Origin: Blautia massiliensis (ex Durand et al. 2017)
Lineage (GTDB): Bacteria; Bacillota; Clostridia; Lachnospirales; Lachnospiraceae
Length of the DNA stretch: 64,000 nucleotides
Direction: 5' to 3'
NCBI RefSeq assembly: GCF_001487165.1
Contig: NZ_LN913006.1
Span: 3,214,045 to 3,278,044 of the forward strand
Part shown: positions 1-64,000 of the stretch, piece by piece
How the letters are laid out: every line of letters begins with the position of its first letter
Numbering within the stretch: the stretch's first letter is position 1
Program-made: the position numbers and the translations under genes
Notes under the pieces: model-generated
What the model was told of the DNA's origin: nothing
Seen by the model: only the letters and a program-made list of their open reading frames with translations
Database searches by the model: none

Positions 1-699
1 GCAGCAGAGATTTATCGTATGTATGTAAAATACGCGGAGTCCCGCCGCTGGAAAACCGAGATGCTCAGCCTCAATGAGAACGGCATCGGCGGCTTTAAGG
101 AGGTTACCTTCATGATCAAGGGTGAGGGTGCATATTCCAGACTGAAATACGAAAGCGGTGTTCACCGTGTACAGCGAGTACCGGAGACAGAGTCCGGCGG
201 AAGGATCCATACCTCTACCTGTACGGTAGCGATCATGCCGGAGGCGGAAGAAATTGATTTCCATCTGGATCTCAATGAGTGTAAATTCGATGTGTTCCGT
301 GCATCCGGAAACGGTGGTCAGTGTGTCAACACCACAGACTCCGCAGTACGTCTTACTCATATCCCTACAGGAATCGTGATTTCCTGCCAGGATGAGAAGT
401 CTCAGCTTAAGAATAAGGATAAAGCACTCCGTGTGCTCCGTTCCCGTCTGTATGAGATGGAGCTTGCCAAGCAGCATGACGCTGAGGCAGAGGCAAGGAG
501 AAGCCAGATCGGTACAGGTGACCGCTCCGAGAAGATCCGTACCTACAACTTCCCTCAGGGACGTGTAACAGACCACAGGATCAAGCTTACCCTTCATCGT
601 CTTGAGAATATCCTTAACGGAGATCTGGATGAGATCATTGACAGTCTGATCGCAGCAGACCAGGCAGTAAAGCTGACAAAGCTGAATGAACAGGAGTAA
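1..699 (+). CDS. prfA: Peptide chain release factor 1 (5' truncated)
   Basis: This is the C-terminal two thirds of release factor 1, which reads UAA/UAG stop codons and triggers peptide release on the ribosome. The frame is open from base 1, so the true start lies upstream of the window. The GGQ catalytic motif is present in the context [19 protein letters not shown], followed by the RF-1 signature region; the residue after GGQ is Cys where many homologues have His or Ser. The C-terminal helical region ending in [12 protein letters not shown] is complete. A nucleotidyltransferase gene follows after 56 bp with its own strong ribosome site. Assignment to RF1 rather than RF2 rests on overall sequence similarity as recalled, since the codon-recognition PxT segment lies in the visible part only implicitly. 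Confidence 0.95.
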
Positions 700-755
700 G
701 CGCTGATTACAGCTACAGAGTTCAAAAAATTATAATAAATCAGGAGGAAACGAAA

Positions 756-1673
756 ATGAAAAAGACAGCACTGGTGATCATGGCAGCCGGTATCGGCAGC
801 CGTTTTGGAAAAGGAATCAAGCAGCTTGCACCGGTAGGCCCGAAGGGTGAGATCATTATGGACTATTCCATCCATGATGCACTGGAGGCAGGATTCAACA
901 AGGTCGTATTTATCATCCGCAAAGACCTTGAAGATGAATTCAAAAAAGTGATCGGAGACCGTATCTCCAACATTACAGAAGTTGCTTATGCATTCCAGGA
1001 GATCGACGATCTTCCGGGCAATTTTACAAAACCGGCGGACCGTACCAAGCCATGGGGAACCGGACACGCTGTACTGGCAGCAAAGAAAGTCCTTTCCGAG
1101 CCATTCGCTGTGATCAATGCAGATGACTACTACGGAAAAGAAGCCTACGTAAAGGTGCATGACTACCTGGTACAGGATCATCCGCAGGATGGCCCGATGC
1201 ACATCTGCATGGCAGGTTTCCGCCTTGGAAATACATTAAGTGACAACGGAAGCGTCACAAGAGGAGTGTGCCATATTGAGGACGGCAAGCTTGTGGGCGT
1301 TGCAGAGACACATAACATCTTCAAGACAGCAGACGGCGCAGAGACAAGAAATGACGATGGTACAGCAGAAACACTGGATACAAAGAGCCTTGTTTCTATG
1401 AATATGTGGGGACTGACACCGGAATTTATGGAGATCCTTGAGAAAGGCTTCGTTGAGTTCCTTGGCGGGATCAAAGAGGGAGACATCAAAAAAGAGTATC
1501 TTCTTCCTGAGCTTATCGACCAGCTGATCCATTCCGGAAAAGCAGCGGTAGATGTTCTTGAGACAAAGGACGAGTGGTTCGGTGTTACCTATCAGGAGGA
1601 TAAGGCATCTGTACAGGCTGCATTCAAAAAACTTACAGATGACGGCGTTTATCCGGAAGGACTGTATCAGTAA
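756..1673 (+). CDS. Sugar-phosphate nucleotidyltransferase family protein
   Basis: A 305-residue protein of the NTP-transferase superfamily. The N-terminal nucleotide-binding motif is MAAGIGSRFG (about residues 9-18) with a conserved Lys/Gln pair shortly after (GIKQLAPV), and an acidic metal motif NADDYYG near residue 122. These enzymes join a sugar 1-phosphate to a nucleotide with release of pyrophosphate; the exact sugar and nucleotide cannot be read from the sequence. The start has AGGAGG 8 bases upstream. glmM follows after 14 bp, suggesting one transcript and a link to activated-sugar supply for the envelope, but the protein is not a recognisable GlmU because no left-handed beta-helix acetyltransferase domain is present. 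Confidence 0.85.
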   Translation: MKKTALVIMAAGIGSRFGKGIKQLAPVGPKGEIIMDYSIHDALEAGFNKVVFIIRKDLEDEFKKVIGDRISNITEVAYAFQEIDDLPGNFTKPADRTKPWGTGHAVLAAKKVLSEPFAVINADDYYGKEAYVKVHDYLVQDHPQDGPMHICMAGFRLGNTLSDNGSVTRGVCHIEDGKLVGVAETHNIFKTADGAETRNDDGTAETLDTKSLVSMNMWGLTPEFMEILEKGFVEFLGGIKEGDIKKEYLLPELIDQLIHSGKAAVDVLETKDEWFGVTYQEDKASVQAAFKKLTDDGVYPEGLYQ

Positions 1674-1687
1674 TAAAGGAGAACATT

Positions 1688-3034
1688 ATGGGTAAATATT
1701 TCGGAACAGATGGTTTTCGTGGTGAAGCAAATGTAAAACTTACAGCAGATCATGCATTTCGTGTGGGACGTTATCTCGGCTGGTATTACGGCAGAGATCA
1801 CAAGGCGAAGATCGTGATCGGCAAGGATACAAGAAGAAGCAGTTACATGTTTGAGTATGCCCTTGCGGCAGGACTTACCGCATCCGGAGCAGATGCCTAT
1901 CTGCTTCATGTAACCACAACTCCAAGTGTATCCTATGTGGTACGTACAGAAGATTTTGACTGCGGTATCATGATTTCCGCAAGCCATAATCCGTTTAATG
2001 ATAATGGGATCAAGGTCCTTAATGAGAACGGACAGAAGATTTCCGCAGATATTGAAGCACGTATCGAGGCATATCTGGACGGCGAGATCGAGGAGCTTCC
2101 GCTGGCAACCGGAGAAGATATCGGCTGTACTGTGGATTTTGCATCCGGAAGAAACCGTTATATCGGACATCTGATCTCTATCCCATGCCATGATTTCAAA
2201 AATATCAAGGTTGGGCTGGATTGCTCCAACGGAAGCTCATCCGCCATTGCCAAGAGTGTTTTTGACGCACTTCGTGCAAAAACCTATGTGATCAACAATG
2301 AGCCAAACGGAACCAACATCAACCGTGGCTGCGGTTCCACACACATTGAAGTTCTGAGACAGTTCGTGGTAGATAAAGGCCTGGATATCGGTTTTGCATA
2401 TGATGGTGATGCAGACCGCTGTATCGCCGTAGACCACCGCGGAAACATCATTGACGGTGATAAGATCATGTATGTGTGCGGCAAATATTTAAGAGAGAAA
2501 GGCCAGCTCAACGGAAATACAGTTGTAACCACCGTTATGTCCAATCTTGGTCTTTACAAGTCTCTGGAGCGTGAAGGCATCGACTATGAGCAGACTGCAG
2601 TTGGTGACAAATACGTTGCCGAGAACATGATGGAAAACAATTACAGTATCGGTGGTGAGCAGTCCGGACATATCATCTTCAGCCGCTATTCTGCTACTGG
2701 TGACGGGATCCTGACTTCTCTTATGATCATGGAGGCATGTGTGGATCAGAAGGCCACACTCTGTGACCTTGCAAAGGAGATGAAGGTTTATCCGCAGCTT
2801 CTCCGGAATGTGCGTGTTTCCGACAAGAAAACAGCACTGGAGAACGAAAAGGTAAAAGCAGCCATTGAGGCAGCCGCAGAGGCACTTGGCGATGACGGAC
2901 GTATCCTGGTACGTGAGAGTGGTACAGAGCCGCTGATCCGTGTTATGGTAGAAGCGGGAACGGATGATCTCTGCCATAAATATGTAGATAGTGTTGTTGA
3001 TGTGATGGAAGCCGAAGGGCTTGTTGTAGAATAA
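1688..3034 (+). CDS. glmM: Phosphoglucosamine mutase
   Basis: GlmM interconverts glucosamine 6-phosphate and glucosamine 1-phosphate on the way to UDP-GlcNAc and peptidoglycan. The 448-residue length is typical. Visible landmarks are the N-terminal KYFGTDGFRG, the phosphoserine loop MISASHNPFND with the catalytic Ser near residue 99, the metal-binding loop AYDGDADRC, the sugar-binding loop GGEQSGHIIF and the phosphate-binding RESGTEPLIRVM near the C terminus. It sits 14 bp after the nucleotidyltransferase and 8 bp before the lipoprotein gene, so it is probably co-transcribed with both. A phosphomannomutase/phosphoglucomutase specificity is less likely given the FGTDGFRG start and the GEQSGH loop. 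Confidence 0.95.
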   Translation: MGKYFGTDGFRGEANVKLTADHAFRVGRYLGWYYGRDHKAKIVIGKDTRRSSYMFEYALAAGLTASGADAYLLHVTTTPSVSYVVRTEDFDCGIMISASHNPFNDNGIKVLNENGQKISADIEARIEAYLDGEIEELPLATGEDIGCTVDFASGRNRYIGHLISIPCHDFKNIKVGLDCSNGSSSAIAKSVFDALRAKTYVINNEPNGTNINRGCGSTHIEVLRQFVVDKGLDIGFAYDGDADRCIAVDHRGNIIDGDKIMYVCGKYLREKGQLNGNTVVTTVMSNLGLYKSLEREGIDYEQTAVGDKYVAENMMENNYSIGGEQSGHIIFSRYSATGDGILTSLMIMEACVDQKATLCDLAKEMKVYPQLLRNVRVSDKKTALENEKVKAAIEAAAEALGDDGRILVRESGTEPLIRVMVEAGTDDLCHKYVDSVVDVMEAEGLVVE

Positions 3035-3042
3035 GGAATTCC

Positions 3043-4101
3043 ATGAAAAAAACAAAGACCGTATTGATTCTTGCAGCCGTTACAGGAGCCTTGCTTCTGG
3101 GCGGCTGTGGCAGTGAAAAAACAAAAATATATGAACAGGCCGGAAAGGATCTTTCCCAGGGAAGCTACAAGTATGCCCTGGAGGAGTACCAGAGCTCTAT
3201 CCAGAACGGAGTGAAGCTGGCACAGTCCTATCGCGGGGCAGGTATCGCAAGCCTGCGTCTTGGCAAATATGAGGATGCGGTGAATAGCTTCACGGAAGCT
3301 CTGAACTGCGATAAAGTAAGCAAAAGCCTTCGTAAGGATATCCTGTCCTACCGGGCTACTGCAGAGCTGAAGTCTGGAAAATACGAGGATGCCATGGCAG
3401 ACTGCCAGACACTTGGAGAAGATTTTTCCATGGATGCAGGCAGTTATTTCCTCACCGGAAAGGTTGCCCTTGCCATGGATTCCTACGAAGAAGCCGCATC
3501 TAACTTCAAACAGGCCTATGGAGAAGATTCCACCTATGATATGGCGATCGAGATCTATGAGGCATATCTGGACAAGGATATGGAAGCGGACGGAACCAGA
3601 TATCTGGAAGCTGCTCTTTCTTCTGAGGCCAAGGATGCCCAGGACCACTGTGACAGAGGCCGTGTCTACTATTATATGGAAGACTACAGCAACGCAAAAA
3701 AAGAGCTTCTGGAAGCAACCAAGAAGGATAATACGGAAGCATTGCTTCTTCTGGGAATGGTATATCTGGCCCAGGATGATGTGGAAAATGCTCAGGCAAT
3801 GTACAAGCAGTATATTTCCGCAGTGGGTGATTCCGCCAAGGGCTATAATGGTCTGGCACTGTGCGATATCCGAAGCGGAGATTATGATTCCGCTCTTGAT
3901 AACATCACAAAAGGCCTTCCGACAGCTACCACAGACGAGATGCAGAGTCTTCTGTTCAATGAGATCGTAGCCTATGAGAAAAAGCTGGATTTTGCTACTG
4001 CACTGACCAAGGTCCAGGAATATATTGAGATGTTCCCTGAAGATTCCGCTGCAAAAAAAGAGCGGGCTTTCCTGAAAACCAGAACGTCTTCGGAGGGCTG
4101 A
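3043..4101 (+). CDS. TPR-repeat lipoprotein
   Basis: A 352-residue predicted lipoprotein. The N terminus is a short signal peptide with a clear lipobox LLGGC, Cys at residue 22, so it should be lipidated by Lgt (itself encoded at 50438) and face the outside of the membrane. The rest is made of tetratricopeptide-like helical pairs from about residue 35 to 340, seen as repeated patterns such as AYRGAGIASLRLGKYEDAVN and YYMEDYSNAKKELLEA. TPR arrays bind other proteins; no catalytic motif is visible and the partner is unknown. The gene begins 8 bp after glmM and its stop nearly touches the hflX start, so it belongs to the glmM-hflX transcript. Confidence 0.85.
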   Translation: MKKTKTVLILAAVTGALLLGGCGSEKTKIYEQAGKDLSQGSYKYALEEYQSSIQNGVKLAQSYRGAGIASLRLGKYEDAVNSFTEALNCDKVSKSLRKDILSYRATAELKSGKYEDAMADCQTLGEDFSMDAGSYFLTGKVALAMDSYEEAASNFKQAYGEDSTYDMAIEIYEAYLDKDMEADGTRYLEAALSSEAKDAQDHCDRGRVYYYMEDYSNAKKELLEATKKDNTEALLLLGMVYLAQDDVENAQAMYKQYISAVGDSAKGYNGLALCDIRSGDYDSALDNITKGLPTATTDEMQSLLFNEIVAYEKKLDFATALTKVQEYIEMFPEDSAAKKERAFLKTRTSSEG

Positions 4102-4102
4102 T

Positions 4103-5338
4103 ATGGAATATTTTGAGGAAATACAGGACAGGGTTATCCTGATCGGTGTCCAGGCAGATCGGGGGGATGATATGGAGGAATCCCTGGATGAGCTTGGAGA
4201 ACTTGCGGTTACGGCAGGTGCGGCGGTTGCAGGCAGGATCATTCAGAATCGTGAGGCCGTACATCCGGGCACCTATATCGGAAAAGGCAAGATCGAAGAG
4301 GTAAAAGGTCTTCTCTATGCCCTGGATGCCAATGGTGTGATCTGTGACGATGAGCTTTCTCCTGCCCAGATGAATAATCTGGAGCGGGAGCTGGAGTGCA
4401 AGGTTATGGATCGTACCCTGCTGATCCTTGACATTTTTGCGAAGCGTGCCGTCACAAGTGAAGGCAAGATCCAGGTAGAGCTTGCACAGCTTCGTTACCG
4501 GTCTGCACGTCTTGTGGGACTACGTTCTTCTCTTTCGCGACTTGGAGGAGGAATCGGAACCAGAGGCCCTGGTGAGAAAAAGCTGGAGACAGACCGTCGT
4601 CTGATCCGGAACAGGATATCCGCACTGAAGCAGGAGCTTTCCCAGGTAGAAAAGCACAGAGAGCTGATCCGTTCCAGAAGAGCTGTGGGAAATCTGAAGA
4701 CAGCAGCCATTGTTGGCTATACCAATGCAGGAAAGTCAACGCTTCTGAATACACTGACAGGCGCTTCGGTGCTTTCGGAGGATAAGCTGTTTGCCACACT
4801 GGATCCGACTACCCGTCTTCTGACGCTGGATGACGGACAGCAGCTTCTTCTTACGGATACCGTAGGCTTTATCCGCAAGCTTCCCCACAATCTGGTGGAA
4901 GCCTTCAAGAGTACCCTGGAGGAAGCCAAATATGCGGATTATATCATTCATGTGGTAGATGCATCCAATCCTCAGGCGGAGATACAGATGCATATCGTAT
5001 ATGAAACCCTGAAAGAGCTTGGTGCTCTGGGAAAAAAGACGATCACACTTTTTAACAAGCAGGACCGTGTTTCCGGGGAGAGTTTTCGGGATCTCCGAGC
5101 AGACCATACGCTGAAGATTTCCGCACGGACAGGAGAGGGGCTTGAGGAATTTAAGCAGCTTCTTTCTGAGATACTGGCAGAAGGACAGATTTATATGGAA
5201 CGGCTTTTTCCTTATTCGGAGGCCGGTCAGATCCAGCTGATCCGTGAGTATGGACAGCTTCTTTCGGAAGAGTATACCGAAGGAGGGATTGCTGTAAAAG
5301 CAAGAGTTCCGCGGGAAATCTATCCGAAAGTCACATAA
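4103..5338 (+). CDS. hflX: GTPase HflX
   Basis: HflX is a ribosome-associated GTPase that splits or rescues stalled and stressed ribosomes. The 411-residue protein has the N-terminal HflX domain (about 1-190) with GTYIGKGKIEEV and a Gly-rich linker GGGIGTRGPGEKK, then the G domain: G1 GYTNAGKST at residues 205-213, G3 DTVGFIRKLPH and G4 FNKQD. The start codon lies 1 bp after the lipoprotein stop, so translation is probably coupled. The next gene, nrdD, has its own promoter. Confidence 0.95.
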   Translation: MEYFEEIQDRVILIGVQADRGDDMEESLDELGELAVTAGAAVAGRIIQNREAVHPGTYIGKGKIEEVKGLLYALDANGVICDDELSPAQMNNLERELECKVMDRTLLILDIFAKRAVTSEGKIQVELAQLRYRSARLVGLRSSLSRLGGGIGTRGPGEKKLETDRRLIRNRISALKQELSQVEKHRELIRSRRAVGNLKTAAIVGYTNAGKSTLLNTLTGASVLSEDKLFATLDPTTRLLTLDDGQQLLLTDTVGFIRKLPHNLVEAFKSTLEEAKYADYIIHVVDASNPQAEIQMHIVYETLKELGALGKKTITLFNKQDRVSGESFRDLRADHTLKISARTGEGLEEFKQLLSEILAEGQIYMERLFPYSEAGQIQLIREYGQLLSEEYTEGGIAVKARVPREIYPKVT

Positions 5339-5356
5339 TGTTAAAATATCTACTCA

Positions 5357-5402
5357 GTACCATATATAGTACCGTGAACAAAACGGGCACTATATATGGT
5401 GC
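5357..5402 (+). promoter_or_regulatory. Paired NrdR-like boxes upstream of nrdD
   Basis: Two 16-bp near-palindromes, GTACCATATATAGTAC (5357-5372) and GCACTATATATGGTGC (5387-5402), fit the NrdR box core C-w-A-T-A-T-A-T-w-G with one core mismatch each. Their centres are 30 bp apart, close to the three-turn spacing usual for NrdR targets. They lie directly upstream of the -35 element. NrdR represses ribonucleotide reductase genes when dATP is high. The two boxes are also complementary to each other and could fold as a hairpin after hflX. Confidence 0.8.
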
Positions 5403-5410
5403 TTTTTGTG

Positions 5411-5439
5411 TTGACGCAAAGAGGCGTGTCTGATACAAT
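5411..5439 (+). promoter_or_regulatory. Sigma-A promoter of nrdD
   Basis: TTGACG (5411-5416), a 17-bp spacer and TACAAT (5434-5439). Transcription would start near 5446, giving a leader of about 105 nt with small inverted repeats; the ribosome site GGGAGG at 5538-5543 sits between complementary AAATGC and GCATTT. Confidence 0.8.
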
Positions 5440-5552
5440 AAGCCTACAGCGTTTTGAACACAGATCGTGAAACGGAGTGTGTTCGTAAGCAGGCAAGTGA
5501 GGCGGAATGGAATATCCGCTTATAAATAAATGCATGAGGGAGGCATTTTCTT

Positions 5553-7925
5553 ATGTTTCAGGTAGTAAAAAGAGACGGTGAATTAGACGAATTTAAAATG
5601 GGGAAGATCACCGCGGCAATTGATAAGGCATTTGATGCCAAAGGTAAGAATTACAGTTCGGATATGATTGATCTTCTGGGACTTCGTGTTACAGCGGATT
5701 TTCAGAATAAGATCGAGAACAACCGGATTTCTGTTGAGGATATCCAGGACAGTGTGGAGAACGTACTGATCCAGGCCGGATATTCTGATGTTGCCAAGGC
5801 GTATATCCTTTATCGTAAGCAGCGTGAGAAGATCCGCAATATGAAATCCACCATCCTTGACTATAAAGAGATCGTAAACAGCTATGTAAAGGTTGAGGAC
5901 TGGCGTGTAAAGGAGAACTCAACGGTTACTTATTCTGTAGGAGGTCTGATCTTAAGCAACTCCGGAGCAGTTACCGCAAACTACTGGCTGTCTGAGATTT
6001 ACGACAACGAGATCGCAGATGCACACAGAAATGCAGATATCCATATCCATGATCTGTCCATGCTGACCGGTTACTGTGCAGGCTGGTCCCTGAAGCAGCT
6101 GATCCGAGAGGGACTTGGTGGTATTGAGGGTAAGATCACTTCTGCACCTGCAAAACATTTAAGTGTACTCTGCAACCAGATGGTGAATTTCCTGGGTATC
6201 ATGCAGAACGAGTGGGCGGGCGCACAGGCATTTTCATCCTTTGATACTTATCTGGCACCTTTTGTAAAGGCAGACAACCTTTCCTATCCGGAGGTTAAGA
6301 AATGCATTGAGTCCTTTGTATATGGCGTAAATACTCCAAGCCGCTGGGGCACTCAGGCACCATTTTCCAACATTACACTGGACTGGACCGTTCCGGACGA
6401 CCTTGCAGAGCTTCCGGCTATCGTAGGCGGCAAGGACATGGATTTCAAATATAAGGACTGTAAGAAAGAAATGGATATGGTCAACAAGGCATTTATCGAG
6501 ACCATGATCGAGGGAGATGCCAACGGACGTGGATTCCAGTATCCGATCCCGACCTATTCCATCACAAAGGAATTCGACTGGTCTGATACCGAGAACAACC
6601 GTCTTCTCTTTGAGATGACTTCCAAGTACGGTACTCCGTATTTTTCCAATTATATCAACAGTGATATGAAGCCAAGCGACATCCGCAGCATGTGCTGCCG
6701 CCTCCGTCTGGATCTCCGTGAGCTCCGCAAAAAGAGTGGTGGATTCTTTGGCTCCGGTGAGAGTACAGGTTCTGTAGGCGTTGTTACCATCAATATGCCG
6801 CGTATCGCATATCTTTCCAGAACGCCGAAGGAATTTTATCAGCGCCTGGACCACATGATGGATATCTCTGCAAGATCTCTTCATATCAAGAGAGATGTGA
6901 TCAGCAGGCTTCTGGAGGAGGGACTGTATCCGTACACGAAGAGATATCTTGGAAGCTTTGACAATCATTTTTCCACCATCGGTCTTGTGGGAATGAACGA
7001 AGCGGGCTTAAATGCCTGCTGGCTGAAAAAAGACATGACAGATCCGGAAACCCAGAAGTTTACAAAAGAGGTTCTGGAGCATATGAGAAGCCGTCTTTCA
7101 GACTATCAGGAGCAGTATCCGGGAGAGCTTTTCAACCTGGAGGCAACACCGGCAGAGTCCACTGCATACCGTCTTGCCAAACACGACAGAAGCCGTTATC
7201 CGGATATCAAAACAGCGGGAAAAGAGGGCGACACTCCGTATTACACAAACAGCTCTCATCTGCCGGTTGATTACACTGCGGATATTTTTGACGCACTGGA
7301 TATTCAGGACGATCTGCAGACTCTGTATACTTCAGGAACCGTATTCCATGCATTCCTTGGGGAGAAGCTTCCGGACTGGAAGGCAGCGGCAGCGCTGGTA
7401 CGTAAGATCGCAGAGAATTATCGCCTGCCCTATTACACCATCTCACCGACCTATTCCGTATGTCAGGAGCATGGCTACATCAGCGGCGAGCATTTCACCT
7501 GCCCGAAATGTGGAAAGAAGGCTGAGGTTTACAGCCGTATCACAGGATATTACCGTCCTGTACAGAACTGGAACGATGGTAAGACCCAGGAGTACAAGAA
7601 CCGTACCCTCTATGATATTACCCATTCCCATCTGAAAAAGGTCCATACCAGTGTGATGACCATGAAGGGTGACGAGGTGGAGATCCAGCCTGTGGAATCT
7701 CATAAATATCTTTTTACGACTAGCACTTGTCCGAACTGCCGTATGGCAAAGAAAATGCTGGAAGGCGAAGAGCTGGAGATTATCGATGCTGAGCAGAATC
7801 CCGAGCTTGTCAAGCAGTATGGGATCCGTCAGGCCCCGACGCTTGTCATTACTGACGGGGCGAAGGTTAGGAAGTATGTGAATGCTTCTAATATACAGAA
7901 GTATGTAGACGAAGAGTTGGATTGA
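5553..7925 (+). CDS. nrdD: Class III anaerobic ribonucleotide reductase with fused redoxin domain
   Basis: NrdD reduces ribonucleoside triphosphates to deoxyribonucleotides under anaerobic conditions using a glycyl radical. The 790-residue protein has an N-terminal ATP-cone (about 1-95), the glycyl-radical barrel, a zinc site (C637, C650, C653 in YSVCQEH and TCPKCGKK) and the radical loop RITGYYRPVQNWN with Gly665. Unlike a normal NrdD it does not stop about 30 residues after the glycine: residues about 715-790 form a glutaredoxin/thioredoxin-like domain with TSTCPNCRMAK (CPNC at 726-729) and a QAPTLVI cis-Pro motif. This fits a thioredoxin- or NrdH-dependent subtype carrying its own reductant rather than the formate type; that is inference from family knowledge. 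No nrdG activase is adjacent. Confidence 0.93.
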   Translation: MFQVVKRDGELDEFKMGKITAAIDKAFDAKGKNYSSDMIDLLGLRVTADFQNKIENNRISVEDIQDSVENVLIQAGYSDVAKAYILYRKQREKIRNMKSTILDYKEIVNSYVKVEDWRVKENSTVTYSVGGLILSNSGAVTANYWLSEIYDNEIADAHRNADIHIHDLSMLTGYCAGWSLKQLIREGLGGIEGKITSAPAKHLSVLCNQMVNFLGIMQNEWAGAQAFSSFDTYLAPFVKADNLSYPEVKKCIESFVYGVNTPSRWGTQAPFSNITLDWTVPDDLAELPAIVGGKDMDFKYKDCKKEMDMVNKAFIETMIEGDANGRGFQYPIPTYSITKEFDWSDTENNRLLFEMTSKYGTPYFSNYINSDMKPSDIRSMCCRLRLDLRELRKKSGGFFGSGESTGSVGVVTINMPRIAYLSRTPKEFYQRLDHMMDISARSLHIKRDVISRLLEEGLYPYTKRYLGSFDNHFSTIGLVGMNEAGLNACWLKKDMTDPETQKFTKEVLEHMRSRLSDYQEQYPGELFNLEATPAESTAYRLAKHDRSRYPDIKTAGKEGDTPYYTNSSHLPVDYTADIFDALDIQDDLQTLYTSGTVFHAFLGEKLPDWKAAAALVRKIAENYRLPYYTISPTYSVCQEHGYISGEHFTCPKCGKKAEVYSRITGYYRPVQNWNDGKTQEYKNRTLYDITHSHLKKVHTSVMTMKGDEVEIQPVESHKYLFTTSTCPNCRMAKKMLEGEELEIIDAEQNPELVKQYGIRQAPTLVITDGAKVRKYVNASNIQKYVDEELD

Positions 7926-7961
7926 GTTTTTTGCCAAAATAACTGTAAGTAAAAAATGGAT

Positions 7962-8002
7962 GGCTGGACGCATGTCTGTTGGATGTGTGTCTGGCCTTTT
8001 TT
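7962..8002 (+). terminator. Rho-independent terminator after nrdD
   Basis: GGCTGGACGCAT pairs imperfectly with ATGTGTGTCTGGCC, followed by TTTTTT at 7997-8002. Confidence 0.7.
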
Positions 8003-8062
8003 ATATTGGGAATTTTATGTTATGATATTTTATGTTTGAGATTTGGGGCCTGGAAAAGATGG

Positions 8063-8091
8063 TTGACATTTCATGTCGAGATGGGTATACT
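8063..8091 (+). promoter_or_regulatory. Strong sigma-A promoter for the ACT-domain gene
   Basis: TTGACA (8063-8068), 17-bp spacer, TATACT (8086-8091). Start of transcription is expected near 8098, leaving a leader of about 160 nt. Confidence 0.85.
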
Positions 8092-8108
8092 TATACCTGA
8101 ATTTAATG

Positions 8109-8186
8109 ATTAAAAGCGTTACGCTTTAATGTATGAATGTATACGCAAAACGCTCCATCCCGGAAGGGCCCCGCTGGGGAAGGGAT
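8109..8186 (+). promoter_or_regulatory. Structured leader of the ACT-domain gene
   Basis: The leader contains two hairpins: a 9-10 bp stem at 8109-8130 (ATTAAAAGCG against CGCTTTAAT, 3-nt loop), and a nested one at 8157-8186 with outer ATCCC/GGGAT and inner CCCC-GCT-GGGG. It does not match a riboswitch class I can recall, and no T-run follows, so it is not a simple terminator. The 334-bp gap 7926-8259 otherwise holds only the nrdD terminator and the promoter. Confidence 0.5.
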
Positions 8187-8259
8187 TCACTTCCACCAAA
8201 TTTCATGCTAAAATAAAAAAAGAAAATAAAAAAGAATAACAGAAAAGAGGAAAATTATT

Positions 8260-8700
8260 ATGGTAAAACAGAACATCGTCTTCGTAGAAAACACTCCAGG
8301 CAGTCTTCAGAAAGTTACAAAGATTCTTGCAGAGAATCAGATCGATATCTACGGTTTCGGCTGCTTTGACGCACCGGAGTTTGCAAACTTCCGTATGGTA
8401 TGCGACAATCCGGAAAGAGCAGATGAGATCATGGCTGAGCATGGATACATGACTCGTATCACACAGGCTATCCTGGTAGACCTTCAGGATGAGATCGGTG
8501 GGTTAGACAAGCTTCTTAGTGTCATGGGCGACAGCAACGTAAACCTTCATTACATCTACACCTTCTTCCACAGAGGCCTGAAAGTTCCGGTAGCGATCAT
8601 GCACTGTGAGGATCTTCTGGTTGCAGAGAGTGTTCTCCGTAACAATGGATTCCAGGTTCTGAACCGCCTGGTAGATCCGGATGGAGAAGCAGAGGCGTAA
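8260..8700 (+). CDS. Tandem ACT-domain protein
   Basis: A 146-residue protein made of two ACT-like ligand-binding folds, the first starting VKQNIVFVENTPGSLQKVTKILAENQ and the second around ITQAILVDLQDEIGGLDKLLS. ACT domains commonly bind amino acids and act as sensors; no enzyme domain is attached, so this is a stand-alone sensor or subunit of unknown partner. It is expressed from a strong promoter through a structured leader. The response-regulator gene begins 27 bp downstream, so it may share a transcript with the Bce-like module. The start ATG has GAGGA about 8 bases upstream. Confidence 0.8.
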   Translation: MVKQNIVFVENTPGSLQKVTKILAENQIDIYGFGCFDAPEFANFRMVCDNPERADEIMAEHGYMTRITQAILVDLQDEIGGLDKLLSVMGDSNVNLHYIYTFFHRGLKVPVAIMHCEDLLVAESVLRNNGFQVLNRLVDPDGEAEA

Positions 8701-8727
8701 TCAATCGCATAAAAGGGACAAACAGGA

Positions 8728-9399
8728 ATGAAGTATCGTATTTTTATTGTAGAAGATGACGAAACAATCGCGAATCTTCTGAAAAAGCATCTCAGTTCCT
8801 GGGGATATGACGTTTTTCTGGCTGAGGATTTTTCCAATATACTGCAGGAATTTGCGGGGAAAGATCCTCAGCTTGTTCTTCTGGATCTGAAACTTCCATT
8901 TTATAATGGCTTTCACTGGTGTGAGGAAATCCGAAAGGTTTCCCAGGTGCCGGTGATCTTCATCTCCTCCGCAGCGGATAACATGAACATGGTCATGGCC
9001 ATGAGCCGTGGAGCCGATGACTTTATTGCCAAGCCTTTTGATATGGACGTACTGGTGGCCAAGATCCAGGCAATCCTCCGCAGAACCTATTCCTTCGGAA
9101 ACCCGGGAAATGTCCTGGAACATAAAGGCGCGGTTCTCAATCTTTCCAGAGCGACACTGACCTGGAACGGGGAGGAGACGGAACTGACCAGAAATGAACT
9201 GCGTATCCTGGAACTGCTTTTTTCCCAGGCAGGGAAACCGGTATCCAGAGATGCCATTATGACAAAACTGTGGGAAAGTGACAGCTTTGTGGATGACAAC
9301 ACCCTGACCGTAAACATTACACGCCTTCGCAAAAAACTGGAGGCGGCAGGCCTTGTGGATTTTATCATCACGCGAAAAGGTCTTGGATATATGGTGTGA
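8728..9399 (+). CDS. OmpR-family response regulator, BceR-like
   Basis: A 223-residue two-domain regulator: an N-terminal receiver domain with the acidic pair EDDE, phosphoacceptor Asp53 in LVLLDLKLP and the conserved Lys in FIAKPFD, and a C-terminal winged-helix DNA-binding domain ending VDFIITRKGLGYMV. It is followed after 7 bp by a histidine kinase of the intramembrane-sensing type and then by an ABC transporter with a large permease, the arrangement of Bce modules that detect and resist cell-wall-active peptide antibiotics. Its probable target site is the TTACA-N4-TGTAA palindrome at 10468-10481. Confidence 0.9.
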   Translation: MKYRIFIVEDDETIANLLKKHLSSWGYDVFLAEDFSNILQEFAGKDPQLVLLDLKLPFYNGFHWCEEIRKVSQVPVIFISSAADNMNMVMAMSRGADDFIAKPFDMDVLVAKIQAILRRTYSFGNPGNVLEHKGAVLNLSRATLTWNGEETELTRNELRILELLFSQAGKPVSRDAIMTKLWESDSFVDDNTLTVNITRLRKKLEAAGLVDFIITRKGLGYMV

Positions 9400-9406
9400 G
9401 GTTTTT

Positions 9407-10465
9407 ATGGAATCATTTCGAGCATATTTAAAACAGACAAAAATTTTTTTCATCGCCTGTGTTTTTATGGCGGCTGTGTCGACAGCAGTGATCTGCCTGT
9501 ACCAGCTTCCCCTGGAGGCGGCGGTCTATCTGGCAGTTCTGTGGCTGGGAGCAGGAGCTGCCGTTTTTTTATACGGTTATGCCTGTTACAGACAGAAGGT
9601 GCAGAACTTAATCCTGGTGGAAAAAGCTCCGGAGATTAATCTGGACCGGCTGGGCGAGACCACCGATGAGGTGGAGCTTCTTTACAGGGATATCATCCGG
9701 AAACTGGACGGCATGCGGATGGGTGCGGAGACAGAACGGCAGCGTTCTCTGGAAGAAATGACCGATTACTACACTATGTGGGCACATCAGATCAAGACGC
9801 CGATCTTTGCTCTACGCCTGCTGCTTCGGGAGGAGCCGGAGGAGAACCGGGAGTCCGGGGCACAGCTTTTTCGCATTGAACAGTATGTGGAGATGGTGTT
9901 GGGCTACCTTCGCACGGAGGACATGTCCGCCGATCTGAAGCTGACCCGATGCTCGCTGGATCGGATCATCCGGGAGCAGATCCATAAATACGCAGGGATC
10001 TTTGTGTCAAAAAAGCTTTCGTTATCATATGAGGGGACAGATGCGATCGTTCTTACCGATGAAAAATGGCTTGGTTTTGTCATTGGACAGATTCTTTCCA
10101 ATGCGTTGAAATATACAAGAACGGGCGGCATTGAAATCTGGCTGGAGGATGAGCGTGGAAACAGGGTATCTGAGAATCCAAATTTGAAGCAGAATACGGC
10201 TCCGGGGATTTGTAATACGGCCCCGGCAACTCTGGTCATCGCAGACTCCGGCATCGGAATCCAGCCGGAGGATCTTCCGCGCATCTTCGAAAAAGGCTAC
10301 ACAGGCGTCAATGGACGGGAGGACAACCGTGCTACCGGGATCGGTCTGTATTTAAGCCGGAAGATCCTGAGAAAACTGGGTCACGAGATCACTGTGGATT
10401 CCCAGGTGGATAAAGGCACGGAAGTTCGGATGAGCCTGTGGAAAAAAGATCTGGAGATGTATTAA
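9407..10465 (+). CDS. Intramembrane-sensing histidine kinase, BceS-like
   Basis: A 352-residue kinase with two membrane helices (about residues 12-30 and 36-56) joined by only a few outside residues, the mark of kinases that sense through a partner transporter rather than by an own sensor domain. The phosphoacceptor His127 lies in MWAHQIKTPI; N box QILSNALKYT and G boxes ADSGIGIQ and GIGLYL follow. I chose ATG 9407, 7 bp after the regulator stop and preceded by GTGAGG, rather than the upstream in-frame ATG 9353, which would overlap the regulator by 47 bp. It should phosphorylate the regulator encoded just before it. Confidence 0.9.
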   Translation: MESFRAYLKQTKIFFIACVFMAAVSTAVICLYQLPLEAAVYLAVLWLGAGAAVFLYGYACYRQKVQNLILVEKAPEINLDRLGETTDEVELLYRDIIRKLDGMRMGAETERQRSLEEMTDYYTMWAHQIKTPIFALRLLLREEPEENRESGAQLFRIEQYVEMVLGYLRTEDMSADLKLTRCSLDRIIREQIHKYAGIFVSKKLSLSYEGTDAIVLTDEKWLGFVIGQILSNALKYTRTGGIEIWLEDERGNRVSENPNLKQNTAPGICNTAPATLVIADSGIGIQPEDLPRIFEKGYTGVNGREDNRATGIGLYLSRKILRKLGHEITVDSQVDKGTEVRMSLWKKDLEMY

Positions 10466-10466
10466 C

Positions 10467-10482
10467 CTTACACAAATGTAAG
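10467..10482 (+). promoter_or_regulatory. BceR-type operator
   Basis: Perfect palindrome CTTACACAAATGTAAG, which contains TTACA-N4-TGTAA, the form described for BceR-like regulators. A second half site ATGTAAGC recurs 20 bp downstream (10496-10503). It lies between the kinase and the transporter genes, as expected for transporter control. Confidence 0.8.
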
Positions 10483-10534
10483 CTTCCTCCGTAAAATGTA
10501 AGCCACTTCGATGGCAGCCGCCGGAGAATTTTCT

Positions 10535-10540
10535 TATACT
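10535..10540 (+). promoter_or_regulatory. -10 element of the Bce-like transporter promoter
   Basis: TATACT at 10535-10540 with no good -35 at the right distance, as expected for a promoter that depends on the activator bound at 10467-10482 (centre about 60 bp upstream). Confidence 0.6.
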
Positions 10541-10651
10541 GAAACCATAACATAGCGTTTCGGGTAATTCTTACATCAGGTTCGATCGCTTTAGAACATG
10601 ATGCACGACTCCCTGGATCGCTGTAAATACAGATAAGAAAGGAATTAGCGT

Positions 10652-11419
10652 ATGGCATTACTGGAAGTAACAAATGTAAAAAAGATATACAGCACCCGCT
10701 TCGGCGGAAATAAAGTGCAGGCACTTTTCAATGTGACATTTTCGGTGGAAGAAGGAGAATATGTGGCGATCATGGGAGAGTCCGGTTCCGGAAAAACAAC
10801 ACTTCTGAATATTCTGGCAGCCCTGGACCGCCCCACATCCGGCGAAGTGCTTCTGGAAGGAAAAAGCATTACTCACCTGACAGAAAAAGAAATTTCCGCA
10901 TTCCGTCGGAAGAACTTAGGCTTCGTGTTCCAGGATTTCAATCTTCTGGACACCTTCAGCCTCCGGGACAATATTTATCTTCCTCTCGTGCTGGCAGGGG
11001 AAGATTATCAGGAGATGGAGCAGAAGATCCGTCCCATTGCAAAAGCCCTTCACATCAACCAGCTTCTGGAAAAATTCCCCTACGAGGTTTCCGGCGGACA
11101 GAAGCAGAGAGCAGCAGTTGCAAGGGCACTGATCACAGATCCGAAGCTGATCCTTGCGGACGAACCGACCGGAGCCCTGGATTCCCGTGCAGCCTCCGAT
11201 CTTCTTTCCATGTTCAATGAGGTAAATCGGGAAGGCCAGACCATTCTCATGGTAACTCACAGCGCGCAGGCCGCCAGCCACGCATCCAGAGTACTTTTTA
11301 TCAAGGATGGCGAAGTGTTCCACCAGATCTACCGTGGCACAAAAACAAGACAGGAAATGTACCAGATGATTGCAGATACCCTGACGATCCTTACGACAGG
11401 CGGTGAGACCTATGCGTAA
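10652..11419 (+). CDS. ABC transporter ATPase, BceA-like
   Basis: A 255-residue ABC ATPase of the MacB/LolD/BceA group: Walker A GESGSGKTT from residue 42, Q-loop FQDFNLLDTF, signature VSGGQKQR and Walker B LILADEPTGALD. It pairs with the large permease whose start overlaps its stop by 8 bp. In Bce systems the pair removes or frees lipid II-cycle targets from peptide antibiotics and signals to the kinase; the actual drug cannot be predicted. Expression probably comes from the operator/promoter region at 10467-10540. Confidence 0.92.
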   Translation: MALLEVTNVKKIYSTRFGGNKVQALFNVTFSVEEGEYVAIMGESGSGKTTLLNILAALDRPTSGEVLLEGKSITHLTEKEISAFRRKNLGFVFQDFNLLDTFSLRDNIYLPLVLAGEDYQEMEQKIRPIAKALHINQLLEKFPYEVSGGQKQRAAVARALITDPKLILADEPTGALDSRAASDLLSMFNEVNREGQTILMVTHSAQAASHASRVLFIKDGEVFHQIYRGTKTRQEMYQMIADTLTILTTGGETYA

Positions 11420-13433
11420 AGGAATGTTTGGAAAACTGGCAGTGCAGAACATCCGGAATAACCGGAGCACCTATGTTCCCTATATGCTTACCTGCATTTT
11501 CTGCATTGCCATGATGTATATGATGGAATTTCTGCGGGACTGTCCCACATTGGAGAAAGCAGTGCCCCAGGCAGCAGAAGTGAGGATGATCGTAGGAACC
11601 GGTGAAGTGGTTGTTGGAATTTTCTGCGTTATCTTTCTGATCTACAGCAACAGTTTTCTCATGAAACACAGACAGAAAGAAATCGGGCTTTACAACATTC
11701 TGGGACTGGAAAAAGGCCATATCGGAAAAGTGATGTTTCTGGAAACAAGCATGACTTCGCTGCTTTCTCTGACGGCAGGGATCGGGATTGGCATCCTTGG
11801 AAGCAAGCTCTCCCTGCTTTTGCTTTTCCGTTTTCTTCATGTTCCGGCAGTGCTGGGATTTTATGTTTCCATTACAGGAATCCTGTTTTGCATCGCAGGA
11901 TTTGGAGGGATTTTTCTTGTTATTCTGGCACTGAATCTTACCAGAGTAAGGATGAATAACCCCATAGAACTTCTGAGAGGCGGAAACACAGGAGAGAAGG
12001 AGCCCCGGGCAAAATGGCTCATGGCACTTCTGGGGATGATTTCTCTTGGAGTGGGATATTATCTGGCAGTAACCACGGAATCCCCAATCCAGGCAATTTT
12101 CATTTTTCTTCTGGCAGTGATTCTGGTTATGGCAGGAACGTATCTTCTTTTTACCGCAGGAAGCATTGTAATCCTGAAACTTTTGCGAAAGAACAAAAAG
12201 TTCTACTATAAAACCGGCAACTTTATCAGTGTCTCCGGCATGATCTATCGTATGAAACAAAATGCGGCAGGCCTGGCCAGCATCTGTATTTTAAGTACAG
12301 GAGTGCTCCTGCTTCTTTCTATGACTGTGTCGCTGTATTTTGGAATGGGTGACATCATGGTGAACCGGTATCCTTTTGATACGGATGCCAGGATTTCGGG
12401 CATCAGCCAGGAACAGAGTGAACAGATTCAGAAAGTTTTTGCACAGGCAATCAAAAATGATCAGGTGCCGGCAGAAAAAACAGTGGACGAAACTTATCTC
12501 GAGATCGGCTGCAGGCAGGAAAAAAACGGTATTATGATCGGACAGGCTTACAGTTACTCAGAAGATGGAAAATCCGTAGATCTGTATACGATCCGTCAGT
12601 CTGAGTATGAGAAACTTACCGGTGAAAAAACAGATCTTCACGACGGCGAGATCTTTGCCTGGTATCCGTCTGAAAAGGAAAAAGACATATTAAAAATTGA
12701 TGACCGGGATTTTGCAGTAAAAAAATGGCTGGAAAAAGCACCTTTAAGTGCCATGAACAATCTGGTATCCAATATGGCGGCAATTGTTGTGACGGATTCC
12801 GATTTCGAGTATATTGACGGGCTTCGGACAAAGATGTATGAAGGTCTTGATGCCTACGAGGCTGGAAAAGATCTCACAGTTCATTTGGGTGTAGATATCC
12901 GTGGCAGCGGGGAGGAAAAGATCCGGTATGGCCAGGCTGTTTATCAGGCACTGAAAGATTACTGCAGAAGCGGTGGCTTTTCAGAGAATACCATCGTGAT
13001 CGGTGGTGTCCGCCAGAGTGAGTACGAAACGTATTATGTAGATAATGGAACGATCCTGTTTATTGGAATCTTTTTGGGAGCACTGTTCCTTATGGGAACG
13101 GCGATGATCATTTACTACAAACAGATCTCAGAGGGCTACGAAGATCAGGGAAGGTTCCAGATCATGCAGAAAGTAGGTATGAGCCGCAGAGAGGTGAAAG
13201 GAGCTATCCGCAGACAGATCCTTCTGGTATTTTTTATCCCGCTTGTGATGGCAATGGTGCATATTTCCATGGCATTTCCGCTGATCCGCCGGCTCCTGCT
13301 GCTGTTCGGAATGGCCAATACAAAATTGTACGTGGGCTGCACTGCGGGAACGGTTCTGGCCTTTGCGCTGGTCTATGGACTGATCTACTCCATGACAGCC
13401 AGATCTTACTATAAAATAGTGGAAAAAGCATAA
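11412..13433 (+). CDS. ABC transporter permease, BceB-like
   Basis: A 673-residue FtsX-type permease. The pattern is one helix at about 17-37, three helices within about 55-165 (FtsX core), further helices at about 195-250 and 285-310, a large outside domain (about 310-540, rich in charged residues), and three C-terminal helices from about 550 to 665. That ten-helix plan with one large extracellular loop after helix 7 is the hallmark of BceB/YvcS permeases and is the drug-sensing part. I place the start at ATG 11412 (AGGCGG 8 bases upstream); GTG 11403 is possible. A terminator follows at 13507. Confidence 0.9.
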   Translation: MRKGMFGKLAVQNIRNNRSTYVPYMLTCIFCIAMMYMMEFLRDCPTLEKAVPQAAEVRMIVGTGEVVVGIFCVIFLIYSNSFLMKHRQKEIGLYNILGLEKGHIGKVMFLETSMTSLLSLTAGIGIGILGSKLSLLLLFRFLHVPAVLGFYVSITGILFCIAGFGGIFLVILALNLTRVRMNNPIELLRGGNTGEKEPRAKWLMALLGMISLGVGYYLAVTTESPIQAIFIFLLAVILVMAGTYLLFTAGSIVILKLLRKNKKFYYKTGNFISVSGMIYRMKQNAAGLASICILSTGVLLLLSMTVSLYFGMGDIMVNRYPFDTDARISGISQEQSEQIQKVFAQAIKNDQVPAEKTVDETYLEIGCRQEKNGIMIGQAYSYSEDGKSVDLYTIRQSEYEKLTGEKTDLHDGEIFAWYPSEKEKDILKIDDRDFAVKKWLEKAPLSAMNNLVSNMAAIVVTDSDFEYIDGLRTKMYEGLDAYEAGKDLTVHLGVDIRGSGEEKIRYGQAVYQALKDYCRSGGFSENTIVIGGVRQSEYETYYVDNGTILFIGIFLGALFLMGTAMIIYYKQISEGYEDQGRFQIMQKVGMSRREVKGAIRRQILLVFFIPLVMAMVHISMAFPLIRRLLLLFGMANTKLYVGCTAGTVLAFALVYGLIYSMTARSYYKIVEKA

Positions 13434-13506
13434 AATCGGTGAAAAAGCACAGCTGTGTTTGCTGTGAAGTATTGAAGTTTTGATATGGCAATGCTACAAT
13501 AAAGGG

Positions 13507-13548
13507 GCGTGTCAGGAAGCAGAAAAGTTTCCGGACACGCTCTTATTT
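13507..13548 (+). terminator. Terminator after the Bce-like module
   Basis: GCGTGTCAGGAA and TTCCGGACACGC form a stem with one mismatch, followed by TCTTATTT. Confidence 0.75.
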
Positions 13549-13697
13549 ACATGTACAACGAACTATAGCGATGCACTAATTTATTGGATCGCTGTAAGAC
13601 GAGACGCTGGTGATCGCTGCACAGATCGGAGAAGCCTGCAAAGGTGCTTTTCATAGTTGCGTTTTATAACGGAATGTACATACAATGGAGGAAATCG

Positions 13698-14417
13698 ATG
13701 AAAAGAGAAAGTTTCAGAAAAGGTATGAAGGATGGAGTTCCCATCGCTCTTGGATATTTTGCGGTATCCTTTACCTTTGGCATGATGGCTGTTGCCGGCG
13801 GCTTGCGTATCTGGCAGGCAGTTCTGATCTCCCTGACCAACCTGACATCGGCCGGTCAGTTTGCGGGACTGGACATTATTTTTGCGGGAGGCTCCATGTG
13901 GGAGATGGCAATGACCCAGCTGATCATCAACCTGAGATACTGCCTGATGTCATTTTCCCTGTCCCAGAAATTCCGGCGTGAGGAGTCCGGTATCCTGAAA
14001 TACATCGCTGCTTTTGGTATCACCGATGAAATTTTCGGGATCAGTGCGGCCCAGGAGGGAAAGGTCAGCGTATTTTATAATTACGGAGCCATGTGCGTGG
14101 CAATTCCCGGATGGACTCTTGGAACTCTGGCAGGAGGAATCTCCGGAAGCCTTTTGCCGGATTTTATGCTTAGTGCGTTGAGCGTTGCCATTTACGGAAT
14201 GTTCCTGGCCATCATCATCCCGCCGTCCAAAAAGAGCAGACCGGTTCTTGGGGTGGTTGTGGCATCCATGGCAGTCAGTACTGTTTTTGCGGTGACACCG
14301 GTGTTAAAACAGGTATCATCCGGATTTATGATCATTATCACAACACTTCTGGTAGCAGGCCTGGCAGCTTATTTCTGCCCGCTGGAAGAGAAAGGGGAAG
14401 CCGTTCATGAGTCATAA
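13698..14417 (+). CDS. azlC: Branched-chain amino acid exporter, large subunit AzlC
   Basis: A 239-residue membrane protein of the AzlC family, which with AzlD exports branched-chain amino acids and analogues. The family region GMKDGVPIALGYFAVSFTFG near the N terminus, the Asn/Arg motif QLIINLRYCLMS and several hydrophobic helices are visible. I chose ATG 13698, preceded by GGAGG at 13687; the in-frame ATG 13644 has no ribosome site. azlD overlaps its stop by 11 bp. Confidence 0.9.
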   Translation: MKRESFRKGMKDGVPIALGYFAVSFTFGMMAVAGGLRIWQAVLISLTNLTSAGQFAGLDIIFAGGSMWEMAMTQLIINLRYCLMSFSLSQKFRREESGILKYIAAFGITDEIFGISAAQEGKVSVFYNYGAMCVAIPGWTLGTLAGGISGSLLPDFMLSALSVAIYGMFLAIIIPPSKKSRPVLGVVVASMAVSTVFAVTPVLKQVSSGFMIIITTLLVAGLAAYFCPLEEKGEAVHES

Positions 14418-14721
14418 TGTATATCTTTATATCCTGGTGATGGCAATTGTCACCTATCTCATCCGTATGCTGCCCCTTGCTCTTGCAAAAAACGAGATCA
14501 GAAGCCCGTTTATCAAGTCCTTTCTGTATTATGTGCCATATGCCTGTCTGGCAGCCATGACCTTCCCGGCCATCCTGAAGGCCACAGACAGCATCATCTC
14601 CGGTGCAGCAGGTTTCCTGGTAGCACTTATTGCTGCATATAAGGAAAAAAGCCTGATCACAGTAGCCCTGCTGGCGTGTGCGGCGGTGTTTATCGTGGAG
14701 AGGGTTCTGGTATTTATCTGA
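14407..14721 (+). CDS. azlD: Branched-chain amino acid exporter, small subunit AzlD
   Basis: A 104-residue protein with four hydrophobic segments, matching AzlD-family subunits (MAIVTYLIRMLPLALAKN near the start, and YVPYACLAAMTFPAIL). It overlaps azlC by 11 bp, typical of translational coupling of the pair. A perfect-stem terminator follows. Confidence 0.9.
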   Translation: MSHNVYLYILVMAIVTYLIRMLPLALAKNEIRSPFIKSFLYYVPYACLAAMTFPAILKATDSIISGAAGFLVALIAAYKEKSLITVALLACAAVFIVERVLVFI

Positions 14722-14735
14722 AAAGTATAATATGC

Positions 14736-14768
14736 AGGAGGGAGCTTCGAAAAGCTCCCTCCTTTTTC
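14736..14768. terminator. Bidirectional terminator between azlD and dapF
   Basis: AGGAGGGAGCTT-CGAA-AAGCTCCCTCCT is a perfect 12-bp stem with a CGAA tetraloop and TTTTT on the plus strand; it lies between two convergent genes. Confidence 0.9.
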
Positions 14769-14770
14769 AT

Positions 14771-15625
14771 TTATTCACCTAAAAATCCAAGATCGATCTC
14801 TCCGTCAAACACCGTAGTTGCAGGTCCTGTCATATATACAAGGTTTTCATCTCTTTCCCAGGAGATGTTTAAGTCTCCGCCAAGAAGCTGTACAGTAACC
14901 GGTTTGCTGCCGTCAACCTTGTCATTGAGGATGGAAGCTACCGTAACTGCGCAGGCGCCTGTGCCGCAGGCAAGGGTTTCTCCGGAGCCACGCTCCCATA
15001 CACGCATCTTTACGGTGTGGCGGTCGATCACCTGAACAAACTCAGTGTTGACTCTGTCCGGGAAGCATACGTGATTTTCAAAGGACGGGCCGATCTTTTC
15101 CAGGTCAAGGCTGTTCACATCGTCTACGTAGATGATGGCATGAGGATTACCCATGGAAACTGCGGTCATGTGATATTCTTTTCCGTCGACGGTGATGGGA
15201 GCGTCGATCACCTGCTCGGTTTCGGCAACCACCGGGATCTCTTTTGCAGTGAGAATCGGGGAGCCCATGTTGACTTTTACCATGGAGGCCTTGCCGTCGC
15301 GGATAGTAAGATCCACATATTTGATACCGCTTCTTGTGGCGATGCTTAAAGAAGTTTTGTCCACAATGCCGTGGTCATAGACATATTTGGCAACGCAGCG
15401 GATACCGTTTCCGCACATGGCACCCTGAGAGCCGTCCAGATTGTACATATCCATCTCGCAGTCTGCAATCTCAGACGGGCGGATCAGGATCAGACCATCG
15501 GAACCAATGCCAAAATGACGGTCGCTGACAAATTTTGCCACTGCGGCCGGATCCTTAACAGTTTCCTCGAAACAGTTTACATATACATAATCGTTTCCAA
15601 TGCCGTGCATTTTCGTGAATTTCAT
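14771..15625 (-). CDS. dapF: Diaminopimelate epimerase
   Basis: DapF converts LL- to meso-diaminopimelate for lysine and peptidoglycan. The 284-residue protein begins MKFTKMHGIGNDYVYV and has both catalytic Cys motifs, MCGNGIRCVAKY and ACGTGACAVTV. The start codon at 15625 has an AGGAGG site just upstream on the minus strand; an in-frame ATG at 15682 would add 19 unrelated residues. meso-DAP use fits the DNPR-type MurE at 35693. It stands alone between convergent azlCD and the divergent amino-acid transporter. Confidence 0.95.
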   Translation of the reverse strand: MKFTKMHGIGNDYVYVNCFEETVKDPAAVAKFVSDRHFGIGSDGLILIRPSEIADCEMDMYNLDGSQGAMCGNGIRCVAKYVYDHGIVDKTSLSIATRSGIKYVDLTIRDGKASMVKVNMGSPILTAKEIPVVAETEQVIDAPITVDGKEYHMTAVSMGNPHAIIYVDDVNSLDLEKIGPSFENHVCFPDRVNTEFVQVIDRHTVKMRVWERGSGETLACGTGACAVTVASILNDKVDGSKPVTVQLLGGDLNISWERDENLVYMTGPATTVFDGEIDLGFLGE

Positions 15626-15688
15626 AATAGTAACCTCCTCTTGTTTCTGAATATTATACTTGTTTTTTCTGTTGGAACACAAGACCCC

Positions 15689-15716
15689 ATGGAAAAAACA
15701 CGCAGGTTTTTTCCAT
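15689..15716 (-). promoter_or_regulatory. Perfect hairpin in the dapF leader region
   Basis: ATGGAAAAAAC and GTTTTTTCCAT form an 11-bp perfect stem with a 6-nt loop, 64-91 bp upstream of the dapF start. No T-run follows on the minus strand. Role unknown; it does not resemble the much longer lysine riboswitch. Confidence 0.45.
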
Positions 15717-15828
15717 TTGTTGCCTTTAATAGTATAGTATATTGGACAATTGTTATCGAAAAGTGAATTTTCCCTGTGGAATTCCGGTAAATTAGAAGTG
15801 GATTTTCGTATTTATGGATTTTATGTGC

Positions 15829-15856
15829 TTGCATTTTGTCAGAAACATGGTATCAT
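15829..15856 (+). promoter_or_regulatory. Putative promoter of the amino-acid ABC transporter
   Basis: TTGCAT (15829-15834), 16-bp spacer, TATCAT (15851-15856). It would give a leader of about 260 nt that contains the whole palindromic element 15913-16058. Confidence 0.55.
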
Positions 15857-15912
15857 AAAACAAAGTAATATGCATGGAGATGTATAATTATGCTGTACAT
15901 TACGGATTGTGC

Positions 15913-16058
15913 TGTTACTGTTCACTGGTAATATTCCGCGAGGTGTTTTTTGTGACCACAGGTCACAGAAAACCCGAGAATCTCGGCGCGAAATCATGCA
16001 AAAGCATGATTTCTGTGCATCGCGGAGCGTGTTGCTGGTCACGAAGTGAACAGTAACA
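15913..16058 (+). repeat. 146-bp cloverleaf-like palindromic element
   Basis: The ends are a perfect 14-bp inverted repeat (15913-15926 against 16045-16058, right arm AGTGAACAGTAACA). Inside are CCGCGA (15936-15941) against TCGCGG (16020-16025), and within that three hairpins: GTGACC-ACA-GGTCAC (15952-15966), CCGAG-AAT-CTCGG (15974-15986) and AAATCATGC-AAAA-GCATGATTT (15991-16012). The right-arm 14-mer recurs exactly at 35521-35534. It could be a structured leader RNA or a small dispersed repeat. The 496-bp gap 15626-16121 otherwise holds the dapF leader and the promoter. Confidence 0.8.
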
Positions 16059-16121
16059 TTGGACTGACACAAGCAGAGAGACAGTTAACGTAAAGTACAT
16101 AGAATTCAGGAGGAAGAAAAA

Positions 16122-16898
16122 ATGAAGAGAAAATTTATGGCACTTGCACTTGCAGCAGCTATGACAGTTTCTATGACATCCGCTGTTTTTGCAGCAGATG
16201 AGATCAAGAGCGCAGATGATCTGGAGGGTAAGAAGATCGGTGTTCAGCTTGGAACAACCGGTGATGCAGACGCTACAGAGGTTAAAGACGCAACAGTAGA
16301 GAGATACAACAAAGGTAATGACGCTGTTATGGCTCTGAAACAGGGTAAGATTGACTGCGTAGTGATCGACAGCGAGCCTGCTAAGAAATTTGTTGAGAAA
16401 AACGATGATCTTGAGATCGTTGAGGATATTTTTGATAAAGAGGAGTATGCAATCTGTCTTTCCAAAGATAATGCAGACCTTACCAAAGAGTTCAACGAAG
16501 CGCTGAAGGAGCTGAAGGATGACGGAACTCTGGATTCCATCAGAGATAACTACATCGGTGATGATGCAGGTAAGACACCGTATGAGACTCCTAAGGATGC
16601 AGATCACTCCAAGGGAACTCTTACCATGGCAACAAACGCAACCTTCCAGCCATACGAATACTATGACGGAGATAAGATCGTAGGTATTGATGTTGATATC
16701 GCTCAGGCTGTCTGCGACAAGCTTGGATATGAGCTGAAGGTCGAGGATATGGAGTTTGATGCGATCGTAAATTCTGTTAAATCCGGAAAAGCTGATTTCG
16801 GTGCTGCAGGAATGACAGTAACAGAGGATCGTAAAAAGAGCGTTGATTTCACTGATCCGTACACAACTGCAGAGCAGGTTGTTATTGTAAAGAAATAA
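16122..16898 (+). CDS. Amino-acid ABC transporter binding protein, circularly permuted
   Basis: A 258-residue family 3 solute-binding protein with a signal peptide ending VFA near residue 24 and no lipobox Cys. The order of its parts is reversed. Residues about 28-147 are what is normally the C-terminal half (IKSADDLEGKKIGVQLGTTG through VVIDSEPAKKF to ELKDDGTLDSI), then a linker about 148-163, and residues 164-258 are the normal N-terminal half (KGTLTMATNATFQPYEY, IVGIDVDIAQ, AGMTVTEDRKKSVDF) ending at the hinge EQVVIVKK. All usual ligand-contact motifs are present, so the fold is probably intact with new ends at the hinge. It is followed by a permease and a GlnQ-like ATPase; the substrate is a polar amino acid by family, exact one unknown. 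Confidence 0.9.
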   Translation: MKRKFMALALAAAMTVSMTSAVFAADEIKSADDLEGKKIGVQLGTTGDADATEVKDATVERYNKGNDAVMALKQGKIDCVVIDSEPAKKFVEKNDDLEIVEDIFDKEEYAICLSKDNADLTKEFNEALKELKDDGTLDSIRDNYIGDDAGKTPYETPKDADHSKGTLTMATNATFQPYEYYDGDKIVGIDVDIAQAVCDKLGYELKVEDMEFDAIVNSVKSGKADFGAAGMTVTEDRKKSVDFTDPYTTAEQVVIVKK

Positions 16899-16979
16899 TT
16901 TTGCACAGAGAAATCAGAGGATTCTGAACGGATAAGCTGAGAAACAGATATTCGTTGCAGGGTTCAGTAGCGAATGATC

Positions 16980-17021
16980 AGGTTCCGGATATCCGGGTAT
17001 GTTTTCCGGATTTCGGAACCT
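16980..17021 (+). promoter_or_regulatory. Intergenic stem-loop between binding protein and permease
   Basis: AGGTTCCGGATATCCGG pairs with CCGGATTTCGGAACCT nearly throughout, with a short loop. No proper T-run follows. Such hairpins after binding-protein genes often stabilise the upstream message or lower read-through, giving more binding protein than permease. Confidence 0.7.
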
Positions 17022-17045
17022 GTAGTTTTGGAAAGGGTGGAAATT

Positions 17046-17735
17046 TTGAGTCTTATTGAACAGTTTCAGTTTAACTTTCTGGACGACAATCGCTGGCAGT
17101 TCATTTTGTCCGGTCTGAAAAATACCATCATCATTACTTTTTTTGCTGTACTTCTTGGTATTTTTCTGGGATTTGTCATTGCTATTGTCCGTTCTACACA
17201 TGATAAGACAGGTAAGCTTAAGATCCTTAATGTGATCTGTCGTGTTTATCTGACTGTGATCCGTGGCACCCCAACGATGGTACAGCTGCTGATCGTATTT
17301 TATGTTATTTTTGCAACCATAGATCCGGGTAAGATAGTTGTTGCCATTATCGCCTTTGGTATGAACTCTGCTGCATACGTGGCTGAGATCGTCCGTTCCG
17401 GTATCATGTCTATTGATCAGGGACAGTTTGAGGCAGGACGGAGCCTGGGTCTTAACTATACACAGACTATGATCAAGATCATTCTTCCGCAGGCGGTCAA
17501 GAACATCCTGCCGGCCCTTGGAAACGAGCTGATCGTACTTTTGAAGGAGACATCCATCAGTGGTTATATCGGACTTATGGATCTGACCCGTGGCGGAGAC
17601 ATTATCCGAAGCCAGACCTACAGTGCACTGTTCCCGCTGCTGGTAGTAGCTGCGATCTATCTTGTGATCGTTTGCTTCCTTACCTATCTGGTAGGAAGAC
17701 TTGAAAGGAGGCTGAGAACCAATGAGCGTAAGTAA
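17046..17735 (+). CDS. Amino-acid ABC transporter permease
   Basis: A permease of the His/Glu/Gln/Arg/opine family, about 229 residues with five or so membrane helices and the cytoplasmic loop [20 protein letters not shown] that contacts the ATPase. I take TTG 17046 as start because GGGTGG lies 6-7 bases upstream; the upstream in-frame ATG 16974 would run through the 16980-17021 hairpin and has no ribosome site. Its end overlaps the ATPase gene by 14 bp. Confidence 0.88.
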
Positions 17736-18465
17736 TGAAGTGCTTCTGGATGTACAGGGACTTGAAAAGGCCTATGGCGGCAATCAGGTTCTCAACGGGA
17801 TCACCACACAGATCCGCAGAGGTGAAGTAGTAGCCATTATCGGACCATCCGGCTGTGGTAAATCTACATTCCTCCGTTCCCTGAATCTCCTTGAGGAGCC
17901 GACCGGGGGAAAAATCCTCTTTGAGGGAACCGACATCACAGATTCCAAGGTGGATATCAACCGTCATCGTCAGAAGATCGGAATGGTATTCCAGCAGTTT
18001 AATCTTTTTCCACATAAGACAGTAAAAGAGAACATTATGCTCGCACCTGTGACTCTGAATCTTATGAGTAAGGAAGAGGCTGAAAAAACGGCACTGGAGC
18101 TTCTGGAGCGAGTAGGTCTTCCGGATAAGGCAGATTCCTATCCGGACATGCTTTCCGGCGGTCAGAAGCAGCGTATCGCCATTGCAAGATCTCTTGCCAT
18201 GAACCCGGACGTGATGCTGTTTGATGAGCCTACATCTGCTCTTGATCCGGAGATGGTAGGAGAGGTCCTGGAACTGATGCAGGAGCTTGCAAGATCCGGC
18301 ATGACCATGGTTGTGGTAACTCATGAGATGGGCTTTGCCCGCGAGGTGGCAACCAGAGTCCTCTTCATTGATGAAGGAAAGATCCAGGAAGAAAATTCTC
18401 CTAAGGAATTCTTTGCAAATCCAAAGAATAAGAGACTTCGAGAGTTTCTTTCAAAGACATTATAA
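17722..18465 (+). CDS. Amino-acid ABC transporter ATPase, GlnQ-like
   Basis: A 247-residue ATPase of the polar amino acid uptake family: Walker [11 protein letters not shown]-loop [11 protein letters not shown], signature [15 protein letters not shown], Walker [21 protein letters not shown] and the switch [11 protein letters not shown]. It completes a binding protein-permease-ATPase operon and is closed by a strong terminator. Confidence 0.93.
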
Positions 18466-18480
18466 ATATAAGAATATTAA

Positions 18481-18537
18481 AAACGGATGCTTTATCCTCC
18501 TGTGGAAATGCTGCAGGAGATAAAGCATCCGTTTTTT
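18481..18537 (+). terminator. Terminator after the amino-acid transporter operon
   Basis: AAACGGATGCTTTATC and GATAAAGCATCCGTTT form a perfect 16-bp stem, extended by CTCCTG/CAGGAG-like pairs, with TTTTTT at its end. Confidence 0.9.
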
Positions 18538-18560
18538 ATAGTTACAGAATAGTGACGTAG

Positions 18561-19619
18561 TTATTTCACCGGCTGGTTCAGATCACTGTAGGTTACATCC
18601 TCAAAGGGGAGAGAGATGCGTTCTCTTCTGGCAGAGGAAAGGTAGATGCCCTTTACCATTTCAAGGGTTTTTCTGCCTTCCAGTCCGTCGATGGCAACAG
18701 GAAGATCCTCACGGACAGAACGGTAGAAGTCACGGATCTGCAGGTGATGGCTGCTTCCCCAGTAATCAGGGCCCACATTTGTGGTCTCATAAGTGTTTCG
18801 GATCTCGGCATAGGTGCCGTCCAGCTCGTAATAGCCCATGTCCTGCTTAAGACCCAGGCGTCCTTTTTCTCCGATCAGTTCAATATTGATCGGGGAATCG
18901 GCTCCGTAAATGTTGCAGGCATAGAGATTGTAAAGACAGCCGTTTTTAAACATGATAGCAGCGTCTGCGGCATCCTCCACTTTTACAAAATGATGAACAT
19001 AATTATGAACACTTCCGTCGATCCATTCCACATCGGAATCCAGCATATATCGAACACGATCAATGCTGTGGATCGCCTGGTCGATGAGAACACCGCCGCC
19101 CTCTTTGTCCCATGTTCCCTTCCAGTCACTTCCGCTGTAATAGTCGAGCGGACGGTTCCAGGTCAGATAGGAACGTGCGGTAAGGATTTTTCCGAAATCA
19201 CCCCGCTGGATCATTTCGCGGAGCTTTTCTACACTTTTTGTGTAACGGGTCTGGAAGATAACGCCCAGCTTTACATGAGTTTCTTCGGCGGTACGGATCA
19301 TTCTGTCTGCATCCTGAAGACAGGTGGCAATGGGCTTTTCGGTAAGGACGTTAATGCCGGCTTTCATGGCTTTGATGGCCATGACCGGGTGCAGGAAATG
19401 CGGCAGACAGAGATGTACCACATCAATATCCTTATCCAGGATCTCATCAAAGTCCGTAGTCCAGGAACAGTTAAATTCCTCTGCAAAGGCTTTGGCAAGA
19501 GCTGGATCTTTGTCAACGGCATATGCTAATTCTACTTCATCGCTGAGACGATGGAATGCATCCGCATAAGAGACGGAAATACGGCCGCAGCCTACAATAG
19601 CAGCTTTCAGTTTTTTCAT
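18561..19619 (-). CDS. Gfo/Idh/MocA family oxidoreductase
   Basis: A 352-residue NAD(P)-dependent sugar dehydrogenase-type protein. The N-terminal Rossmann motif is AIVGCGRISVSYADAF and the family's catalytic Lys lies in LTEKPIATC near residue 95; the C-terminal half is the beta-sheet substrate domain, with a DQAIHSIDRVRYML segment carrying the conserved Asp/His. Substrate is unknown. It is transcribed with, and just downstream of, the ROK regulator, and a second member of the same family is divergently encoded at 21334, so both probably act on the sugar taken up by this locus. Confidence 0.88.
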   Translation of the reverse strand: MKKLKAAIVGCGRISVSYADAFHRLSDEVELAYAVDKDPALAKAFAEEFNCSWTTDFDEILDKDIDVVHLCLPHFLHPVMAIKAMKAGINVLTEKPIATCLQDADRMIRTAEETHVKLGVIFQTRYTKSVEKLREMIQRGDFGKILTARSYLTWNRPLDYYSGSDWKGTWDKEGGGVLIDQAIHSIDRVRYMLDSDVEWIDGSVHNYVHHFVKVEDAADAAIMFKNGCLYNLYACNIYGADSPINIELIGEKGRLGLKQDMGYYELDGTYAEIRNTYETTNVGPDYWGSSHHLQIRDFYRSVREDLPVAIDGLEGRKTLEMVKGIYLSSARRERISLPFEDVTYSDLNQPVK

Positions 19620-19634
19620 GGCTTCCTCCTTATA

Positions 19635-20839
19635 TCATCCGATAAAAAAATTCGTCGGATCCTGATTTGTAAAAGAATAGTGGATATCAAAAAAGTATTT
19701 CATGGCTCCGTTCAGGAACGAATCACTCTGGAGCTGGGAGTAACGGACAGTCACGTTATCTACCATCCTGCGGAACCCGGTTTTTTTCAGGTCTTCCCGT
19801 ACTTCATTGAGAAAATATTCGCCAAGATCCGGAATCTTTCCGCCAAGAACGATCAGAGATGGATTTACGGTACTGATCAGATTACTCAGGGCGATGGACA
19901 GCTCCCATGCCATCTCCTTTACCATAGCAAGAGCGGTTGGATCGCGGAAGGTGGCAGCCTTTCCCAGATCTGAGAAGGTGATTTCTGAAAGTGCGCTTAA
20001 GGATGGAATCTGTCCGAATTCCGGGATCCTGTTTTTCAGAGCCTGCTCCGAGATCATAACTTCCAGACATCCGTGATTTCCGCAGATACATTCCGGACCG
20101 TGAGGATCGATGGAATAATGGCCGAACTGGGTAGAGGAACCACTGGCAGTTCCAAGCATGCTTCCTTCTGTGAAAAGGGTGGCACCGATGCCGCGGCCGA
20201 AATTGAGAAAAGCAAAATTTTTCTCTTTTATATTGCCATAGACCTTTTCCGCGTAGGAATAGCAGGCGGTATCATTGAGAAGATCAACCGGGTATCCCGG
20301 GAATGCAGTCTTCAGAGATTTAATGATCTGAGTGCTTTCCATGGAAGGCAGATTCAGGGTCGTGGAATATACTTCATTGCTGGAGGCGTCGATCATGGCG
20401 GACATTACTATGCAGATGCCAAGGATACGGTCAGGAGCACAGTGTTCCAGAATGGATTCCTGGAAACAGGAGCCGGAGCATGCGACATGATTTTCGTCTT
20501 CGGAAAGCTTCCGTGATTCATGAAAGACGGAAGTACGGCAATGTCCACAAGATAAGCTTCGACAGCATTTTCATGCCAGTTCATGACAACAACGTAGTAG
20601 CTGTTCATCCGGACCTGAAGGCAGTTCGGCTTACGTCCGATGCTGTCGGATTCTCCGATACCGTTGTCCACAATGAATCCCCGTTCGATCAGTTCATCTA
20701 CAAGAGTAGATACGGTTGTTTTGCTGAGCTTCGTTTGCTTGGCAAGGTGTGCTCTGGATATTCCGGGACTGGAATAGATGGAAGTATAGAGCCGTTTCAT
20801 ATTCGTGTTCTTAATAACCTGCTGATTAACAAGTTTCAT
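19635..20839 (-). pseudogene. ROK-family transcriptional regulator, frameshifted
   Basis: Two adjoining minus-strand reading frames together make one ROK repressor of about 401 residues. The first (from 20839) has the winged helix-turn-helix RAHLAKQTKLSKTTVSTLVD and GRKPNCLQV, up to EAYLVDIA. The second carries the sugar-kinase-like domain: GRGIGATLF, the GHYSIDPHGPE loop and the zinc motif CICGNHGCLE. Reading the intervening bases in the second frame gives TSVFHESRKLSEDE through LGICIVMSAMID, so a single base is missing at about 20533-20539; restoring one G would give the family-like VDIAGTSVF. It is either a real recent loss-of-function mutation or a sequencing error. It should have controlled the neighbouring sugar genes. 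Confidence 0.88.
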
Positions 20840-20910
20840 AGTTTCTTTTCATCTCCAATCCTTTAAAAATAAACGGTACCGAAAAATGGTAAAGTCTCCG
20901 TACTAAATAT

Positions 20911-20939
20911 ATCCTATCATAGATGCAGAAAATAATCAA
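20911..20939 (-). promoter_or_regulatory. Putative promoter of the ROK regulator gene
   Basis: On the minus strand TTGATT (20934-20939), 17-bp spacer, TAGGAT (20911-20916). An 8-bp palindrome CGGTACCG (20874-20881) lies between this promoter and the gene and could be an operator. Confidence 0.45.
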
Positions 20940-21182
20940 TATGTGGCTGTACAAAGAAAATATTGACTATTTATAGAAGGAAAAATATAAAAATACGACA
21001 ATTCTAAAATGAAGAGCAATATAATACAGGCATTTTTTCGGAAGACTGGTAAAAAAACGGAGATAAATAGTACAGTGATAGAAATAATTGATTACAAATG
21101 TGCAAAATGCACAAAAAATACTCGAGATATTGTTTATTATAGAAGAAATGCACATTGAAAGACGAAAAAACGGGAAAGAATG

Positions 21183-21211
21183 TTGACAGATACGGCAAAG
21201 AATGCTATCCT
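21183..21211 (+). promoter_or_regulatory. Promoter of the sugar-utilisation operon
   Basis: TTGACA (21183-21188), 17-bp spacer, TATCCT (21206-21211), giving a leader of about 115 nt. The 494-bp divergent gap 20840-21333 is AT-rich and holds this promoter and the opposing one; no further gene or RNA is visible. Confidence 0.65.
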
Positions 21212-21333
21212 AAATCCAAGCTAAGAACAGCAAAAAAGAGAGTTTGTAACAAGAAACACAGATGTTTTTGCAAAAAACTTTTATTTTTTGAAATATTAGT
21301 TAGGCCACTGGACAAATAAAGAGAGGTAGAGAG

Positions 21334-22371
21334 ATGAGAATAGGCGTGATTGGATGCGGCGGAATGGGAACGACTCATTACTTATCCCTGAAAGTCTTAT
21401 CAGAAAAAGAGGATGATGTTGAGGTAGTTGCCCTGTCTGACTGCAGAAAAGAATTTCTGGACAAAGCGGCATCATATTTTCCGGAAGCTGCCACATATGA
21501 ATACGGAATGGAACTGATCGAAAAGGAGCAGCTGGATATTGTACATATCTGTCTTCCAAGCTATCTGCATGCAGAACATGCAGTGAAGGCACTGGAAAAA
21601 GGGATGAATGTACTGGTGGAAAAACCGGTATGTCTGACCGAAGAGGATTGCCAGATGCTTCTTGAAGCAGAAAAAAGATCCGGGAAGAAGGTTATGGTAG
21701 GACAGGTAGTACGTTCCTTTGAGGAATATAAATATCTGAAGGAAGCTTACGACACAGAAAAATTCGGAAAGCTGAAATCCATTACTATGGAGCGTATCAG
21801 CGGAGATGTGAAATGGGGATTTGAGGATTGGTTCCATAATGAAGAAAAGAGTGGTTCCGTTGTGCTGGATCTTCACGTGCATGATCTTGATTTTCTGCGT
21901 TATATGCTGGGTGAGCCGGACAGCTTCCAGGTAAAAGCCAGCAGATTTGAAAGTGGCATGATCAATCATATCATCACGGAGTATGAATTCGGAGATGTTT
22001 TTGCTACAGCAGAGGGTATTTGGGATGAGTCATCGGCAATGAAGTTCCATGCAGCGTTCCGTGCACATTTTGAGGATGCTACGATAGAATTTAACGGTGC
22101 TCAGTCACCGAGCCTGACAGTATATAAGAAAGACGGAACTGTGGAGACGCCAGAGCTCAAAGCTGAATATGAAGGCGAGAGTGATGTGGCGGGAATCAAT
22201 GTCTCCAATCTGGGACCATATTATACAGAGATCAAATATTTCCAGGAATGCGTCAGAGAAGATAAACCTGTAGAGGTTGCTCCTTTGATCGAAGGAGTAA
22301 GATCCGTACAGCTTGGGATTAAAGAGTGGAATGCGGCAAAAGAGTATGTAAACACACACGAAAACAAATAA
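21334..22371 (+). CDS. Gfo/Idh/MocA family oxidoreductase
   Basis: A 345-residue member of the same dehydrogenase family as the gene at 18561 but clearly a different protein. It starts MRIGVIGCGGMGTTHYLSL (NAD(P)-binding), has the catalytic-Lys motif LVEKPVCLTEED near residue 97 and DLHVHDLDFLRYML in the substrate domain. It is the first gene after the sugar-locus promoter and is followed after 63 bp by the binding protein. Role inferred: oxidation or reduction of the imported sugar or glycoside. Confidence 0.88.
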   Translation: MRIGVIGCGGMGTTHYLSLKVLSEKEDDVEVVALSDCRKEFLDKAASYFPEAATYEYGMELIEKEQLDIVHICLPSYLHAEHAVKALEKGMNVLVEKPVCLTEEDCQMLLEAEKRSGKKVMVGQVVRSFEEYKYLKEAYDTEKFGKLKSITMERISGDVKWGFEDWFHNEEKSGSVVLDLHVHDLDFLRYMLGEPDSFQVKASRFESGMINHIITEYEFGDVFATAEGIWDESSAMKFHAAFRAHFEDATIEFNGAQSPSLTVYKKDGTVETPELKAEYEGESDVAGINVSNLGPYYTEIKYFQECVREDKPVEVAPLIEGVRSVQLGIKEWNAAKEYVNTHENK

Positions 22372-22434
22372 TGAAATTTTCACTGAAAGGCAGTGAGAAA
22401 AATAAAAAAAGCTATTCAAAAGGAGGATATGCAA

Positions 22435-23679
22435 ATGAAAAAAAGAGTGATTTCTATTCTGTTATCAGCAGCAATGATCTCATCAATGGTAGTTGCAGGA
22501 GGGGTAACTGCACATGCTGAAGAAAATGTAACACTGAATGTATTTGATGCACATGCTTATGGTCTGGAAGAATATGACGAGATGGTAAAAGCCTTCGAGA
22601 AATCACATCCGGGTGTGACTGTTGATGTACAGCATGCAGCCAACGATTACGACACACTGCTTCAGTCCAGAGTAAACTCCGGTGATACACCAGACGTATT
22701 TGATGCTGAGGCCGGAACAAAAGCGAAAATGTACTATGATTATGCTTACGACTGGAGCAATGATACAGAAGTTCTGGACAAGTTCAATGAGGACGCTGTA
22801 AACCTTGGAAAAGATGACGAGGGAAATGTAAAATCTCTTCCATGGACCTATGAGAACATGGGCCTGATCTACAACAAGGACTGCTTTGAGAAAGCTGGTA
22901 TCGACAAGCTTCCGACAAACATGGATGAGCTGGAAGAGGCATGCAAGAAGCTGAAGGATGCAGGCATCACTCCGTTTGCACTTGCTGCAAAGGAAACATG
23001 GGTATTAGGACAGGTTGCAACACATTTCATGATCGACAAAGACAAAACAGCTGCTGAGACAGTAGATGCGATCAAATCCGGTGAGACAGCATTTGCAGAT
23101 ATGCCTAACTGGGAGAACCTTTACAAGTTCCTTGATCTTGCTGTAGAGTATGGTCCGGACAAGCCGCTTGAGGTTGACTGGGAGACATCAGAGAATATGC
23201 TTGCAAACGGCGATGCAGCTATGATCCATATGGGTGACTGGTGCCAGTCTACACTGGATTCCTTTAATCCGGATGCAAATCTTGCATTTCTTCCATTCCC
23301 GGTAGGCGCCGGTGAAGATGATGCAACTGTATTATCCTCCTGTAACTGGACTTATATTGTAAATAAAGATTCCAAGAATCTGGATCTTGCAAAAGAGTAT
23401 TGTGAGTTTATCCTTACATCCGAAGAAGGCCAGAAATGGATGGCAGAAGGTGTAGGAGCTGTTCCTGGTGCAAAGTCTGATATGGAAGTGACCGGCGCTC
23501 TTGCAAATGATGCCAAGACCTATATCGACGCTGGAAAGACAAACGGCTGGATCCACACGATTGCTCCTGGCAGCTACGCAGATGAGTGTGGTCCGTATCT
23601 CCAGTCTTACATGCTTGGAGACATGAGCGCAGATGAAGTAACACAGCTCTTCCAGGATTTCTGGACATCAGCAGAGTAA
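22435..23679 (+). CDS. Sugar ABC transporter binding protein
   Basis: A 414-residue family 1 extracellular solute-binding protein. It has a Sec signal peptide (MKKRVISILLSAAMISSM, cleavage probably after AHA) and no lipobox Cys. The mature part shows typical features: DEMVKAFEKSHPGVTVDV, GDTPDVFD and a late PGSYADECG segment. ATG 22435 is chosen because AGGAGG at 22421 is 8 bases upstream; the in-frame start 22393 has none. It delivers substrate to the two permeases that follow. Without a lipid anchor in a monoderm it may be held by the permease or be released. Confidence 0.9.
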   Translation: MKKRVISILLSAAMISSMVVAGGVTAHAEENVTLNVFDAHAYGLEEYDEMVKAFEKSHPGVTVDVQHAANDYDTLLQSRVNSGDTPDVFDAEAGTKAKMYYDYAYDWSNDTEVLDKFNEDAVNLGKDDEGNVKSLPWTYENMGLIYNKDCFEKAGIDKLPTNMDELEEACKKLKDAGITPFALAAKETWVLGQVATHFMIDKDKTAAETVDAIKSGETAFADMPNWENLYKFLDLAVEYGPDKPLEVDWETSENMLANGDAAMIHMGDWCQSTLDSFNPDANLAFLPFPVGAGEDDATVLSSCNWTYIVNKDSKNLDLAKEYCEFILTSEEGQKWMAEGVGAVPGAKSDMEVTGALANDAKTYIDAGKTNGWIHTIAPGSYADECGPYLQSYMLGDMSADEVTQLFQDFWTSAE

Positions 23680-23824
23680 CAAGGAACTCCAGGAGCCGAA
23701 GAGAAACAGATTTGTTGATTTTGGGCTGACGGAATGTAACTGACAAAAGAGGGAGACAGGCAGCAGCTTTGCCTGTTTCCCAAATATAAACCAAAGAAAA
23801 AATGAATTTCTGGAGGGGATAGGA

Positions 23825-24706
23825 TTGAAAAACAAAAAAACAAAGGATCTGGCAATTTTTGCATTGTTTGTCTTTCCGGCAGTCGTTTTTGTACTGTTTG
23901 CCACAGATATTCCATTTGTAATGAATCTGTACTATTCGGTATTTAATTGGAATGGAATCGGCAAGAACATGGAATTTGTAGGACTTGCCAACTATGTGAA
24001 GATCTTTACTGCTGACCCGCTTTTCTGGAAAGGTGTCAGATTTACTCTTAAATTTGCAGTATTTTATGTTGTTATCGTAAACATTGTTTCTCTCACAGTC
24101 GCTGTCGTAATGGCACGTGAGAACAAAGTGAACAGTCTTGGTCGTGCTTTTTATTATATTCCTTATATCATCAGTCTGACAGCGATCAGTCTGATCTGGA
24201 AATTTATCCTGGGACCTGGCTTTGAGGCTCTTTACAGTGTTACAGGATGGGAATTCTTTAACTGGAGCTGGCTTGGAACACCGAAGCTTGCTTTTTATGT
24301 AGTTGTTGTCATGGCAGTATGGCAGAATCTTGGTTTTTACATGGTCAATTATATCGCAGGAATCATTGCAGTTCCGGGAGAGCTTCTGGAAGCGGCAAGA
24401 ATCGACGGAGCAACCTCTTTCCAGGTATTCCGCAAGATCACAATTCCGATGATCATGCCTGCGATCTCGATCTGTATGCTGACATCAATGACATTTGCGT
24501 TTAAGTTATTCGATATTATCATGGTATTTACAAAGGGCGGACCTGCGAATTCAACTGTTTCCGTTGCGTATAATATTTATAAGGAAGCTTTTGTTAACAG
24601 CAAATATGGTCTTGCTACTGCCAAATCTCTTGTATTTGTAGTATTTGTTCTGATCATTACAGCAATTCAGATGAAGATTACCAAGAGTAAGGAGGTTGAG
24701 GCATAA
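23825..24706 (+). CDS. Sugar ABC transporter permease (MalF type)
   Basis: A 293-residue inner-membrane permease with about six helices and the ATPase-coupling EAA loop EAARIDGATSFQVFRKITIP. TTG 23825 is the start, with GGAGGGG about 7 bases upstream. It overlaps the second permease by one base (ATAATG). No ATPase gene is in the operon, so a shared MsmK/UgpC-like ATPase encoded elsewhere is likely. Confidence 0.9.
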   Translation: MKNKKTKDLAIFALFVFPAVVFVLFATDIPFVMNLYYSVFNWNGIGKNMEFVGLANYVKIFTADPLFWKGVRFTLKFAVFYVVIVNIVSLTVAVVMARENKVNSLGRAFYYIPYIISLTAISLIWKFILGPGFEALYSVTGWEFFNWSWLGTPKLAFYVVVVMAVWQNLGFYMVNYIAGIIAVPGELLEAARIDGATSFQVFRKITIPMIMPAISICMLTSMTFAFKLFDIIMVFTKGGPANSTVSVAYNIYKEAFVNSKYGLATAKSLVFVVFVLIITAIQMKITKSKEVEA

Positions 24707-25545
24707 TGAAGAAGAAACCAAAGAACCTGCGGCAGGTGAATGCACTGACGATCATTATTTTTGTATGTGCGATCTTCTGGCTGATGCCGCTGGTATTGAT
24801 CTTTATAAACTCATTTAAACCCTATAATGATATGCTGCAGGACTTTCTGGCTCTGCCCAAGTCATGGAGCCTGAAGATGTATATGGAGACCTGGACGAAA
24901 TTCGGTTTCCCGTCTCTGATCTTTAATACATTGCTTTATACATTCTGCACTGTCATCCTGGTAGTGCTTATGGCGCCGATGGCAGCCTATAAGCTCGCAA
25001 GAACAAAAAGCAGACTTAGCAAAATATGCTTTGTTCTGATCATCATGCCGATGATGGTTCCGTTCCAGTCTTACATGATCACCTTGACAAGACTGGTTTC
25101 CAACGTGAAACTGACTGGAACAAGAACCGGATATATTCTGGTAAGTGTGGGCTTATGTATGCCTCTGGCAGTATACATGATCCATGGATTTGTAAAAAAT
25201 GTTCCTATCGATCTGGAAGAGTGTGCATGTATTGACGGCGCAGGTAAGATCCGCACCTATTTCAGCATTGTACTTCCGCTTCTGAAACCGATCCTCACGA
25301 CGGTCGTTGTTTTGGATGCACTGGCAACCTGGAATGATATCATCACCAACCAGCTGATCGTTGGCGGAAACACAGTGGCAATGAATATCCAGAATGCACT
25401 GTACATGCAGTTTTCCGCACAGACAGCAGACTGGGAGCATGCACTTCCCGGAATCGTAATGTCCATGATACCGAGTCTTATCTTCTTTGTTGTGATGCAG
25501 AAGCATATTGTAGGTGGTATTACTGCCGGTGCGGTAAAAGGCTGA
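24706..25545 (+). CDS. Sugar ABC transporter permease (MalG type)
   Basis: A 279-residue permease with about six membrane helices, first at residues 15-37, and the EAA-type loop ECACIDGAGKIRTYFSIVLP, in which Cys replaces the usual second Ala. It forms the channel with the preceding permease. A 55-bp gap separates it from the TIM-barrel gene. Confidence 0.9.
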   Translation: MKKKPKNLRQVNALTIIIFVCAIFWLMPLVLIFINSFKPYNDMLQDFLALPKSWSLKMYMETWTKFGFPSLIFNTLLYTFCTVILVVLMAPMAAYKLARTKSRLSKICFVLIIMPMMVPFQSYMITLTRLVSNVKLTGTRTGYILVSVGLCMPLAVYMIHGFVKNVPIDLEECACIDGAGKIRTYFSIVLPLLKPILTTVVVLDALATWNDIITNQLIVGGNTVAMNIQNALYMQFSAQTADWEHALPGIVMSMIPSLIFFVVMQKHIVGGITAGAVKG

Positions 25546-25600
25546 TCTTGGTGGTATAAGTAGTATAATATGAGATAATACTGGAAGGAGAACAGAACCT

Positions 25601-26440
25601 ATGAAAGTTGGAGTTTTGATCGAATTTACAAGCAATACAGATATTGATGCAAAATTTGCGGAGCTGAAGGAAATGGGTGTGGATAGCTGCCAGCTGGTAT
25701 GTTGGGATCGTCCAACACTTCAGGACGATGCTATGGCAGAGGCTATTAATAAAGGTCTGGAGAAATACGGGATCCACGCAACCGCATTCTGGTGCGGATG
25801 GGAAGGCCGCAGAGTATGGGATTTCTATGAAGGACAGCTGACACTTGGCCTGATTCCGTCTGATTACAGAGTTGAGAGACTGAAGATGCTTATGGAAGGT
25901 TCTGACTTTGCGAAAAAGATCCATGTGACAGACCTGGCAACACACGTTGGCTATATGCCGGAAAATCCATACGACCCGAAATACGAGGAAGTATTGGTTG
26001 CATGTAAGGCTATTGTGGAAAAATGTAAGGAAAATGGTCAGAACTTCCTGTTTGAAACAGGACAGGAGACTCCTGTAACATTAAAGCGTGCGATCCAGGA
26101 TATTGAGAAAGCTGTCGGAAAAGGAAATGTGGGAATTAACCTTGATCCTGCAAACCTGATCATGTACGGAAAGGCAAATCCGGTAGATGCTCTGGAGGTT
26201 TTCGGTGAGTATGTCATGGGAATTCACGGAAAAGATGGAAAATATCCAACAGATGGACATCATCTGGGTGATGAGGTTCCCCTTGGCCAGGGTAAAGTAA
26301 ATTATTCTGCATTTATTGCAAAGCTGAAAGAGATCGGTTATCAGGGAGATATTACCATTGAGCGTGAGATCTCCGGTGAGGAACAGAAAAAAGATATCCG
26401 TATGGCCAAGGAGCTTCTGGATAAACTGATCGCAGAATAA
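25601..26440 (+). CDS. Sugar phosphate isomerase/epimerase-like TIM barrel protein
   Basis: A 279-residue protein of the xylose-isomerase-like (AP endonuclease 2) superfamily. The four expected metal ligands can be read: Glu152 in FLFETGQE, Asp182 in NLDPAN, His209 in GIHGKDG and Glu254 in TIEREI. Members isomerise or epimerise sugars, or open keto-glycosides together with Gfo/Idh/MocA dehydrogenases; which applies here is not shown by the sequence. Its place between the transporter and nagB points to a step in breakdown of the imported sugar. Confidence 0.85.
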   Translation: MKVGVLIEFTSNTDIDAKFAELKEMGVDSCQLVCWDRPTLQDDAMAEAINKGLEKYGIHATAFWCGWEGRRVWDFYEGQLTLGLIPSDYRVERLKMLMEGSDFAKKIHVTDLATHVGYMPENPYDPKYEEVLVACKAIVEKCKENGQNFLFETGQETPVTLKRAIQDIEKAVGKGNVGINLDPANLIMYGKANPVDALEVFGEYVMGIHGKDGKYPTDGHHLGDEVPLGQGKVNYSAFIAKLKEIGYQGDITIEREISGEEQKKDIRMAKELLDKLIAE

Positions 26441-26457
26441 GAGCTGAGGAAAAAACT

Positions 26458-27198
26458 ATGATTATTTACGCAGGAAAAGATTATCAGGATGTAAGCAGAA
26501 AAGCAGCCAATATCATGTCTGCACAGATTATCATGAAACCGGATGCAGTTCTTGGACTGGCTACCGGTTCCACGCCTGTGGGCATGTATGCACAACTGGT
26601 AGAATGGTACAAAAAAGGGGATCTGGATTTTTCCAGGGTGACAAGTGTGAATCTGGATGAGTACAAGGGACTTTCCGGCGACAATGACCAGAGCTACCGC
26701 TATTTTATGGATCATAATCTCTTTGACCATGTAAATATTGACAAAGCACGGACCTTTGTGCCTGACGGACTGGAAGAGGATAGCGATAAGGCATGTGCAC
26801 AGTATAACGAAATCATCCGGCAAACCGGAGGTGTGGATATGCAGCTGCTTGGTATCGGCGGGAACGGACACATCGGCTTCAATGAACCAGGAGATGCCTT
26901 TGAAAAAGAAACCCATTGTGTGGATCTGACAGAAAGTACCATCAGGGCCAATTCAAGGTTTTTTGAAAGCATGGATGAGGTCCCGAAACAGGCCTACACT
27001 ATGGGAATCGGGAATATCATGGCTGCAAAAAAGATCCTTCTTGTGGCAACGGGAACATCCAAGGCAGAAGCCCTGTATAATTCCCTGTACGGACCGATCA
27101 CACCGAAGGTTCCGGCATCTATCCTGCAGCTTCACCCGGATCTCACGGTTGTGGCAGATGAAGATGCACTGAGTATGATCCGCGAAAAAATAAAATAA
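26458..27198 (+). CDS. nagB: Glucosamine-6-phosphate deaminase
   Basis: NagB converts glucosamine 6-phosphate to fructose 6-phosphate and ammonia. The 246-residue protein has the phosphate-binding LGLATGSTPVGMY, the catalytic Asp67 in NLDEYKGL and the ring-opening His138 in GIGGNGHIGFNEPG. It is the last gene of the sugar operon, 17 bp after the TIM barrel gene, and suggests that the imported compound contains or yields an amino sugar. No nagA deacetylase is nearby. Confidence 0.93.
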   Translation: MIIYAGKDYQDVSRKAANIMSAQIIMKPDAVLGLATGSTPVGMYAQLVEWYKKGDLDFSRVTSVNLDEYKGLSGDNDQSYRYFMDHNLFDHVNIDKARTFVPDGLEEDSDKACAQYNEIIRQTGGVDMQLLGIGGNGHIGFNEPGDAFEKETHCVDLTESTIRANSRFFESMDEVPKQAYTMGIGNIMAAKKILLVATGTSKAEALYNSLYGPITPKVPASILQLHPDLTVVADEDALSMIREKIK

Positions 27199-27224
27199 AA
27201 ATCCGGAATACAACTGCCGGATCA

Positions 27225-27282
27225 AAAAAGGATGGCTTCCGATTCCTACCTGTGCAGGAACGGAAGCCATCCTTTTTCTTTC
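27225..27282. terminator. Bidirectional terminator between nagB and the CBS gene
   Basis: AAAAAGGATGGCTTCCG and CGGAAGCCATCCTTTTT form a perfect 17-bp stem between convergent genes; A- and T-runs on both sides allow use in either direction. A smaller hairpin TCCGG/CCGGA precedes it at 27202-27221. Confidence 0.92.
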
Positions 27283-27288
27283 CGCTGC

Positions 27289-27723
27289 TCAGTGGATTTC
27301 TTCACCGGCAGTTTTTTGTGCGGCTTTTATTTCGTTGTAACAGTATTTGATGATAGATTTTCTGGTTATGATTCCGATGAAGGAGCCCTGGTCATCTACC
27401 ACCGGTACGAAGTTCTGATTAATGGCGCGATCCAGGAGATCTTCCATATTGGAATCTGCATGGACCGGTTTGTAGGTGGCACGGCGTGGAATCGCCATGA
27501 TTGGGATTCCCTCTGTTTCCTTGATGTCGTGGATATCTGCACGGCGCATGCCCCAGAGGAGATCTCCCTCTGAGATGGTGCCGAGATATTTGCCGTCCAT
27601 GGTGAGGATAGGAATGCAGGAGTACTTGCGGTGCTCCATTTTTTCGAGGGTCTGGCGAAGAGTTTCATCCTCAAAGATGTAGGCTACTTCGCTTTTGGGA
27701 ATCAGAAAAAACAGAATGTTCAC
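27289..27723 (-). CDS. CBS-domain protein
   Basis: A 144-residue protein with two CBS motifs, the first around LRQTLEKMEHRKYSCIPIL with YLGTISEGDLL, the second around NMEDLLDRAINQNFVPVVDD with FIGIITRKSII. CBS pairs bind adenine nucleotides and act as regulators. It lies 48 bp downstream of asnA on the same strand, so it is probably co-transcribed; the partner it regulates is unknown. Confidence 0.88.
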   Translation of the reverse strand: MNILFFLIPKSEVAYIFEDETLRQTLEKMEHRKYSCIPILTMDGKYLGTISEGDLLWGMRRADIHDIKETEGIPIMAIPRRATYKPVHADSNMEDLLDRAINQNFVPVVDDQGSFIGIITRKSIIKYCYNEIKAAQKTAGEEIH

Positions 27724-27771
27724 GTTATTACCTCATTTCCGCGAAAATTATAAATAAATCTGTAGGCTGTT

Positions 27772-28782
27772 TTAGAGAAGCTGAAGTCCGTGTGTCTCTG
27801 CAGCATCTGTGATCTCCTTCGGCCAGAGAGAGACATGTACTTCTCCGATGTGTGCTTTACGAAGGAAGAACATACAGATCCTGGACTGTCCGATACCACC
27901 ACCGATGGTGTACGGAAGCTCTTTGTTCAGGATTGCTTTCTGGAATGGAAGCTCTCTTCGGTCATCACAGCCTGCTTCGGTAAGCTGACGGTCAAGTGCG
28001 TCCTCGTCAACACGGATTCCCATTGAGGAAAGCTCAAGGGCAATGTCAAGTACCGGATAGTATACGAGGATATCACCGTTCAGTTCCCAGTCATCATAGT
28101 CCGGGGCACGTCCGTCGTGGCGTTCGCCGTTGGTGAGGGTTTTGCCGACTTTCATAAGGAAGACAGCGCCCTTTTCACGGGTGATCCGATATTCACGTTC
28201 CCTCGGTGTGCAGTCCGGATACATGTCAAGAAGCTCCTGAGTTGTGATAAAGAAGATATCCTTTGGAAGGATCTCCTCGATGTAGTCATACTGTACAGCC
28301 ATGTATTTCTCAGTTTTACGAAGGACACTGTAAATGGTGCGTACGGTTTCCTTGAGAGTCTCCATGGAACGTTCTTCTTTGGAGATGATCTTTTCCCAGT
28401 CCCACTGGTCTACGTAAACAGAGTGGATATTGTCCAGATCTTCATCCCGGCGGATGGCTACCATATCTGTGTAAAGACCTTCTCCGTGAGAAAATCCGTA
28501 TTTTTTCAGTGCGTAGCGTTTCCATTTGGCAAGGGAGTGTACGATCTCGGCGTTGCTTCCTTCGATAGCCTTGATATCAAAGCTTACCGGGCGCTCTACA
28601 CCATTAAGGTTGTCATTAAGGCCGGATTCCGGTGCTACAAATGTTGGAGCGGATACTCGAAGAAGGTTCAGCTTCTGGGAGAGTGTCTGCTGGAAGAAAT
28701 CTTTTACTGTTTTGATCGCAATCTGTGTGTCATGGAGGTTCAGGTCTGCATGATAGGTTGCGGGGATTGTGATTGTATTCAT
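27772..28782 (-). CDS. asnA: Aspartate-ammonia ligase (asparagine synthetase A)
   Basis: AsnA makes asparagine from aspartate, ammonia and ATP and is related to class II aminoacyl-tRNA synthetases. The 336-residue length fits. Recognisable segments are LNLLRVSAPTFV, GLNDNLNGVERPVSFD, VYVDQWDWEK and the C-terminal GGGIGQSRICMFFL, the class II motif 3-like ATP site. The gene has its own promoter (28828-28856) and is followed by the CBS protein. Confidence 0.95.
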   Translation of the reverse strand: MNTITIPATYHADLNLHDTQIAIKTVKDFFQQTLSQKLNLLRVSAPTFVAPESGLNDNLNGVERPVSFDIKAIEGSNAEIVHSLAKWKRYALKKYGFSHGEGLYTDMVAIRRDEDLDNIHSVYVDQWDWEKIISKEERSMETLKETVRTIYSVLRKTEKYMAVQYDYIEEILPKDIFFITTQELLDMYPDCTPREREYRITREKGAVFLMKVGKTLTNGERHDGRAPDYDDWELNGDILVYYPVLDIALELSSMGIRVDEDALDRQLTEAGCDDRRELPFQKAILNKELPYTIGGGIGQSRICMFFLRKAHIGEVHVSLWPKEITDAAETHGLQLL

Positions 28783-28827
28783 TATCGGCTCCTCCTGATG
28801 ATTTTTAGGCTTATTGCTCTGTGGGGT

Positions 28828-28856
28828 ATTATAACAGAAAATGGGTGGAGTGGCAA
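28828..28856 (-). promoter_or_regulatory. Promoter of asnA
   Basis: Minus strand TTGCCA (28851-28856), 17-bp spacer, TATAAT (28828-28833); leader about 40 nt. Confidence 0.8.
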
Positions 28857-28919
28857 TATAATGAGAGGGGAAGTCTTTTGGGGTATCGTAGAAAAATACT
28901 GGGTATTAAATGCCTGGTG

Positions 28920-28928
28920 TGATATACT
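28920..28928 (+). promoter_or_regulatory. Extended -10 upstream of the zinc-ribbon gene
   Basis: TGATATACT (TGn plus TATACT) without a clear -35, about 70 bp ahead of the start codon at 28999. Confidence 0.45.
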
Positions 28929-28998
28929 GAAAAAAGAATGCTTATGTTTACGACGGAAATATAAATATCCGTTTTGACGGATAGAATGGAGGGAGCTT

Positions 28999-29532
28999 AT
29001 GGCAGGTCAAAGGTGTCAGGTTTGTGGGGGTAAGGTTGTAAATGGCAGGTGTTCATTATGTGGGATGCCTTACAGAAATGATGAGGTGTTATATCATCTG
29101 AATGAGCCCCGGGAGATACATTATAAACATGCTTCCGCCAAAGTGCGGGATATGATGCGGCAGTATGGACAGGATGCTGATCAAACAACACAACATAACG
29201 GAAACGTAAACCGGAATACGAATGCAAACCGGAATACGAACGCAAACCGGAATACGAATGCAAGCCGCAATACCGATTTGAATCGGAATCTAACCGGAAG
29301 CCGGAATACAGGTGCAGCAGCCGGACGTAAGACTGCAGCGGCAGTTAATACCAGGAATAAAACAACGGTGGGCAGAAATCGTGCAGAAGTTTTAGATCAG
29401 GGAAAAAAACAGCAAAAAAAAGATCAGAAAAGCAGTGGGGCAGGCTGGATCATATGGTTTATAGTGACACTGGCCATTCTGCTTCCGAAATTATGGGATT
29501 TTCTTACAGACTGGATCGGAACGAATTTGTGA
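28999..29532 (+). CDS. Zinc-ribbon protein with Asn/Arg repeats and one membrane helix
   Basis: I do not recognise a named family. The 177-residue protein has an N-terminal zinc ribbon (CQVCGG and CSLCG, about residues 6-22), a low-complexity basic stretch in which NRNTNA recurs (about 70-100), a Lys/Gln-rich segment and one C-terminal membrane helix (about 148-168, GWIIWFIVTLAILLP). No signal peptide, so the ribbon and repeats probably lie in the cytoplasm with a tail anchor. The repeat is coded by three 18-bp DNA repeats at 29209-29262. Zinc ribbon plus tail helix occurs in many uncharacterised Firmicutes proteins. Confidence 0.75.
   Translation: MAGQRCQVCGGKVVNGRCSLCGMPYRNDEVLYHLNEPREIHYKHASAKVRDMMRQYGQDADQTTQHNGNVNRNTNANRNTNANRNTNASRNTDLNRNLTGSRNTGAAAGRKTAAAVNTRNKTTVGRNRAEVLDQGKKQQKKDQKSSGAGWIIWFIVTLAILLPKLWDFLTDWIGTNL
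29209..29262 (+). repeat. Three 18-bp tandem repeats inside the zinc-ribbon gene
   Basis: AACCGGAATACGAATGCA at 29209, 29227 (one base changed) and 29245, followed by a decayed fourth copy. Each encodes one NRNTNA-type unit. Confidence 0.9.
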
Positions 29533-29618
29533 GAATATTTCTGCAGTGAGATCAGGCAGTACTAAGTGTCTGTATTTTCGTGTATACAGAAATATCCCTT
29601 TTCTTTTCTCCTCAGCTG

Positions 29619-29627
29619 TGTTATACT
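29619..29627 (+). promoter_or_regulatory. Extended -10 promoter of the second nrdD
   Basis: TGTTATACT (TGn plus TATACT at 29622-29627) with a weak -35. Transcription would begin near 29634, immediately before the NrdR-like boxes. Confidence 0.6.
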
Positions 29628-29635
29628 CATGCCTA

Positions 29636-29717
29636 GCACAACATATAGATGAAAAACAATATATAGAGGATATAGGTACTATATATAGTATTTTGCATAG
29701 CGACTTATATATAGCAC
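29636..29717 (+). promoter_or_regulatory. Cluster of NrdR-like boxes upstream of the second nrdD
   Basis: Four sites resemble the NrdR core C-w-A-T-A-T-A-T-w-G: cores at 29639-29648 (one mismatch), 29657-29666 (match), 29679-29688 (match, CTATATATAG) and 29705-29714 (one mismatch). Spacings between core starts are 18, 22 and 26 bp, unlike the usual 31-32 bp pair. They lie just downstream of the -10, a repressor position. Confidence 0.65.
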
Positions 29718-29732
29718 AGGGAGGGATGAGCA

Positions 29733-31868
29733 ATGTTATATGTGATCAAGAAAGACGGGACAAGAGAGGAGTTTAATCCGCAGAAGATCGTGGCTGCCGT
29801 GAACAAATCCGCAGAGCGTATTCTTTATACTTTTTCAGACGAGGAGAAGGATTTTATCTGCCGTTTTGCCCAGGAGCATGCGGATTCCCTTGGAAAGAAT
29901 GAGATCGAGATCCAGGAGATGCACAACATCGTGGAGGGGGCTCTGGAGCGTGTGAATCCGGCAGTTGCCAAGAGCTACCGTGATTATCGGAATTACAAGC
30001 TGGATTTTATCCATATGATGGATGATGTCTATACCAAGAGTCAGGCGATCCGTTATATCGGTGATAAAAGTAATGCCAATACAGACAGCGCCCTTGTTGC
30101 CACGAAACGAAGCCTGATCTTTAATGAGCTGAACAAGGAACTCTATCGGAAGTTTTTTATGAACCGTAATGAGCTTCAGGCATGTAAGGACGGCTACATT
30201 TATATTCATGACCAGTCTGCACGTCTGGATACCATGAATTGCTGTCTGTTCGATGTGGCAGCTGTTTTAAGTGGCGGTTTTGAGATGGGAAATGTCTGGT
30301 ATAACGAGCCGAAGACTCTGGATACAGCCTTTGATGTTATGGGGGATATCATTCTCAGTACAGCAGCACAGCAGTATGGTGGCTTTACAGTGCCGGAGGT
30401 TGATAAGATCCTGGCACCGTATGCAAAGAAGAGCTATGATAAATATATTTCCGAATTTATGAAATACTCGGACGAGAGCTGGAGTGGCCGTGAGGAGAGA
30501 GCTATTGAGTATGCTCTTGATAAGGTCCGCAGGGATTATGACCAGGGCTGGCAGGGAATTGAGTACAAGCTGAATACCGTCGGTTCTTCCAGAGGTGATT
30601 ATCCGTTTGTTACGGTGACACTTGGTCTCGGAACCGAGCAGTTTGAGAAGATGTGTACGATTTCCCTTCTTGAGGTCCATCAGGGAGGACAGGGTAAGGC
30701 CGGACACAAGAAACCGGTACTTTTCCCGAAGATCGTATTCCTTTATGACAAAGAGATCCATGGTCCAGGAAAGTGCTGTGAGGATATTTTTGAGGCTGGT
30801 GTGGAGTGTTCCTCCAAAACCATGTATCCGGACTGGCTGTCTATGTCCGGCGCAGGCTATATTTCCAGTATGTACAGGAAATACAAGAAGGTCATCAGCC
30901 CGATGGGATGCCGTGCTTTCTTAAGTCCGTGGTATGAGCGTGGCGGTATGGAGCCGGCGGATGAGAATGATACGCCTGTTTTTGTGGGACGTTTTAACAT
31001 TGGTGCGGTAAGCCTTCATCTTCCGATGATCCTTGCAAAGGCCAGAGCGGAGAGCAGAGATTTCTATGAGGTTCTGGATTTCTATCTGGAAATGATCCGT
31101 AACCTGCACATCCGCACTTACGAATATCTGGGACAGATGCGTGCATCCACCAACCCGCTTGCATACTGTGAAGGCGGTTTCTACGGCGGACATCTGAAAC
31201 CGAATGAAAAGATTGGCAAGATCCTGAAGCCTATGACAGCTTCCTTCGGTATCACAGCGTTAAATGAGCTTCAGGAACTTTACAATGGCAAATCCATTGC
31301 CGAGGATGGGGCGTTTGCTCTGGAGGTCCTGAAATATATCAATGACAAGGTAAATCAGTACAAGAAGGAAGATGGTTATCTTTATGCGATCTACGGAACA
31401 CCGGCAGAGAGTCTTTGTGGCCTGCAGGTAGAGCAGTTCCGTAAGATGTATGGAATCATTGAGGGCGTTTCTGACAGACCATATGTGAGCAACAGCTTCC
31501 ACTGCCATGTAACAGAGGATGTAACTCCGATCGAGAAACAGGATCTGGAGGGACGTTTCTGGGAGCTCTGCAATGGCGGTAAGATTCAGTATGTACGTTA
31601 TCCGATCGGCTACAATAAGGAAGCTATCCGTACACTGATCCGCAGAGCCATGGATCTGGGATATTATGAGGGAGTGAACCTTTCTCTTGCATACTGTGAC
31701 GATTGTGGTCATGAGGAACTGGAGATGGATGTATGCCCTGTCTGCGGTTCCAGAAATCTGACCAAGATCGACCGTATGAACGGATATCTTTCCTACAGCC
31801 GTGTCCATGGAGATACCCGCCTGAATGAGGCGAAGATGGCTGAGATCGCTGAGCGAAAATCTATGTAA
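29733..31868 (+). CDS. nrdD: Class III anaerobic ribonucleotide reductase
   Basis: A second anaerobic ribonucleotide reductase, 711 residues, clearly different from the one at 5553. It has an N-terminal ATP-cone (MLYVIKKDGTREEFNPQKIV), the glycyl-radical barrel, a zinc site near the C terminus (CDDCGHEEL and CPVCGSRN) and the radical loop RMNGYLSYSRVHGD with Gly684, 27 residues from the end as is normal. It has no fused redoxin. NrdR-like boxes precede it. No nrdG activase gene is next to it; the following gene is a convergent carbamate kinase. Confidence 0.95.
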   Translation: MLYVIKKDGTREEFNPQKIVAAVNKSAERILYTFSDEEKDFICRFAQEHADSLGKNEIEIQEMHNIVEGALERVNPAVAKSYRDYRNYKLDFIHMMDDVYTKSQAIRYIGDKSNANTDSALVATKRSLIFNELNKELYRKFFMNRNELQACKDGYIYIHDQSARLDTMNCCLFDVAAVLSGGFEMGNVWYNEPKTLDTAFDVMGDIILSTAAQQYGGFTVPEVDKILAPYAKKSYDKYISEFMKYSDESWSGREERAIEYALDKVRRDYDQGWQGIEYKLNTVGSSRGDYPFVTVTLGLGTEQFEKMCTISLLEVHQGGQGKAGHKKPVLFPKIVFLYDKEIHGPGKCCEDIFEAGVECSSKTMYPDWLSMSGAGYISSMYRKYKKVISPMGCRAFLSPWYERGGMEPADENDTPVFVGRFNIGAVSLHLPMILAKARAESRDFYEVLDFYLEMIRNLHIRTYEYLGQMRASTNPLAYCEGGFYGGHLKPNEKIGKILKPMTASFGITALNELQELYNGKSIAEDGAFALEVLKYINDKVNQYKKEDGYLYAIYGTPAESLCGLQVEQFRKMYGIIEGVSDRPYVSNSFHCHVTEDVTPIEKQDLEGRFWELCNGGKIQYVRYPIGYNKEAIRTLIRRAMDLGYYEGVNLSLAYCDDCGHEELEMDVCPVCGSRNLTKIDRMNGYLSYSRVHGDTRLNEAKMAEIAERKSM

Positions 31869-31925
31869 ATACTGGCTGCCCGATCAACTGTGTAACAGTG
31901 ATCGGATGTAGAGTCAGACAGTATA

Positions 31926-31980
31926 AAAAATATCCCGCAGAGCTGCCGGTAAGACCAGCAGCCGTCTGCGGGATATTTTT
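31926..31980. terminator. Bidirectional terminator between nrdD and the carbamate kinase gene
   Basis: AAAAATATCCCGCAGA and TCTGCGGGATATTTTT form a perfect 16-bp stem between convergent genes. Confidence 0.92.
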
Positions 31981-32031
31981 ATGTAAAGTGAAGTTTTATA
32001 GTTCACTTTGTATTCTGAGTCCGTAAAATGA

Positions 32032-32964
32032 TCATTTAATGATAGTTCCGGTCTTCTCACGGTAGCCGTCTTTTGCATGGGCCATGTCTGTGATGATGGT
32101 ACGGCGTCCGGTTCCCTTCTCCACGAAGGAAACACCTGCTTCGATCTTAGGAAGCATGGAGCCTGCCGCAAACTGTTTGCCGGCAATATATTTCTTGGCA
32201 TCTTCTGTGGAAATAGTATCCAGATAAGATTCGTGATCCGTATTATGGTCAAGGCTTACTTTCTCGACGCTTGTAAGGATCATCAGAGTGTCAGCGTTCA
32301 GTTCTTCTGCAAGAAGTCCTGCTGCCAGGTCTTTCTCGATGATGGCGCTGGCACCATTCAGATGAGTTCCCTGCTCAAGAACCGGGATTCCGCCGCCGCC
32401 TGCAGCAATGACGATCTGCTCTGCTGCAGAGAGGACCTTTACGGTTTCAATCTCTACGATCTTCTGTGGCTTCGGTGCTGCAAGGATACGTCTGTACTGA
32501 CCCTCGCCCACCTTTGTGACAAAGTTTCCTTTTTCTTCTTCAGCCTCGGCCTCTTCTGCGTTAAGAACACGTCCAATGATCTTCTCTGGCTCTGCAAATG
32601 CTTCATCGTATGGATCGATGACAACCTGTGTCAGAACTGTGCTGACCGGTTTGTAGATCCCTCTGGAGATAAGCTCAGCACGGATGGCGTTCTGAAGGTC
32701 ATAGCCGATATAACCCTGGCTCATGGCGGAACATACGGACATTGGTGCAAATGTATAATCAGGATGTGCCTTACCGAATTCATTCATTGCGGTGTGGATC
32801 ATCCCTACCTGCGGACCGTTGCTGTGGGAGATCACTACGCGGGTTCCCTCCTCTACCAGATCTGCGATTACCTTCGCTGCGAGTTTTGTAGCTGTTTTTT
32901 GCTCTGGAAGTGTGGTGCCAAGTGCCCGGTGGCCTAATGCAACTACTACGGTTTTTTCGCTCAT
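32032..32964 (-). CDS. arcC: Carbamate kinase
   Basis: Carbamate kinase makes ATP from carbamoyl phosphate and ADP, usually the last step of arginine or ureide fermentation. The 310-residue protein has HSNGPQVGM, the long insert ending in PKPQKIVEIE, IAAGGGGIPVL and KDLAAGLLAEEL. The N-terminal loop reads VALGHRALG where classic ArcC has VALGGNALG. ATG 32964 is used because GAGGT lies just upstream and the 41 residues before it are unlike the family. No arginine deiminase or ornithine carbamoyltransferase gene is in the window, so carbamoyl phosphate must come from elsewhere. Confidence 0.88.
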   Translation of the reverse strand: MSEKTVVVALGHRALGTTLPEQKTATKLAAKVIADLVEEGTRVVISHSNGPQVGMIHTAMNEFGKAHPDYTFAPMSVCSAMSQGYIGYDLQNAIRAELISRGIYKPVSTVLTQVVIDPYDEAFAEPEKIIGRVLNAEEAEAEEEKGNFVTKVGEGQYRRILAAPKPQKIVEIETVKVLSAAEQIVIAAGGGGIPVLEQGTHLNGASAIIEKDLAAGLLAEELNADTLMILTSVEKVSLDHNTDHESYLDTISTEDAKKYIAGKQFAAGSMLPKIEAGVSFVEKGTGRRTIITDMAHAKDGYREKTGTIIK

Positions 32965-33004
32965 AGGAAATACCTCGTTTCTCTTTAAAATTGGAATGAA
33001 ATCA

Positions 33005-33022
33005 GTTACTGTATCCAGTAAC
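33005..33022. repeat. Short palindrome in the carbamate kinase leader
   Basis: GTTACTG-TATC-CAGTAAC, 41-58 bp upstream of the start codon. The stem sequence resembles the arms of the elements at 15913 and 35506. Confidence 0.5.
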
Positions 33023-33058
33023 GAGTACATCGAAAACGACGTACGAGTATTATATTTT

Positions 33059-33087
33059 ATTATAAAAGACCTATGTGGGAAATGCAA
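33059..33087 (-). promoter_or_regulatory. Promoter of the carbamate kinase gene
   Basis: Minus strand TTGCAT (33082-33087), 17-bp spacer, TATAAT (33059-33064). Leader about 88 nt. The remainder of the 564-bp gap 32965-33528 holds small hairpins at 33117-33143 (AAACCG/CGGTTT), 33268-33285 (AAAGTTT/AAACTTT) and 33344-33364 (GATCCTGC/GCGGGATC) but no gene. Confidence 0.8.
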
Positions 33088-33528
33088 TAGAAAATCGAGT
33101 GTTTTCCAAGACAGGAAAAACCGCCTGATCCAGTCAGACGGTTTGATTCCTACTATTTTTTGAGGGGGGAGATAGAGAGTGGTTTTTCATCTATCCAACA
33201 CCTATTATATAGAGAAAATATGTTTAAAATATGTCGTTAATCTAAAAGAAATGGAAAATTTATAAAGAAAGTTTAAACAAACTTTATAATTTTTATATCC
33301 GGTTGCGCATGGTCTGAAAATGTGATACATTGAAAAAGTCTTGATCCTGCATTCTGCGGGATCTGTTCACGCATCATTTCGATGCAGAAATCCATTTTAT
33401 TTTATCGAAAAAAATATTGATCATGCACCATTTGCCGGGGAGGGATGCCTTTGTCTGTGGAAAAGTAAGCTTCTGTAAAAAAACATGTGTATAAGAAATG
33501 CCAGATCAGGCAGAAATGAGGAAGAGCC

Positions 33529-35505
33529 ATGAAAAACAGAATATGGAAACAGATGAAGAAAGCCGGAATTGTGACAGTGCTGGCAGGAGCCATGCTGGGG
33601 GGAACAATAGAACCGAAGCTGACTCTGGGAGCAGATTTTTTGCCGGGACAGGCACCGTTTATCGATCAGAGTGTGTTCTGGAAAGACATAGAATCCGGAC
33701 AGGCGGAGCTTGGAATCCGGATTCGCGGCCTGAATGAATGGCTGCCCGGGAGAAGGTTTTCGGAGGATAAGGAGAAAAATGAGAAGTGGGACGATGAATT
33801 TCATAAGATTGAAGATCCATCGGTGGAGCAGGAAGAAGAGATAGAACAGGAGCTGCCAGAGAATGACTTGCAGCAGGAAGAAGAGCAGGAGCTGCCGGAG
33901 GATGATTGGCAGCAGGAAAAGGAGCCAGAGCCGGAGCTGCCGGAGGATGACTTGCAGCAGGAAGAGAAGGCAGAACAGGAATTGCCGGTGGATAAGGTTG
34001 TGGAAGGAATCGGAATAGAAATGGAGGAAGGATATGAGCACGTGGAGCAGCTGGCATCCGGGGAAACAGTACAGCCGGAGGATGAAGAGCAGGAGAAAAC
34101 GGGTCCGCTCACACCGGAAGGAACGTCGACCGGAGGGGAAAATGTAGGGAATGAAGAGGAAGGTGAGTTTGAGGAGACGCAAAAGCTGACGCTGGTCACG
34201 TATATTTCGGAGTATTTTGTTCCGGAAACGGATTCTGTCCCGAAAAATATGGCTGCACAGCAGATTTCTGTAAGGAGCCAGAGCGGTGAAGATACAGAGA
34301 TCACAAAGCTGGAAAGCGTGCTGAACGTGGAGCAGAACGGGCAGGATGAGATCTTTTTCCGTATTCCGCTGATCCTGCGGCAGGAATACCGTTTTCCGGC
34401 AGAGAAAAGCAGTTATCCTGTGACTCAGGAGGAACCGCTTCAGAAGGACTGTACCGGTGCGGGAACCTTTCTCATGACAGAAGAAAACGGGGAAGAGCTG
34501 GTGATCGCAGAGGGAATCTCGCCTATGCTGGACGTGGAGGCTGCTGAGGCTGATATGGAATTGTCGGTAATTGCACAGAATAAAAAAATGAAAGCAGGGC
34601 AGACCATCCGTTATCAGGTAGAGATAGCCAATACCGGAAAGCTGGATCTTGCAGATATCCGTCTGACCAGCAGCCTTTCATGCCCTAAGATCCGGCAGCT
34701 GTGGGAAGATGCAGAAGGCCTTCTAACAGAAGGGGCTGTGGCGGAATTTGCAGAATTAAAAGCCGGAGAGAGCAGGAGCTTTTATGTACAGGCGCCGCTT
34801 CTGGATGAACAGGAAAAAGATCTGGAGCACCAGGTGGAAGCAGAGGCCAGGGTGAAGGACAGAGTGGAGGAGGTGATCCGGAAGAACGCTTCCACTATAA
34901 ATGGTCTGGAGGCACTGAAGGCGGATCTTTCTGTAAAGAAAACTGCAGACAAAGAAACCGCTGCACCGGGTGAGACTGTGACCTATCAGATCTGTATCGT
35001 GAATACCGGTGAAAAAACGCTTCATTCGGTTGTGGGAACGGAGCGCTTTCAGGCAGCAGGGATCCATGCACAGTTTCTGGAGCAGGAAGGTGTAACGCTC
35101 AACAGCAGCCGTACAAAGGCAATGATCCAACAGATCCCGCCGGGAGAGGCAGTTTCTCTTCAGGCTGTGGTGAAGATCCCGGGAAAAACAGCGGATCAGA
35201 AGCTTTTTAACCAGGTGACGGTCACAAGCAAGGAAACCGGAGAGCGATTGATGGAGGCCTCCGCTTCTGTCATGGTAAAAGGAGAGGTGGCTATTACGCC
35301 GGAAGAAGGGCTGCCTTTGCAGGGAGATGACCAGGGTCCGGCTTCCGGTCAGATACAGATGGCAAGAACTGCGTCCACACATCCGAAGACCGGAGATGAT
35401 ACCAGGAGGGATTTGTGGACGCTTCTGGCAGTGACAGCTTTGGTGACTGTGCTGGGCGGCATCTGGCTTCGGAAAAAATATGCGGATATTTATGGAAAAA
35501 GCTGA
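33529..35505 (+). CDS. Sortase-type surface protein with Glu-rich repeats
   Basis: A 658-residue secreted protein. It starts with a signal peptide (hydrophobic VTVLAGAMLGGTI). Residues about 100-150 are an acidic repeat built from units like QELPEDDLQQEE, a likely flexible stalk. Residues about 340-590 contain two domains resembling DUF11/conserved-repeat beta-sandwiches (MKAGQTIRYQVEIANTG and AAPGETVTYQICIVNTG). The C terminus has the wall-sorting pattern HPKTGDD, a membrane helix and KKYADIYGKS, a non-standard LPxTG with His for Leu. It is expected to be attached to the cell wall. Function unknown; adhesin or wall structure are possible. It stands alone in its transcription unit. Confidence 0.85.
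   Translation: MKNRIWKQMKKAGIVTVLAGAMLGGTIEPKLTLGADFLPGQAPFIDQSVFWKDIESGQAELGIRIRGLNEWLPGRRFSEDKEKNEKWDDEFHKIEDPSVEQEEEIEQELPENDLQQEEEQELPEDDWQQEKEPEPELPEDDLQQEEKAEQELPVDKVVEGIGIEMEEGYEHVEQLASGETVQPEDEEQEKTGPLTPEGTSTGGENVGNEEEGEFEETQKLTLVTYISEYFVPETDSVPKNMAAQQISVRSQSGEDTEITKLESVLNVEQNGQDEIFFRIPLILRQEYRFPAEKSSYPVTQEEPLQKDCTGAGTFLMTEENGEELVIAEGISPMLDVEAAEADMELSVIAQNKKMKAGQTIRYQVEIANTGKLDLADIRLTSSLSCPKIRQLWEDAEGLLTEGAVAEFAELKAGESRSFYVQAPLLDEQEKDLEHQVEAEARVKDRVEEVIRKNASTINGLEALKADLSVKKTADKETAAPGETVTYQICIVNTGEKTLHSVVGTERFQAAGIHAQFLEQEGVTLNSSRTKAMIQQIPPGEAVSLQAVVKIPGKTADQKLFNQVTVTSKETGERLMEASASVMVKGEVAITPEEGLPLQGDDQGPASGQIQMARTASTHPKTGDDTRRDLWTLLAVTALVTVLGGIWLRKKYADIYGKS
33832..33992 (+). repeat. 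Degenerate tandem repeats coding the Glu-rich stalk
   Basis: Four units centred on (A/C)AGGAGCTGCC(A/G)GAG-like sequence with GATGACTTGCAGCAGGAAG recur through this part of the surface-protein gene, with spacer lengths varying in multiples of three. Confidence 0.75.
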
Positions 35506-35534
35506 TGTTACTGAGAACGGAGTGAACAGTAACA
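35506..35534 (+). repeat. Short palindrome sharing a 14-mer with the 15913 element
   Basis: TGTTACTG pairs with CAGTAACA across a 13-nt centre, and AGCT flanks both sides. The right arm contains AGTGAACAGTAACA (35521-35534), identical to 16045-16058. It begins one base after the surface-protein stop and may end its transcript. Confidence 0.7.
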
Positions 35535-35692
35535 AGCTGATATTTTACAAGGCGGCCGTACCTCAAAGAAACGTTGAAAACAGGGGGGAGGTGTGCTATT
35601 CTATATGGTATGTACAGAAAATAAGAACAGTATATTTCCCGCCTCCGGTGTGCTGCCCGTCAGACCGGAAAAAGGGAAGATGGAGGAGAAAA

Positions 35693-37159
35693 ATGAATCT
35701 TTTATCCTTATTGGAACATCTTGAATACAAATGCCTTCAGGGAAGTACAGAGCAGGAGGTTTCTTCTGTTGTATATGATTCCCGCAAAGTAGAAGAAGGG
35801 AGCCTTTTTATCTGCATCAGAGGTGCGGTCGTGGATGGACATAAATTTATACCTGATGTTGTGGCAAAGGGTGCGAAGACACTCATCGTGGAAGAAGCGG
35901 TGGAGGCACCGGAGGATGTGACAGTGATCCAGGTAGAGGATACCCGTTACGCCATGGCCTTTATTTCAGCAGCATGGTTCGGACATCCGGCAGAAAAGCT
36001 CAAAACCATCGGTATCACCGGAACCAAAGGAAAAACAACTACAACCTATATGGTGAAATCAATCCTTGAGAATGCCGGATATAAGGTTGGTCTGATCGGA
36101 ACCATCGAGGCTGTTATCGGGGAGAAGCATATCCCGGCAGCCAACACGACACCGGAATCCTATATGGTACAGAAATATTTTCATGATATGGTAGAAGCAG
36201 GCTGCGATGCGGTCGTTATGGAGGTTTCCTCACAGGGACTGATGCTTCACAGAACCCAGGGATTTGTGTTTGATTTTGGAATTTTCACAAATATTGAACC
36301 AGATCATATCGGACCGAATGAGCACAAGGACTTTGATGATTATCTGCACTGCAAATCCATGCTTCTCAGACAGTGTAAGGTTGGTATCGTAAATCGTGAC
36401 GATGAACACTTTGACCGCATTATCGAAGGCCACACCTGTAAACTTGAAACCTATGGATTTTCCGAAAAAGCAGATCTCCGTGCAGAGGGCGCCAGACTCG
36501 TTGGAAGAAAGGGCTATCTGGGAATTTCCTATCATGTTAAGGGACTTATGGATTTTCCTGTGGAGATCGATATTCCAGGTAAGTTCAGCATTTACAATTC
36601 TCTGACTGCCATTGCCATCTGCCGCCATTTTAAGGTATCCGAAGAGAATATCATCAAAGCTCTGAAGGTGGCCAGGGTCAAAGGCCGTATTGAGATGATC
36701 AAGGTATCTGACGAATTCACACTGATGATCGATTACGCACATAATGCCATGGCGCTGGAGAGCCTTCTCGGAACACTGAAGGAATATGATCCGCACAGAC
36801 TGGTATGCCTGTTTGGCTGTGGCGGAAACCGTTCCAAGCTGCGCCGTTATGAAATGGGTGAGGTTTCAGGAAAGATGGCAGATCTGACCATCATTACTTC
36901 AGATAATCCGCGAGATGAGGATCCACAGGCCATCATCGATGATATTAAGATCGGAATGGCAAAAACAGATGGAAAATATGTAGAGATCCCGGATCGTAAA
37001 GAGGCGATCGCCTACGCGATCCATCATGGTGAGCCGGGAGATATCATCGTCCTTGCCGGAAAGGGCCATGAGGATTATCAGGAGATCAAGGGTAAGAAAT
37101 ATCCCATGGATGAGCGTGTACTGATCCGGGAGATCCTGGAAGAAGATCAGAAAGCGTAA
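35693..37159 (+). CDS. murE: UDP-MurNAc-tripeptide synthetase
   Basis: MurE adds the third amino acid to UDP-MurNAc-L-Ala-D-Glu in peptidoglycan synthesis. The 488-residue ligase has the ATP site GITGTKGKTTTT, the carbamylated-Lys and His region, and DNPRDEDP, the motif of enzymes that add meso-diaminopimelate. ATG 35693 has GGAGG 8 bases upstream; the longer in-frame start at 35480 lies inside the preceding surface gene. It heads a long run with priA 4 bp downstream and is not in the dcw cluster at 56 kb, where it is often found. Confidence 0.95.
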   Translation: MNLLSLLEHLEYKCLQGSTEQEVSSVVYDSRKVEEGSLFICIRGAVVDGHKFIPDVVAKGAKTLIVEEAVEAPEDVTVIQVEDTRYAMAFISAAWFGHPAEKLKTIGITGTKGKTTTTYMVKSILENAGYKVGLIGTIEAVIGEKHIPAANTTPESYMVQKYFHDMVEAGCDAVVMEVSSQGLMLHRTQGFVFDFGIFTNIEPDHIGPNEHKDFDDYLHCKSMLLRQCKVGIVNRDDEHFDRIIEGHTCKLETYGFSEKADLRAEGARLVGRKGYLGISYHVKGLMDFPVEIDIPGKFSIYNSLTAIAICRHFKVSEENIIKALKVARVKGRIEMIKVSDEFTLMIDYAHNAMALESLLGTLKEYDPHRLVCLFGCGGNRSKLRRYEMGEVSGKMADLTIITSDNPRDEDPQAIIDDIKIGMAKTDGKYVEIPDRKEAIAYAIHHGEPGDIIVLAGKGHEDYQEIKGKKYPMDERVLIREILEEDQKA

Positions 37160-37163
37160 ATGG

Positions 37164-39383
37164 ATGATCTATGCAGATGTGATCATTGACATTTCTCATG
37201 AAAAGCTGGACCGGGATTTTCAGTATCGTGTACCTGAGGAGCTGGTGCAGGCAATAAAACCCGGAGTTGTGGTCACAGTGCCCTTCGGAAAGGGAAATAC
37301 CCTTCGGAAAGGCTATGTGACCGGGATCTCCGGAACGGCAAAATATGATGCGTCAAAGCTCAAGGAGATCCGGGGAGTGTCCACAGACAGTGAGACAACA
37401 GAATCCCGGCTGATCGCACTTGCGGCCTGGATGAAGGAGACCTATGGCTCCACCATGATCCAGGCACTGAAAACAGTTCTGCCTGTAAAAGACAAGGTCC
37501 GTGCAAAAGAGAAAAGACTGATCCTTTTTACAGGGAAAAAGGAAGAGGGGCAGGCACTTCTTGGCAAGCTGGAAGGCAGCCGCTTTAAAGCACGTGAGCG
37601 GTTCCTTCGGGCAATCCTGGAGGCCGGGAGCCTGGATTATACCTATGCCTCCAAAGAGCTTGGAGCCGGCATTTCCGTTCTTGATTTTTTTGAGAAAAAA
37701 GGTCTGATAACTATTGAAAGTCAGGAAATGTATCGTATTCCCGATGGGTTCGGCCTGGTGAAGGAGAACATGGAGCTGAGTCTGAACCAGGAACAGCTTT
37801 TGGCGGCAGAGCAGATCTTTCGGGAATGGCAGGAGCCGGACCCAAGGCCTGCACTTCTTTTCGGAGTGACCGGAAGCGGAAAGACCCAGGTTTATATGCG
37901 CCTGATCCAGAAGGTACTGGAGGAGGGAAAACAGGCGATCGTGCTGATCCCTGAGATCGCGCTTACTTATCAGACAGTCAGGCGCTTTTATGCCATGTTC
38001 GGAGATAAGGTTTCGGTTCTGAACTCCAGACTTTCCCAGGGAGAACGTTATGATCAGTTCAAAAGAGCAAAACGTGGTGAGATCCAGGTGATGGTAGGAC
38101 CCAGATCCGCACTGTTCACACCGTTTTCAGATCTGGGACTGATCGTTATCGACGAAGAGCATGAACCCACCTACAAAAGTGAGAATACGCCAAGGTACCA
38201 TGCACGTGAGACTGCCATTGAGAGGGCACGAATGGAACATGCCCGTGTGGTCATGGGATCAGCCACTCCGTCATTGGAAGCCTACAGTCATGCCTGTGAC
38301 GGAGAATATCTTCTGGTAAAGTTAAACGCACGTTATGAGGAAAGGCCTCTTCCACAGGTATCAATCGTGGATCTTCGGGAAGAATTAAAGAAAGGAAACC
38401 GCTCGGTACTGAGTCTGGAGCTGAAGAGGGATCTGGAGCAGGTCCTTGAAAGAAGAGAACAGGCCATGCTGTTTCTGAACCGGAGAGGATATGCGGGCTT
38501 TGTTTCCTGCAGAGCCTGCGGTCACGTTATGAAATGTCCCCACTGTGATGTATCTCTAAGTGAACACAATGGCAATCGTCTGATCTGTCATTATTGCGGC
38601 TATGAGACTGTGAAACCGGAAATCTGTCCGTCCTGTGGTTCACCGCACATTGGTGGATTTAAGGCAGGAACCCAGCAGATCGAGAAGGTCATTGAAAAAG
38701 AATTCCCGAAAGCCAGGGTACTTCGAATGGATTTTGATACCACAAGGACCAAGGACAGCTATGAGAAGATCCTGGCTTCTTTTGCAAAGCATGAGGCAGA
38801 TATTCTGGTGGGGACCCAGATGATCGTCAAGGGACATGATTTTCCGAATGTGACTCTGGTAGGAGTGATTGCAGCAGATCTTTCGCTGAATATGGATGAC
38901 TATCACTGCGGGGAGCGTACATTCCAGCTTCTGACTCAGGCAGTTGGACGTTCCGGCAGAGGGAATCGGCCGGGGCAGGCGGTGATCCAGACATATCAGC
39001 CGGAGCATTACAGTATCCAGGCTGCGGCTATTCAGGATTATAAGAAATTTTATAAAGAAGAAATGGGATATCGGATGCTTCTGGACTATCCGCCGGCAGC
39101 CCATATGATGACTGTTTTTGGCGCCTGCCAGGATGAAGAACTTCTGAAAAATGCCATGTATTATATAGAAGTTTTTATCCGCAGGGTAAGTCCGAAGGAA
39201 GAGCTTCACATGATCGGACCTGCAGCTGCATCGGTAGGTAAGGTAAAGGATGTTTATCGTCAGGTGATCCATTTGAAGCACAGGGATATCTGCTTTCTCA
39301 CAGCAGTCAGAGAGAAGCTGGAGAAATATATAGAGATAAATTCCGGATTCCGGAAAATATACATTCAATTTGATATGAATTAA
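37164..39383 (+). CDS. priA: Primosomal protein N' (replication restart helicase)
   Basis: PriA is a DNA helicase that reloads the replisome at stalled forks. The 739-residue protein has the N-terminal DNA-binding part (IIDISHEKLDRDFQYRVP), Walker A FGVTGSGKTQ, DEEH box IVIDEEHEPT and the zinc-binding Cys pairs CRACGH, CPHCD, CHYCG and CPSCG within about 55 residues. It starts 4 bp after murE and is followed by def after 12 bp. Confidence 0.96.
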   Translation: MIYADVIIDISHEKLDRDFQYRVPEELVQAIKPGVVVTVPFGKGNTLRKGYVTGISGTAKYDASKLKEIRGVSTDSETTESRLIALAAWMKETYGSTMIQALKTVLPVKDKVRAKEKRLILFTGKKEEGQALLGKLEGSRFKARERFLRAILEAGSLDYTYASKELGAGISVLDFFEKKGLITIESQEMYRIPDGFGLVKENMELSLNQEQLLAAEQIFREWQEPDPRPALLFGVTGSGKTQVYMRLIQKVLEEGKQAIVLIPEIALTYQTVRRFYAMFGDKVSVLNSRLSQGERYDQFKRAKRGEIQVMVGPRSALFTPFSDLGLIVIDEEHEPTYKSENTPRYHARETAIERARMEHARVVMGSATPSLEAYSHACDGEYLLVKLNARYEERPLPQVSIVDLREELKKGNRSVLSLELKRDLEQVLERREQAMLFLNRRGYAGFVSCRACGHVMKCPHCDVSLSEHNGNRLICHYCGYETVKPEICPSCGSPHIGGFKAGTQQIEKVIEKEFPKARVLRMDFDTTRTKDSYEKILASFAKHEADILVGTQMIVKGHDFPNVTLVGVIAADLSLNMDDYHCGERTFQLLTQAVGRSGRGNRPGQAVIQTYQPEHYSIQAAAIQDYKKFYKEEMGYRMLLDYPPAAHMMTVFGACQDEELLKNAMYYIEVFIRRVSPKEELHMIGPAAASVGKVKDVYRQVIHLKHRDICFLTAVREKLEKYIEINSGFRKIYIQFDMN

Positions 39384-39395
39384 AGGAGAAGAAAA

Positions 39396-39869
39396 ATGGC
39401 ACTTAGAACAATCCGTGTACAGGGGGATTCTGTACTGACAAAAAAATCCCGGACAGTAGACAAAATGACACCGAGGATCGGGGAACTGATCACAGATATG
39501 CTGGATACCATGTATGATGCAATGGGTGTTGGCCTCGCTGCACCACAGGTAGGAATCCTGAAACGTATCGTTGTCATCGATGTAGGTGAGGGCCCGATCG
39601 TGCTGATCAATCCGGAGATCCTTGAGACAAGCGGCGAGCAGACCGGTGACGAGGGATGCCTGAGCGTTCCGGGAATGGCAGGACAGGTAACACGTCCGAA
39701 CTATGTGAAGGTAAAAGCACTTGATGTAAATATGAACGAACAGATCTACGAGGGAGAGGGCCTTCTGGCAAGAGCATTCTGTCATGAGATTGACCATCTG
39801 GATGGAAAAATGTATACAGAACTTGTGGAGGGAGAACTTCACAAGGTAACTTATGATGAAGAAGACTAA
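39396..39869 (+). CDS. def: Peptide deformylase
   Basis: Def removes the formyl group from new polypeptides. The 157-residue enzyme has all three motifs: GVGLAAPQVG, EGCLSVP with metal ligand Cys88, and CHEIDHLDG with His130, Glu131 and His134. Its partner fmt follows 12 bp later. Confidence 0.97.
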   Translation: MALRTIRVQGDSVLTKKSRTVDKMTPRIGELITDMLDTMYDAMGVGLAAPQVGILKRIVVIDVGEGPIVLINPEILETSGEQTGDEGCLSVPGMAGQVTRPNYVKVKALDVNMNEQIYEGEGLLARAFCHEIDHLDGKMYTELVEGELHKVTYDEED

Positions 39870-39881
39870 AGGCGGGATACT

Positions 39882-40826
39882 ATGAAGATTGTTTATATGG
39901 GAACTCCGGACTTTGCGGTGGCGCCTCTTGCAGCACTGGCAGAGAACGGATATGAAGTGGAGGCTGTGATCACACAGCCGGACAAACCGAAGGGCAGAGG
40001 CAAAACTATGATGCCTACTCCTGTAAAAGAAGAAGCACTGAAACACGGGATCCCGGTACTGCAGCCGGTGAAGGTAAGAGATCCTGAATTTGTGGAAGAA
40101 CTGAAAAATCTTGCACCGGACATCATCATTGTTGCGGCATTCGGGCAGATCATTCCAAAGAGCATCCTGGATATGCCGAGATTCGGATGTATCAATATCC
40201 ATGCGTCTCTGCTTCCTAAATATCGTGGAGCTGCACCGATCCAGCAGGCGGTGATCGACGGTGAAAAAGAATCCGGCGTTACCATTATGCAGATGGGAAC
40301 CGGTCTGGATACCGGTGATATGATTTCCAGGATCGTGGTTCCGCTTGCCAAAGATGAGACAGGTGGAAGCTTGTTTGATAAGCTCGCACAGGCAGGTGCA
40401 GAGCTTCTGGTACAGACTTTACCGTCCATTTTTGACGGAACTGCAACCCGCGAGAAACAGCCGGAGGAGAGTCCAACACCATATGCTGCCATGATCTCCA
40501 AAAAAATGGGGCTTCTGGATTTCAGCAAAAATGCGGAAGAACTGGAGCGTCTGGTAAGAGGCCTTGATCCATGGCCAAGCGCTTTTACCTTTATCAATGG
40601 AAAAACATTGAAGGTCTGGAAGAGCTCTGTTCTGGAAAAACAGGCACAGGAAGCACCGGGAACTGTGATAGCCGCTGACAAAGGAGGAATCCAGGTAGCA
40701 TGCGGCCAGAAGGTACTCGTGCTCCATGAAGTGCAGCTGGAAGGCAAAAAACGCATGGAAGCGGATGCGTTCCTTCGGGGATATCAGTTGAAACCAGGAG
40801 ACATGTTCAGAGATTCCAGGGAGTGA
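39882..40826 (+). CDS. fmt: Methionyl-tRNA formyltransferase
   Basis: Fmt formylates initiator Met-tRNA using 10-formyltetrahydrofolate. The 314-residue protein starts MKIVYMGTPDFAVAPLAAL and has the active-site region NIHASLLPKYRGAAPIQ and TGLDTGDM, with the small C-terminal tRNA-binding domain from about 205. It works with def just upstream. Confidence 0.97.
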   Translation: MKIVYMGTPDFAVAPLAALAENGYEVEAVITQPDKPKGRGKTMMPTPVKEEALKHGIPVLQPVKVRDPEFVEELKNLAPDIIIVAAFGQIIPKSILDMPRFGCINIHASLLPKYRGAAPIQQAVIDGEKESGVTIMQMGTGLDTGDMISRIVVPLAKDETGGSLFDKLAQAGAELLVQTLPSIFDGTATREKQPEESPTPYAAMISKKMGLLDFSKNAEELERLVRGLDPWPSAFTFINGKTLKVWKSSVLEKQAQEAPGTVIAADKGGIQVACGQKVLVLHEVQLEGKKRMEADAFLRGYQLKPGDMFRDSRE

Positions 40827-40832
40827 TGAGTT

Positions 40833-41540
40833 ATGTACGGATATGGTTATTACGGATGGGGAATGGACCCCACGATTCTTTTGCTCGTGATCGGAATGCT
40901 TCTTTCTCTTGCGGCATCTGCGAAGCTGCGCAGTACCTTTGCAGTCTATAAAAAGGTCCGGAGTCATTCAGGTATCACCGGTGCGGAAGCTGCACAGAGG
41001 ATCCTGAGAGCGGCTGGGATCACAGACGTACAGGTGGTTCCGATCCGCGGAAGTCTTACGGATCATTATGATCCGAGAACGAAAACGGTTTCCCTTTCAG
41101 AAGATATTTATGGAAGAAATTCTCTGGCGGCTGTGGGGGTGGCAGCACATGAATGTGGCCATGCGATCCAGGATGCGATCAATTATGCACCACTGAATAT
41201 CCGTTCAGCCATTGTACCTGCCGCAAATATTGGTTCCCAGCTTTCATGGCCGCTGTTTATCGCAGGACTGATCTTTTCCATTGATCCGCTGGTAACTCTG
41301 GGAATTGTTTTGTTTTCACTGGCAGTACTGTTTCAGCTGGTGACACTTCCGGTTGAGATCAATGCGTCTTCCAGAGCGCTTAAAATGCTGGAAAGTACAG
41401 GTATCTTAGGTGCAGATGAAAAAAAGGGTGCAAGAAAAGTACTTACAGCGGCAGCGCTTACCTATGTAGCAGCTCTGGCGGCATCTATTCTGCAGCTTCT
41501 GAGACTGATTATCCTTGCAGGAGGTAGAGATCGTGATTAG
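40833..41540 (+). CDS. Membrane zinc metallopeptidase (YugP/COG2738-like)
   Basis: A 235-residue membrane protein of the zinc-dependent peptidase family found between fmt and rsmB in many Clostridia. The metal motif is HECGH at residues 106-110, with membrane helices at about 13-31, 128-150, 150-172 and 205-230. Substrates are unknown. It overlaps rsmB by 8 bp. Confidence 0.88.
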   Translation: MYGYGYYGWGMDPTILLLVIGMLLSLAASAKLRSTFAVYKKVRSHSGITGAEAAQRILRAAGITDVQVVPIRGSLTDHYDPRTKTVSLSEDIYGRNSLAAVGVAAHECGHAIQDAINYAPLNIRSAIVPAANIGSQLSWPLFIAGLIFSIDPLVTLGIVLFSLAVLFQLVTLPVEINASSRALKMLESTGILGADEKKGARKVLTAAALTYVAALAASILQLLRLIILAGGRDRD

Positions 41541-42888
41541 CAGCGGAGTAAATACCAGAGAACTGATCCTTGAGATCCTGTTACAGATTGAGGAGGAGGG
41601 TGAGCACAGCCATATTGCAATCCGGAATGCGCTTTCCAAATATCAGTTTCTTCCGAAACAGGAACGTAGCTTTATTACAAGAGTATGTGAGGGAACCCTG
41701 GAATACAGGATCTATATTGATTATGTCATCGATTCTTTTTCCAAGGTTTCTGTAAACAAGATGAAACCGCAGATCCGTGAGATCCTGAGAAGTGCGGTAT
41801 ATCAGCTGAAATTTATGGACAGTGTTCCGGACAGTGCAGTATGCAATGAAGCGGTAAAGCTGGCACAGCGAAAAGGCTTTTATAATCTAAAGCCCTTTGT
41901 CAACGGGGTGCTCCGTACGATCGCAAGAGAGATCGGTGATCTGGAGCTTCCTTCCAGGGAAGAAAACGAAGTCCGTTATCTTTCTGTGAAATATTCCATG
42001 CCGGAATATCTGGTAGAAAAATGGAAAGCAGCCTACGGAGTGAAGACTACGGAGAAGATCCTGGAGGATTTTCTGACAGAAAGACCGATCACAGTACGGT
42101 GCCGTACTCATAAGGCGTCTCTGAGAGAAATCGTCACCAGTTTGAAGTCTCAGGGAGTGACAGTGGAACAGGCTCCTTATCTTCCCTATGCACTGAAGAT
42201 TTCCGATTACAATCATATTTTGACACTTGAGACCTTCCTTCAGGGAAAGATCCTGGTGCAGGATGTAAGCTCTATGCTTGTAGCGGAAGCTGCAAGTCCG
42301 AAAAAAGGTGACCATATCATCGACATGTGCGCTGCACCAGGTGGAAAAAGCATCCATGCGGCAGACAAAATGGGGGATTACGGAAATGTGGATGCCAGAG
42401 ATGTAAGTCAGTATAAGGCAGATCTTATCAAAGAAAACATCCACAGGACCGGAGTGATCAATGTGGAAGCCAGAGTTCAGGATGCAACGGTATATGATCC
42501 GGATTCCGAACAGGCTGCGGATATTGTGATCGCGGATGTACCGTGCTCCGGTTATGGAGTTATCGGCAAGAAACCGGAAATCAAATACCGGGCAACTCCG
42601 CAGAAACAGGAAGAGATCGTAATGCTCCAGAGAATGATCCTGGATAAGGCTGCAAAGTATGTGAAACCGGATGGAACGCTGATCTTCAGCACATGTACCA
42701 TTGCCCGGGAAGAAAACGAAGAAAATGTATTATGGTTTTTAAAGAATTATCCGTACCGGCTGGAAAGCCTGGATCCGTATATTCCGGAGGAACTGCACTG
42801 TAAATCCACGAAGCTTGGCTATCTGCAGCTTCTGCCGGGAATACATAAGACAGATGGATTCTTTATTGCCAGATTCAGAAGGAAATAA
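41533..42888 (+). CDS. rsmB: 16S rRNA m5C967 methyltransferase
   Basis: RsmB methylates C967 of 16S rRNA. The N-terminal NusB-like RNA-binding domain (about 1-140) is followed by the SAM-dependent domain with DMCAAPGGKSIHAADKM and the two catalytic Cys in DVPCSGYGVIG and FSTCTIAREENEE. I choose GTG 41533 (AGGAGG at 41519, 8 bases upstream), giving 451 residues. Confidence 0.94.
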   Translation: MISSGVNTRELILEILLQIEEEGEHSHIAIRNALSKYQFLPKQERSFITRVCEGTLEYRIYIDYVIDSFSKVSVNKMKPQIREILRSAVYQLKFMDSVPDSAVCNEAVKLAQRKGFYNLKPFVNGVLRTIAREIGDLELPSREENEVRYLSVKYSMPEYLVEKWKAAYGVKTTEKILEDFLTERPITVRCRTHKASLREIVTSLKSQGVTVEQAPYLPYALKISDYNHILTLETFLQGKILVQDVSSMLVAEAASPKKGDHIIDMCAAPGGKSIHAADKMGDYGNVDARDVSQYKADLIKENIHRTGVINVEARVQDATVYDPDSEQAADIVIADVPCSGYGVIGKKPEIKYRATPQKQEEIVMLQRMILDKAAKYVKPDGTLIFSTCTIAREENEENVLWFLKNYPYRLESLDPYIPEELHCKSTKLGYLQLLPGIHKTDGFFIARFRRK

Positions 42889-42894
42889 CAGAAA

Positions 42895-43935
42895 ATGACA
42901 GATGTAAAATCCATGACCATGGAGGAATTGAAGGAATTCATGACAAAGATCGGTGAAAAGCCTTTCCGGGCGAAACAGATCTATGCATGGCTTCACCAGC
43001 AGCTGGTTACCTCCTGGGATGAAATGACAAATCTTTCCAAAAGCCTCAGGGAAAAGCTTTCGGCTTATCCGATCACAGCACTGACCCAGGCAGATGTAAG
43101 GATCTCAAAAATTGACGGAACCAGAAAATATCTGTTCCAGCTGGAAGATGGAAATGTGATCGAGAGTGTTCTCATGCGGTATCACCACGGAAATTCTGTG
43201 TGCATTTCTTCTCAGGTGGGCTGCCGTATGGGATGCAGATTCTGTGCATCTACCATCGGAGGACTGACCAGATGCCTGAAACCGTCCGAGATGCTGGATC
43301 AGATTTACCGTATCCAGGCAGATACCGGTGAACGTGTGGCCAATGTAGTTGTGATGGGAACCGGTGAGCCGATGGATAATTATGACAATCTTGTCCGTTT
43401 TGTCCGGATCCTTACCGACGAAAACGGTCTTGGGATCAGTCAGAGAAATGTGACGGTTTCTACCTGTGGGATCGTGCCGAAGATGTATGATCTGGCTGAA
43501 GAAAAGCTTCAGATCACTCTGGCACTTTCCCTTCATGCTCCAAATGATGAAAAACGGCAGGAACTGATGCCGATCGCGAATAAGTATTCCATGGATGAGG
43601 TTCTGGATGCCTGCAGAAATTATTTTGATAAAACAGGCCGAAGGATCACCTTTGAGTACAGTCTTGTAGCCGGCGTCAACGATAGTGAAGAAGATGCGAG
43701 ACAGCTGGCAGGCCGTATAAAAGGCATCAATTGCCATGTAAATCTGATTCCGGTCAATCCCATCAAGGAACGCTCCTATGTGAGGTCTACTCGACAGGCT
43801 GTGGAGAATTTCAAAATAAAACTTGAAAAATACGGAATTAATGTTACTATTAGAAGGGAAATGGGCAGCGATATCGACGGTGCCTGTGGACAGCTAAGAA
43901 AAAGTTACATGGAAAAAACAGAAAGCGAGAAGTGA
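42895..43935 (+). CDS. rlmN: 23S rRNA/tRNA adenine-C2 methyltransferase
   Basis: RlmN is a radical SAM enzyme that methylates A2503 of 23S rRNA and A37 of some tRNAs. The 346-residue protein has the cluster-binding Cys triad in GCRMGCRFCAS, MGTGEPMDNYDN, and the methyl-carrying C-terminal Cys in DIDGACGQL. It starts 6 bp after rsmB. Confidence 0.96.
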   Translation: MTDVKSMTMEELKEFMTKIGEKPFRAKQIYAWLHQQLVTSWDEMTNLSKSLREKLSAYPITALTQADVRISKIDGTRKYLFQLEDGNVIESVLMRYHHGNSVCISSQVGCRMGCRFCASTIGGLTRCLKPSEMLDQIYRIQADTGERVANVVVMGTGEPMDNYDNLVRFVRILTDENGLGISQRNVTVSTCGIVPKMYDLAEEKLQITLALSLHAPNDEKRQELMPIANKYSMDEVLDACRNYFDKTGRRITFEYSLVAGVNDSEEDARQLAGRIKGINCHVNLIPVNPIKERSYVRSTRQAVENFKIKLEKYGINVTIRREMGSDIDGACGQLRKSYMEKTESEK

Positions 43936-43936
43936 C

Positions 43937-44683
43937 ATGAGGATATACTCAGCTACTGATGTAGGGCAGAAGCGGAAGATGAATCAGGATTACGTGTTTG
44001 CATCTGAAGGTCCGGTTGGAAATCTGCCTAATCTTTTCACAGTCGCGGACGGAATGGGCGGACATAACGCCGGTGACTATGCATCCTCACATGCAGTACG
44101 GATCCTTGTGGATGAAATCCGTGAAGATGCGGATTACAATCCTGTGAAGGTTATTCGTCATGCGATCGAAGCTGCGAATACGGAGATCAGAAACCGTGCG
44201 CAGGAAGACGAAAACCTCCGGGGCATGGGAACCACTATGGTGGTGGCGACTATTGTAGATCAGTATGCCTATGTAGCCAATGTGGGTGACAGCCGTTTAT
44301 ATGTGATCCAGGACGGGATCCGCCAGGTCACCAGAGATCATTCCTTGGTACAGGAAATGGTGAGAATGGGCGAGATCAGCGAAGCGGAAGCACGAAATCA
44401 TCCGGATAAGAACATCATTACAAGGGCACTTGGCGCGGAGAAAACGGTGGATGTGGATTTCTTTGATCTGAAACTTGAAAAAGGATGTACGATCCTGATG
44501 TGTTCAGACGGTCTCAGCAATATGGTTGAAGATGAGAAGATCCAGGAGATCATATCCGATCCGGAAGCAGATATTGATCAGAAAGGCAGTGCGCTCCTTC
44601 GGGAAGCAAATCAGAATGGTGGTAAGGATAATATTGCAGTCGTACTGGTAGAGCCATTCACGAATGAGGTGGAAGCATGTTGA
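43937..44683 (+). CDS. prpC: PP2C-type Ser/Thr protein phosphatase
   Basis: A 248-residue phosphatase that reverses phosphorylation by the neighbouring PASTA kinase. Metal-binding motifs are TDVGQKRKMNQD, VADGMGGHNAGD, MGTTMV, NVGDSRLY, LMCSDGLSN and GGKDNIAVV. It overlaps the kinase gene by 7 bp, the normal partnership in Firmicutes. Confidence 0.95.
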   Translation: MRIYSATDVGQKRKMNQDYVFASEGPVGNLPNLFTVADGMGGHNAGDYASSHAVRILVDEIREDADYNPVKVIRHAIEAANTEIRNRAQEDENLRGMGTTMVVATIVDQYAYVANVGDSRLYVIQDGIRQVTRDHSLVQEMVRMGEISEAEARNHPDKNIITRALGAEKTVDVDFFDLKLEKGCTILMCSDGLSNMVEDEKIQEIISDPEADIDQKGSALLREANQNGGKDNIAVVLVEPFTNEVEAC

Positions 44684-46902
44684 AGACGGGAATGATCATA
44701 GCCGAGCGCTATGAGATCGTAGGAAAAATCGGAACTGGCGGAATGGCAGATGTCTATAAGGCTATGGACCATAAGCTGAACCGTTTTGTTGCCGTGAAGG
44801 TCCTGAAACCGGAGTTTCGGGAAGACACCACGTTTATAAAGAAATTCAGAAGTGAGGCCCAGGCGGCAGCTGGTCTTACACATCCGAATATCGTCAATGT
44901 ATTTGACGTAGGAGATGACGGCGGTGTTTATTACATTGTTATGGAATTGATCGAGGGTATCACTCTGAAGGAATACATCTCCAAGAAGGGAAAGCTTTCC
45001 ATTAAAGAGGCTACAAGTATCGCAATCCAGGTTTCTATGGGTCTGGAGGCGGCACACAGCCATGGTATCGTTCACAGAGATGTGAAACCTCAGAATATCA
45101 TTATCTCCACAGATGGTAAAGTAAAGGTGACAGACTTTGGAATTGCCAGAGCTGCATCTTCCAATACGATCAGCTCCAATGTAATGGGATCTGTACATTA
45201 CAGCTCACCTGAGCAGGTGAGAGGCGGATACAGCGATGAGAAGAGCGATATCTATTCTCTTGGAATCACACTGTATGAGATGGTCACAGGAAGAGTTCCT
45301 TTTGACGGAGATACCACTGTGGCGATCGCTATCAAGCATCTGCAGGAAGAGATGGTTCCGCCAAGTGTGTATACACCGGACCTTCCGTACAGTCTGGAGC
45401 AGATCATTCTGAAATGTACACAGAAAAGTGTAGATCGTCGTTACAGCCGTATGGAGGATGTGATCGCAGACCTGAAGCATTCTCTGATCGATCCCCAGGG
45501 TGATTTTGTAAAGCTTACTACAGTTGACAACGATGCCAAGACGGTTGTGATCTCAGAAGAAGAGCTTGGTGAGATCAAACATACACCGAAGCAGATCACA
45601 AAACCGGAGATCACCGCACTTGAGGAAGAAAAATACGACGATAACGATTACGATGATGCAGAGGAAGAATACAGACCGAGATCCGAGCATAGATCCGGAA
45701 AGAAAAAGAAGCATCATGGTTCAGGAAGAGGCCTGACGATTGCGGCACTGATCGGAGGTGCAGTCCTTCTGATCGTTCTTGTGGTAGTGCTTGGACGTGC
45801 CGCAGGACTGTTTGGAACCGGCAGCAGCGGAGCTACAGACAGTAGCAAGGCAGAAGCGAAGCAGGAATCAGCAGCTGACGGTCTGGCAACCGTTCCTGAT
45901 CTTGTAGGCAAGACAGAGGAAGAGGCTAAAACACTTGCAAACGATGCACATCTGGGTGTCCAGATGGCCGGTGAGGAGGCATCCGATCAGGAAAAAGGCA
46001 GGATCTCCCGTCAGGAGACAGCTGCGGGAACACAGGTTGAAGCCAATACAACTGTGAAATACTGGGTAAGCACCGGAACAGCACAGGTTACGATCCCAGA
46101 TCTGGATGGACGTACAGGAATCGATGCACAGCAGACTCTGGAAGATCTTGGACTTCAGGTAAATGTCCAGAAAGAATACAGCGACACAGATGACAACGGA
46201 TATGCACTGGTAGATCCGGGATATGTTTACAATGTCGAACCGGTAGCAGGTACTTCTGTGCAGGCAGGCTCTTCTGTAACACTGACAGTCAGTCGAGGGG
46301 TTGATTATGGCGATAATGCTGAGGTTCCGAGTGTTGTAGGAATGACCAAGGATGATGCGCTTACTACTTTAGGTAAATTTATTGATATCCAGATAACAGA
46401 ACAGCAGAGTACAGAAGCTGCAGGTACAGTTATCGCACAGGATCCGGAAGCCTATGCGGCAGCAGACCCGGATCAGCCGATCAGCATTACCATCAGCTCC
46501 GGTGACAAGGCTCCATCCACAGACAGCGCAGCATCTGCAGATAGTACAGCATCTGCAGATAGTACAGCATCTACAGACAGCACAGCATCTGCGGACAGCA
46601 CAGTATCCACAACTACATCTACAGCAGATGTCAATGCAAACACAGGCTGGAAATGTACACAGACACTGGATACCCCGTCCGGCTACAATGGAGGCGCGAT
46701 CCGTCTGGAACTGATCCAGGACGTAAACGGTGAGCCTAAGGCATCCACCATCATTGATGGACAGAATATCAGCTTCCCGTATCAGCTTGATATCTCAGGT
46801 GCTGAGGGCGTTACCTCAGGAACCATCTATCTCTATGAAGAGGTAGACGGGGATTATCAGCAGCTTGGAACCTACACGGTCACATTCAAGAAAGCTGAGT
46901 GA
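44677..46902 (+). CDS. prkC: PASTA-domain Ser/Thr protein kinase
   Basis: A 741-residue membrane kinase that senses muropeptides or lipid II and controls growth, wall synthesis and dormancy exit. The kinase domain (about 10-270) has IGTGGMADVYKA, the catalytic Lys in VAVKVLKPE, HRDVKPQNI and TDFGIARA. A basic linker and one membrane helix (about 350-370, IAALIGGAVLLIVLVVVL) lead to three PASTA repeats (VPDLVGKTEEEA, IPDLDGRTGIDA, VPSVVGMTKDDA). After them come an Ala-Ser-Thr repeat (about 615-645, coded by 18-bp repeats) and a further beta-rich domain of about 85 residues from GWKCTQ, not usual in PrkC. Confidence 0.94.
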   Translation: MLKTGMIIAERYEIVGKIGTGGMADVYKAMDHKLNRFVAVKVLKPEFREDTTFIKKFRSEAQAAAGLTHPNIVNVFDVGDDGGVYYIVMELIEGITLKEYISKKGKLSIKEATSIAIQVSMGLEAAHSHGIVHRDVKPQNIIISTDGKVKVTDFGIARAASSNTISSNVMGSVHYSSPEQVRGGYSDEKSDIYSLGITLYEMVTGRVPFDGDTTVAIAIKHLQEEMVPPSVYTPDLPYSLEQIILKCTQKSVDRRYSRMEDVIADLKHSLIDPQGDFVKLTTVDNDAKTVVISEEELGEIKHTPKQITKPEITALEEEKYDDNDYDDAEEEYRPRSEHRSGKKKKHHGSGRGLTIAALIGGAVLLIVLVVVLGRAAGLFGTGSSGATDSSKAEAKQESAADGLATVPDLVGKTEEEAKTLANDAHLGVQMAGEEASDQEKGRISRQETAAGTQVEANTTVKYWVSTGTAQVTIPDLDGRTGIDAQQTLEDLGLQVNVQKEYSDTDDNGYALVDPGYVYNVEPVAGTSVQAGSSVTLTVSRGVDYGDNAEVPSVVGMTKDDALTTLGKFIDIQITEQQSTEAAGTVIAQDPEAYAAADPDQPISITISSGDKAPSTDSAASADSTASADSTASTDSTASADSTVSTTTSTADVNANTGWKCTQTLDTPSGYNGGAIRLELIQDVNGEPKASTIIDGQNISFPYQLDISGAEGVTSGTIYLYEEVDGDYQQLGTYTVTFKKAE
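46531..46602 (+). repeat. Four 18-bp tandem repeats inside prkC
   Basis: GCATCTGCAGATAGTACA at 46531 and 46549 (identical), 46567 and 46585 (few changes), coding ASADST/ASTDST units between the last PASTA repeat and the terminal domain. Confidence 0.92.
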
Positions 46903-46904
46903 TC

Positions 46905-47783
46905 ATGCAGGGAAAGATAATCAAAGGTATTGCCGGATTCTACTACGTATATGCAGAAGACGGCAATACATATGAATGCAGAGCCAAGGGAATTTTCCGT
47001 AAGGATAAATTCAAGCCTCTGGTAGGTGACAATGTGGACATTACAGTTCTGGATGAAAAGGAACTGGAGGGAAGTGTGACGGAGATCCACAAGCGGAAGA
47101 ATTCTCTGATCCGTCCGGCTGTGGCCAATGTAGATCAGGCACTGGTGATCTTTGCCATGGATAATCCGAAGCCGAACTTCATGCTTCTGGATCGTTTCCT
47201 CATTATGATGGAGAGGGAAGGTGTTCCGGCAGTCATCTGTTTTAACAAAAAAGATCTGGTAACAACGGAAGAGCTAGAATTTCTCTATGAAACATACCAG
47301 AGCTGCGGCTATCAGGTGATCCTGTCAAGTGCCCTGAAGGGAGAAGGACTCGACGAGATCGAAGAAGTGCTTCAGGGCAGGACAACTGTGGTTGCCGGCC
47401 CATCCGGCGTGGGAAAATCTTCTCTTACAAATTCCCTTCAGGAAGAAGTGGAGATGGAAACCGGTGAGATCAGCCGTAAGCTGAAACGGGGAAAACATAC
47501 CACGCGCCATGCACAGATCATACCGGTGGCACAGGATACATTCCTTGTGGATACGCCGGGATTTTCCTCCTTATATATTGAAAATATGGAGGAGCAGGAA
47601 CTGAAGGATTACTTTCCAGAGTTCCGAAGATATGAAGGACAGTGCCGCTTTCAGGGGTGCCGTCACATACATGAACCGGGCTGCGCTGTTAAGGAAGCCC
47701 TTGAGAACAATGAGATCAGCAGACTCCGATATGAAGATTATCTGGAGCTGCACCAGGAATTAAAAGAGAAAAGGAGATACTGA
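46905..47783 (+). CDS. rsgA: Ribosome small-subunit GTPase RsgA
   Basis: RsgA aids late 30S assembly. The 292-residue protein has the OB fold, then the circularly permuted G domain: G4 CFNKKDL ahead of G1 GPSGVGKSS and G3 DTPGFS, and a C-terminal zinc motif with CRFQGCRHIHEPGC. ATG 46905 is chosen over GTG 46899. It follows prkC almost without gap. Confidence 0.95.
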   Translation: MQGKIIKGIAGFYYVYAEDGNTYECRAKGIFRKDKFKPLVGDNVDITVLDEKELEGSVTEIHKRKNSLIRPAVANVDQALVIFAMDNPKPNFMLLDRFLIMMEREGVPAVICFNKKDLVTTEELEFLYETYQSCGYQVILSSALKGEGLDEIEEVLQGRTTVVAGPSGVGKSSLTNSLQEEVEMETGEISRKLKRGKHTTRHAQIIPVAQDTFLVDTPGFSSLYIENMEEQELKDYFPEFRRYEGQCRFQGCRHIHEPGCAVKEALENNEISRLRYEDYLELHQELKEKRRY

Positions 47784-47786
47784 GTC

Positions 47787-48461
47787 ATGGAATACCGATT
47801 GTGCCCGTCGATCTTATCAGCAGATTTTAACAGACTGGGAGAACAGATTAAAATTCTGGAAAAGGAAGGCGTTGAATATCTGCATATTGATGTTATGGAT
47901 GGAGATTTTGTTCCCAGCATTTCTTTTGGAATGCCGGTGATCAAATCGATCCGGAAAGAATCCAACATGTTTTTCGACGTACATTTGATGGTAACAGAAC
48001 CGGAAAGATATATCCGCGATTTTGTAGAATGCGGAGCAGATTCCATTACTGTACATGCGGAGGCATGTGAGGATCTGGAGCGTACACTGGAGCAGATCAG
48101 GGCAGCAGGGGTAAAGGCGGCAGTTTCGATCAAGCCATCCACACCGGTAAATGACATCAGCCATCTTCTTGAAGATGTGGATATGGTGCTGATAATGACT
48201 GTTCAGCCAGGATTTGGCGGACAGAAATACATGGACGAATGCACGGAGAAGATCCAGGAGCTTCGTGAGCTTATTGATGAAGAAGAGCTGGATGTTGATA
48301 TCCAGGTAGATGGTGGTATCAATGATGATACACTGGAGACGGTTATGCGTGCCGGTGCAAACCTCATGGTCGCAGGTTCCTGGGTATTTAAGGGCGATGT
48401 GGCAGCCAATGTAAGACACATTACAGAAAAAATCCACAATATCAAAAAAGAGCTGGACTGA
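47787..48461 (+). CDS. rpe: Ribulose-phosphate 3-epimerase
   Basis: Rpe interconverts ribulose 5-phosphate and xylulose 5-phosphate. The 224-residue TIM barrel has CPSILSADFNRL, HIDVMDGDFVP, VHLMVTEPERY, MTVQPGFGGQKY and DGGINDDT. It lies 3 bp after rsgA and 2 bp before the thiamine pyrophosphokinase gene. Confidence 0.96.
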   Translation: MEYRLCPSILSADFNRLGEQIKILEKEGVEYLHIDVMDGDFVPSISFGMPVIKSIRKESNMFFDVHLMVTEPERYIRDFVECGADSITVHAEACEDLERTLEQIRAAGVKAAVSIKPSTPVNDISHLLEDVDMVLIMTVQPGFGGQKYMDECTEKIQELRELIDEEELDVDIQVDGGINDDTLETVMRAGANLMVAGSWVFKGDVAANVRHITEKIHNIKKELD

Positions 48462-48463
48462 AA

Positions 48464-49138
48464 ATGATTGATACAATAATAATCAGCGGGGGCAATATCC
48501 AGAATGGTTTTGCCCTCGATTTTTTAAAAAAAAGAATAGAAGAAAGCCGAGGAGAGAAAATCACTCTTGTTGCTGCAGATAAGGGGATGGAATGGTTTAT
48601 GAAAAACCGGGAATTTATTCCGGATCTTGCAATTGGGGATTTTGACAGTCTTTCCGAAGAAGGCCAAAAATATATGGAAAGCCTGAAGGGACCGGAGATC
48701 ATCAGGCTGAAGCCAGAGAAGGATGATTCGGATACACAGTCTGCGGTAAACCAGATGATCCGCAAGGGTGCAAAGGATATCCTGATCCTGGGAGCTACCG
48801 GCACAAGGCTGGATCATGTGCTGGCGAATCTGGGACTGCTTTCTATGGGTAAGGAACAGGGCGTTCGTATTGCGATCGCAGATCAGTGGAATTATATCAC
48901 ACTTGCAGAAAGCGGAACCATACTGCACAGAGAGGAGCAGTTTGGAAAATATGTTTCATTCTTTACTGTGGGAGGTGATGTGACAGGCCTCACTCTGAAG
49001 GGATTTAAGTATCCGCTGAACGGATATCATCTGACAGTAGAAGACAGTGGCCTGACCGTCAGCAATGAGATTTCGGAAGAAACCGCAGAGATCCTGTATG
49101 AAAGCGGGCAGCTTCTGATGATCATGTCCAGGGACTGA
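48464..49138 (+). CDS. thiN: Thiamine pyrophosphokinase
   Basis: ThiN transfers pyrophosphate from ATP to thiamine. The 224-residue protein has AADKGMEWF, IGDFDSLS, KDDSDTQSAV and LGATGTRLDHVLANL, the last three holding the metal and thiamine ligands. Last gene of the murE-thiN run. Confidence 0.92.
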   Translation: MIDTIIISGGNIQNGFALDFLKKRIEESRGEKITLVAADKGMEWFMKNREFIPDLAIGDFDSLSEEGQKYMESLKGPEIIRLKPEKDDSDTQSAVNQMIRKGAKDILILGATGTRLDHVLANLGLLSMGKEQGVRIAIADQWNYITLAESGTILHREEQFGKYVSFFTVGGDVTGLTLKGFKYPLNGYHLTVEDSGLTVSNEISEETAEILYESGQLLMIMSRD

Positions 49139-49161
49139 CAGTAACAATAAATGCCTCACAG

Positions 49162-49190
49162 TTGCGATTTCAGGCTGTGTATGGTAATAT
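49162..49190 (+). promoter_or_regulatory. Putative promoter of ychF
   Basis: TTGCGA (49162-49167), 17-bp spacer, TAATAT (49185-49190). A small hairpin GGCCT/AGGCC follows at about 49202-49223. Confidence 0.45.
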
Positions 49191-49283
49191 GGGACAGGAA
49201 TGGCCTGAAAAACGGAAAGGCCTGTTTAAAGAGTATCTGAAAAATACTGTAAATAAATATATCGAAAGGACGTATATAGAGAG

Positions 49284-50381
49284 ATGAAATTAGGAATCGT
49301 AGGTCTTCCTAACGTAGGAAAAAGTACATTATTCAATTCACTGACAAAAGCCGGAGCAGAATCCGCAAACTATCCGTTCTGTACTATCGACCCCAATGTG
49401 GGTGTTGTAACCGTTCCGGATGAGAGACTGAATCTTCTCGGAGATTTTTATAAATCAAAAAAAGTAACACCGGCAGTGATCGAATTCGTCGATATTGCAG
49501 GTCTTGTAAAAGGCGCATCTAAGGGAGAGGGACTTGGAAACCAGTTCCTTGCAAATATCCGTGAGGTAGATGCTATCGTTCACGTAGTACGCTGCTTTGA
49601 GGATTCCAATGTTGTTCATGTAGATGGAAGCATTGATCCGCTCCGCGATATCGAGACTATTAATCTGGAGCTTGTTTTCTCTGATCTTGAGATCCTCGAG
49701 AGAAGAATTGCCAAGGTTACCAAGACTGCACGTATGGATAAGGAAGCTGCCAAAGAGCTTGCATTCCTTGAAAAAGTAAAGACGCATCTGGAAGAGGGAC
49801 AGCTTGCCATTACTCTGGAAACAGAGAACGAAGATGAGGATGCATGGCTTGCAACCTATAATCTTCTTACTGCAAAACCGGTGATCTATGCGGCTAACGT
49901 TGCAGAGGATGATATCGCAGATGATGGGGCGAACAATCAGTATGTACAGGCAGTACGTGAATACGCTGCCAAACAGAACAGCGAGGTATTTGTGATCTGT
50001 GCGCAGATCGAGGAGGAGATCTCCGAGCTGGATGAGGATGAGAGAAAGATGTTCCTTGAGGATCTGGGACTGACAGAATCCGGCCTAGAGAAGCTGGTGC
50101 GCGCAAGCTATCACCTTCTTGGCCTTATGAGCTTCCTGACAGCAGGAGAGGATGAGACAAGAGCATGGACCATCAAGATCGGAACCAAGGCACCGCAGGC
50201 AGCAGGTAAGATCCACACAGACTTTGAACGTGGATTTATCAAAGCAGAGGTTGTGAATTATCAGGATCTTCTGGATTGCGGTTCCTATGCAGGTGCCAGA
50301 GAGAAGGGCCTTGTACGTATGGAAGGAAAAGAGTACGTTGTACAGGACGGAGATGTGATCTTATTCAGATTTAACGTGTGA
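49284..50381 (+). CDS. ychF: Redox-regulated ATPase/GTPase YchF
   Basis: A 365-residue Obg-family P-loop protein that prefers ATP and associates with ribosomes. G1 is GLPNVGKST at the N terminus, G3 [14 protein letters not shown], then a coiled-coil insert and the C-terminal TGS-like domain with [13 protein letters not shown] and [15 protein letters not shown]. Confidence 0.96.
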
Positions 50382-50437
50382 TCACCAACGTCTGTGAAAT
50401 ACCGGCTGTAAGCTGAAAAATTATAACAGGTGATTTT

Positions 50438-51556
50438 ATGGATATGTCAATTCGGTTTCCCGGATTAAATCTGGTTTTGGATCATGTGCCGAGATCCTTT
50501 GAGATCTTTGGCTTTGAGATCACGATCTATGGCGTCCTGATCGCGATAGGAATGCTTCTGGGAATCTTTTTTGTGGTACTGGAAGCCAGAAGAAATCATG
50601 AAGATCCGGATGCATATCTGGATCTTGCCATTATAACGCTGCTTTCCGGTGTGGCAGGGGCAAGGCTGCTTTATGCGGCTTTTTCCTGGAGCCTTTATAA
50701 AAATGATCCGGGACAGCTTCTGAATATACGGTCCGGAGGACTTATGTTTTATGGCGGACTTCTGGGCGGTGTGCTGGGTGGTGCGGTCTACTGCAGGATC
50801 CGAAAGAAATCCTTCTGGCAGATGGCAGATCTTGCCTGCATGGGACTTCTGATCGGGCAGATAATAGGAAAGTGGGGAAGCTTTTTTAACAGAGAATCTT
50901 TCGGGGAATATGCAGACAACATTTTTTCCATGCAGCTGCCGCTGACTGCGGTACGGGCAGGAGAGGTCACCACGGCTATGCGTGAAAAGCTTCAAACCGT
51001 GGACGGTGGTACCTGGATTTTGGTACAGCCCTTGTTTTTCTATGAAAGTCTCTGGTGTCTGCTTGTGCTTTTGATGCTTATGATGCTGCTTCGCAAAAAA
51101 GCATTTCAGGGAGAGATCTTTCTGAGATATCTGGCAGGCTATGGTCTGGGAAGAACAGTGCTCCAGTGGTTCCGCACAGATAAAATACTGTTTCCGGGAA
51201 CCGGCGTGGATGTTTCACTGGTGATCTCGGTAATACTTTTTGTTCTTTGCACCGTGGTAGTTGCAGTGAAACGCGTGATGTCCAGAAAGCGGGCAAAAGT
51301 ACGGATGAGAAGGATCGAGAAAGATCAGCAGGCAGAGAAAGAAGCGGAACAGCAACGGGAAAATGTAGCAGAGAATCTGGAAACAGAGACTGTACAGGGA
51401 GAAAAAAATGGATCAGAACGAGATACAGAAGAAAGAGGAAGCTCTTCGGAAAGCGTCACTTTTGCAGCAGCTGCAGGAGGAACGGAAGAAGCTGGACAGC
51501 CAGATCAGGAGCAGGAGCGATCTTCTGAAGAATCTGGAGGCCAGCCAAAGAGTTGA
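50438..51556 (+). CDS. lgt: Prolipoprotein diacylglyceryl transferase with acidic C-terminal tail
   Basis: Lgt attaches diacylglycerol to the lipobox Cys of prelipoproteins. Seven or so membrane helices fill residues about 25-285, with the signature GKWGSFFNRESFGEY near residue 147 in place of the usual GRIGNFIN. After the last helix the protein runs on for about 90 residues of Lys/Arg then Glu/Ser-rich sequence, to 372 in total, where most Lgt are about 260-300. The last 149 bp overlap a 59-codon ORF in another frame at 51408. The lipoprotein at 3043 is one likely client. Confidence 0.92.
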   Translation: MDMSIRFPGLNLVLDHVPRSFEIFGFEITIYGVLIAIGMLLGIFFVVLEARRNHEDPDAYLDLAIITLLSGVAGARLLYAAFSWSLYKNDPGQLLNIRSGGLMFYGGLLGGVLGGAVYCRIRKKSFWQMADLACMGLLIGQIIGKWGSFFNRESFGEYADNIFSMQLPLTAVRAGEVTTAMREKLQTVDGGTWILVQPLFFYESLWCLLVLLMLMMLLRKKAFQGEIFLRYLAGYGLGRTVLQWFRTDKILFPGTGVDVSLVISVILFVLCTVVVAVKRVMSRKRAKVRMRRIEKDQQAEKEAEQQRENVAENLETETVQGEKNGSERDTEERGSSSESVTFAAAAGGTEEAGQPDQEQERSSEESGGQPKS

Positions 51557-51587
51557 TCGTATTCTGGAATTATATTACGGAAACTGA
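51408..51587 (+). CDS. Small coiled-coil protein overprinting the end of lgt
   Basis: I do not recognise the family. The ORF encodes 59 residues, from MDQNEIQKKEEALRKASLL to DRILELYYGN, in the +1 frame relative to lgt, and ends 31 bp after the lgt stop. GGGAG lies 7-8 bases ahead of the ATG. The sequence is an almost continuous charged amphipathic helix with Leu/Ile spacing typical of a coiled coil and a hydrophobic end, which looks more like a selected protein than the Glu/Ser/Gly-rich lgt tail in the other frame. It may be the genuine product here with the lgt tail the by-product, or both may be made. Confidence 0.6.
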   Translation: MDQNEIQKKEEALRKASLLQQLQEERKKLDSQIRSRSDLLKNLEASQRVDRILELYYGN

Positions 51588-51634
51588 GATCAAACAGATA
51601 TAGGATACCGGCATTTGGCTGATAAGAGCAGCAG

Positions 51635-51688
51635 AAAACTGCCCTGCAGGAAAACGTCTTCTACGACGTTTCCGGCAGGGCAGTTTTT
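51635..51688. terminator. Bidirectional terminator between lgt and the AraC-type gene
   Basis: AAAACTGCCCTGC... pairs with ...GCAGGGCAGTTTT, extended by GGAAAACGTC/GACGTTTCC around a 6-nt loop, with TTTTT after it; it sits between convergent units. Confidence 0.9.
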
Positions 51689-51709
51689 GTGCTGTGCAGT
51701 AGGAATATA

Positions 51710-52516
51710 TCAGTACATCTTTCGGAAATCCAGAGGAGTTGTGCCTGTGACTTTACGGAACATGGCGATAAAGTGGCTGGCATCGGAAAATCCGGAAGCA
51801 CCGGCAACATCCTGGATCTTCATATCCGGTCTGGAAAGCAGAAGCTCACGTGCGCGGCTGATGCGGTACATGGTAACGTACTCGTAAACCGAGCAGCCCA
51901 TAAAACGGCGGAACAGACGGGAAAGATACTGCGGAGAGACAAAAACGCTCCGGCTCAGCTGCGCTGCAGTGATATCCTGCTGATAACCGGTTTCGATTTC
52001 TTTTATTACCGGGATCACATATCTCTGGTAGAGAGGATTATCCTGTATCTTCGGAGAAGCTGCACAGTCTGTAAAATTCATAAGAAAATTATAGCAGTCG
52101 GAAGAAAGAGATTTCATATCCGGTGTGGGCTGATGATATTTACGCAAGGTAGAAGAAATCATTTTCCGGATACTGGCCCCCTGTTCCTTTTCGATAAGGA
52201 TCACTTCCTGGTTGTCTGTCATGGAAGGAATGCTGCCTGCCAGTGTTCCTGTGAAGGTGGCAAACATCGTGGTCCAGGAGGTAGACTCCCTGTGATAGGA
52301 ATGAGGGACACCGGGGGCGATGAGGATGCCCTCGTTGGCTCCGAGAGTATAAAATTTTCCACGGACTTCAATGCGTCCGGTACCCTTTTCAGTCTGGAGG
52401 TAATGATAATACGGATATCCGTCCGGACGGAAGATATTAACCTGATTCCAGTGGTTCCCAAGAGATTCAAACATGAAGGGAGCACTGACCGGAGTGTTTC
52501 TGAAATAGATCGACAT
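51710..52516 (-). CDS. AraC-family transcriptional regulator
   Basis: A 268-residue regulator with an N-terminal cupin-type sensor domain (GRIEVRGKFYTLGANEG, LIAPGVPHSYHRE) and a C-terminal pair of helix-turn-helix motifs (ITAAQLSRSVFVSPQYLSRLF and IQDVAGASGFSDASHFIAMF, ending TPLDFRK). It is divergent from lacZ with a palindrome between them, so it probably activates lacZ in response to a sugar. ATG 52516 follows AGGTG by 7 bases; GTG 52525 is an alternative. Confidence 0.9.
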   Translation of the reverse strand: MSIYFRNTPVSAPFMFESLGNHWNQVNIFRPDGYPYYHYLQTEKGTGRIEVRGKFYTLGANEGILIAPGVPHSYHRESTSWTTMFATFTGTLAGSIPSMTDNQEVILIEKEQGASIRKMISSTLRKYHQPTPDMKSLSSDCYNFLMNFTDCAASPKIQDNPLYQRYVIPVIKEIETGYQQDITAAQLSRSVFVSPQYLSRLFRRFMGCSVYEYVTMYRISRARELLLSRPDMKIQDVAGASGFSDASHFIAMFRKVTGTTPLDFRKMY

Positions 52517-52567
52517 GATATTCACCTGTTTCTAAATGTTATATATTTTGGTGAAACATATTATACC

Positions 52568-52584
52568 ATAATCCGGTGGATTAT
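52568..52584. promoter_or_regulatory. Palindrome between the AraC gene and lacZ
   Basis: ATAATCC-GGT-GGATTAT, a perfect 7-bp inverted repeat, lies between TATAAT on the minus strand (52560-52565) and TATACT/TATAAT on the plus strand (52582-52592). Neither -10 has a good -35, as expected of activator-dependent promoters. Confidence 0.6.
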
Positions 52585-52656
52585 ACTATAATGATCATAG
52601 CATAAAAAACGAAGGATCCGGCAGAAAAAACAGAATCTGCCGGGCAGGAGGAAAAA

Positions 52657-55600
52657 ATGAAAAAATTTGATCATTCTCTGTTAAAAGATCCACGGTATTT
52701 CAGCGACGGAAGAATGGATGCCCACTCAGATCATGCATATTATCGCTGTGAGGAAGAGAGAGAAGATGGGAAAACTTCTTTCCGTCACAGTCTGAATGGT
52801 CTCTGGAAGTTCCATTATGCACGGAATTATGCATCTGCTATCCCAGGCTTTGAGGAAGAAGCATATTCCTGTAAGGACTGGGAGGACATTTATGTGCCGG
52901 CACATATCCAGATGGAAGGATATGATGCACCGCAGTATGCCAATGTCCAGTATCCGTGGGAAGGCCATGAAGAACTTCATCCGGGACAGATCCCGGAACG
53001 TTTTAACCCGGTGGCAAGCTATGTGAGATATTTCCATGTGCCGGAGAGCATGAAAGGAAAAAGAGTATTTGTTTCATTCCAGGGAGCAGAGAGCGGCCTG
53101 GCTCTGTGGCTCAATGGAAAATTTGTGGGATACAGTGAAGATTCTTTTACTCCGTCAGAATTCGAGCTTACGGAATATCTGAAGGAAGGCGAGAACAAGC
53201 TGGCGGCACAGGTGTTTAAATGGACAGCCAGCAGCTGGTGCGAGGATCAGGATTTTTACCGTTTTTCCGGAATTTACAGAGATGTTTATCTGTTTACGGT
53301 ACCGGATGTCCATGTATATGATCTCAGGATCCGTGCCATTCCGGATGAAACTCTCAAAAAAGCCGAGCTTGAGATCGTGACCAGTACCTGGGGAAAAGGA
53401 AAAATGAAGCTTACACTTTCCAGAAAGGGAGAGATCCTTTTGCAGGAGGAAAGATCTCTGAACGGAGAGGATACCTGTACCTGGGAGATTCAGGAGCCCC
53501 TTCTCTGGAGTGCAGAAGAGCCGAATCTCTATGATCTGGAGCTGGAAATCAGTGATGAAAGCGGAAAGCTCCAGGAGATCATCCCGGAGAAAGTCGGTTT
53601 CCGCCGTTTTGAAATGAAGGATGGTATCATGACCCTTAACGGAAAACGTATCGTATTCAAGGGTGTGAACCGCCATGAGTTCAGCTCTGTCACAGGAAGA
53701 CATGTGTCCCGGGAGGAACTGCTCAAAGATATCGTGACCATGAAACAGAACAACATCAATGCGATTCGTACCTGTCATTATCCGGATGCATCTCCGATCT
53801 ACCGTCTCTGTGATGAATATGGTATTTACATGATCGCAGAAAACAATCTGGAGTCTCACGGAACCTGGGATATAGCAGAATTTACCGGAAATCACACGGA
53901 TATCGTTCCGCACAACAAACCGGAATGGCTGGGCATGATGCTGGACCGTGTAAATTCCATGTATCAGCGTGACAAGAACCACCCGGCGATCCTGATCTGG
54001 TCCTGTGGAAATGAATCCTTTGGTGGAAAAGATATCTTTGAGATGTCTGAGTTCTACCACAAGAATGATCCTACAAGACTGGTACATTATGAGGGGGTTT
54101 TCCATGACCGCAGCTACAATGCCACCAGTGACATGGAAAGCCAGATGTATCCTTCCGTAGAAGCAATCCGGGAGTTCCTTGCAAAGGATGACAGCAAGCC
54201 GTTTATTTGCTGTGAGTATACTCATGCAATGGGAAATTCCTGCGGTGCAATGCATAAATATACAGATCTTACAGATACAGAACCGAAATATCAGGGTGGC
54301 TTTATCTGGGATTACATTGATCAGTCTATTTACAAAAAAGACCGTTACGGTAAAGAATTCCAGGCATACGGCGGAGACTTCGGTGAACGTCCTACAGATT
54401 ATAATTTCAGTGGAAACGGTATCGCATACGGCGGAGACAGAGATGCTTCACCAAAGATGCAGGAGGTAAAATTCAACTACCAGAATATCACTGCGCAGGT
54501 AAGTGAGGATTCTGTTAAGATCATCAACAAAAATCTTTTTGTAAATACGGACACATTCCGATGTGAAGTAACTCTTGCAAAGAACGGTCATGTCCTCCGC
54601 ACAGAGACACTGGATACAGCGGTGGAGCCTTTAAGCCAACAGACCTACAGACTTCCATTTGGAAAACAGCAGCGCCCGGGCGAATATACGGTAACCGTAG
54701 CCTTCCTTCTCAGAGAAAAAACACTTTGGGCAGAGGCAGGACATGAGGTTGCTTTCGGCCAGTATGTTTATCAGGTGGAAGGAACACCGGAAGCTCCTGC
54801 GTGTGGCGTGGAGCTTGTGAGAAGCCTTCATAACATCGGTGTCCGCGGGGAAAATTTCGAAGTGCTGTTTTCTGTTCTCAATGGTGGTCTGGTTTCGTAT
54901 AAATATGCAGGAAGAGAAATGATCGAAGCGATTCCGAAGCCCAACTTCTGGAGAGCACCTACAGATAATGATTGCGGAAGTCTGATGCAGATGCGCTATG
55001 CACAGTGGAAGATCGCCAGCATGTACGCAAGTCATAAGGATTACCGAAAAGGCATGTATGGTCCGGCCAATGCTCCGGAGACAACGGTTCACGAAAACAG
55101 CGTGGAGGTTGCTTTTACCTACATACTGCCAACTACGCCTGCCAGTGAATGCCGCCTTGCCTATGAGGTAACCGGAGATGGAAGAGTAAAGACAACGCTG
55201 ACTTATGATCCTGTAAAAGAGCTGGGCGATATGCCGGAGTTCGGAGTACTCTTTAAATTCAATGCGGATTATGATCATGTTCAGTGGTACGGCCTCGGAC
55301 CGGCAGAGACTTATGCAGACCGGAAGCATGGCGCAAAGCTCGGCATTTATGAGAATCTCGTGACAGACAATATGGCACGCTATCTTGTGCCGCAGGAATG
55401 CGGAAACAAAGAGGAAGTACGCTGGGCAAAGATCACAGACAGAAAGGGTAGAGGAATGCTCTTTGAGATGGATAAAGAAAACGGCCCGATGATGTTCTCG
55501 GCACTTCCATATACTCCTCATGAAATGGAAAATGCCATGCATCCCTATGAGCTTCCGGCAATCCATTATACCGTTGTCCGTGCCGCAAAGGCGCAGATGG

Positions 55601-55701
55601 GTGTTGGAGGAGATGACAGCTGGGGTGCCCGCACCCATCCGGAATACCTTCTGGATACCAATGGAAAGATGAAATTTTCCTTTGCGTTCAAAGGCCTTTA
55701 A
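52657..55701 (+). CDS. lacZ: Beta-galactosidase, GH2 family
   Basis: A 1014-residue intracellular (no signal peptide) glycoside hydrolase of family 2, hydrolysing terminal beta-galactosides such as lactose. Domain order: sugar-binding jelly roll (about 35-215), Ig-like domain (about 216-325), TIM barrel (about 330-620), then the beta-galactosidase small-chain domain to the end (LWYGLGPAETY-type motif here as VQWYGLGPAETYADRK). Acid/base Glu453 lies in WSCGNESFGG and nucleophile Glu520 in PFICCEYTHAMGNS. The Ile-rich FKGVNRHEFSSVTGR motif is typical. It is divergent from the AraC gene and closed by a terminator; no lactose transporter is in the window. Confidence 0.95.
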   Translation: MKKFDHSLLKDPRYFSDGRMDAHSDHAYYRCEEEREDGKTSFRHSLNGLWKFHYARNYASAIPGFEEEAYSCKDWEDIYVPAHIQMEGYDAPQYANVQYPWEGHEELHPGQIPERFNPVASYVRYFHVPESMKGKRVFVSFQGAESGLALWLNGKFVGYSEDSFTPSEFELTEYLKEGENKLAAQVFKWTASSWCEDQDFYRFSGIYRDVYLFTVPDVHVYDLRIRAIPDETLKKAELEIVTSTWGKGKMKLTLSRKGEILLQEERSLNGEDTCTWEIQEPLLWSAEEPNLYDLELEISDESGKLQEIIPEKVGFRRFEMKDGIMTLNGKRIVFKGVNRHEFSSVTGRHVSREELLKDIVTMKQNNINAIRTCHYPDASPIYRLCDEYGIYMIAENNLESHGTWDIAEFTGNHTDIVPHNKPEWLGMMLDRVNSMYQRDKNHPAILIWSCGNESFGGKDIFEMSEFYHKNDPTRLVHYEGVFHDRSYNATSDMESQMYPSVEAIREFLAKDDSKPFICCEYTHAMGNSCGAMHKYTDLTDTEPKYQGGFIWDYIDQSIYKKDRYGKEFQAYGGDFGERPTDYNFSGNGIAYGGDRDASPKMQEVKFNYQNITAQVSEDSVKIINKNLFVNTDTFRCEVTLAKNGHVLRTETLDTAVEPLSQQTYRLPFGKQQRPGEYTVTVAFLLREKTLWAEAGHEVAFGQYVYQVEGTPEAPACGVELVRSLHNIGVRGENFEVLFSVLNGGLVSYKYAGREMIEAIPKPNFWRAPTDNDCGSLMQMRYAQWKIASMYASHKDYRKGMYGPANAPETTVHENSVEVAFTYILPTTPASECRLAYEVTGDGRVKTTLTYDPVKELGDMPEFGVLFKFNADYDHVQWYGLGPAETYADRKHGAKLGIYENLVTDNMARYLVPQECGNKEEVRWAKITDRKGRGMLFEMDKENGPMMFSALPYTPHEMENAMHPYELPAIHYTVVRAAKAQMGVGGDDSWGARTHPEYLLDTNGKMKFSFAFKGL

Positions 55702-55733
55702 AATGTCATAAAATAACAGAACATAAAGTCAGA

Positions 55734-55766
55734 AAAAAGCTTCCGGCGACTGTCCGGAAGCTTTTT
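55734..55766 (+). terminator. Terminator after lacZ
   Basis: AAAAAGCTTCCGG and CCGGAAGCTTTTT form a perfect 13-bp stem with a 7-nt loop. Confidence 0.9.
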
Positions 55767-55852
55767 CATTTCATAATAATGCACAGAAAATAAACAGGTT
55801 GAAAAAAAACCTGTGGATATTTCATGAAATGAAAAAAAACTTGGATATGCAC

Positions 55853-55881
55853 TTGTTTTTTCATGGTAAATAGTTTAGAAT
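55853..55881 (+). promoter_or_regulatory. Promoter of the dcw cluster
   Basis: TTGTTT (55853-55858), 17-bp spacer, TAGAAT (55876-55881); start expected near 55888, directly ahead of the operator repeats. Confidence 0.75.
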
Positions 55882-55890
55882 GATTACATA

Positions 55891-55935
55891 AGTGGTAGAA
55901 AGTGGTGAATAGTGGTAGCGAATGGGGATGAGTGG
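55891..55935 (+). promoter_or_regulatory. MraZ operator: five repeats at 10-bp spacing
   Basis: AGTGG at 55891, 55901, 55911 and 55931 and AATGG at 55921, each followed by five variable bases. Direct repeats with 5-nt spacers are the known form of MraZ targets (TGGGN repeats in E. coli, AAAGTG-type in mycoplasmas). They begin within a few bases of the expected transcription start, a repressing position. Confidence 0.85.
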
Positions 55936-56004
55936 CAGAATACACCATTTGCACCCTGGAAGCACGAAGGGGAGAATCGTGTTTCACGAGAGTAGGTGGG
56001 TTTC

Positions 56005-56436
56005 ATGTTCATGGGCGAGTATAATCATACGATCGACGCGAAGGGGCGTCTGATCATCCCTTCCAGGTTCAGGGAACTCTTAGGGGAAGAGTTCGTACTG
56101 ACAAGAGGGTTGGATGGTTGCCTTTCTATTTATCCGATGGATGAATGGGTTGCTTTTGAAGAGAAACTCCGAGCATTACCACTTACAAATAAAGACGCAA
56201 GAACCTTTTCACGTTTCTTTGTAGCCGGAGCTACAACATGTCAGCTGGATAAGCAGGGAAGAATCCTGGTGCCGCAGACGCTGCGCCAGTTCGCTGGTCT
56301 GGATAAGGATGTGGTGCTTACGGGTAATCTGAACCGGATCGAGGTTTGGAGCAAAGAGAAGTGGAGCGAGAACTGCAATTATGATGATATGGACAGCATT
56401 GCGGAAAGCATGCAGAACATAGGAATCGTCATTTGA
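56005..56436 (+). CDS. mraZ: Transcriptional regulator MraZ
   Basis: MraZ binds repeats upstream of its own gene and controls the division and cell-wall cluster. The 143-residue protein has two SpoVT-AbrB-type halves, [24 protein letters not shown] and [19 protein letters not shown], each with the D-x-x-GR core. ATG 56005 matches the family start; AGGTGG lies 7 bases upstream, while GTG 55996 would overlap it. Confidence 0.96.
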
Positions 56437-56471
56437 GCATAACGCAGGTAGAAATCCCACAGGAGACGGAT

Positions 56472-57407
56472 ATGGAATTTAAGCACAAATCTGTATTACT
56501 CAATGAAACCATTGACGGCTTAAGGGTAAAGCCGGATGGAATCTATGTGGATGGCACTTTAGGAGGAGCGGGACACGCCACAGAGGTGTGTAAGAAACTT
56601 TCTGCCAAGGGGAGATTTATTGGCATAGATCAAGACCAGGATGCGATAATTGCTGCGAGTGAACGGCTGTCAGCCTTTAATCAGGTGACAATCATTCGCA
56701 GCAATTATTGTTACATGGCAGATGAGCTGAGATCCCGTGGCATTGAGAAGGTGGACGGGATCCTGCTGGATTTGGGAGTGTCATCTTATCAGCTGGATAA
56801 TGAAGAGAGAGGTTTTTCCTATCGGTACGATTCTCCTCTGGACATGCGAATGGACAGAAGACAGAGCCGTACAGCCGGTGATATAGTCAACGGTTATGAG
56901 GAACGGGAGCTGTATCGGATTATCCGCGATTACGGCGAAGATAAATTTGCCAAAAATATAGCGAAACACATTGTGGCTGCCAGAGAGCAGGCACCGATCC
57001 GGACAACCGGAGAACTGACAGAGATCATACGGGGTGCGATCCCCATGAAAATACAAGCTACAGGAGGACATCCGGCCAAGAGGACTTTTCAGGCAATACG
57101 TATTGAGCTCAACCGGGAGCTTGACGTGCTCCGGGATTCCCTGGACGGCATGATCGATCTCCTGGATGACGGAGGAAGGATCTGTATCATTACATTCCAT
57201 TCTCTGGAAGACAGGATCGTTAAGACCATTTTCCGAAAAAATGAAAATCCCTGTACCTGCCCGCCGGATTTTCCGGTCTGCGTATGCGGAAAGAAATCCA
57301 AGGGTAAGGTGATCACAAGGAAACCGATCTTACCGGGAAAAGAGGAAATGGAAGAGAATCCGAGGTCCAAAAGTGCGAAGCTTCGCATTTTTGAACGGAA
57401 AATGTAG
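56472..57407 (+). CDS. rsmH: 16S rRNA m4C1402 methyltransferase
   Basis: RsmH (MraW) methylates N4 of C1402 in 16S rRNA. The 311-residue protein starts [17 protein letters not shown] and has the SAM motif [26 protein letters not shown] and RGFSYR, with the late [13 protein letters not shown] 56472 has AGGAGA 5-6 bases upstream; TTG 56433 overlapping mraZ is less likely. Confidence 0.95.
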
Positions 57408-57429
57408 TTGCGAGATGGAAGGTAGGCAA

Positions 57430-57999
57430 ATGGCGAAGACAGGAAGAGGGACTACAGCCAGAAGAAATCGAAATACCGTCAGGAACAGCAGAGAAATGTA
57501 TGTTCAGGGAAATGCGGTAAAACGGTTGCAGGAAGTTCCTCAGAGGACTGATCTGCCCGAGATACAGGAAAGGCGACGGCTGGCTCAGAAAAGAAAACAG
57601 AAATCCGCAGTACCTGTGACACCGGCAAAACAGGTGGTAAGCAGACAGGCACAGCGGAACCGGGAAAAGGCAATGGCCATGAACAAGGGGTTCGTTCTGT
57701 TTCTTACGGCAGTTTCCATCGCGGTACTTTTTACCTGTATCAATTATCTTCAGGTAAAATCCGAAATCACGGCGAGTATGAAAAATGTTGCAAATCTGGA
57801 ATCTGAGCTTGCACAGCTGAAAGAAGATAACGATGCATATTACAGTCAGGTCACTTCTGCAGTGGATATCAGCGAGATCAAGAAAAAAGCTATCGGCGAG
57901 CTTGGAATGAAATATCCTTCGGAGGATCAGATACAGACCTATACCACGGAAGGAAACAGTTATGTGAGACAGTATCAGGATGTGGACACACACAAGTAA
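57430..57999 (+). CDS. ftsL: FtsL-like cell division protein
   Basis: A 189-residue bitopic membrane protein: a long basic N-terminal part (about 1-95, rich in Arg/Gln), one membrane helix (about 98-117, GFVLFLTAVSIAVLFTCINY), then a coiled coil (VANLESELAQLKEDNDAYY) and a short tail with ELGMKYPSEDQI. This plan and the place between rsmH and a PBP gene identify an FtsL-type divisome protein, which joins FtsB/DivIC and PBP2B. The cytoplasmic part is longer than usual. ATG 57430 has GGAAGG 7 bases upstream; ATG 57415 is an alternative. Confidence 0.82.
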   Translation: MAKTGRGTTARRNRNTVRNSREMYVQGNAVKRLQEVPQRTDLPEIQERRRLAQKRKQKSAVPVTPAKQVVSRQAQRNREKAMAMNKGFVLFLTAVSIAVLFTCINYLQVKSEITASMKNVANLESELAQLKEDNDAYYSQVTSAVDISEIKKKAIGELGMKYPSEDQIQTYTTEGNSYVRQYQDVDTHK

Positions 58000-58029
58000 C
58001 AGAAGTACAGTTTTTAAGCAGGTGATCGA

Positions 58030-60099
58030 TTGAGTACAAGAAGGCGCAGGCCGGTAAAAAAAATAAATTACAGTATGAAGAAAAAGCTGGCAGTACTATT
58101 TTCCTTAGTGTTGCTGGCTTTAGTCGGTTTGGTGGCAAGAATTACCTATATCAATGCCACCAGCGGAAGCAAATATCGAAAGCAGGTGCTGAGTCAGGCT
58201 CAGCAGAAATATGAAAATCAGACACTCCCGGCAAAACGAGGAGATATCTATGACCGGAACGGGAATATCCTGGCAACCAGCAACAAGGTCTATAATGTGG
58301 TCCTTGACTGTCTGGAGGTCAATAAGGATCAGGATTCCGTGGAGCCTACCATAAAGGCTCTTGTGGAAGTCCTGGGATTGGATGAAGATGAGATGCGGAA
58401 GCTTCTCACCGACAGCAGTACAAAAAAAAGTCAGTATCAGATCGTAAAGAAACAGATCTCCATGGACGACAAAAAAGCTTTCGAAAAATACGAAGATCCG
58501 GGAGACGACAGTGAACTGACTGCCACGCAGCTGAAAGAACGTTCCAGGATCACAGGTGTATGGTTTGAGGAAGATTATCTCAGATCTTATCCGTTTAATG
58601 AGACTGCCTGTGATACCGTTGGATTTACACTTTCCAGAGATGTGGCGGATGCCGGACTGGAAGGATATTACAATGCGACACTTACCGGCGTGGATGGAAG
58701 ACAGTACGGATACATCAACAACAATTCCGACGTAGAACAGACGATCATTGAACCGACGGATGGCAAAAGCATTGAGACCTCGCTGGATCTGGGACTTCAG
58801 CAGATCGTGGAAAAATACGTAAATACCTTTGAAGAAAAGATGGGAGCCAAAAATGTAGGCGTGATCATCGAGGATCCGAAAACAGGAGAGATCCTGGCAA
58901 TGGACGGCGGTGACCGTTATGACCTGAATAACCCGAGAGATCTTTCAAATGTGTATTCCCAGAGTGAGATCGCTGCCATGAACGATGAGGAAACCGTGGA
59001 AGCGCTGAACGGGATGTGGAGTAATTTCTGTGTGACAGATGCCTACGAGCCTGGATCGGTTGTAAAGCCTATCGTTATGGGCTCCGCACTTGAAATGGGA
59101 GCGATTTCCGAGAGCGATAATTTTGTCTGTGACGGCGGACAGTCTTTTGGAGCGGAAGGTGCGACTACTTTTATCAAATGTGCGGTATGGCCGGATGCTC
59201 ACGGGACAGAAGCTCTTTCCGATGTCATTGCCAATTCCTGCAACGATGGTATGATGCAGATCGCAGCAAAGATGGGAAAAGATAATTTTCTTAAGACACA
59301 GAGCGTTTTCAATTTCGGAACAAGAACCGGTATCGATCTTCCCAATGAGGGAAGCGGTGTGATCCATACCAGCGATACCATGGGAGAAACGGAGCTTGCA
59401 TGCTCTGCTTTCGGACAGGGCTATACACTGACCATGATACAGGAGATCAATGCAATGTGTTCTGTGATCAATGGAGGATACTACTATCAGCCTCATCTGG
59501 TGACGAAGATCAAGGACAGCAGCGGCGGAATCGTAAAAACGATCTCTCCGACACTGATGAAGCAGACGATTTCCGAGAAGATATCTGCAGATATCCGCTC
59601 CTACATGGCTGCCAGCGTAGACCATGGTACCAGCCGTACCTCCAAGGTGCAAGGCTACAGCTCCGGTGGTAAAACCGGTACTGCCGAGAAGCTTCCGCGA
59701 GGCAATGGCAAGTATCTGGTATCTTTTATCGGATTTGCACCGGTAGATGATCCGGCGCTTGTGATCTATGTAGTTGTGGATGAGCCGAAGGTAGATGATC
59801 AGGCAAGCAGTACGTACGCACAGTACATTGCACAGGGAATCCTTTCCGAAGCACTTCCGTATCTGAATGTACAGCCGGATGAGGCAGAGGATGGAGAAGT
59901 TCCGACTACAGAGCTGTGGGAACTTTTTAAGGGAATCAGCGATTCTGCAACAGGAACCGGCGCGGACGGGCAGAAGGAGGCAATTTCCGATGAGAATGTA
60001 CCAAGTCCGCCGGAAGATGAGTCGGAGGACAGTGATACCGAAGATAATAACGATATGCAGAGCGAAGGTCTTACCAACGAGGAGGCCGGTCTGGAATAG
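58030..60099 (+). CDS. Class B penicillin-binding protein (FtsI/PBP2B/SpoVD type)
   Basis: A 689-residue septal transpeptidase. A membrane helix at about 17-40 is followed by the PBP dimerisation domain and the transpeptidase domain with SxxK EPGSVVKPI (Ser343, Lys346), SxN ANSCNDG and KTG GGKTGTAEKL (Lys548-Gly550). There is an acidic Asp/Glu/Ser-rich tail of about 60 residues after the enzyme domain and no PASTA repeat. TTG 58030 is the start with AGGTGAT upstream. A second class B PBP follows across a hairpin. Confidence 0.92.
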   Translation: MSTRRRRPVKKINYSMKKKLAVLFSLVLLALVGLVARITYINATSGSKYRKQVLSQAQQKYENQTLPAKRGDIYDRNGNILATSNKVYNVVLDCLEVNKDQDSVEPTIKALVEVLGLDEDEMRKLLTDSSTKKSQYQIVKKQISMDDKKAFEKYEDPGDDSELTATQLKERSRITGVWFEEDYLRSYPFNETACDTVGFTLSRDVADAGLEGYYNATLTGVDGRQYGYINNNSDVEQTIIEPTDGKSIETSLDLGLQQIVEKYVNTFEEKMGAKNVGVIIEDPKTGEILAMDGGDRYDLNNPRDLSNVYSQSEIAAMNDEETVEALNGMWSNFCVTDAYEPGSVVKPIVMGSALEMGAISESDNFVCDGGQSFGAEGATTFIKCAVWPDAHGTEALSDVIANSCNDGMMQIAAKMGKDNFLKTQSVFNFGTRTGIDLPNEGSGVIHTSDTMGETELACSAFGQGYTLTMIQEINAMCSVINGGYYYQPHLVTKIKDSSGGIVKTISPTLMKQTISEKISADIRSYMAASVDHGTSRTSKVQGYSSGGKTGTAEKLPRGNGKYLVSFIGFAPVDDPALVIYVVVDEPKVDDQASSTYAQYIAQGILSEALPYLNVQPDEAEDGEVPTTELWELFKGISDSATGTGADGQKEAISDENVPSPPEDESEDSDTEDNNDMQSEGLTNEEAGLE

Positions 60100-60111
60100 A
60101 TAAAAAGAATA

Positions 60112-60166
60112 CCCTCTCAGGGGAACGTCATATATTACAGTGACGACCTCTGAGAGGGATTTTTTT
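60112..60166 (+). promoter_or_regulatory. Terminator-like hairpin holding the next gene's ribosome site
   Basis: CCCTCTCAG (60112-60120) pairs with CTGAGAGGG (60150-60158), with an inner GTC/GAC pairing, and is followed by ATTTTTTT that runs straight into ATG 60167. The right arm GAGAGGG is also the only ribosome site for that ATG. Confidence 0.8.
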
Positions 60167-61933
60167 ATGATCCGGACCATGGTTTATCACAGGAAAAAAA
60201 TATGGATGGTTTTTCTGATCTGCATAATGCTTCTTCTGGGACTTGTGGGAAGACTCTGGTATCTTATGAACGTCCGGGCAGAATATTATTCAAAAAAGGC
60301 GGAGGATCTTCATGAGAGGGAACGTGACATAAAAGCAGCCAGGGGAAAGATCCTGGACATCAGGGGAAATATTCTGGCAGATAACCGGACAGTCTGTACA
60401 GTATCGGTGATACACAGCCAGATCAAAGATCCTGAAAAAGTGATCCGTGTACTGTCCGGAGCATTGTCTGTGAAAGAAGAGGAAATCCGGAAAAAAGTTG
60501 AAAAAGTTTCTTCTATTGAAAGAATACAGACAAACGTGGAAAAAAGCATTGGAGACAGGATCCGGGAATATGACCTTGAGGGAGTGAAGGTAGATGAGGA
60601 TTATCGGAGATATTATCCTTATGGATCTCTCGCTTCAAAAGTACTGGGATTTACCGGAGGTGATAATCAGGGGATCATTGGTCTTGAAGTGAAATACGAT
60701 GAGATCCTGAAAGGAGAGCCCGGAAAGATCCTCACAGTTACGGATGCACGTGGTGTGGAGATCGACGGAACCGGAGAACGGAGGAAGGAACCGGTGTCAG
60801 GAAATACTCTGCGTACCAGTCTGGATGTTAATATCCAGGAATATGTGCAGCAGGCAGCCGGTAAAGTCATGGAAGAAAAACAGGCGGAGAGAGTTTCCAT
60901 ACTGCTTATGAACCCTCAGAACGGAGAAATCTATGCCTGTGTCAATGTGCCTGAATTTGATCTGAACGATCCGTTTACTCTGAATACAGAAGAAACAGCA
61001 GCAGAGGGAGAAAAGAAGCAGGATCTTCTGAACCGGATGTGGAGAAACCCCTGCCTGAATGATACCTATGAACCTGGCTCGACTTTTAAGATCATCACTA
61101 TGGCAGCAGGGCTGGAGGAAGGAGTGGTGTCAACAGAGGATCGCTTTTTCTGTCCGGGCTATAAGGTGGTGGAGGACCGGCGGATCCACTGTGCAAAGAG
61201 AACAGGACATGGTGCGCAGAGTTTTGTAGAAGGTGCCCAGAACTCCTGTAACCCGGTATTTATTGAGGTGGGCCTGCGGCTTGGAGCAGACCGTTATTAC
61301 AAATATTTTAAACAGTTCGGACTTTTGAAAAAAACAGGAATAGATCTTCCGGGAGAGGCCGGAACGATCATGCATAACCCCAAAAATATGGGAGAGGTGG
61401 AGCTTGCCACGGTATCCTTTGGCCAGTCGTTTCAGATCACACCGATCCAGCTTGCAACAACCGTCAGTGGGATCATCAATGGCGGAAACCGGATCACACC
61501 TCATTTTGGGATCAGCGTGGAAAGTGCGGACGGAACAAAGGTGCGGACACTGGAATATCCGGTGGAAAGCGGGATTGTGTCCGGTGAGACTTCCCGGACA
61601 GTACGTAGGATCCTGGAAACTGTAGTTTCAGAAGGCTCCGGAAAAAATGCCGGGATCCAGGGGTTTTCCATTGGGGGAAAAACAGCTACCTCTCAGACAC
61701 TGCCCAGAGGCTCCGGCAGATATATTTCTTCATTCCTGGGGTTTGCCCCGGCAGAGGATCCGAAGGTCCTGGCTCTTTGTATCATCTATGCACCCCAGGG
61801 TATGTATTATGGTGGGATCATTGCCGCACCGGTGGTACGCAGTATTTTTGAAAATGTACTTCCCTATCTTGGGATCAAGAGGACAGTTACGGAAACTCCA
61901 TCCGGGGAAAACCGGGCAGATGGGGTTGATTAA
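60167..61933 (+). CDS. Second class B penicillin-binding protein (SpoVD/FtsI-like)
   Basis: A 588-residue transpeptidase with an N-terminal membrane helix (about 11-32, IWMVFLICIMLLLGLVGRLW), dimerisation domain, and transpeptidase motifs SxxK EPGSTFKII (Ser305, Lys308), SxN QNSCNPV and, in place of KTG, KTA at residues 505-507 (GGKTATSQTL). The Gly-to-Ala change in the third motif is unusual. ATG 60167 is chosen because it has the GAGAGGG site in the preceding hairpin; GTG 60140 lies inside the hairpin loop. It may be a sporulation or second septal PBP; the sequence does not decide. Confidence 0.88.
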   Translation: MIRTMVYHRKKIWMVFLICIMLLLGLVGRLWYLMNVRAEYYSKKAEDLHERERDIKAARGKILDIRGNILADNRTVCTVSVIHSQIKDPEKVIRVLSGALSVKEEEIRKKVEKVSSIERIQTNVEKSIGDRIREYDLEGVKVDEDYRRYYPYGSLASKVLGFTGGDNQGIIGLEVKYDEILKGEPGKILTVTDARGVEIDGTGERRKEPVSGNTLRTSLDVNIQEYVQQAAGKVMEEKQAERVSILLMNPQNGEIYACVNVPEFDLNDPFTLNTEETAAEGEKKQDLLNRMWRNPCLNDTYEPGSTFKIITMAAGLEEGVVSTEDRFFCPGYKVVEDRRIHCAKRTGHGAQSFVEGAQNSCNPVFIEVGLRLGADRYYKYFKQFGLLKKTGIDLPGEAGTIMHNPKNMGEVELATVSFGQSFQITPIQLATTVSGIINGGNRITPHFGISVESADGTKVRTLEYPVESGIVSGETSRTVRRILETVVSEGSGKNAGIQGFSIGGKTATSQTLPRGSGRYISSFLGFAPAEDPKVLALCIIYAPQGMYYGGIIAAPVVRSIFENVLPYLGIKRTVTETPSGENRADGVD

Positions 61934-61996
61934 TGAGGATAAAAGCCTTATACTGTTGAAGAAGTATAAAAAAACGAAAGAATTAGAGGTGTGAGG

Positions 61997-62953
61997 ATGG
62001 AGTTTCATGTTGTGATCCCTGTGCTGATCTCATTTGCGATCAGCCTTGTATTAGGACCGATTGTTATCCCTTTTTTAAGAAGACTTAAAATGGGACAGAC
62101 AGAGAGAGAACTGGGTGTGCAGTCCCACCTGAAAAAGAACGGTACCCCTACTATGGGTGGGGTGATCTTTCTCATTGCAACAACTGTAACATCACTGTTT
62201 TATATCAGAGATTATCCGATGATCATCCCGGTACTTTTCCTGACACTGGGATTTGGACTGATCGGATTTCTGGATGATTATCTGAAGGTAGTTCTGAAGC
62301 GTTCTGACGGACTTCTGCCATGGCAGAAAATGGCACTGCAGATCGTTGTGACAGCTGTATTTGCTTTTTATCTTGTAAATTATTCCAACGTATCCCTGAC
62401 TATGAAGATCCCGTTCTGGAGCGGACATTATCTGAACCTGGGATGGTTTGCGGTTCCGGTACTGTTCTTTGCGGTGATCGGTACAGTAAACGGAGTCAAT
62501 TTTACGGATGGACTTGACGGACTGGCTTCCAGTGTTACCCTGATCGTGGCAGTATTCTTTACGGTGGTTTCCCTTGGAATGAACAGTGGTGTGGAACCGA
62601 TCACCTGTGCAGTTGTGGGCAGTCTGATGGGATTCCTTCTGTTTAATGTATATCCTGCCAAGGTATTTATGGGAGACACCGGTTCTCTGGCATTGGGTGG
62701 CTTTGTGGCTGGTGTGGCTTATGCCATGCAGATGCCGCTGTTTATCATCCTGGTCGGACTGATCTACCTTGTGGAGGTAGTGTCTGTTATGCTCCAGGTA
62801 TCCTATTTCAAGGCAACACACGGAAAAAGAATCTTCAAGATGGCGCCTATCCACCATCATTTTGAGCTTTGTGGGTGGTCCGAGACACGAGTTGTTGCAG
62901 TGTTCTCTGTTGTAACTGCTATTATGTGCCTGATCGCTCTCCTGGCATTATAA
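61997..62953 (+). CDS. mraY: Phospho-N-acetylmuramoyl-pentapeptide transferase
   Basis: MraY moves phospho-MurNAc-pentapeptide onto undecaprenyl phosphate to form lipid I. The 318-residue protein has about ten membrane helices and the family motifs GTPTMGGVIFL, the Asp pair FLDDYLKV, NFTDGLDGLA, FMGDTGSLALGG and the His cluster APIHHHFELCGW. ATG 61997 has AGGTG upstream; GTG 61991 is possible. No murF lies between it and the PBPs. Confidence 0.96.
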   Translation: MEFHVVIPVLISFAISLVLGPIVIPFLRRLKMGQTERELGVQSHLKKNGTPTMGGVIFLIATTVTSLFYIRDYPMIIPVLFLTLGFGLIGFLDDYLKVVLKRSDGLLPWQKMALQIVVTAVFAFYLVNYSNVSLTMKIPFWSGHYLNLGWFAVPVLFFAVIGTVNGVNFTDGLDGLASSVTLIVAVFFTVVSLGMNSGVEPITCAVVGSLMGFLLFNVYPAKVFMGDTGSLALGGFVAGVAYAMQMPLFIILVGLIYLVEVVSVMLQVSYFKATHGKRIFKMAPIHHHFELCGWSETRVVAVFSVVTAIMCLIALLAL

Positions 62954-62967
62954 GGAGGAACAGAAAA

Positions 62968-64000
62968 ATGGATTTAAAAGGAAAAAAAGTTCTCGTTTTC
63001 GGAGCCGGAAAAAGCGGCATCGGAGCAGCTGATCTGCTTGGAAGTGCAGGAGCACAGCCGGTGATCTATGACGGAAACGCAGATCTTGACAAAGAAGCAG
63101 TTTTACATAAAACAAACGGAAAATACACCCCGGAGATCTGGGCCGGAGATTTTCCGGAGAGAGCGCTGGACAGTCTTGATCTTGTAGTACTAAGTCCGGG
63201 AGTTCCCACAGACCTGCCGCTGGTAAAGAGCTTTTATGAAAAGGGCCTTCCGGTATGGAGCGAGGTGGAGCTTGCCTATCGTACAGGCAAGGGAGAGGTT
63301 CTTGCGATCACAGGAACCAACGGTAAGACAACAACAACAGCACTTCTCGGAAAGATCATGGGAGATGCCCGCGAATCTGTATTTGTTGTAGGAAATATCG
63401 GAACTGCATATACATCCAAATCATTGGAGATGAGGGAGGATTCCGTAACTGTTGCGGAGATCAGCAGCTTTCAGCTGGAGACTATTGACCAGTTCCGCCC
63501 GAAGGTAAGTGCGATCCTCAACATCACAGAGGACCATCTGAACCGTCATCATACCATGGAGGAATACATCCGTGTAAAAGAGCTGATCACCAAAAATCAG
63601 GGACCGGAAGATGTATGTGTTCTGAATTACGAGGATGAAGTCCTTCGTAAATTCGGTGAAAATATCGTTCCGAAGGTGGTATATTTCTCAAGTCTTCGCA
63701 AACTGGATCAGGGAATTTATCTGGACGGAGACCAGATCATTCTGAAAACAGAAAAAGAAGAGATCCCGATCGTAAAAACCGGAGAGCTTAAGATCCTGGG
63801 ACGTCATAATCACGAGAATGTAATGGCAGCAGCAGCCATGGCATATTATGCGGGTGTTTCTGTGGAGAGTATCCGCAAGAGTGTCTGTGAGTTTGTGGCA
63901 GTTCCACACAGGATCGAGTATGTGACAGAGAAAAACGGTGTTGCATATTACAACGATTCCAAGGGAACCAATCCGGATGCGGCCATCAAGGGGATTCAGG
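62968..64000 (+). CDS. murD: UDP-N-acetylmuramoylalanine-D-glutamate ligase (3' truncated)
   Basis: MurD adds D-Glu to UDP-MurNAc-L-Ala. The first 344 codons are in the window: the uracil-binding N-terminal domain (KKVLVFGAGKSGIGAA), the ATP site ITGTNGKTTTT, EISSFQLETI, NITEDHLNRH and VPHRIEYV with YYNDSKGTNPDAA. AGGAGG lies 10 bases ahead of the ATG, 14 bp after mraY. The frame is open to the window edge, so about 100 residues are missing. Confidence 0.96.
   Translation, partial: MDLKGKKVLVFGAGKSGIGAADLLGSAGAQPVIYDGNADLDKEAVLHKTNGKYTPEIWAGDFPERALDSLDLVVLSPGVPTDLPLVKSFYEKGLPVWSEVELAYRTGKGEVLAITGTNGKTTTTALLGKIMGDARESVFVVGNIGTAYTSKSLEMREDSVTVAEISSFQLETIDQFRPKVSAILNITEDHLNRHHTMEEYIRVKELITKNQGPEDVCVLNYEDEVLRKFGENIVPKVVYFSSLRKLDQGIYLDGDQIILKTEKEEIPIVKTGELKILGRHNHENVMAAAAMAYYAGVSVESIRKSVCEFVAVPHRIEYVTEKNGVAYYNDSKGTNPDAAIKGIQ

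Follow-up and report, generated by a model that had tools for sequence, protein, structure and literature searches.

A probable natural circular permutant of the family 3 amino-acid-binding proteins in Blautia massiliensis and its relatives

The gene at positions 16122-16898 of the window (the whole stretch of 64,000 nucleotides of Blautia massiliensis DNA that was analysed) very probably encodes the secreted binding protein of a polar amino-acid ABC importer in naturally circularly permuted form, a reading to which a probability of about 0.93 is assigned. The established part of this explanation comprises the order of the pieces, the cut site, conservation across many genera, the operon, a confident two-lobe structure prediction and purifying selection. 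An earlier note, prepared from the sequence alone, had proposed a natural circular permutant of a family 3 amino-acid-binding protein, and this proposal is borne out by swapped profile and structure matches, the two-lobe model, conserved motifs, a dN/dS of about 0.07 and an intact operon.

Parts of the protein and the order of its pieces

The open reading frame runs along the forward strand in a single frame of 258 amino acids and is directly preceded by a ribosome-binding-site-like sequence, aggaggaag. Its parts and the neighbouring features are as follows.

15914-16058, no strand assigned: hairpin repeat element of about 145 bp, just upstream of the gene and outside the protein (genome matches and folding)
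16122-16193, + strand: signal peptide, residues 1-24, of the AVFA/A type, without a lipobox cysteine (translation, relatives' N-termini and lipobox pattern; cleavage site placed by eye)
16194-16439, + strand: lobe 2, residues 25-106, with GVQLGTTGD and with VVIDSEPA, which contains D83
16410-16460, + strand: long strand, residues 97-113, taken as the sole covalent crossing between the lobes (E73-89 of the model; ArgBP domain limits)
16440-16562, + strand: C-terminal segment of lobe 1, residues 107-147, up to the old C-terminus
16563-16598, + strand: linker of 12 residues (148-159) from the old C-terminus to the old N-terminus (10-14 residues in 76/76 permuted units)
16599-16898, + strand: N-terminal part of lobe 1, residues 160-258 plus stop, with TMATNATFQPYEYY and with MTVTEDRKK, which contains R237; ends at the hinge strand
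16974-17735, + strand: permease subunit, BPD_transp_1 (Pfam E 1.7e-23; the true start may be internal, e.g. the TTG at 17046)
17722-18465, + strand: ATPase subunit, ABC_tran (Pfam E 2.5e-40)

Translation and the Pfam matches thus agree with the earlier description of a single frame with a signal peptide and a permease and an ATPase downstream. The Pfam profile SBP_bac_3 (PF00497) matches the protein with an E-value of 4.5e-37 and 127.2 bits, against a curated cut-off of 26.4, and does so in two stretches, with profile positions 1-92 falling on residues 167-258 and positions 81-131 on the N-terminal part of the protein. Since the two parts of the profile appear in swapped order along the chain, the protein is a permuted variant of SBP_bac_3 as opposed to an ordinary member. 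Similarly, among the phmmer matches listed from the PDB, the chain starts of 4zv1 and 6svf align with residues 161-258 and their chain ends with residues 26-147, while 6h30, a tandem of two domains, is matched in three stretches, one of which crosses the domain junction; with E-values of ~1e-46 to 1e-50, the likeness to these chains is beyond chance. When a profile of 75 permuted units was compared with the PDB, 6h30 was the sole one-piece, near-full-span best match among the best 60 of 104, and the match ran from the end of the first normal-order domain into the start of the second, which is the order expected from duplication and trimming. An alignment of both halves in the usual order, named in the earlier note as an outcome that would speak against permutation, was not seen, the PDB and Pfam alignments both being swapped.

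Some of the boundaries given previously require correction. The order of the halves, with residues 28-147 first and a lobe 1 half last, stands, but the halves do not coincide with the lobes, as residues 28-147 comprise lobe 2 (about 25-106) together with the C-terminal segment of lobe 1 (about 107-147). Lobe 1 is in fact contiguous (about 107-258); the cut falls at the first of the two hinge crossings, so that each lobe is contiguous and a single covalent crossing is left. The linker, formerly put at 16 residues (148-163), is 12 residues long by the profile boundaries, the longer version having taken in the first residues of the lobe 1 segment. By eye, the C-terminal VVIVKK258 followed by the mature N-terminus A25-DEIKSADDL reads like the hinge of the normal-order gene L075 (VVIVKE GSDIKTPDDL) with 0 residues lost or doubled; the cut looks clean, and the placement of the new ends at the hinge strand holds. 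The ligand motifs of both lobes are also retained, as had been claimed, with R237 and D83 occupying the conserved columns R213 (at least 90%) and D59 (invariant) of the 75 permuted units. We take the arginine of MTVTEDR (R237) and the aspartate of VIDSEPA (D83) to bind the carboxylate and amino groups of the ligand.

The structure prediction that the earlier note had suggested as a check returned a confident two-lobe model. AlphaFold2, supplied with the 75 permuted sequences, gave a pLDDT of 93.8 and a pTM of 0.86 for the window protein, and the two ten-residue blocks holding the linker averaged 89 and 95; single-sequence prediction without the alignment gave a poor model (pLDDT 42.2). The confident model is a prediction built from permuted sequences. 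Mature residues 1-82 of the model match the isolated domain 2 of Thermotoga maritima ArgBP (6gpm), and both pieces match T. maritima ArgBP in swapped order at 2.0-2.4 A, consistent with a two-lobe type II fold. The top-ranked Foldseek match was the GlnPQ tandem with a TM of 0.34, which is low because the alignment follows chain order. Structure matches along the whole length at about 10-20% identity were numerous, among them LysR effector domains and normal-order binding proteins, and are probably explained by the mutual likeness of the two lobes.

The chain passes through lobe 2, one hinge strand and lobe 1, the latter traversed from the old C-terminal segment through the linker to the old N-terminal segment, and stops at the hinge. 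The old C- and N-termini, which both lie in lobe 1, are joined through the conserved linker of about 12 residues. Both hinge strands would be retained, with only one covalently continuous, and the protein would be expected to work in the usual Venus-flytrap manner, shutting around an amino acid that residues from each lobe hold, and to dock onto the neighbouring permease. Rfam gave no match in the window at gathering thresholds, and hence no riboswitch hint as to the substrate.

Conservation, spread and alternative explanations

For analysis of related loci, 80 of 182 confirmed loci were taken, of which 63 are permuted and 16 are of normal order, the remaining one, L071, being truncated at a contig end. 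Four of the permuted loci are incomplete, L063-L065 beginning at a contig end and L060 being split into two frames. Named isolates with the permuted order include Blautia schinkii, B. luti, B. wexlerae and Lachnospira multipara. With the ruler by which the linker measures 10-14 residues in all 76 permuted units, the hinge is three residues in each of 17 normal-order genes (L001, L068-L070 and L072-L084); longer hinge insertions occur in some other normal-order genes, such as L108. Among 51 distinct unfused permuted genes, 49 encode proteins that end within 0-1 residue of one hinge position; the exceptions are L104, which is eight residues longer, and L054, which is cut by a contig end. A permease match accompanies 61, and an ATPase match 58, of the 63 permuted loci, and the missing matches all adjoin contig ends except for the ATPase of L061. 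In L040, L041 and L047 a gap of about 2.4 kb separates the permuted gene from the permease gene that follows it. The dN/dS of the window gene is 0.073 against a close relative from Blautia schinkii and 0.065 against one from B. luti; the gene is under purifying selection. Taken together, the gene appears to have what would be looked for in a natural circular permutant, namely cyclically shifted pieces with joined old ends, kept by selection and inherited across species.

The search for homologues with swapped halves, also suggested in the earlier note, revealed a widespread arrangement as opposed to a one-genome curiosity. The bacterial family was sampled with one genome per genus, 250 in all. 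Of these, 57 reach E 1e-50 or better, and in 53 of them the match is full-span with at least 286 bits, the four set aside (G320, G344, G450 and G486) being partial or second-type matches (see below). Full-span matches above 270 bits were found in 20 of 295 genomes sampled from the order, and E 1e-50 was reached in four of 398 genomes sampled from the phylum, including a permuted gene from outside the class (L138). These counts are lower bounds, since more divergent permuted genes, such as the arrays L088, L089, L099 and L100, fall below E 1e-50. The window genome also encodes two normal-order proteins, L001, which is permease-fused, and L002.

The swapped order could in principle be an artefact of assembly or frameshift, or a decayed gene in two fragments. 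Beyond the oddity of the order itself, nothing was found to favour this, whereas the single open frame with its signal peptide, the dN/dS of about 0.07 and the recurrence of this order in 63 of 80 loci, drawn from many assemblies, as well as in 53 of the 250 family genomes, all count against it. Indeed, because many independent assemblies agree on the swapped order, sequencing error is ruled out, as the earlier note had argued on other grounds, and artefact or decay is given next to no credence. A permuted protein that functions solely after domain swapping, as a dimer or oligomer whose chains trade lobes, is a more substantial yet still unlikely proposition: a single covalent crossing would let the lobes of two chains exchange, and the domains of T. 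maritima ArgBP have been solved separately in the PDB (6gpm, 6gpc), but the monomer model is confident, the linker included (pTM 0.86; linker blocks 89 and 95).

It is equally improbable that the protein has left transport and serves as a released amino-acid sensor or scavenger. Such a role would accord with the lack of a lipobox, which by a loose pattern is missing from 20 of 50 unfused permuted genes, the window protein included (21 of 51 with the cut L054), as against 1 of 34 normal-order genes and 0 of 18 second-type genes; bacteria of this kind have no outer membrane. However, the gene stands directly ahead of the permease and ATPase genes in a conserved order. The binding protein of an importer, permuted in nature, remains the favoured reading.

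Fused arrays, a second permutation type and origins

The distinct permuted genes comprise 51 single genes (the cut L054 included), 11 single permease-fused genes and 12 arrays, in which two, three or five permuted units precede the permease. Five units are found in L089, where a protein of 1527 amino acids (positions 74-4654, reverse strand) has a hydrophobic N-terminal stretch that by eye resembles an anchor, five permuted binding domains and a permease; if a dimeric importer is assumed, L089 would bear ten binding sites. One permuted fused gene, L067, is on a contig labelled Prevotella which, judged by kin, is possibly misbinned.

The register of the arrays is not decided by linker lengths alone, since the linkers at array borders are 5 to 20 residues long against 10-14 inside the unit, and the shortest (5-7) are near the normal hinge of three. 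Piece distances were compared for the 19 of 30 units that have a follower, and agree more closely between the two pieces of a permuted unit (r 0.93) than between pieces on either side of a unit border (r 0.63), as they do in two subfamilies (r 0.91 versus 0.39, and 0.95 versus 0.15). An arrangement of normal-order domains with loose ends was considered for the arrays and is thought unlikely, as co-divergence favours permuted units, and the permuted unit is provisionally taken as the unit of evolution there. Pfam scans of two arrays placed the best stretch on a normal-looking domain that straddles two permuted units; profile libraries can accordingly hide a permutation.

In a second type of permutation the cut is at the other hinge strand, with lobe 1 first and lobe 2 last, both contiguous. 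The proteins of L087 and L090-L098 begin with the old C-terminal segment of lobe 1, continue through the linker into the N-terminal segment of that lobe and finish with lobe 2. Loci of this type are L087, L090-L098 and L125-L134. A lipobox-like cysteine (by the loose pattern) is present in each of the 18 distinct second-type genes fetched, and a permease match accompanies every one of them; an ATPase match was seen for eight, the flanks retrieved for the other ten being short. The permease gene of L133 runs in the opposite direction. Full-span second-type matches of at least 221 bits occur in 24 of the 250 family genomes.

Two cut sites imply at least two rearrangements; both may have started from normal order, or one type may derive from the other. 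A tree of 67 rows places 23 of 29 window-type permuted rows in one clade (91/84); L043, L043F, L056 and L064 form a separate, firm group (100/100) whose place is not resolved, L059 and L104 lie elsewhere, and L087 stands apart from the other six second-type rows. AU tests of a single clade gave p-AU values of 0.275 for the window type, 0.247 for the second type and 0.189 for the normal-order rows; none is rejected as one clade. Quick trees of the halves, with few columns, settle little. The window type may have arisen when a normal-order domain was duplicated in tandem and the outer pieces were then lost, which the tandem binding domains of the wider family make plausible; no gene intermediate for this route was found among the loci examined.

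From these comparisons it seems likely that the family 3 fold has been permuted at least twice in one bacterial order, once at each hinge crossing, yielding the lobe 2-lobe 1 proteins of the window type and the lobe 1-lobe 2 lipoproteins such as L090, and that the two cuts are those that make both lobes contiguous. The window type would then have been fused to permeases and multiplied to as many as five units, and a layout of contiguous, singly hinged lobes whose chain ends lie at the hinge may have been favoured repeatedly and may alter closing and tethering.

Relation to known binding proteins

Normal-order family 3 proteins (SBP_bac_3; GlnH, T. maritima ArgBP and AncQR) are homologous to the window protein, share its ligand motifs and type of operon, and are up to 65% identical to it once it is re-ordered, the figure of 65% being reached with L074. 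They differ in that the window protein has its pieces swapped and its ends moved from lobe 1 to the hinge, has one covalent crossing in place of two, and has a conserved linker where the free ends would be. GlnPQ is described as having family-3-like domains in tandem, fused to the permease, each binding domain with two hinge crossings (PMC8025302). GlnPQ (PDB 6h30) therefore resembles the permease-fused permuted arrays in carrying family-3-like domains on the permease, but has two normal-order domains per chain, whereas the permuted units number one, two, three or five per chain.

Naturally permuted glycine-betaine-binding proteins have already been published (PMC2395249). OpuAC of B. subtilis (PDB 2b4l), which binds glycine betaine and thus a different class of ligand, has 14% identity to the window protein. 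The latter is far closer to normal-order family 3 proteins, for which reason the OpuAC permutation would appear to be a separate event. The profile of the Pfam family called OpuAC gave no match, a Pfam scan to E 1 returning SBP_bac_3, Lig_chan-Glu_bd, NMT1 and PNK3P only. In Treponema pallidum, TpMglB-2 is described as a natural permuted binding protein of an ABC importer that binds its ligand, glucose, and changes shape, with a Type I fold and a proposed Type Ic / Cluster Bc assignment (PMC4990184). On that description, strand order in TpMglB-2 is altered within the N lobe and a fourth crossing is added, whereas in the window type the crossings go from two to one.

The earlier note knew of no natural permutant described for this family in Lachnospiraceae. 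This holds for family 3 in so far as none was found in the open-licence literature, among the matches listed (title and start of abstract), an earlier description elsewhere being possible, but permuted binding proteins of other clusters are in print, as the TpMglB-2 and glycine-betaine examples illustrate. Novelty is consequently limited to family 3 and to the literature reached.

To our knowledge, natural circular permutants with close unpermuted relatives are uncommon. With permuted and normal-order proteins up to 65% identical and serving the same kind of operon, the family offers natural pairs for measuring the effects of chain order, such that the influence of one versus two covalent hinge strands on ligand affinity, closing speed and docking could be measured. 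Given its two cut sites and its arrays, the family also allows one to ask whether chain ends located at the hinge are favoured, and the permuted proteins could be ready-made permuted scaffolds for sensors.

The repeat at 15914-16058 has 33 matches in the window genome, itself included, of which 14 extend over at least 140 bases at 72-100% identity, and the 161 nt around it fold at -78.1 kcal/mol (z -9.4); it may be a mobile or regulatory element.
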